A stretch of 12,128 nucleotides of DNA from Planctomycetota bacterium. GTDB taxonomy: Bacteria; Planctomycetota; Phycisphaerae; UBA1845. The stretch covers positions 1 through 12,128 of the forward strand of contig JADFIX010000033.1 in assembly GCA_022566435.1 (NCBI GenBank), written 5' to 3'. Below the pieces are notes generated by a model. The model made no database searches and had not been told where the DNA came from. It worked only from the letters and a program-made list of their open reading frames with translations. Shown piece after piece: positions 1 through 12,128 of the stretch (position 1 is the first letter of the stretch; every line of letters begins with the position of its first letter). The position numbers and the translations under genes were made by a program.

Positions 1-1326
1 GCGTCGGGCAAGGGCAAGGATGAGCTGGTGAAGCTTCGGAGGCAGGCGAATGAGATCGATGGATCGGATAGTCCTTACAAGGCGATCGTATCGGTAATGA
101 TGCTCAAGGAAGGCTGGGATGTGAAGAACGTCACGACCATCGTCGGCCTGCGTGCCTATGCGGCTAAGAGCAACATCTTGCCGGAGCAGACCCTTGGTCG
201 CGGTCTGCGAAAAATGTATCCGGGCGGTATGGAGGAGCAAGTTAGCGTGGTCGGTACTGATGCGTTCATGGAGTTCGTCGAGTCGATCCAACGCGAGGGC
301 GTGGAGCTTGAACGCAAGGCGATGGGCGAAGGGACTAAGCCCAAGGCGCCGTTGGTCGTTGAGGTTGATAACGAGAACGAAAAGAAGGACATCGACGCAC
401 TGGACATTGAAATTCCCTTGCTGACGCCCCGGATCTACCGGGACTACAAGAATCTCGCCGATTTGAACGTGTGTGCGATGGGGCATCAGCGCGTGATGTA
501 TCAGCAATTCACCGAAGAACAGCAGCGGGAGATCGTCTTCAAGGACATTACGACCGGCGAAGTGACGCACACGACGATTCTCGACACGGCCGGCGTTGCC
601 GATTACCGCGGCGTGATCGGTTTTTTTGCCAAGACGATGATGAAAGACCTTCGGCTTGTTGGCGGCTACGACGTGCTGTATGGCAAGGTCAAGGCTTTCG
701 TCCAGAACGATCTGTTCGACCGGGTAGTGGACCTGGAGCATCCCAACACGCTTCGCAACCTATCCGAACTCGCCGCGACCAAGACCCTGCTTGAATCTTT
801 CAAGAAGGTGATCAACGCCTTGACCGTGCAGGATAGGGGCGACGCTGAAATACGGGACACCATCAAGCTGCGTCAGACTCGCCCGTTTGTTACCAAGGAT
901 CAGGAGTATCTTGTCCCGAAGAAAAGTGTCTTCAATCGCATCATCGGTGACAGCCATCTGGAGCTTCGCTTTGCGAGCTTTTTGGAAGAGTGCAGCGATG
1001 TTGTGTCCTACGCCAAGAATTACATGGCGGTGCATTTCAAGCTGGATTATGTTAACGCGGACGGCAACATCTCGAACTACTACCCCGACTTTCTCGTCAA
1101 GCTGACGGACGGCCGGATTGTCGTCGTCGAAACCAAGGGGCAGCAAGACCTGGATGTACCTCCGAAGATGGAACGTTTGCGGCAGTGGTGCGAGGACATC
1201 AACCGAATTCAAGCGGATGCGACCTACGATTTCGTCTACGTGGACGAAAAGAGCTTCGATAAGTACGAACCCAAATCGTTCAAGGAGTTGCTCGACGGGT
1301 TCAGGGACTACAAGGACGAGTGTTGA
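1..1326 (+). CDS. Type III-like restriction enzyme R (Res) subunit, C-terminal part (5' end outside the window)
   Basis: The reading frame is open from base 1, so this is the last 441 residues of a larger protein; Res-type helicases are usually around 900 residues. Counting from base 1, a motif V-like segment (LKEGWDV, about residues 34-40) is followed by motif VI Q63-x3-R67-x2-R70 (QTLGRGLR) of the superfamily 2 helicase core. The end carries a PD-(D/E)XK nuclease signature: YPDF with D363, then VVVETKG with E377 and K379, preceded by a possible upstream Glu in HLELRF. Family knowledge: type III R subunits couple ATP-driven translocation on DNA to cleavage, working with a Mod methyltransferase. 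Any mod gene would lie upstream and cannot be seen, so a Mod-independent restriction-like helicase is also possible. The gene heads a same-strand run of nuclease genes. Confidence 0.9.
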   Translation, partial: ASGKGKDELVKLRRQANEIDGSDSPYKAIVSVMMLKEGWDVKNVTTIVGLRAYAAKSNILPEQTLGRGLRKMYPGGMEEQVSVVGTDAFMEFVESIQREGVELERKAMGEGTKPKAPLVVEVDNENEKKDIDALDIEIPLLTPRIYRDYKNLADLNVCAMGHQRVMYQQFTEEQQREIVFKDITTGEVTHTTILDTAGVADYRGVIGFFAKTMMKDLRLVGGYDVLYGKVKAFVQNDLFDRVVDLEHPNTLRNLSELAATKTLLESFKKVINALTVQDRGDAEIRDTIKLRQTRPFVTKDQEYLVPKKSVFNRIIGDSHLELRFASFLEECSDVVSYAKNYMAVHFKLDYVNADGNISNYYPDFLVKLTDGRIVVVETKGQQDLDVPPKMERLRQWCEDINRIQADATYDFVYVDEKSFDKYEPKSFKELLDGFRDYKDEC

Positions 1327-1392
1327 TTGCTACGGTTCGCTGCGCCACCGCCCGATGCGCATGGCAACCGAAGCAGAATAGCGAGGTAACAA

Positions 1393-1602
1393 GTGAAGGA
1401 GCCGTTGAGGAGCGAGAAACACGAGGAGGCACGAAAGAGAGTGCCCGATGAACTAAAGGGTGTCTTCGACGAGTTCGTAGAACACTACAAGCTCGCAGCG
1501 ACCAAACACCATGGCTCGCCGTTCATCTCATATGTGGTCTTGGCCGACATGGTCAACCTTGGGTGGCGATGCACAGGAGCTTCGTCGGAGAGAAAAGAGT
1601 GA
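1393..1602 (+). CDS. Small conserved-looking protein, 69 aa, unknown function
   Basis: This short gene sits 66 bases after the res stop and starts at GTG 1393, with GAGG at 1383-1386 six bases upstream and an in-frame stop (TAA 1387-1389) just before it, so no longer start is possible. The product is charged and mostly helical in appearance, with a KRVPDELKGVFDEFVEHY helix-like segment and a SPFISYVVLADMVNLGWR end. I recognise no domain. Its stop overlaps the likely GTG start of the next gene (GTGA at 1599-1602), so it is probably translationally coupled to the HEPN gene. The position between a restriction helicase and a HEPN RNase suggests an accessory role in that system, but this is inference from context only. 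Confidence 0.65.
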   Translation: MKEPLRSEKHEEARKRVPDELKGVFDEFVEHYKLAATKHHGSPFISYVVLADMVNLGWRCTGASSERKE

Positions 1603-2837
1603 CTCGTCGATCCGTAGCAATCGGGCGGGTTGGGCGGTCACCAACGACGATGACGAATGATACGCGCGACAACTTTATTCTTCATTCGATCTTGCCAGCC
1701 ATGCCGATCCGCGAACCCATCACCTGTGCAGATGTTGTGTTCTGCACAACCCAACACCTGGATCAGTATTCAATAACTCCTGCGGAGGATCAAACAACTC
1801 TGGCAACGCTAGCTTCAAAATGCCGCGATGCCCACGGAAATACTCTCGATCGTGTTGGCGTCGTGCTTGTCCCGGAACCAAGTGCCGACGCCCTGATCCC
1901 CGAAGGAATCCCGCGAATCTGCCGAGATGTTGTGGCCCTGTGCCACATCACGGGCGGAACAGCACTGAATTGTAATCATGGGCAGGGCACGACTGTGTAT
2001 AACGCTGATTACTTCGAGTCGCTTCCCATCCGGTTTGGCAAGAACGGTTTTGTGATCCAACGTCCGGGGCTACTCAGCCTCAACTCGGGGTGCGATCATC
2101 TGTTTCCCACGCTTCCGGTGTATCTCTCTTCGCCTCGGGATAGGGATTTTCAGCTAGACAAGCGATTGTTCGAGGCGTGCGATAAGGCAGTGTGTTTTTT
2201 CGTGCAGAAGCGCCATCGGCGCGAATTGCGTCAACTGTTTCGAGCAATCGCTTTGACCATGCACGCCACACGAATCATGCCCGAAACTGAATCGACGTAC
2301 CACGACCTTGGGCCAAGGATCATTAGCTGGGTATCGGCCTTCGAAACGCTTGTTCATCCGGGGCGAGGACAGGTTAGCATACAAAATGTGATCCAACTCA
2401 TAAAACGAATACCGTGGCACGACGACCGACCCCCAGGTCGCGGCGGTCAACGCCGCCGTGAAATGTCGTTGAACGAGCAGAGATACATCGTGAAGGATCG
2501 GCATGGGCGTGTGGTCGGCCGGGAAAACGGCGCTTGCCGATTGTACCGCCAGCTCTACAAACTCCGAAACGATGTCGCACACGGAAATGTAATCCGCCCC
2601 AACGAATTCGCGGCGCATCCGAGCGTCAACCGAGGGGCGCGGATCGACCAGATCGCACCGCTTCTGTTTCGCGGCTGCATTCTGGAACGACTTCGGGAAT
2701 TAGGGGTTCTGCCGAGGACTCCGCAGACTGAATCTTGGACCCTTGCTCAGTTCCAGGCATCGGTTGGCGAGTCGCTCGACGCTTATAATTTCGATGGAGC
2801 GCTCGCCAAAGCGCTGTTCGGTCGGGACAACGATTAG
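1599..2837 (+). CDS. HEPN-domain protein (Apea-like HEPN), probable RNase
   Basis: The C-terminal third has the pattern of Apea-like HEPN proteins: a W-x-SAFE-x-L helix (WVSAFETLVHP), a linker, then YKLRNDVAHG. The last contains R323-N324-x3-H328, the R-x4-H motif that forms the RNase active site in HEPN toxins and defence proteins. The N-terminal ~200 residues show no domain I recognise. I place the start at GTG 1599 because GGAG (1587-1590) lies eight bases upstream and the codon overlaps the previous stop as GTGA. That gives 412 residues; an upstream GTG (1563) and a downstream ATG (1650) are alternatives. HEPN RNases in anti-phage loci typically cleave tRNA or mRNA on activation. What would activate this one is not visible; the next-door nucleases or the 69-aa protein are candidates. 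Confidence 0.8.
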   Translation: MTRRSVAIGRVGRSPTTMTNDTRDNFILHSILPAMPIREPITCADVVFCTTQHLDQYSITPAEDQTTLATLASKCRDAHGNTLDRVGVVLVPEPSADALIPEGIPRICRDVVALCHITGGTALNCNHGQGTTVYNADYFESLPIRFGKNGFVIQRPGLLSLNSGCDHLFPTLPVYLSSPRDRDFQLDKRLFEACDKAVCFFVQKRHRRELRQLFRAIALTMHATRIMPETESTYHDLGPRIISWVSAFETLVHPGRGQVSIQNVIQLIKRIPWHDDRPPGRGGQRRREMSLNEQRYIVKDRHGRVVGRENGACRLYRQLYKLRNDVAHGNVIRPNEFAAHPSVNRGARIDQIAPLLFRGCILERLRELGVLPRTPQTESWTLAQFQASVGESLDAYNFDGALAKALFGRDND

Positions 2838-2867
2838 AGGCAATCAAGATGAGGACGGGCAGGTATT

Positions 2868-3566
2868 ATGGCTAAGGCTCGACCACTCGTAGGCGGATTC
2901 CTTGAACGCATTTCGGTCACGGCATTCGAGAAATACCACCGCGAAATCACCGATCTGGTTCGATCTCAGCACGGCGTGTACGCGCTATACAAGAACGACC
3001 GCCTCTACTATGTCGGCCTCGCGGTCAATCTTCGTCGCCGTATCAAGCAGCACCTGCGTGACAAACACGCGGGCCGATGGAACCGCTTTAGCCTTTACCT
3101 CGTACGCAAAGTCGATCACATCAAGGAGATCGAGTCTTTGCTGCTGCGCATTGCAGACCCAGCGGGTAACAAACAGGGTGGGCGGCTCCGCAAAGCAACG
3201 AATCTCGACCGCCAATTGCGCCGCAAGATGCAGAAGCGTCAGAAGGAAGAGCTTGACGAAATCTTCGCCAAGGATGCGGGTCCACAGCGGGCAGTATCCA
3301 AAGCCGCTCGTAGTCGGAAGGTCAAGCGAAAGAAGGCAGGCCGAGGCGATCGAGTGGATCGCCCGTTGAAGGGCCTAGTTGGCGCAGGCAAGAGAATCTA
3401 CGCCACTTACAAGGGCAAGGAATTCAAGGCGATTGTCTACCGCAATGGCCGGATCAAGTTCAACGGACAGTTGTACGACAGCCCGTCCGCAGCAGGAAAG
3501 TCGGTGCAAAAACGCGAGACGAACGGCTGGTCGTTCTGGCGCGTGCGCAAAGATGGCGGCTGGTGA
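2868..3566 (+). CDS. GIY-YIG nuclease fused to a C-terminal RAMA/DUF4357-like domain
   Basis: The GIY-YIG domain occupies roughly residues 34-105: GVY (36-38), YYVG (47-50), NLRRR with the conserved Arg at about 56, E89 in KEIESLLLRI as the likely metal-binding Glu, and N101 in GNKQ. The key positions thus look intact, predicting a metal-dependent DNA nuclease. A very basic linker (about 135-165) follows. Residues about 168-228 form a small domain with G-x-LYDSPSAAG and NGWSFWRV, the signature shared by RAMA and DUF4357 domains, which occur in restriction-modification proteins and are proposed to recognise DNA or its modification state. ATG 2868 starts 30 bases after the HEPN stop, with AGG close upstream (2861-2863) and GAGGA (2851-2855) further off. 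A modification-sensing or partner nuclease role in the cluster is inference. Confidence 0.85.
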   Translation: MAKARPLVGGFLERISVTAFEKYHREITDLVRSQHGVYALYKNDRLYYVGLAVNLRRRIKQHLRDKHAGRWNRFSLYLVRKVDHIKEIESLLLRIADPAGNKQGGRLRKATNLDRQLRRKMQKRQKEELDEIFAKDAGPQRAVSKAARSRKVKRKKAGRGDRVDRPLKGLVGAGKRIYATYKGKEFKAIVYRNGRIKFNGQLYDSPSAAGKSVQKRETNGWSFWRVRKDGGW

Positions 3567-3715
3567 AGCTCAGCGAGTTGCGGAAGTAGGCCCCACTGAG
3601 AACGGGCCGTTGACATTTCCGGCATTAGATGGCGGAGACTGCGGCGAGTGTAGCGATGCCTCCGCGTTCGGCAGATGGCGAAAGCGCCAACCGAGGCCGA
3701 GGCAGGAGCGGTATA

Positions 3716-4387
3716 GTGGAAGATCAGAACGAGGCATGGAACTGTTTGGAATGGCGTGAACCATTCGCCGAATTCGCCCGCGAGCTTCGGATTCGCTTGG
3801 CCGCCGACACGCACACGACCGAAGACACCATCCGCTACTACTTCTGGAACGCCCTCGTGAAATCCGGCGCGGACGCGCACACGCTGGTGCCCGAAATGCC
3901 TCATCCGAACCCAGCCATGAAGGGAAAAGAGGTCGACCTTCGACTCGACGCCAAACCCTTCGGCCCGGCCTGGCTGGAAGTGAAATACAACCGAGGTCTG
4001 CCGAGCAAGCGAAACCTACCGCGCACGCAGGTGTACGGCGCGCTTCTGACGGATTTCTTCAAACTTGCTCTGATCGAAGACGGCGATCCGAAACTCGTCC
4101 TCTACGTTTCGACTCCAGAGATGGTGCGGCATCTCAAAAACAACGCTGGCGGCTTACTCGAATCGACTGACCGACCATTTGTATTGAGCCCGGAGGACTT
4201 CGACGATCTCCCCGCATCCGCCCGCAATACCGTACTGAAAAAGGTCGTTTTCGAAGACGCACCGCCGCAAATCGCCGCCACCGTTCTCGCACAAGAGTCG
4301 ATTGCTGATCACGAGGCGTTTCTTTTTGAAGTTCGACATGACTCCACGCACAAGGCAGGATCAAGCGATGAACGAAAAGGACGCTGA
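3716..4387 (+). CDS. PD-(D/E)XK nuclease-like protein, 223 aa
   Basis: The N-terminal half reads as a PD-(D/E)XK nuclease core: a helix with E36 (TTEDTIRYYFWNALV), E60 (LVPEMPHP), D74 in GKEVDLRL, and E88-V-K90 in AWLEVKYN. This is the usual Asp then Glu-x-Lys spacing on consecutive strands. A later segment (PKLVLYVSTPEMVRHL) looks like a core strand and helix. GTG 3716 is chosen because AGGAG (3704-3708) lies seven bases upstream. An ATG at 3629 would add 29 residues of low-complexity, Gly/Arg/Ala-rich sequence and has no ribosome site. The gene starts 149 bases after the GIY-YIG gene. It could cut DNA or be a nuclease-fold DNA-binding protein. No helicase or methylase domain is attached, so it probably acts with other cluster proteins; the substrate is unknown. 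Confidence 0.7.
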   Translation: MEDQNEAWNCLEWREPFAEFARELRIRLAADTHTTEDTIRYYFWNALVKSGADAHTLVPEMPHPNPAMKGKEVDLRLDAKPFGPAWLEVKYNRGLPSKRNLPRTQVYGALLTDFFKLALIEDGDPKLVLYVSTPEMVRHLKNNAGGLLESTDRPFVLSPEDFDDLPASARNTVLKKVVFEDAPPQIAATVLAQESIADHEAFLFEVRHDSTHKAGSSDERKGR

Positions 4388-4550
4388 CACGTGGCTGGAC
4401 TCGCCGGCGCCTGTCGGGTACGTGAATCTGGAGCGTATCCGAGAAAATCACATCGCTCCTGCCAACACAAACGCGATCGACGCACTGATGGCCCTTACGC
4501 CAGCGGGTGTGCAGCGAACGCTACGCATACAGGGATCACCACCGGAGTAG
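4368..4550 (+). CDS. Small protein, 60 aa, unknown function
   Basis: ATG 4368 is preceded by AGGA (4357-4360) at seven bases and overlaps the last 20 bases of the PD-(D/E)XK gene in another frame, so the two are probably translationally coupled. The frame is also open upstream (starts at 4338 or 4302), but those would overlap further and lack a good ribosome site. The product is acidic at its start (NEKDADTWLDS), then VGYVNLERIREN, an Ala/Asn-rich stretch and LTPAGVQRTLRIQG. It has no cysteines, membrane segment or recognisable domain. It might be a small regulator, antitoxin-like partner or nuclease inhibitor; nothing in the sequence decides this. Confidence 0.5.
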   Translation: MNEKDADTWLDSPAPVGYVNLERIRENHIAPANTNAIDALMALTPAGVQRTLRIQGSPPE

Positions 4551-4559
4551 CATTCAGCA

Positions 4560-5744
4560 ATGGCATGTGAAACAAATGTCGGCCGACTTCGTGAATCCGT
4601 ATTGAAGGCGTTGCGACGGTACGGCCACGCTACGAACGCCTTGCGCGAGTGCCAGTCGGATAGCCCCGATCTAGAAAAGAAGTGTTCTGAATGGGAAACG
4701 GCGCGCGGGAGTATGGAAGATCTCATCAGCAATCGGTCACCCAAAAGACTTCGTGACGCCCTTCGGGGTGGATCCGACGAGATACGAGACGCCTGGGTGT
4801 TGAAGTTTAGGAGCCGGAATCCCGAAGAATTCAGTCTTTGGGTCCCGCCGATGGAGTTCGTCGATAACGAGACAGACAAGGGGGATGCAATTACGCACAG
4901 GGTTCGAGTGTGCCGGCACGTGTCCCACTACCTCAAAATTCACGAATGGCAACCAGAATGGCCGGATGTTGAATCCGCGACCGGCAAGGCTGAAACTGTT
5001 TTCGATGAGCTTACGCATCTCGGCATTGACGACCTTACGCCAACGGTTGATGAAGTGAAGAAAATCGTAATAGAGCTGATAACTAGCGCTGAATCGGGCC
5101 TGCGGCGCCAAGCCGATTCTTCCTCCGGCGTTTCCCGCAAGCTACTCGTGGCACATGCACCGTTTGCCCCTCCCCGAGGGTTCCCCGTTGGTAGCCTCAA
5201 GGACAGAGTCTTCGAAATCGAACCAGCGGCGGATCAAGGCGCGATTGACGCGGCATGCGATGAGCTTGAGCGCGACGGGGTCATACAGCAGGAAAAATCG
5301 GAGTTCTCGAACATCTTAACGAAAGAACGGATCAAAGAAAAGCGTTGGTGCCTTGCGAAACCGGCAAGCACAACTGCGCCGACCGACACGCCGGAACGGT
5401 CAGACACCCACGTCCCAGCGGCATTCTCAGCTGACAAACCACAGTCGGAGAGCGGTTTAGAGAAACTCGCGACAATTCCGGCTCTTCCACCTGAAAAAGT
5501 GGGCTGGGTGTCGCAAGTCGTTGCAGCTCGGTCGCTGATCGAGGAGACTCGAAACAGCAAAGAAGACACCAAGGCTGGTAGTCGAAAGGTCGGTGCACTC
5601 AAGAAGGCGCGCACGCGAGGGATCCACGACAAGGGGGCAACAGCTGGCATCGACAAAGACGGACATATCTGGCGCCAGGATCCCGACGACAAGAAAACGG
5701 TCTGGTATCTGGAATCCACGGTGGACAAGAAGAACAAGCGATAG
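4560..5744 (+). CDS. Uncharacterised 394-aa protein with a possible internal winged helix
   Basis: ATG 4560 follows nine bases after the previous stop, with GGAG at 4544-4547 (12 bases away, long spacing). I do not recognise the family. The N-terminal ~80 residues are charged and helical in appearance, possibly coiled coil. Around residues 210-265, a segment resembling a winged helix (GAIDAACDELERDGVIQ ... KRWCLA) has the helix-helix-wing pattern of small DNA-binding domains. Then comes a Thr/Ser/Pro/Asp-rich linker (about 266-305) and a basic stretch (about 335-355). The C-terminus has an aromatic segment, GIDKDGHIWRQD followed by KKTVWYLEST. The gene ends the compact cargo run and is followed by a 202-base non-coding gap, so it is probably the last gene of that transcription unit. 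A DNA-binding or sensor role is a guess. Confidence 0.65.
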   Translation: MACETNVGRLRESVLKALRRYGHATNALRECQSDSPDLEKKCSEWETARGSMEDLISNRSPKRLRDALRGGSDEIRDAWVLKFRSRNPEEFSLWVPPMEFVDNETDKGDAITHRVRVCRHVSHYLKIHEWQPEWPDVESATGKAETVFDELTHLGIDDLTPTVDEVKKIVIELITSAESGLRRQADSSSGVSRKLLVAHAPFAPPRGFPVGSLKDRVFEIEPAADQGAIDAACDELERDGVIQQEKSEFSNILTKERIKEKRWCLAKPASTTAPTDTPERSDTHVPAAFSADKPQSESGLEKLATIPALPPEKVGWVSQVVAARSLIEETRNSKEDTKAGSRKVGALKKARTRGIHDKGATAGIDKDGHIWRQDPDDKKTVWYLESTVDKKNKR

Positions 5745-5946
5745 TAGCGACGATTGACCGGGACAGTCACGTCGTGACAGTTGAGAATCCTGACAAAGTT
5801 TTAATCCATCTAACGCCTCCAAGAACGCACTTTCACCGGGACATCAGAGGGACAACTCAGAGCTGATTCGGGAGCCCGAGCCGTCGTAAGTGCGCCCGTC
5901 GTGTATAGTCCAACGAACGCGGAACACCTTTTGGAGGTCGACAACT
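5745..5946. other. Intergenic gap between cargo cluster and element-maintenance module
   Basis: This 202-base stretch shows no ORF of its own that I trust. It contains a perfect 13-base palindrome at 5766-5778 (GTCACG-T-CGTGAC), a short inverted repeat TCGGG-AG-CCCGA at 5868-5879, and a TATAGT box at 5904-5909 that could be the -10 of a promoter for the downstream HTH gene, though I find no convincing -35. A strong ribosome site (GGAGG 5933-5937) ends the gap. It is the natural boundary between two transcription units, and the palindrome is a possible operator. I see no T-rich intrinsic terminator. Confidence 0.4.
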
Positions 5947-6159
5947 ATGACCATGCTCACCGTCGGCGATGTTGCAAGACGGCTTAAGATTTCAAGAGCA
6001 AGAGTGGCCTACGCCGTAGAGAAATTCGGCGTACAGGAACGCACTCGAGCCGGGATTCTTCGCCTATTCTCAGAAGATCAACTCCCGGTCATCGAGGCGG
6101 CGATCAGGACGGTTCGGCACCGGCAGCGATCAACTATTGAAGCCAAACATGGTGACTAA
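5947..6159 (+). CDS. Small HTH DNA-binding protein (MerR/excisionase-like), 70 aa
   Basis: The first half, LTVGDVARRLKISRARVAYAVEKFGV, matches the helix-turn-helix of MerR-type and excisionase (Xis/HTH_17) proteins: a 'T-V-x-D-V-A-x-x-L' first helix and a recognition helix. It is followed by a short wing-like stretch (RAGILRLFSEDQL) and a final helix. ATG 5947 is preceded by GGAGG (5933-5937) at nine bases, an excellent site; a longer start at 5890 has none. Within an integrative element such proteins act as excision directionality factors or transcription regulators. It lies upstream of the replication-type ATPase and may control that unit. No effector domain follows the HTH. Confidence 0.7.
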   Translation: MTMLTVGDVARRLKISRARVAYAVEKFGVQERTRAGILRLFSEDQLPVIEAAIRTVRHRQRSTIEAKHGD

Positions 6160-6307
6160 GGACTACGCGGTAGCCTCAAAGCATTCCCCTCGGTTTGCAG
6201 TCGATCGGCGGCTGAAAGAGGCGATTGCCATGTTGGCGTTGAACGAAACGGACGATCCGGACTCCGGCGCGCGCGATTCGGCGAGCAACACCGAGTTACA
6301 GGACTAG
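6149..6307 (+). CDS. Small ORF, 52 aa, overlapping the HTH gene end
   Basis: An ATG at 6149 opens a 52-codon frame that overlaps the last 11 bases of the HTH gene. There is an in-frame alternative GTG at 6152. No ribosome site of its own is visible, so expression would depend on coupling to the HTH gene. The product begins MVTKDYAVASKHSPRF, has a short amphipathic-looking helix (RRLKEAIAMLALNE) and an acidic, Asp/Ser-rich tail. No family is recognised. Its length is short enough to arise by chance. The tight overlap with a real gene, and the otherwise empty 257 bases between 6160 and 6416, are the arguments for it. Confidence 0.35.
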   Translation: MVTKDYAVASKHSPRFAVDRRLKEAIAMLALNETDDPDSGARDSASNTELQD

Positions 6308-6365
6308 TCCGAGCCCTGTTGTATCGAGAGATCGCGCCAATCTCCGAGGTATTACACAAGAAGTT

Positions 6366-6393
6366 GCGGGGTGTCTCTGGCAAGACACCCCGC
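6366..6393 (+). terminator. Strong perfect hairpin in a gene leader (terminator or attenuator-like, no U-tract)
   Basis: Bases 6366-6376 (GCGGGGTGTCT) and 6383-6393 (AGACACCCCGC) are exact inverted complements of 11 bp around a six-base loop CTGGCA. The stem is GC-rich and would be very stable. It is followed by an A-rich run, not T residues, so it is not a classic intrinsic terminator on the + strand, and the - strand side has only a weak T content. It lies 23 bases before the ATG at 6417, so it is positioned as an attenuator, an mRNA-stabilising stem, or a DNA-level protein-binding site for the downstream ATPase unit. Confidence 0.55.
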
Positions 6394-6416
6394 ACAACGA
6401 AAGAAAGAGATACTCA

Positions 6417-6839
6417 ATGTCATTCTATCGAGATAGCTCGAGCCCGCAAGTCAACATTCTTCCGTCGTGCAATTTGCACGGCTGTCGGTTCGTCGAAGAT
6501 TTCCCGAACGGCTGCCCGCTCGCGGCGGCCAATCCGCTGAGCGCCGTACACGAATTACAGGAGCTTGGATACCAGCTTTTCTTGAATTCCGAACCGGCCA
6601 GCATGGTGTTTCATCGGTACGATACGTGCAATTCCTGCGTCCGCCGCCTCTTGTCGCACCCCATTGTCCGACAGCTTCGACATGATCTGGCCGAAGTACG
6701 CGACCGCGCAAGCGCGGATGTGCCTACTGGCGTTGCCCAATCTCCAGAACGTGCAAACGTCGCTGGGACCGCTAATGGCCGCGTTCGAATCCCTCTCTCG
6801 TTATACGCCAGGCATCGCAGGAGGCCCAAGAATGATTGA
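6417..6839 (+). CDS. Cysteine-containing small protein, possible zinc finger, 140 aa
   Basis: ATG 6417 begins 23 bases after the strong hairpin; a purine-rich AAAGAGA lies just upstream as a weak ribosome site. The N-terminal half holds cysteines at 18, 23, 33, 71 and 74, arranged as CNLHGC, NGCP and CNSC, with nearby histidines (21, 45, 66). That suggests a metal-binding fold, but I cannot assign a family. The C-terminal third is rich in Arg and ends ARHRRRPKND, suggesting nucleic-acid contact or disorder. The stop overlaps the start of the ATPase gene by eight bases (6832-6839), typical of coupled translation, so this is probably an accessory protein of the ATPase. A 15-base palindrome lies in its coding start. 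Confidence 0.55.
   Translation: MSFYRDSSSPQVNILPSCNLHGCRFVEDFPNGCPLAAANPLSAVHELQELGYQLFLNSEPASMVFHRYDTCNSCVRRLLSHPIVRQLRHDLAEVRDRASADVPTGVAQSPERANVAGTANGRVRIPLSLYARHRRRPKND
6466..6480. repeat. 15-base perfect palindrome with GTGCA core
   Basis: CGTGCAA (6466-6472), a central T, and TTGCACG (6474-6480) form an exact inverted repeat inside the coding start of the cysteine protein, about 50 bases after its ATG. It could be an operator for one of the element's HTH proteins. Similar GTGCA palindromes occur past the end of the ATPase gene (8414-8518). The coding constraint PSCNLHGC may also explain it. Confidence 0.35.
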
Positions 6840-8484
6840 CCAGTTGCCATTCTCAATCAGCGCTACACTGGCTGAACGAAGCCTCGCGAGGTTTGAAGCG
6901 TCCGTGGACGGCGAGGTTCTCGCGATAGAGCGGTATGCTCCTGGCGACGGCGACAAGCGACGCAGGGTAGCTAGGGTGTGGTCGCAAGATTCCAGGCTGA
7001 GAAACGGCACGCCCATACCTCCCGAAAAGATCGGTCGCGAATTGGAGCGCGTCGAGCTGGAGGCGATTGCCGCCTTCGAAAAGCTGTTCGGCGAACCCCG
7101 CGAGTCAACGCGGCTTGTCGAATGCGCTAACTACCGAGACGATTCGATCAACGTCGAGCTTGCCTGGAACTCCCGAACGGAGCGCGCAGACTTCATCGTA
7201 TCCGACCGAAGGACGGGCGAAATAACGCGAGCCTCAGATGTACCAACGACTTCCGGGAACTTGGTCGTTCCGCGGATCTGCGAAGGCCTTGTGACGCCCG
7301 GCGGCGGTGTTGACGGCGCGGTGCTTCTTCCAACCGAATGCGATCCGGCAGGTAAATACTCGGACAGCCTTCGCGAAGACCTCCGGAAGTTCATCAACAG
7401 GTACGTCGAATTGCCCGGCGAGGCGTGCTCCATTGCTATCGAATACATCCTTCTCACGTGGGTATACGACAGCTTTGATGAAGTTCCGTATCTTGCATTT
7501 CGCACGGCGGACGCCGGTCGCGGGAAATCGAGGGCTTTGGAGACTGTCGGAGCCCTTTGCTGTCGCGCGCTATTCGTCGGTGGCGGCAGCTCACCGGCTG
7601 CCACGTTGCGGATGCTAGATGTCTTCCGAGGCACGTTGGTCGCTGATGAATTCGACCAAAACGTCAAGACCGATCTTGGCGCAGAACTCAACCGCATTCT
7701 TAATCAGGGATTTCAGAACCGGCGTCCACTCGTGAAGTGCGATGGTGAAGACAACACTCCGAGGGCGTTTCGATGCTTCGGCCCCAAGATATTTGCATTG
7801 CGAAAGCGCCTGGGCGACGACGCCACCGAGAGTCGGACGATAAGTGTGTGGATGCAACAGAGAACGCGGCCGGATATTCCACTTAGCTTGCCAAGAACTG
7901 AGTTCGACAGACAAGCCCTTGTGCTTCGGAATCAGTTGCTCGCGTTCCGGTTTGCGAATTGCCGAAGGCTTACGACTGACCTGTCGCTGGCTGACCCCCG
8001 CCTTGAAGATCGCATGAATCAGATAGGATTACCGCTGCTTGCTGTGGCACAATCTCCCGACGTTCGAGGCGCGATCGTTTCTGCGCTTCTCGAACAACAG
8101 GGCTCAATCGCAGCCGATCGATCGGACTCGCTTCCTGGGGAAGTGTTCGAATCGTTGCGCAATCTCTTCCAGCCCGGAGATCAAGTGCGCGCCGGTGCCA
8201 TAGCGGCGGAGATTAACAGGAAGCGTGCAGAGGCAAATGGGGTCGAAGTAGAAAAGCTCAAGTTCTCGATTTCGAGCCATCGTGTAGGTCGAATCCTGGC
8301 TCACGAGCTTGAGCTGAAACGCGAAGACAGAGACGCGAAGGGAATTCCTTACCGGCTCGACCCACGGAGGTTTGACCAATTGTTGCGACGATTCGACCCG
8401 CCGACTGTGGAAAGTGCACAAAATGCACATGTGCATGATTCGGGTTCGGCTGCGGATGAAAAACCGGGCTCTTCGGCGTTCTAG
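6832..8484 (+). CDS. P-loop ATPase, phage/plasmid replication helicase-like, 550 aa
   Basis: ATG 6832 has a near-perfect AGGAGG (6819-6824) seven bases upstream and overlaps the previous gene by eight bases. The central ATPase region shows a Walker A variant, TADAGRGKSR (G229-x-G-K232-S233), the SPAATLR segment (254-260) and Walker B GTLVADEFD (D272, E273). A downstream FGPKIFALRKRL then ESRT with R335 fits a sensor and arginine-finger region. This order matches the superfamily 3/DUF3631-type helicase domains of mobile-element replication proteins, where the usual Walker A is Gly-x-Gly-Lys-Thr/Ser. The N-terminal ~170 residues and the C-terminal ~200 (ending in a possible winged helix with VGRILAHELELKR) are unassigned. 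No primase motif is evident. Inferred role: replication or maintenance of the excised element. Confidence 0.7.
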   Translation: MIDQLPFSISATLAERSLARFEASVDGEVLAIERYAPGDGDKRRRVARVWSQDSRLRNGTPIPPEKIGRELERVELEAIAAFEKLFGEPRESTRLVECANYRDDSINVELAWNSRTERADFIVSDRRTGEITRASDVPTTSGNLVVPRICEGLVTPGGGVDGAVLLPTECDPAGKYSDSLREDLRKFINRYVELPGEACSIAIEYILLTWVYDSFDEVPYLAFRTADAGRGKSRALETVGALCCRALFVGGGSSPAATLRMLDVFRGTLVADEFDQNVKTDLGAELNRILNQGFQNRRPLVKCDGEDNTPRAFRCFGPKIFALRKRLGDDATESRTISVWMQQRTRPDIPLSLPRTEFDRQALVLRNQLLAFRFANCRRLTTDLSLADPRLEDRMNQIGLPLLAVAQSPDVRGAIVSALLEQQGSIAADRSDSLPGEVFESLRNLFQPGDQVRAGAIAAEINRKRAEANGVEVEKLKFSISSHRVGRILAHELELKREDRDAKGIPYRLDPRRFDQLLRRFDPPTVESAQNAHVHDSGSAADEKPGSSAF

Positions 8485-8518
8485 CCAGGGCCAATGTACT
8501 TCGTGCACTTGATGTACA
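8414..8518. promoter_or_regulatory. Cluster of GTGCA/GTACA palindromes at the end of the ATPase gene
   Basis: Within about 105 bases lie GTGCAC (8414-8419), a perfect 14-base palindrome ATGCACATGTGCAT (8423-8436), a second GTGCAC (8503-8508), and ATGTAC copies at 8494-8499 and 8512-8519 that flank it. The right half (8494-8518) falls in the 46-base gap before the next gene, just ahead of its ribosome site. The arrangement looks like a set of operator or iteron-like protein-binding sites. It may regulate the downstream excisionase-like gene or serve the element's replication or excision. No binding protein can be assigned. Confidence 0.4.
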
Positions 8519-8530
8519 TGGAGCGACGTA

Positions 8531-8845
8531 GTGGGCAGTGTGTCACCCGAAAATGTGCGACACGTCGACGATCCGGGCCTAAATGGTCAGCGCGGTCCGG
8601 CATGGACGGGCAGCGTAATGCTACCTGGTGATCCGCCAGAGCCGTGCCCCGAACTCCTTACGGAGAGTGAGGCGATTCGATACCTTCGGTTAGACACCGT
8701 CAATATCGCCAATCCGGGCGACACTCTGACGCGCTATCGCGAGATGGGCCTCCTCAAGGCAACCCAGGTCAGCAAGCGGCTTTTTTACCGCAGGATTGAG
8801 CTTGACAGGTTCCTCGAACGCCTCACGAATGAGAATCCGCGGTGA
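8531..8845 (+). CDS. Excisionase-like HTH protein, 104 aa
   Basis: Residues about 42-100 (LLTESEAIRYLRLD ... LTRYREMGLLKATQVSKRLFYRRIELDRFLERL) match HTH_17/excisionase-type DNA-binding domains: a first helix, a recognition helix with 'YREMGLLKA', and the 'Y-R-R-x-E-L-D-x-F-L' wing and final helix. GTG 8531 has GGAG (8520-8523) seven bases upstream. A later ATG at 8619 would still keep the whole domain but has no clear site. The first ~40 residues are Pro/Gly-rich and probably disordered. Position between the replication ATPase and the integrase supports a role as recombination directionality factor or as a regulator. The palindrome cluster directly upstream is a possible binding target. Confidence 0.65.
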   Translation: MGSVSPENVRHVDDPGLNGQRGPAWTGSVMLPGDPPEPCPELLTESEAIRYLRLDTVNIANPGDTLTRYREMGLLKATQVSKRLFYRRIELDRFLERLTNENPR

Positions 8846-8871
8846 CAATTAATAGGAATCGAGGCTAGACT
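8842..8871 (+). promoter_or_regulatory. Possible promoter for the XRE gene (leaderless)
   Basis: GTGACA (8842-8847) and TAGACT (8866-8871) are separated by 18 bases and resemble sigma70 -35 and -10 boxes. Transcription would start near 8878, which is the GTG start codon itself, so the mRNA could be leaderless; this would fit the poor ribosome site of that gene (GAGG 13 bases away). The match to consensus is imperfect, so confidence is low. Confidence 0.3.
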
Positions 8872-8877
8872 GTTTTC

Positions 8878-9108
8878 GTGGCAAAACGAAGTGTCCCAAT
8901 TAGCGATCAACTCCGAGCGGCTATCCGCGATTGCGGTAGCACAATCTATCGCGTGAGCAAGGATTGCGGGATTGCCGAATCGCAACTCCACAACTTCGTC
9001 AACGGCAAGTGCGGCGTAGGCTTGCAGAATCTGGACAGGCTGTGCGAATACGTCGGACTTGAGTTGCGATCCGCGAAACGACCACCAAAGAAGCGAAAAA
9101 AGGGTTGA
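8878..9108 (+). CDS. XRE-type HTH regulator, 76 aa
   Basis: The protein reads ISDQLRAAIRDCGSTIYRVS, KDCGIAESQLHNFVNGK and GLQNLDRLCEYVGLEL, the typical five-helix XRE/Cro-CI fold: a first helix, the turn-recognition pair (CGIAESQLHNFVNGK), then the 'L-x-x-L-D-x-L-x-x-x-L-G-L' ending. It finishes in a basic tail (RPPKKRKKG). The GTG 8878 start has no strong ribosome site. Its stop (9106-9108) lies within the -35 box of the integrase promoter, and an inverted repeat covers the -10 of that promoter. The simplest inference is a local repressor of the integrase. Confidence 0.75.
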   Translation: MAKRSVPISDQLRAAIRDCGSTIYRVSKDCGIAESQLHNFVNGKCGVGLQNLDRLCEYVGLELRSAKRPPKKRKKG

Positions 9109-9133
9109 CGTGCCTACTTAAATTCAGTATAAG
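9105..9133 (+). promoter_or_regulatory. Sigma70-type promoter of the integrase gene
   Basis: TTGACG (9105-9110) and TATAAG (9128-9133) are separated by exactly 17 bases, each one mismatch from consensus. Transcription would begin near 9140, giving a leader of about 36 bases before the TTG start, with AGGGA (9162-9166) as ribosome site. The -35 box overlaps the stop codon of the XRE gene. A TTGACA at 9141-9146 has no fitting -10 and is probably incidental. Confidence 0.65.
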
Positions 9134-9135
9134 TA
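9115..9135. promoter_or_regulatory. Operator-like inverted repeat over the integrase -10 box
   Basis: TACTTA (9115-9120) and TAAGTA (9130-9135) are exact inverted complements separated by nine bases, and the right half overlaps the -10 box. A dimeric XRE-type repressor bound here would block the promoter. The upstream-encoded XRE protein is the obvious candidate. Twelve matched bases in AT-rich promoter sequence can also occur by chance. Confidence 0.45.
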
Positions 9136-9175
9136 TCGACTTGACATGATGGTTTTTGGCTAGGGATCTATCGCA

Positions 9176-10464
<1,289 letters not shown>

Positions 10465-10545
10465 AAATGCGGTTTTCTACTACTTTTTCTCGCTCGCCGC
10501 TACTACAATTACAAGGTGGACGAGCCGAGAACCGCGCACAACCGG

Positions 10546-10574
10546 AGTATACCACATGCCCAAGAGTGGGCCAA
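10546..10574 (-). promoter_or_regulatory. Possible promoter of tRNA-Gly, overlapping the start of the second recombinase gene
   Basis: On the - strand, TTGGCC (10574-10569) and TATACT (10551-10546) are 17 bases apart, and TGG before TATACT makes an extended -10. Transcription would start about 75 bases before the tRNA 5' end. The boxes cover the ATG and ribosome site of the recombinase gene on the + strand, so expression of the two would interfere. The -35 matches only three of six consensus bases. Confidence 0.4.
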
Positions 10575-11818
10575 ACAAACGGAAACGAGTGCCCAAGCTT
10601 TCCTTCACTACGAATGACGGAATCGGCTGGCATGTCTCGTTTCGCGACCCAAAGACCGGCTCACCGACCCGGCACCGCTTCAACATCCGCGAGAAAGACC
10701 GTGAACCCGAAGCCCGTGTTGCCTACCACCGCTGGCTTGCCGAGTTCCTCGATGACGGACGACCAACGCAACAGCTTCGGCGTACGACAGGAGAGACTCT
10801 TTCAAAACTCCGTTCTTCGAAGCTCGCCCCCCAGAAAACCGTCGTACAAGGAAGCATCGTCCACGTTGCTTCAGGTTTCTTGTCCAGTCTCGAAGCCCGA
10901 GTGCGTCGTCCCGGTGAACCTCGAAGGCAAGGTTCTATCGCCAAGGCAGTTTATGAAGACCGACGAAAACACGTTCGTGATTTCCTCGACTATCTCAATA
11001 CTCGGCACGGCGAGCGAACGACATCCCGCATGATGATTACAGACCTCGCAATGGCAGACGTCGAAGGCTTCAACCAGTGGGCTGTAGGTGAGAGATACTC
11101 GTCGTCGCAGGTCAACAAGCGGATGCAGATGGTGAAGGGCATCATCAACCGTGCTGGACGCCCCGAGCACGGTGGGCAGTTTCTTTCGTGGAACTGGGAC
11201 TCTCGCGATGTGGTTCACGGAAAACCAAGCAAGGCGAGAACGCTCCCTACACGCGAGCAACTTCGCCATATGCTCGCAGCATGCGAAGTCCGCGAACGCA
11301 CCATGATATGGATGGCCATTGGACTCGGCTTTGGCCAGCAAGACCTTGCCAATGTTCGTGTCGGTCAAATCGACCAGGAAGACTACGACCTCAGACGCAG
11401 CAAAACTGGCATCGAGCGGTTTGGCGTTACACCGCCACTTGTGTGGGCACACGTCAAGGCTTATCTAGCTGCAAACACCAGGAAGCCTGGAGACCTATTC
11501 TTCGTTACACGTCGTGGCTACCCGCTTGTTCACGGTAGCATCGATGCCGTGACGCAGTGGTGGTCCAAACTCAGGACCGCCATCGGAGAGACGAAGGAAT
11601 CTCTCGATGGCTTTTACACGCTCCGTCATCTTGGTGCGACCGATTTCGGCTCCCGTCCATCTTGCTCAATCAGCGACATGCGTCGATGGCTCGGGCATGG
11701 TGCCAGTTCTCGGGTTGCGGACATATACATGCGGCCCATCGGTCCGGAGTATCGAGAAGTCGTCAGATGGGTACGGAAACGACTTGCATCAAAGAACTTC
11801 CTGGAGCGGTCGAAGTAG
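10556..11818 (+). CDS. Divergent tyrosine recombinase-family protein, 420 aa
   Basis: ATG 10556 has GGAG (10544-10547) eight bases upstream. The C-terminal half follows the tyrosine-recombinase plan: a GLGFGQQDLANVRVGQID segment (257-273) where catalytic Arg I normally sits, RSKTG (K283) as the beta-hairpin Lys, FYTLRHLGATDF (R357), RRWLGHG (H381), and a possible nucleophile Y391 (VADIYMRP). Arg I appears replaced (around Q261) and the box II His is Tyr354, so catalysis may be altered; the 'GFGxxD' form recalls planctomycete recombinases. The N-terminal ~130 residues are basic, with a SAM-like segment near 130-205. It sits on the 5' side of the tRNA, opposite the integrase, so it may belong to flanking DNA or a second element. 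Confidence 0.8.
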   Translation: MPKSGPNKRKRVPKLSFTTNDGIGWHVSFRDPKTGSPTRHRFNIREKDREPEARVAYHRWLAEFLDDGRPTQQLRRTTGETLSKLRSSKLAPQKTVVQGSIVHVASGFLSSLEARVRRPGEPRRQGSIAKAVYEDRRKHVRDFLDYLNTRHGERTTSRMMITDLAMADVEGFNQWAVGERYSSSQVNKRMQMVKGIINRAGRPEHGGQFLSWNWDSRDVVHGKPSKARTLPTREQLRHMLAACEVRERTMIWMAIGLGFGQQDLANVRVGQIDQEDYDLRRSKTGIERFGVTPPLVWAHVKAYLAANTRKPGDLFFVTRRGYPLVHGSIDAVTQWWSKLRTAIGETKESLDGFYTLRHLGATDFGSRPSCSISDMRRWLGHGASSRVADIYMRPIGPEYREVVRWVRKRLASKNFLERSK

Positions 11819-12128
11819 CGATATGCAGCACCTCCGTTTCCGATAGCGTCAGCTACGCACGCCTGGGCGCCAGCGTTCGTCCCCTGCTCAGAATCGGTAC
11901 CCGAGCAAGTTCCAGTAATGAAGAAAGGGGATGTAGGCAACGGCGGCGACCGTACATAGGGTGTAGTGAACGCGGCCTCGGACCCCGTAGTGTCCAAAAA
12001 TACAAACGCGCCTAAACGCTGGGTTTGCAACGAGTTACGTCTCGACCGCCATCCCCCGCGTCCGGCTGAACACGAAGCCGCCGACGATAGCAGTGTGCCC
12101 GGCTTCCTTCCTACGGTCCCGTAAACGA
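11819..12128. other. Non-coding or unassigned end of window, 310 bases
   Basis: No convincing gene lies here. A - strand frame that runs back into the recombinase gene (11626-12030) is mostly a shadow of it. At the very edge a second - strand frame is open from the window end to a TAA at 12035-12037 (about 30 codons, ending SRTRGMAVET). It could be the 3' end of a gene transcribed towards the recombinase, but 30 open codons are weak evidence. A short inverted repeat CTGG-GCG-CCAG (around 11862-11872) is present without a T-run, so no terminator is assigned. Confidence 0.4.

Follow-up and report, generated by a model that had tools for sequence, protein, structure and literature searches.

Probable carriage of several defence genes by an integrative element at a tRNA-Gly gene of a planctomycete

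The locus described here, from a Planctomycetota bacterium that probably belongs to the Phycisphaerae, raises the question of whether a closely spaced set of putative nuclease genes, all on the same strand, works as one composite defence system or represents several systems placed side by side. The window, i.e., the whole stretch of 12,128 nucleotides analysed, is an entire contig that starts inside the first of these genes. Sequence comparisons lead us to prefer, with a probability of roughly three in four, an integrative mobile element at a tRNA-Gly gene, of which the window would be the right-hand part and whose cargo would be several independent defence units. The backbone would comprise a modular protein of 394 aa, a small HTH protein, a possible ATPase or replication gene, further HTH genes and, directly at the tRNA, a tyrosine integrase, and the cargo bay upstream of it would hold a type III R-M system, a HEPN-type protein, a GIY-YIG-RAMA endonuclease and a PD-(D/E)XK protein.

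The first gene (1..1326, forward strand, as are all the protein-coding genes below) is truncated by the end of the contig and codes for 441 aa corresponding to the C-terminal half of a type III-like Res, that is, the end of the helicase and a PD-(D/E)XK nuclease. For this half, the initial identification as a restriction helicase-nuclease was confirmed by PADLOC (REase_III, 2e-17) and by a PDF...ETK nuclease motif beginning at residue 362; the Pfam RE_endonuc score (22.5 bits) was slightly under the cut-off of 23.4, and the best E-value in a PDB sequence search was 0.75. The nearest relatives are located on rhizobial plasmids, where a mod-type gene adjoins res and the other cargo genes are absent within 10 kb. 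Plasmid ORFs from Aminobacter and S. medicae were 82 and 79% identical over 437 aa, the visible residues of the window Res. In the Aminobacter plasmid pANY103c, Res (WP_286299876.1) belongs to a type III R-M system and adjoins a site-specific DNA methyltransferase (WP_286299875.1; PADLOC name MTase_III), but no homologue of the HEPN, GIY-YIG-RAMA or PD-(D/E)XK proteins appears within 10 kb, whereas the window has all three. Our contig starts inside res and shows no mod; a search of the own assembly (64% complete) brought up no cognate Mod, but four partial matches with 41–43% identity in frames of at most 321 aa. We presume that the Res-bearing unit is a type III R-M system with Mod off the contig, in which Mod would mark host DNA and Res would cut unmarked DNA. 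The close kinship with Res of rhizobial plasmids suggests that this R-M unit was transferred between phyla.

Downstream of res there is a gene coding for 69 aa (1393..1602), whose sole relative found (51% identity over 51 aa, in genome G144) immediately follows a type IIG R-M gene (REase_MTase_IIG) and has an HKD+Snf2-like helicase as a further neighbour. The plasmid search gave no relative of it. The 69-aa protein is possibly an accessory of the type III R-M system.

After a gap of 47 bases follows the gene of a HEPN-like protein of 395 aa (1650..2837), made of an N-terminal mixed domain and a C-terminal HEPN-like domain with the R-x4-H motif. The start at ATG 1650 matches those of the aligned homologues, and the possible upstream starts GTG 1599 and GTG 1563 had no support. 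There were 26 database matches, one of them the window's own entry. The motif (R306 and H311, P0001 numbering), already pointed out from the sequence alone, was invariant in an alignment of the window protein with 25 database proteins (26 of 26 rows), as expected of HEPN RNases, which conserve R-x4-6-H. P0001 is a 75%-identical homologue borne by a metagenome contig of 63.8 kb. The protein is predicted from this motif to be an RNase, which would cleave RNA and stop infected cells. Unlike HEPN RNases such as Csm6, LsoA or the Apea-like HEPN family (PF18739), it stands outside the Pfam and PADLOC families, with no confident match in either, and has an N-terminal domain of its own; Foldseek with the predicted model returned nothing informative. 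Members of the family were found in planctomycetes as well as on Hyphomicrobiales plasmids. Among 150 relatives, two other genomes carry it (G029 and G065), neither of which is among the relatives with long GIY-YIG-RAMA matches; G065 has a short GIY-YIG match, in a longer frame. The search of 392 genomes of the phylum, a lower bound given that few candidates were scored per genome, added at least one further HEPN genome, at whose locus (L070) tblastn detected nothing in the co-occurrence comparison described below. Ten records contain HEPN homologues without the window's partner genes. The HEPN homologue of G065 has an internal stop.

The next gene (2868..3566) codes for a fusion of a GIY-YIG nuclease with a RAMA domain. 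This assignment was upheld, both domains scoring above the Pfam cut-offs (PF01541, 29.6 bits; PF18755, 53.5 bits), with DUF2924 also slightly above its own. The residues G(V/I)Y, YVG, R, E and N of the GIY-YIG domain were conserved in six of six aligned sequences. PADLOC identified the protein as PDC-S14 (8.9e-21), one of the candidate defence systems listed in PMC11719660, and the window protein has both domains of such fusions in the same order. The copy described here differs in its setting beside a type III R-M gene. We predict from its domains a modification-dependent endonuclease, which would cut DNA carrying a base modification read by RAMA; 6mA is a published suggestion, such fusions being named possible 6mA-dependent enzymes in PMC11037411. 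At the six other larger loci found, type I R-M genes were near in one (G066) and a type IIG/DrmMI-like gene in another (G121). No R-M gene was recognised at G092, G053, G148 and G026, three of them scanned by single neighbours and G026 unscanned.

The last putative nuclease is a 223-aa protein (3716..4387) with a PD-(D/E)XK motif and four database homologues besides itself. Its gene probably starts at GTG 3716, judging from the 223-aa database form, and a longer ORF from ATG 3629 was without support. The motif holds up, since D74 and E88-x-K90 (P0027 numbering) are in register in six of six aligned sequences, and it is kept in a distant homologue adjoining a DrmD gene (DISARM-type helicase). 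The AlphaFold model was poor (pLDDT 45.5, from five sequences). There was no confident Pfam or PADLOC match and the best PDB sequence match had an E-value of 0.68; PDB sequence matches to another query (A3) reached 0.057 at best, and a search of viral contigs with the PD-(D/E)XK protein gave 58 pattern matches of which none was confirmed. At least one further genome with this family appeared in the corresponding phylum search, also of 392 genomes and with the same lower-bound character. The protein would cut DNA. Overlapping its end there is an ORF of 60 aa (4368..4550), part of an in-frame ORF of 82 aa (4302-4550), which is doubtful as a gene; the 82-aa form was matched neither by tblastn in the comparison loci nor by Pfam or PADLOC.

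The sequence-only reading had seen in these genes, together with the one coding for the 394-aa protein, a run of seven that two overlaps would tie into co-expression. The ORFs are indeed on one strand, but both overlaps are weak. The one at 1599-1602 requires a GTG start, while the aligned homologues start at the position of ATG 1650, and the partner in the one at 4368-4387 is the doubtful 60-aa ORF, itself without matches. Besides, the ORFs named here are co-directional as far as 10453, beyond the array, so that co-direction is no mark of a distinct unit. Promoter-like sites (3 versus a shuffle mean of 3.9) and terminator-like sites (10 versus a mean of 12.5) were not in excess.

We compared 27 distinct other places with homologues of Res, the 69-aa, HEPN, GIY-YIG-RAMA or PD-(D/E)XK proteins, and at none of them was a second of these five genes detected by tblastn. 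The comparison, made with single sequences at E 1e-3, is blind to remote relatives; it covered stretches several of which were only 2–6 kb long, and leaves out the neighbourhoods of the nearest HEPN homologues (69–78% identical, metagenome contigs). The clusters of the 394-aa and PD-(D/E)XK proteins have a contig of 19,351 bases listed in common. The independent occurrence that had been proposed as a refutation of a single system is what these 27 places show for the five genes. The alternative already contemplated, several systems side by side, fits both this separation and the recurrence of the 394-aa gene with mobile-element genes. As to the arrangement being non-standard, two of the families are poorly described, but several defence genes on a mobile element are of a familiar kind. 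In the literature collection searched, we found no paper joining type III restriction and HEPN in planctomycetes, nor one joining type III restriction, HEPN, SIR2 and HerA.

The 394-aa protein (4560..5744) was rejected as a member of the nuclease array and seems to belong to the mobile-element genes. Its recurring C-terminal domain (approximately residues 296-392) also ends other proteins, among them one on another contig of the same assembly (C286) and others in G029, G031, G044 and further genomes. Just downstream is the gene of a small HTH protein (5890..6159), MerR-like by a weak Pfam match only, and this pair recurs elsewhere. A first search with the 394-aa protein gave four other places by the C-terminal domain, and at three of them the small HTH gene comes next, as it does here. 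With a domain profile built later there were 11 places outside the window, with the HTH gene at seven and absent from the available stretch at four, a count that is partly circular in that six of the seven loci were in the profiles; at places outside the profiles the HTH gene was found at one of four (G055). Conversely, only seven of the 13 small-HTH matches outside the window had the domain upstream, the weak matches being mostly without it. No domain was detected by tblastn at G073, G144, G011 and the short loci L054 and L056. G080 and G018, the two places that match the front of the 394-aa protein, had no small-HTH match by tblastn. An integrase was seen at two of the six stronger loci (L061 and L062).

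Further downstream is a gene coding for 606 aa (6664..8484), without Pfam or PADLOC match, possibly a P-loop ATPase by a motif spotted by eye. Helicase or primase genes are found near this position in L057, L060 and L062. Two small HTH proteins follow (8531-8845 and 8878-9108; HTH_17 below and HTH_26 above the cut-off), perhaps an excisionase and a regulator, and then a tyrosine recombinase (9176..10453; PF00589, 1.2e-14; PF13102, 1.4e-6). The reading frame of this integrase terminates within a tRNA-Gly (CCC) located on the opposite strand (10393..10464), a feature of tRNA-targeted elements; the tRNA is the likely attachment site. In G011 a 33%-identical integrase likewise terminates inside a tRNA (tRNA-Lys). 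The putative left end of the element would lie off the contig, and attL, sought as a repeat of the 3' end of the tRNA (21 bases, up to two mismatches), was absent from the draft genome, which is 64% complete; this counts against the element.

Defence cargo was recognised in one related element only (G009), where the order is integrase, primase, small HTH, domain protein and then PDC-S01, HerA, SIR2, MTase_III and a Res-like gene; its domain match is weak by tblastn (E 0.004) and strong only with the profile that includes G009 itself. No defence cargo was recognised by eye in G031 and G047, and L057, L060 and L061 are cut by contig ends. A mobile backbone with varying defence cargo is shared with Tn7-like transposons (PMC8649781), from which the window differs in having a tyrosine integrase and a tRNA site.

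A single system in which Res guards a HEPN toxin as a PrrC-like second line, with the GIY-YIG-RAMA and PD-(D/E)XK proteins encoded in the same operon and acting as additional effectors, would agree with the short gaps from Res to GIY-YIG (30–66 bases, one strand), with the R-M-type genes near GIY-YIG-RAMA at two of six other larger loci, and with the at least 16 HEPN clades linked to R-M systems in PMC3710099. Against it are the absence of any two of the five genes together at the 27 places, the lack of the other genes beside the nearest Res relatives and the failure of homologues to back the overlaps. With the two other HEPN genomes among the 150 relatives being also different from those with long GIY-YIG-RAMA matches, we rejected this tempting interpretation, corrected here, as improbable. 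A layered cassette, in which Res restrains HEPN in a PrrC-like manner and GIY-YIG-RAMA destroys adenine-methylated phage DNA, appears more improbable still; if true, modified phages escaping the R-M system would be cut and those blocking it would trigger RNA cleavage.

A loose pairing of the R-M system with GIY-YIG-RAMA as a type IV partner, the HEPN and PD-(D/E)XK genes being passengers, is unlikely but deserves some weight, and would be compatible with the mobile element. One enzyme would act on unmodified and the other on modified DNA, in line with the possible 6mA-dependence mentioned above (PMC11037411), and GIY-YIG-RAMA has R-M-type genes near it in the window (type III), in G066 (type I) and in G121 (type IIG/DrmMI-like). 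However, four of the six other larger loci had no recognised R-M gene, and a 6mA reader adjoining an adenine methyltransferase would risk self-cutting unless the contexts differ. That the cargo is decaying, left over in a dead island whose defence no longer works, we regard as very improbable: Res is incomplete in the window and the G065 homologue has its internal stop, but the truncation is due to the contig end alone, and the window ORFs are open with their motifs intact. The integrative element with independent defence units draws attention to two poorly described families, the HEPN-like one and the PD-(D/E)XK one, a distant member of which neighbours the gene of a DISARM-type helicase. The backbone pair of C-terminal-domain protein and small HTH, seen among planctomycete relatives, to which most of the search was confined, may be a handle for finding more defence cargo.

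The genes from 1 to 5744 all lie on the + strand, as the sequence-only reading had described them. Res, of which the C-terminal 441 aa are present (1-1326; REase_III in PADLOC), is followed by a 69-aa ORF (1393-1602), a HEPN-type gene (1650-2837), a GIY-YIG-RAMA gene (2868-3566), a PD-(D/E)XK-motif gene (3716-4387) and the gene of a 394-aa protein (4560-5744). Small HTH genes, the gene of a 606-aa protein (6664-8484) and a tyrosine integrase gene continue 3' of it, all on the + strand. The contig (C2, 12,128 bases) is the entire window and comes from an assembly of 4.97 Mb in 939 contigs, 64% complete. The two gene overlaps that had been taken as signs of co-expression are weak. The one at 1599-1602 is unlikely because HEPN homologues, when aligned, start at the residue encoded by ATG 1650, and the ORF at 4368, on which the overlap 4368-4387 depended, is without support; in its 223-aa database form the PD-(D/E)XK protein has GTG 3716 as its start. 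The intergenic gaps from Res through GIY-YIG measure 66, 47 and 30 bases, and therefore co-transcription of these genes is possible. Promoter- and terminator-like sites were no more frequent in the window than in shuffled sequence. The longest stem of the terminator scan was a 13-pair inverted repeat at 6365-6394, 5' of the 606-aa gene.

If the five genes from Res to PD-(D/E)XK (the cargo genes) formed one composite defence system, as had been considered, they should be found together elsewhere. The window proteins were compared by tblastn (E 1e-3) with 70 loci, each fetched because it bore one of the genes, the window itself excluded. Many of these overlap or measure 2-4 kb, and they collapse to 27 distinct places matching a cargo gene (GIY-YIG-RAMA 11, HEPN 10, Res 3, PD-(D/E)XK 2, 69-aa 1), about 22 of them either plasmid regions or fetched with wider flanks, in stretches of 2.9 to 21 kb. 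A second cargo gene was found at none of the 27, at a threshold to which remote relatives are invisible, which argues against a single composite system. The partnership of HEPN proteins with R-M systems is a published theme (PMC3710099), so that the composite idea is still conceivable for a pair; conservation of such a pair was not seen in the loci compared here. A relative in the same family as the source genome (G029) bears a HEPN homologue (contig C39) and also the backbone pair discussed below (contig C271, locus L060), on two short contigs. Another HEPN homologue (G065, 52%) is broken by a stop, with a ParA-like gene, named by eye, nearby.

Res matched 60 records among 72,556 plasmids (tblastn), the best two being rhizobial plasmids with 82 and 79% identity over 437 aa and the remaining 58 below 60%. 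At the DNA level the identity with the Aminobacter copy was 77.5% over 1,281 aligned bases. In Aminobacter a methyltransferase gene (MTase_III in PADLOC) and res overlap by one base, and in the unannotated S. medicae record an ORF of like sequence lies directly 5' of res. No other window gene was present in either 21-kb rhizobial plasmid region around res, and a cognate Mod was not found in the 64% complete draft genome.

GIY-YIG-RAMA fusions have been named, in PMC11037411, as possible modification-dependent enzymes. Matches appeared in 26 of the 150 relatives, the window's own included, many of them short or partial. Six larger loci were read (G066, G092, G121, G053, G148 and G026, the last with a partial copy), and none of them held a second window cargo gene. 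In G066 an integrase gene lay nearby, as did type I genes for a methyltransferase and a specificity subunit; G121 had an HKD+Snf2 match and a gene of type IIG/DrmMI-like kind, and in G092 the neighbours resembled, by eye, trpA and DUF1801; the single neighbours scanned in G092, G053 and G148 had no PADLOC match. Small, mutually similar genes, which we take to be DUF1801-like, adjoin both the HEPN gene of G029 and the GIY-YIG-RAMA gene of G092.

The PD-(D/E)XK protein has five database matches (itself included), only the window's own among the 150 relatives, and matches in at least two of 392 genomes in the phylum, again counting its own. The distant homologue in G168 keeps TTED, HP, D and E-x-KY, and its gene lies a short distance 5' of that of a DrmD helicase (514 bits). 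A partial match on a Thermococcus plasmid (32%, E 1e-3) is near a gene annotated as type I restriction endonuclease. The 69-aa protein was found in two of the 150 relatives, the window's own included; the G144 copy lies 19 bases 3' of a type IIG gene, itself preceded by an HKD+Snf2-like helicase gene. The whole analysis rests on homology, and each defence unit would probably act independently: judging from their families, the R-M unit would cut unmarked DNA, GIY-YIG-RAMA modified DNA, the HEPN protein would cleave RNA and the PD-(D/E)XK protein DNA.

The 394-aa protein had also been counted in the nuclease array. It has four database matches, itself included, and its search of the 150 relatives gave six other places, four through the last hundred residues and two through the front part. 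Three of the four places with this C-terminal domain (contig C286 of the source genome, G029 and G031) have a homologue of the small HTH gene (5890-6159) just downstream on the same strand; G044 does not. The reverse search, with the small HTH gene as query, gave 13 matches outside the window, seven of them with the domain upstream. A domain profile had matches at 12 places, spread over 11 of the 200 genomes, and eight of these places have the HTH gene (7 of 11 without the window); only four of them, however, were new to the profiles, and one of the four (G055) has the HTH gene. Further downstream of the small HTH gene, six stronger loci were compared (L057-L062), and we recognised a DnaB helicase (L057), a DUF3854/DUF5906 gene (L060), a primase and integrase (L062) and a DEAD-box helicase and integrase (L061); no helicase, primase or integrase was recognised in L058 and L059. 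Given the recurring pairing and these downstream genes, we assign the 394-aa protein to the backbone of a predicted element and not to the nuclease array. Contig C286 (locus L057) bears a second backbone copy in the source genome, with its DnaB-type helicase gene.

Recognised defence cargo beside the backbone was found in one related element, that of G009 (loci L062 and L066). Its genes run integrase, primase, small HTH, domain protein, PDC-S01, HerA, SIR2, a methyltransferase of type III and finally a gene resembling res, which scores 34 bits for REase_III and passes the Pfam cut-off for ResIII; the defence genes thus lie upstream of the backbone. The other related loci either are truncated by contig ends or had none recognised by eye. 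The frame of the window integrase (9176-10453, +) ends within an antisense tRNA-Gly (10393-10464). An integrase in G011, 33% identical to it, ends within a tRNA-Lys. Just past the tRNA-Gly, at 10556-11818, there is a second tyrosine-recombinase-like gene (PF00589 below cut-off), which may belong to an adjacent element, or to an older one, at this tRNA.
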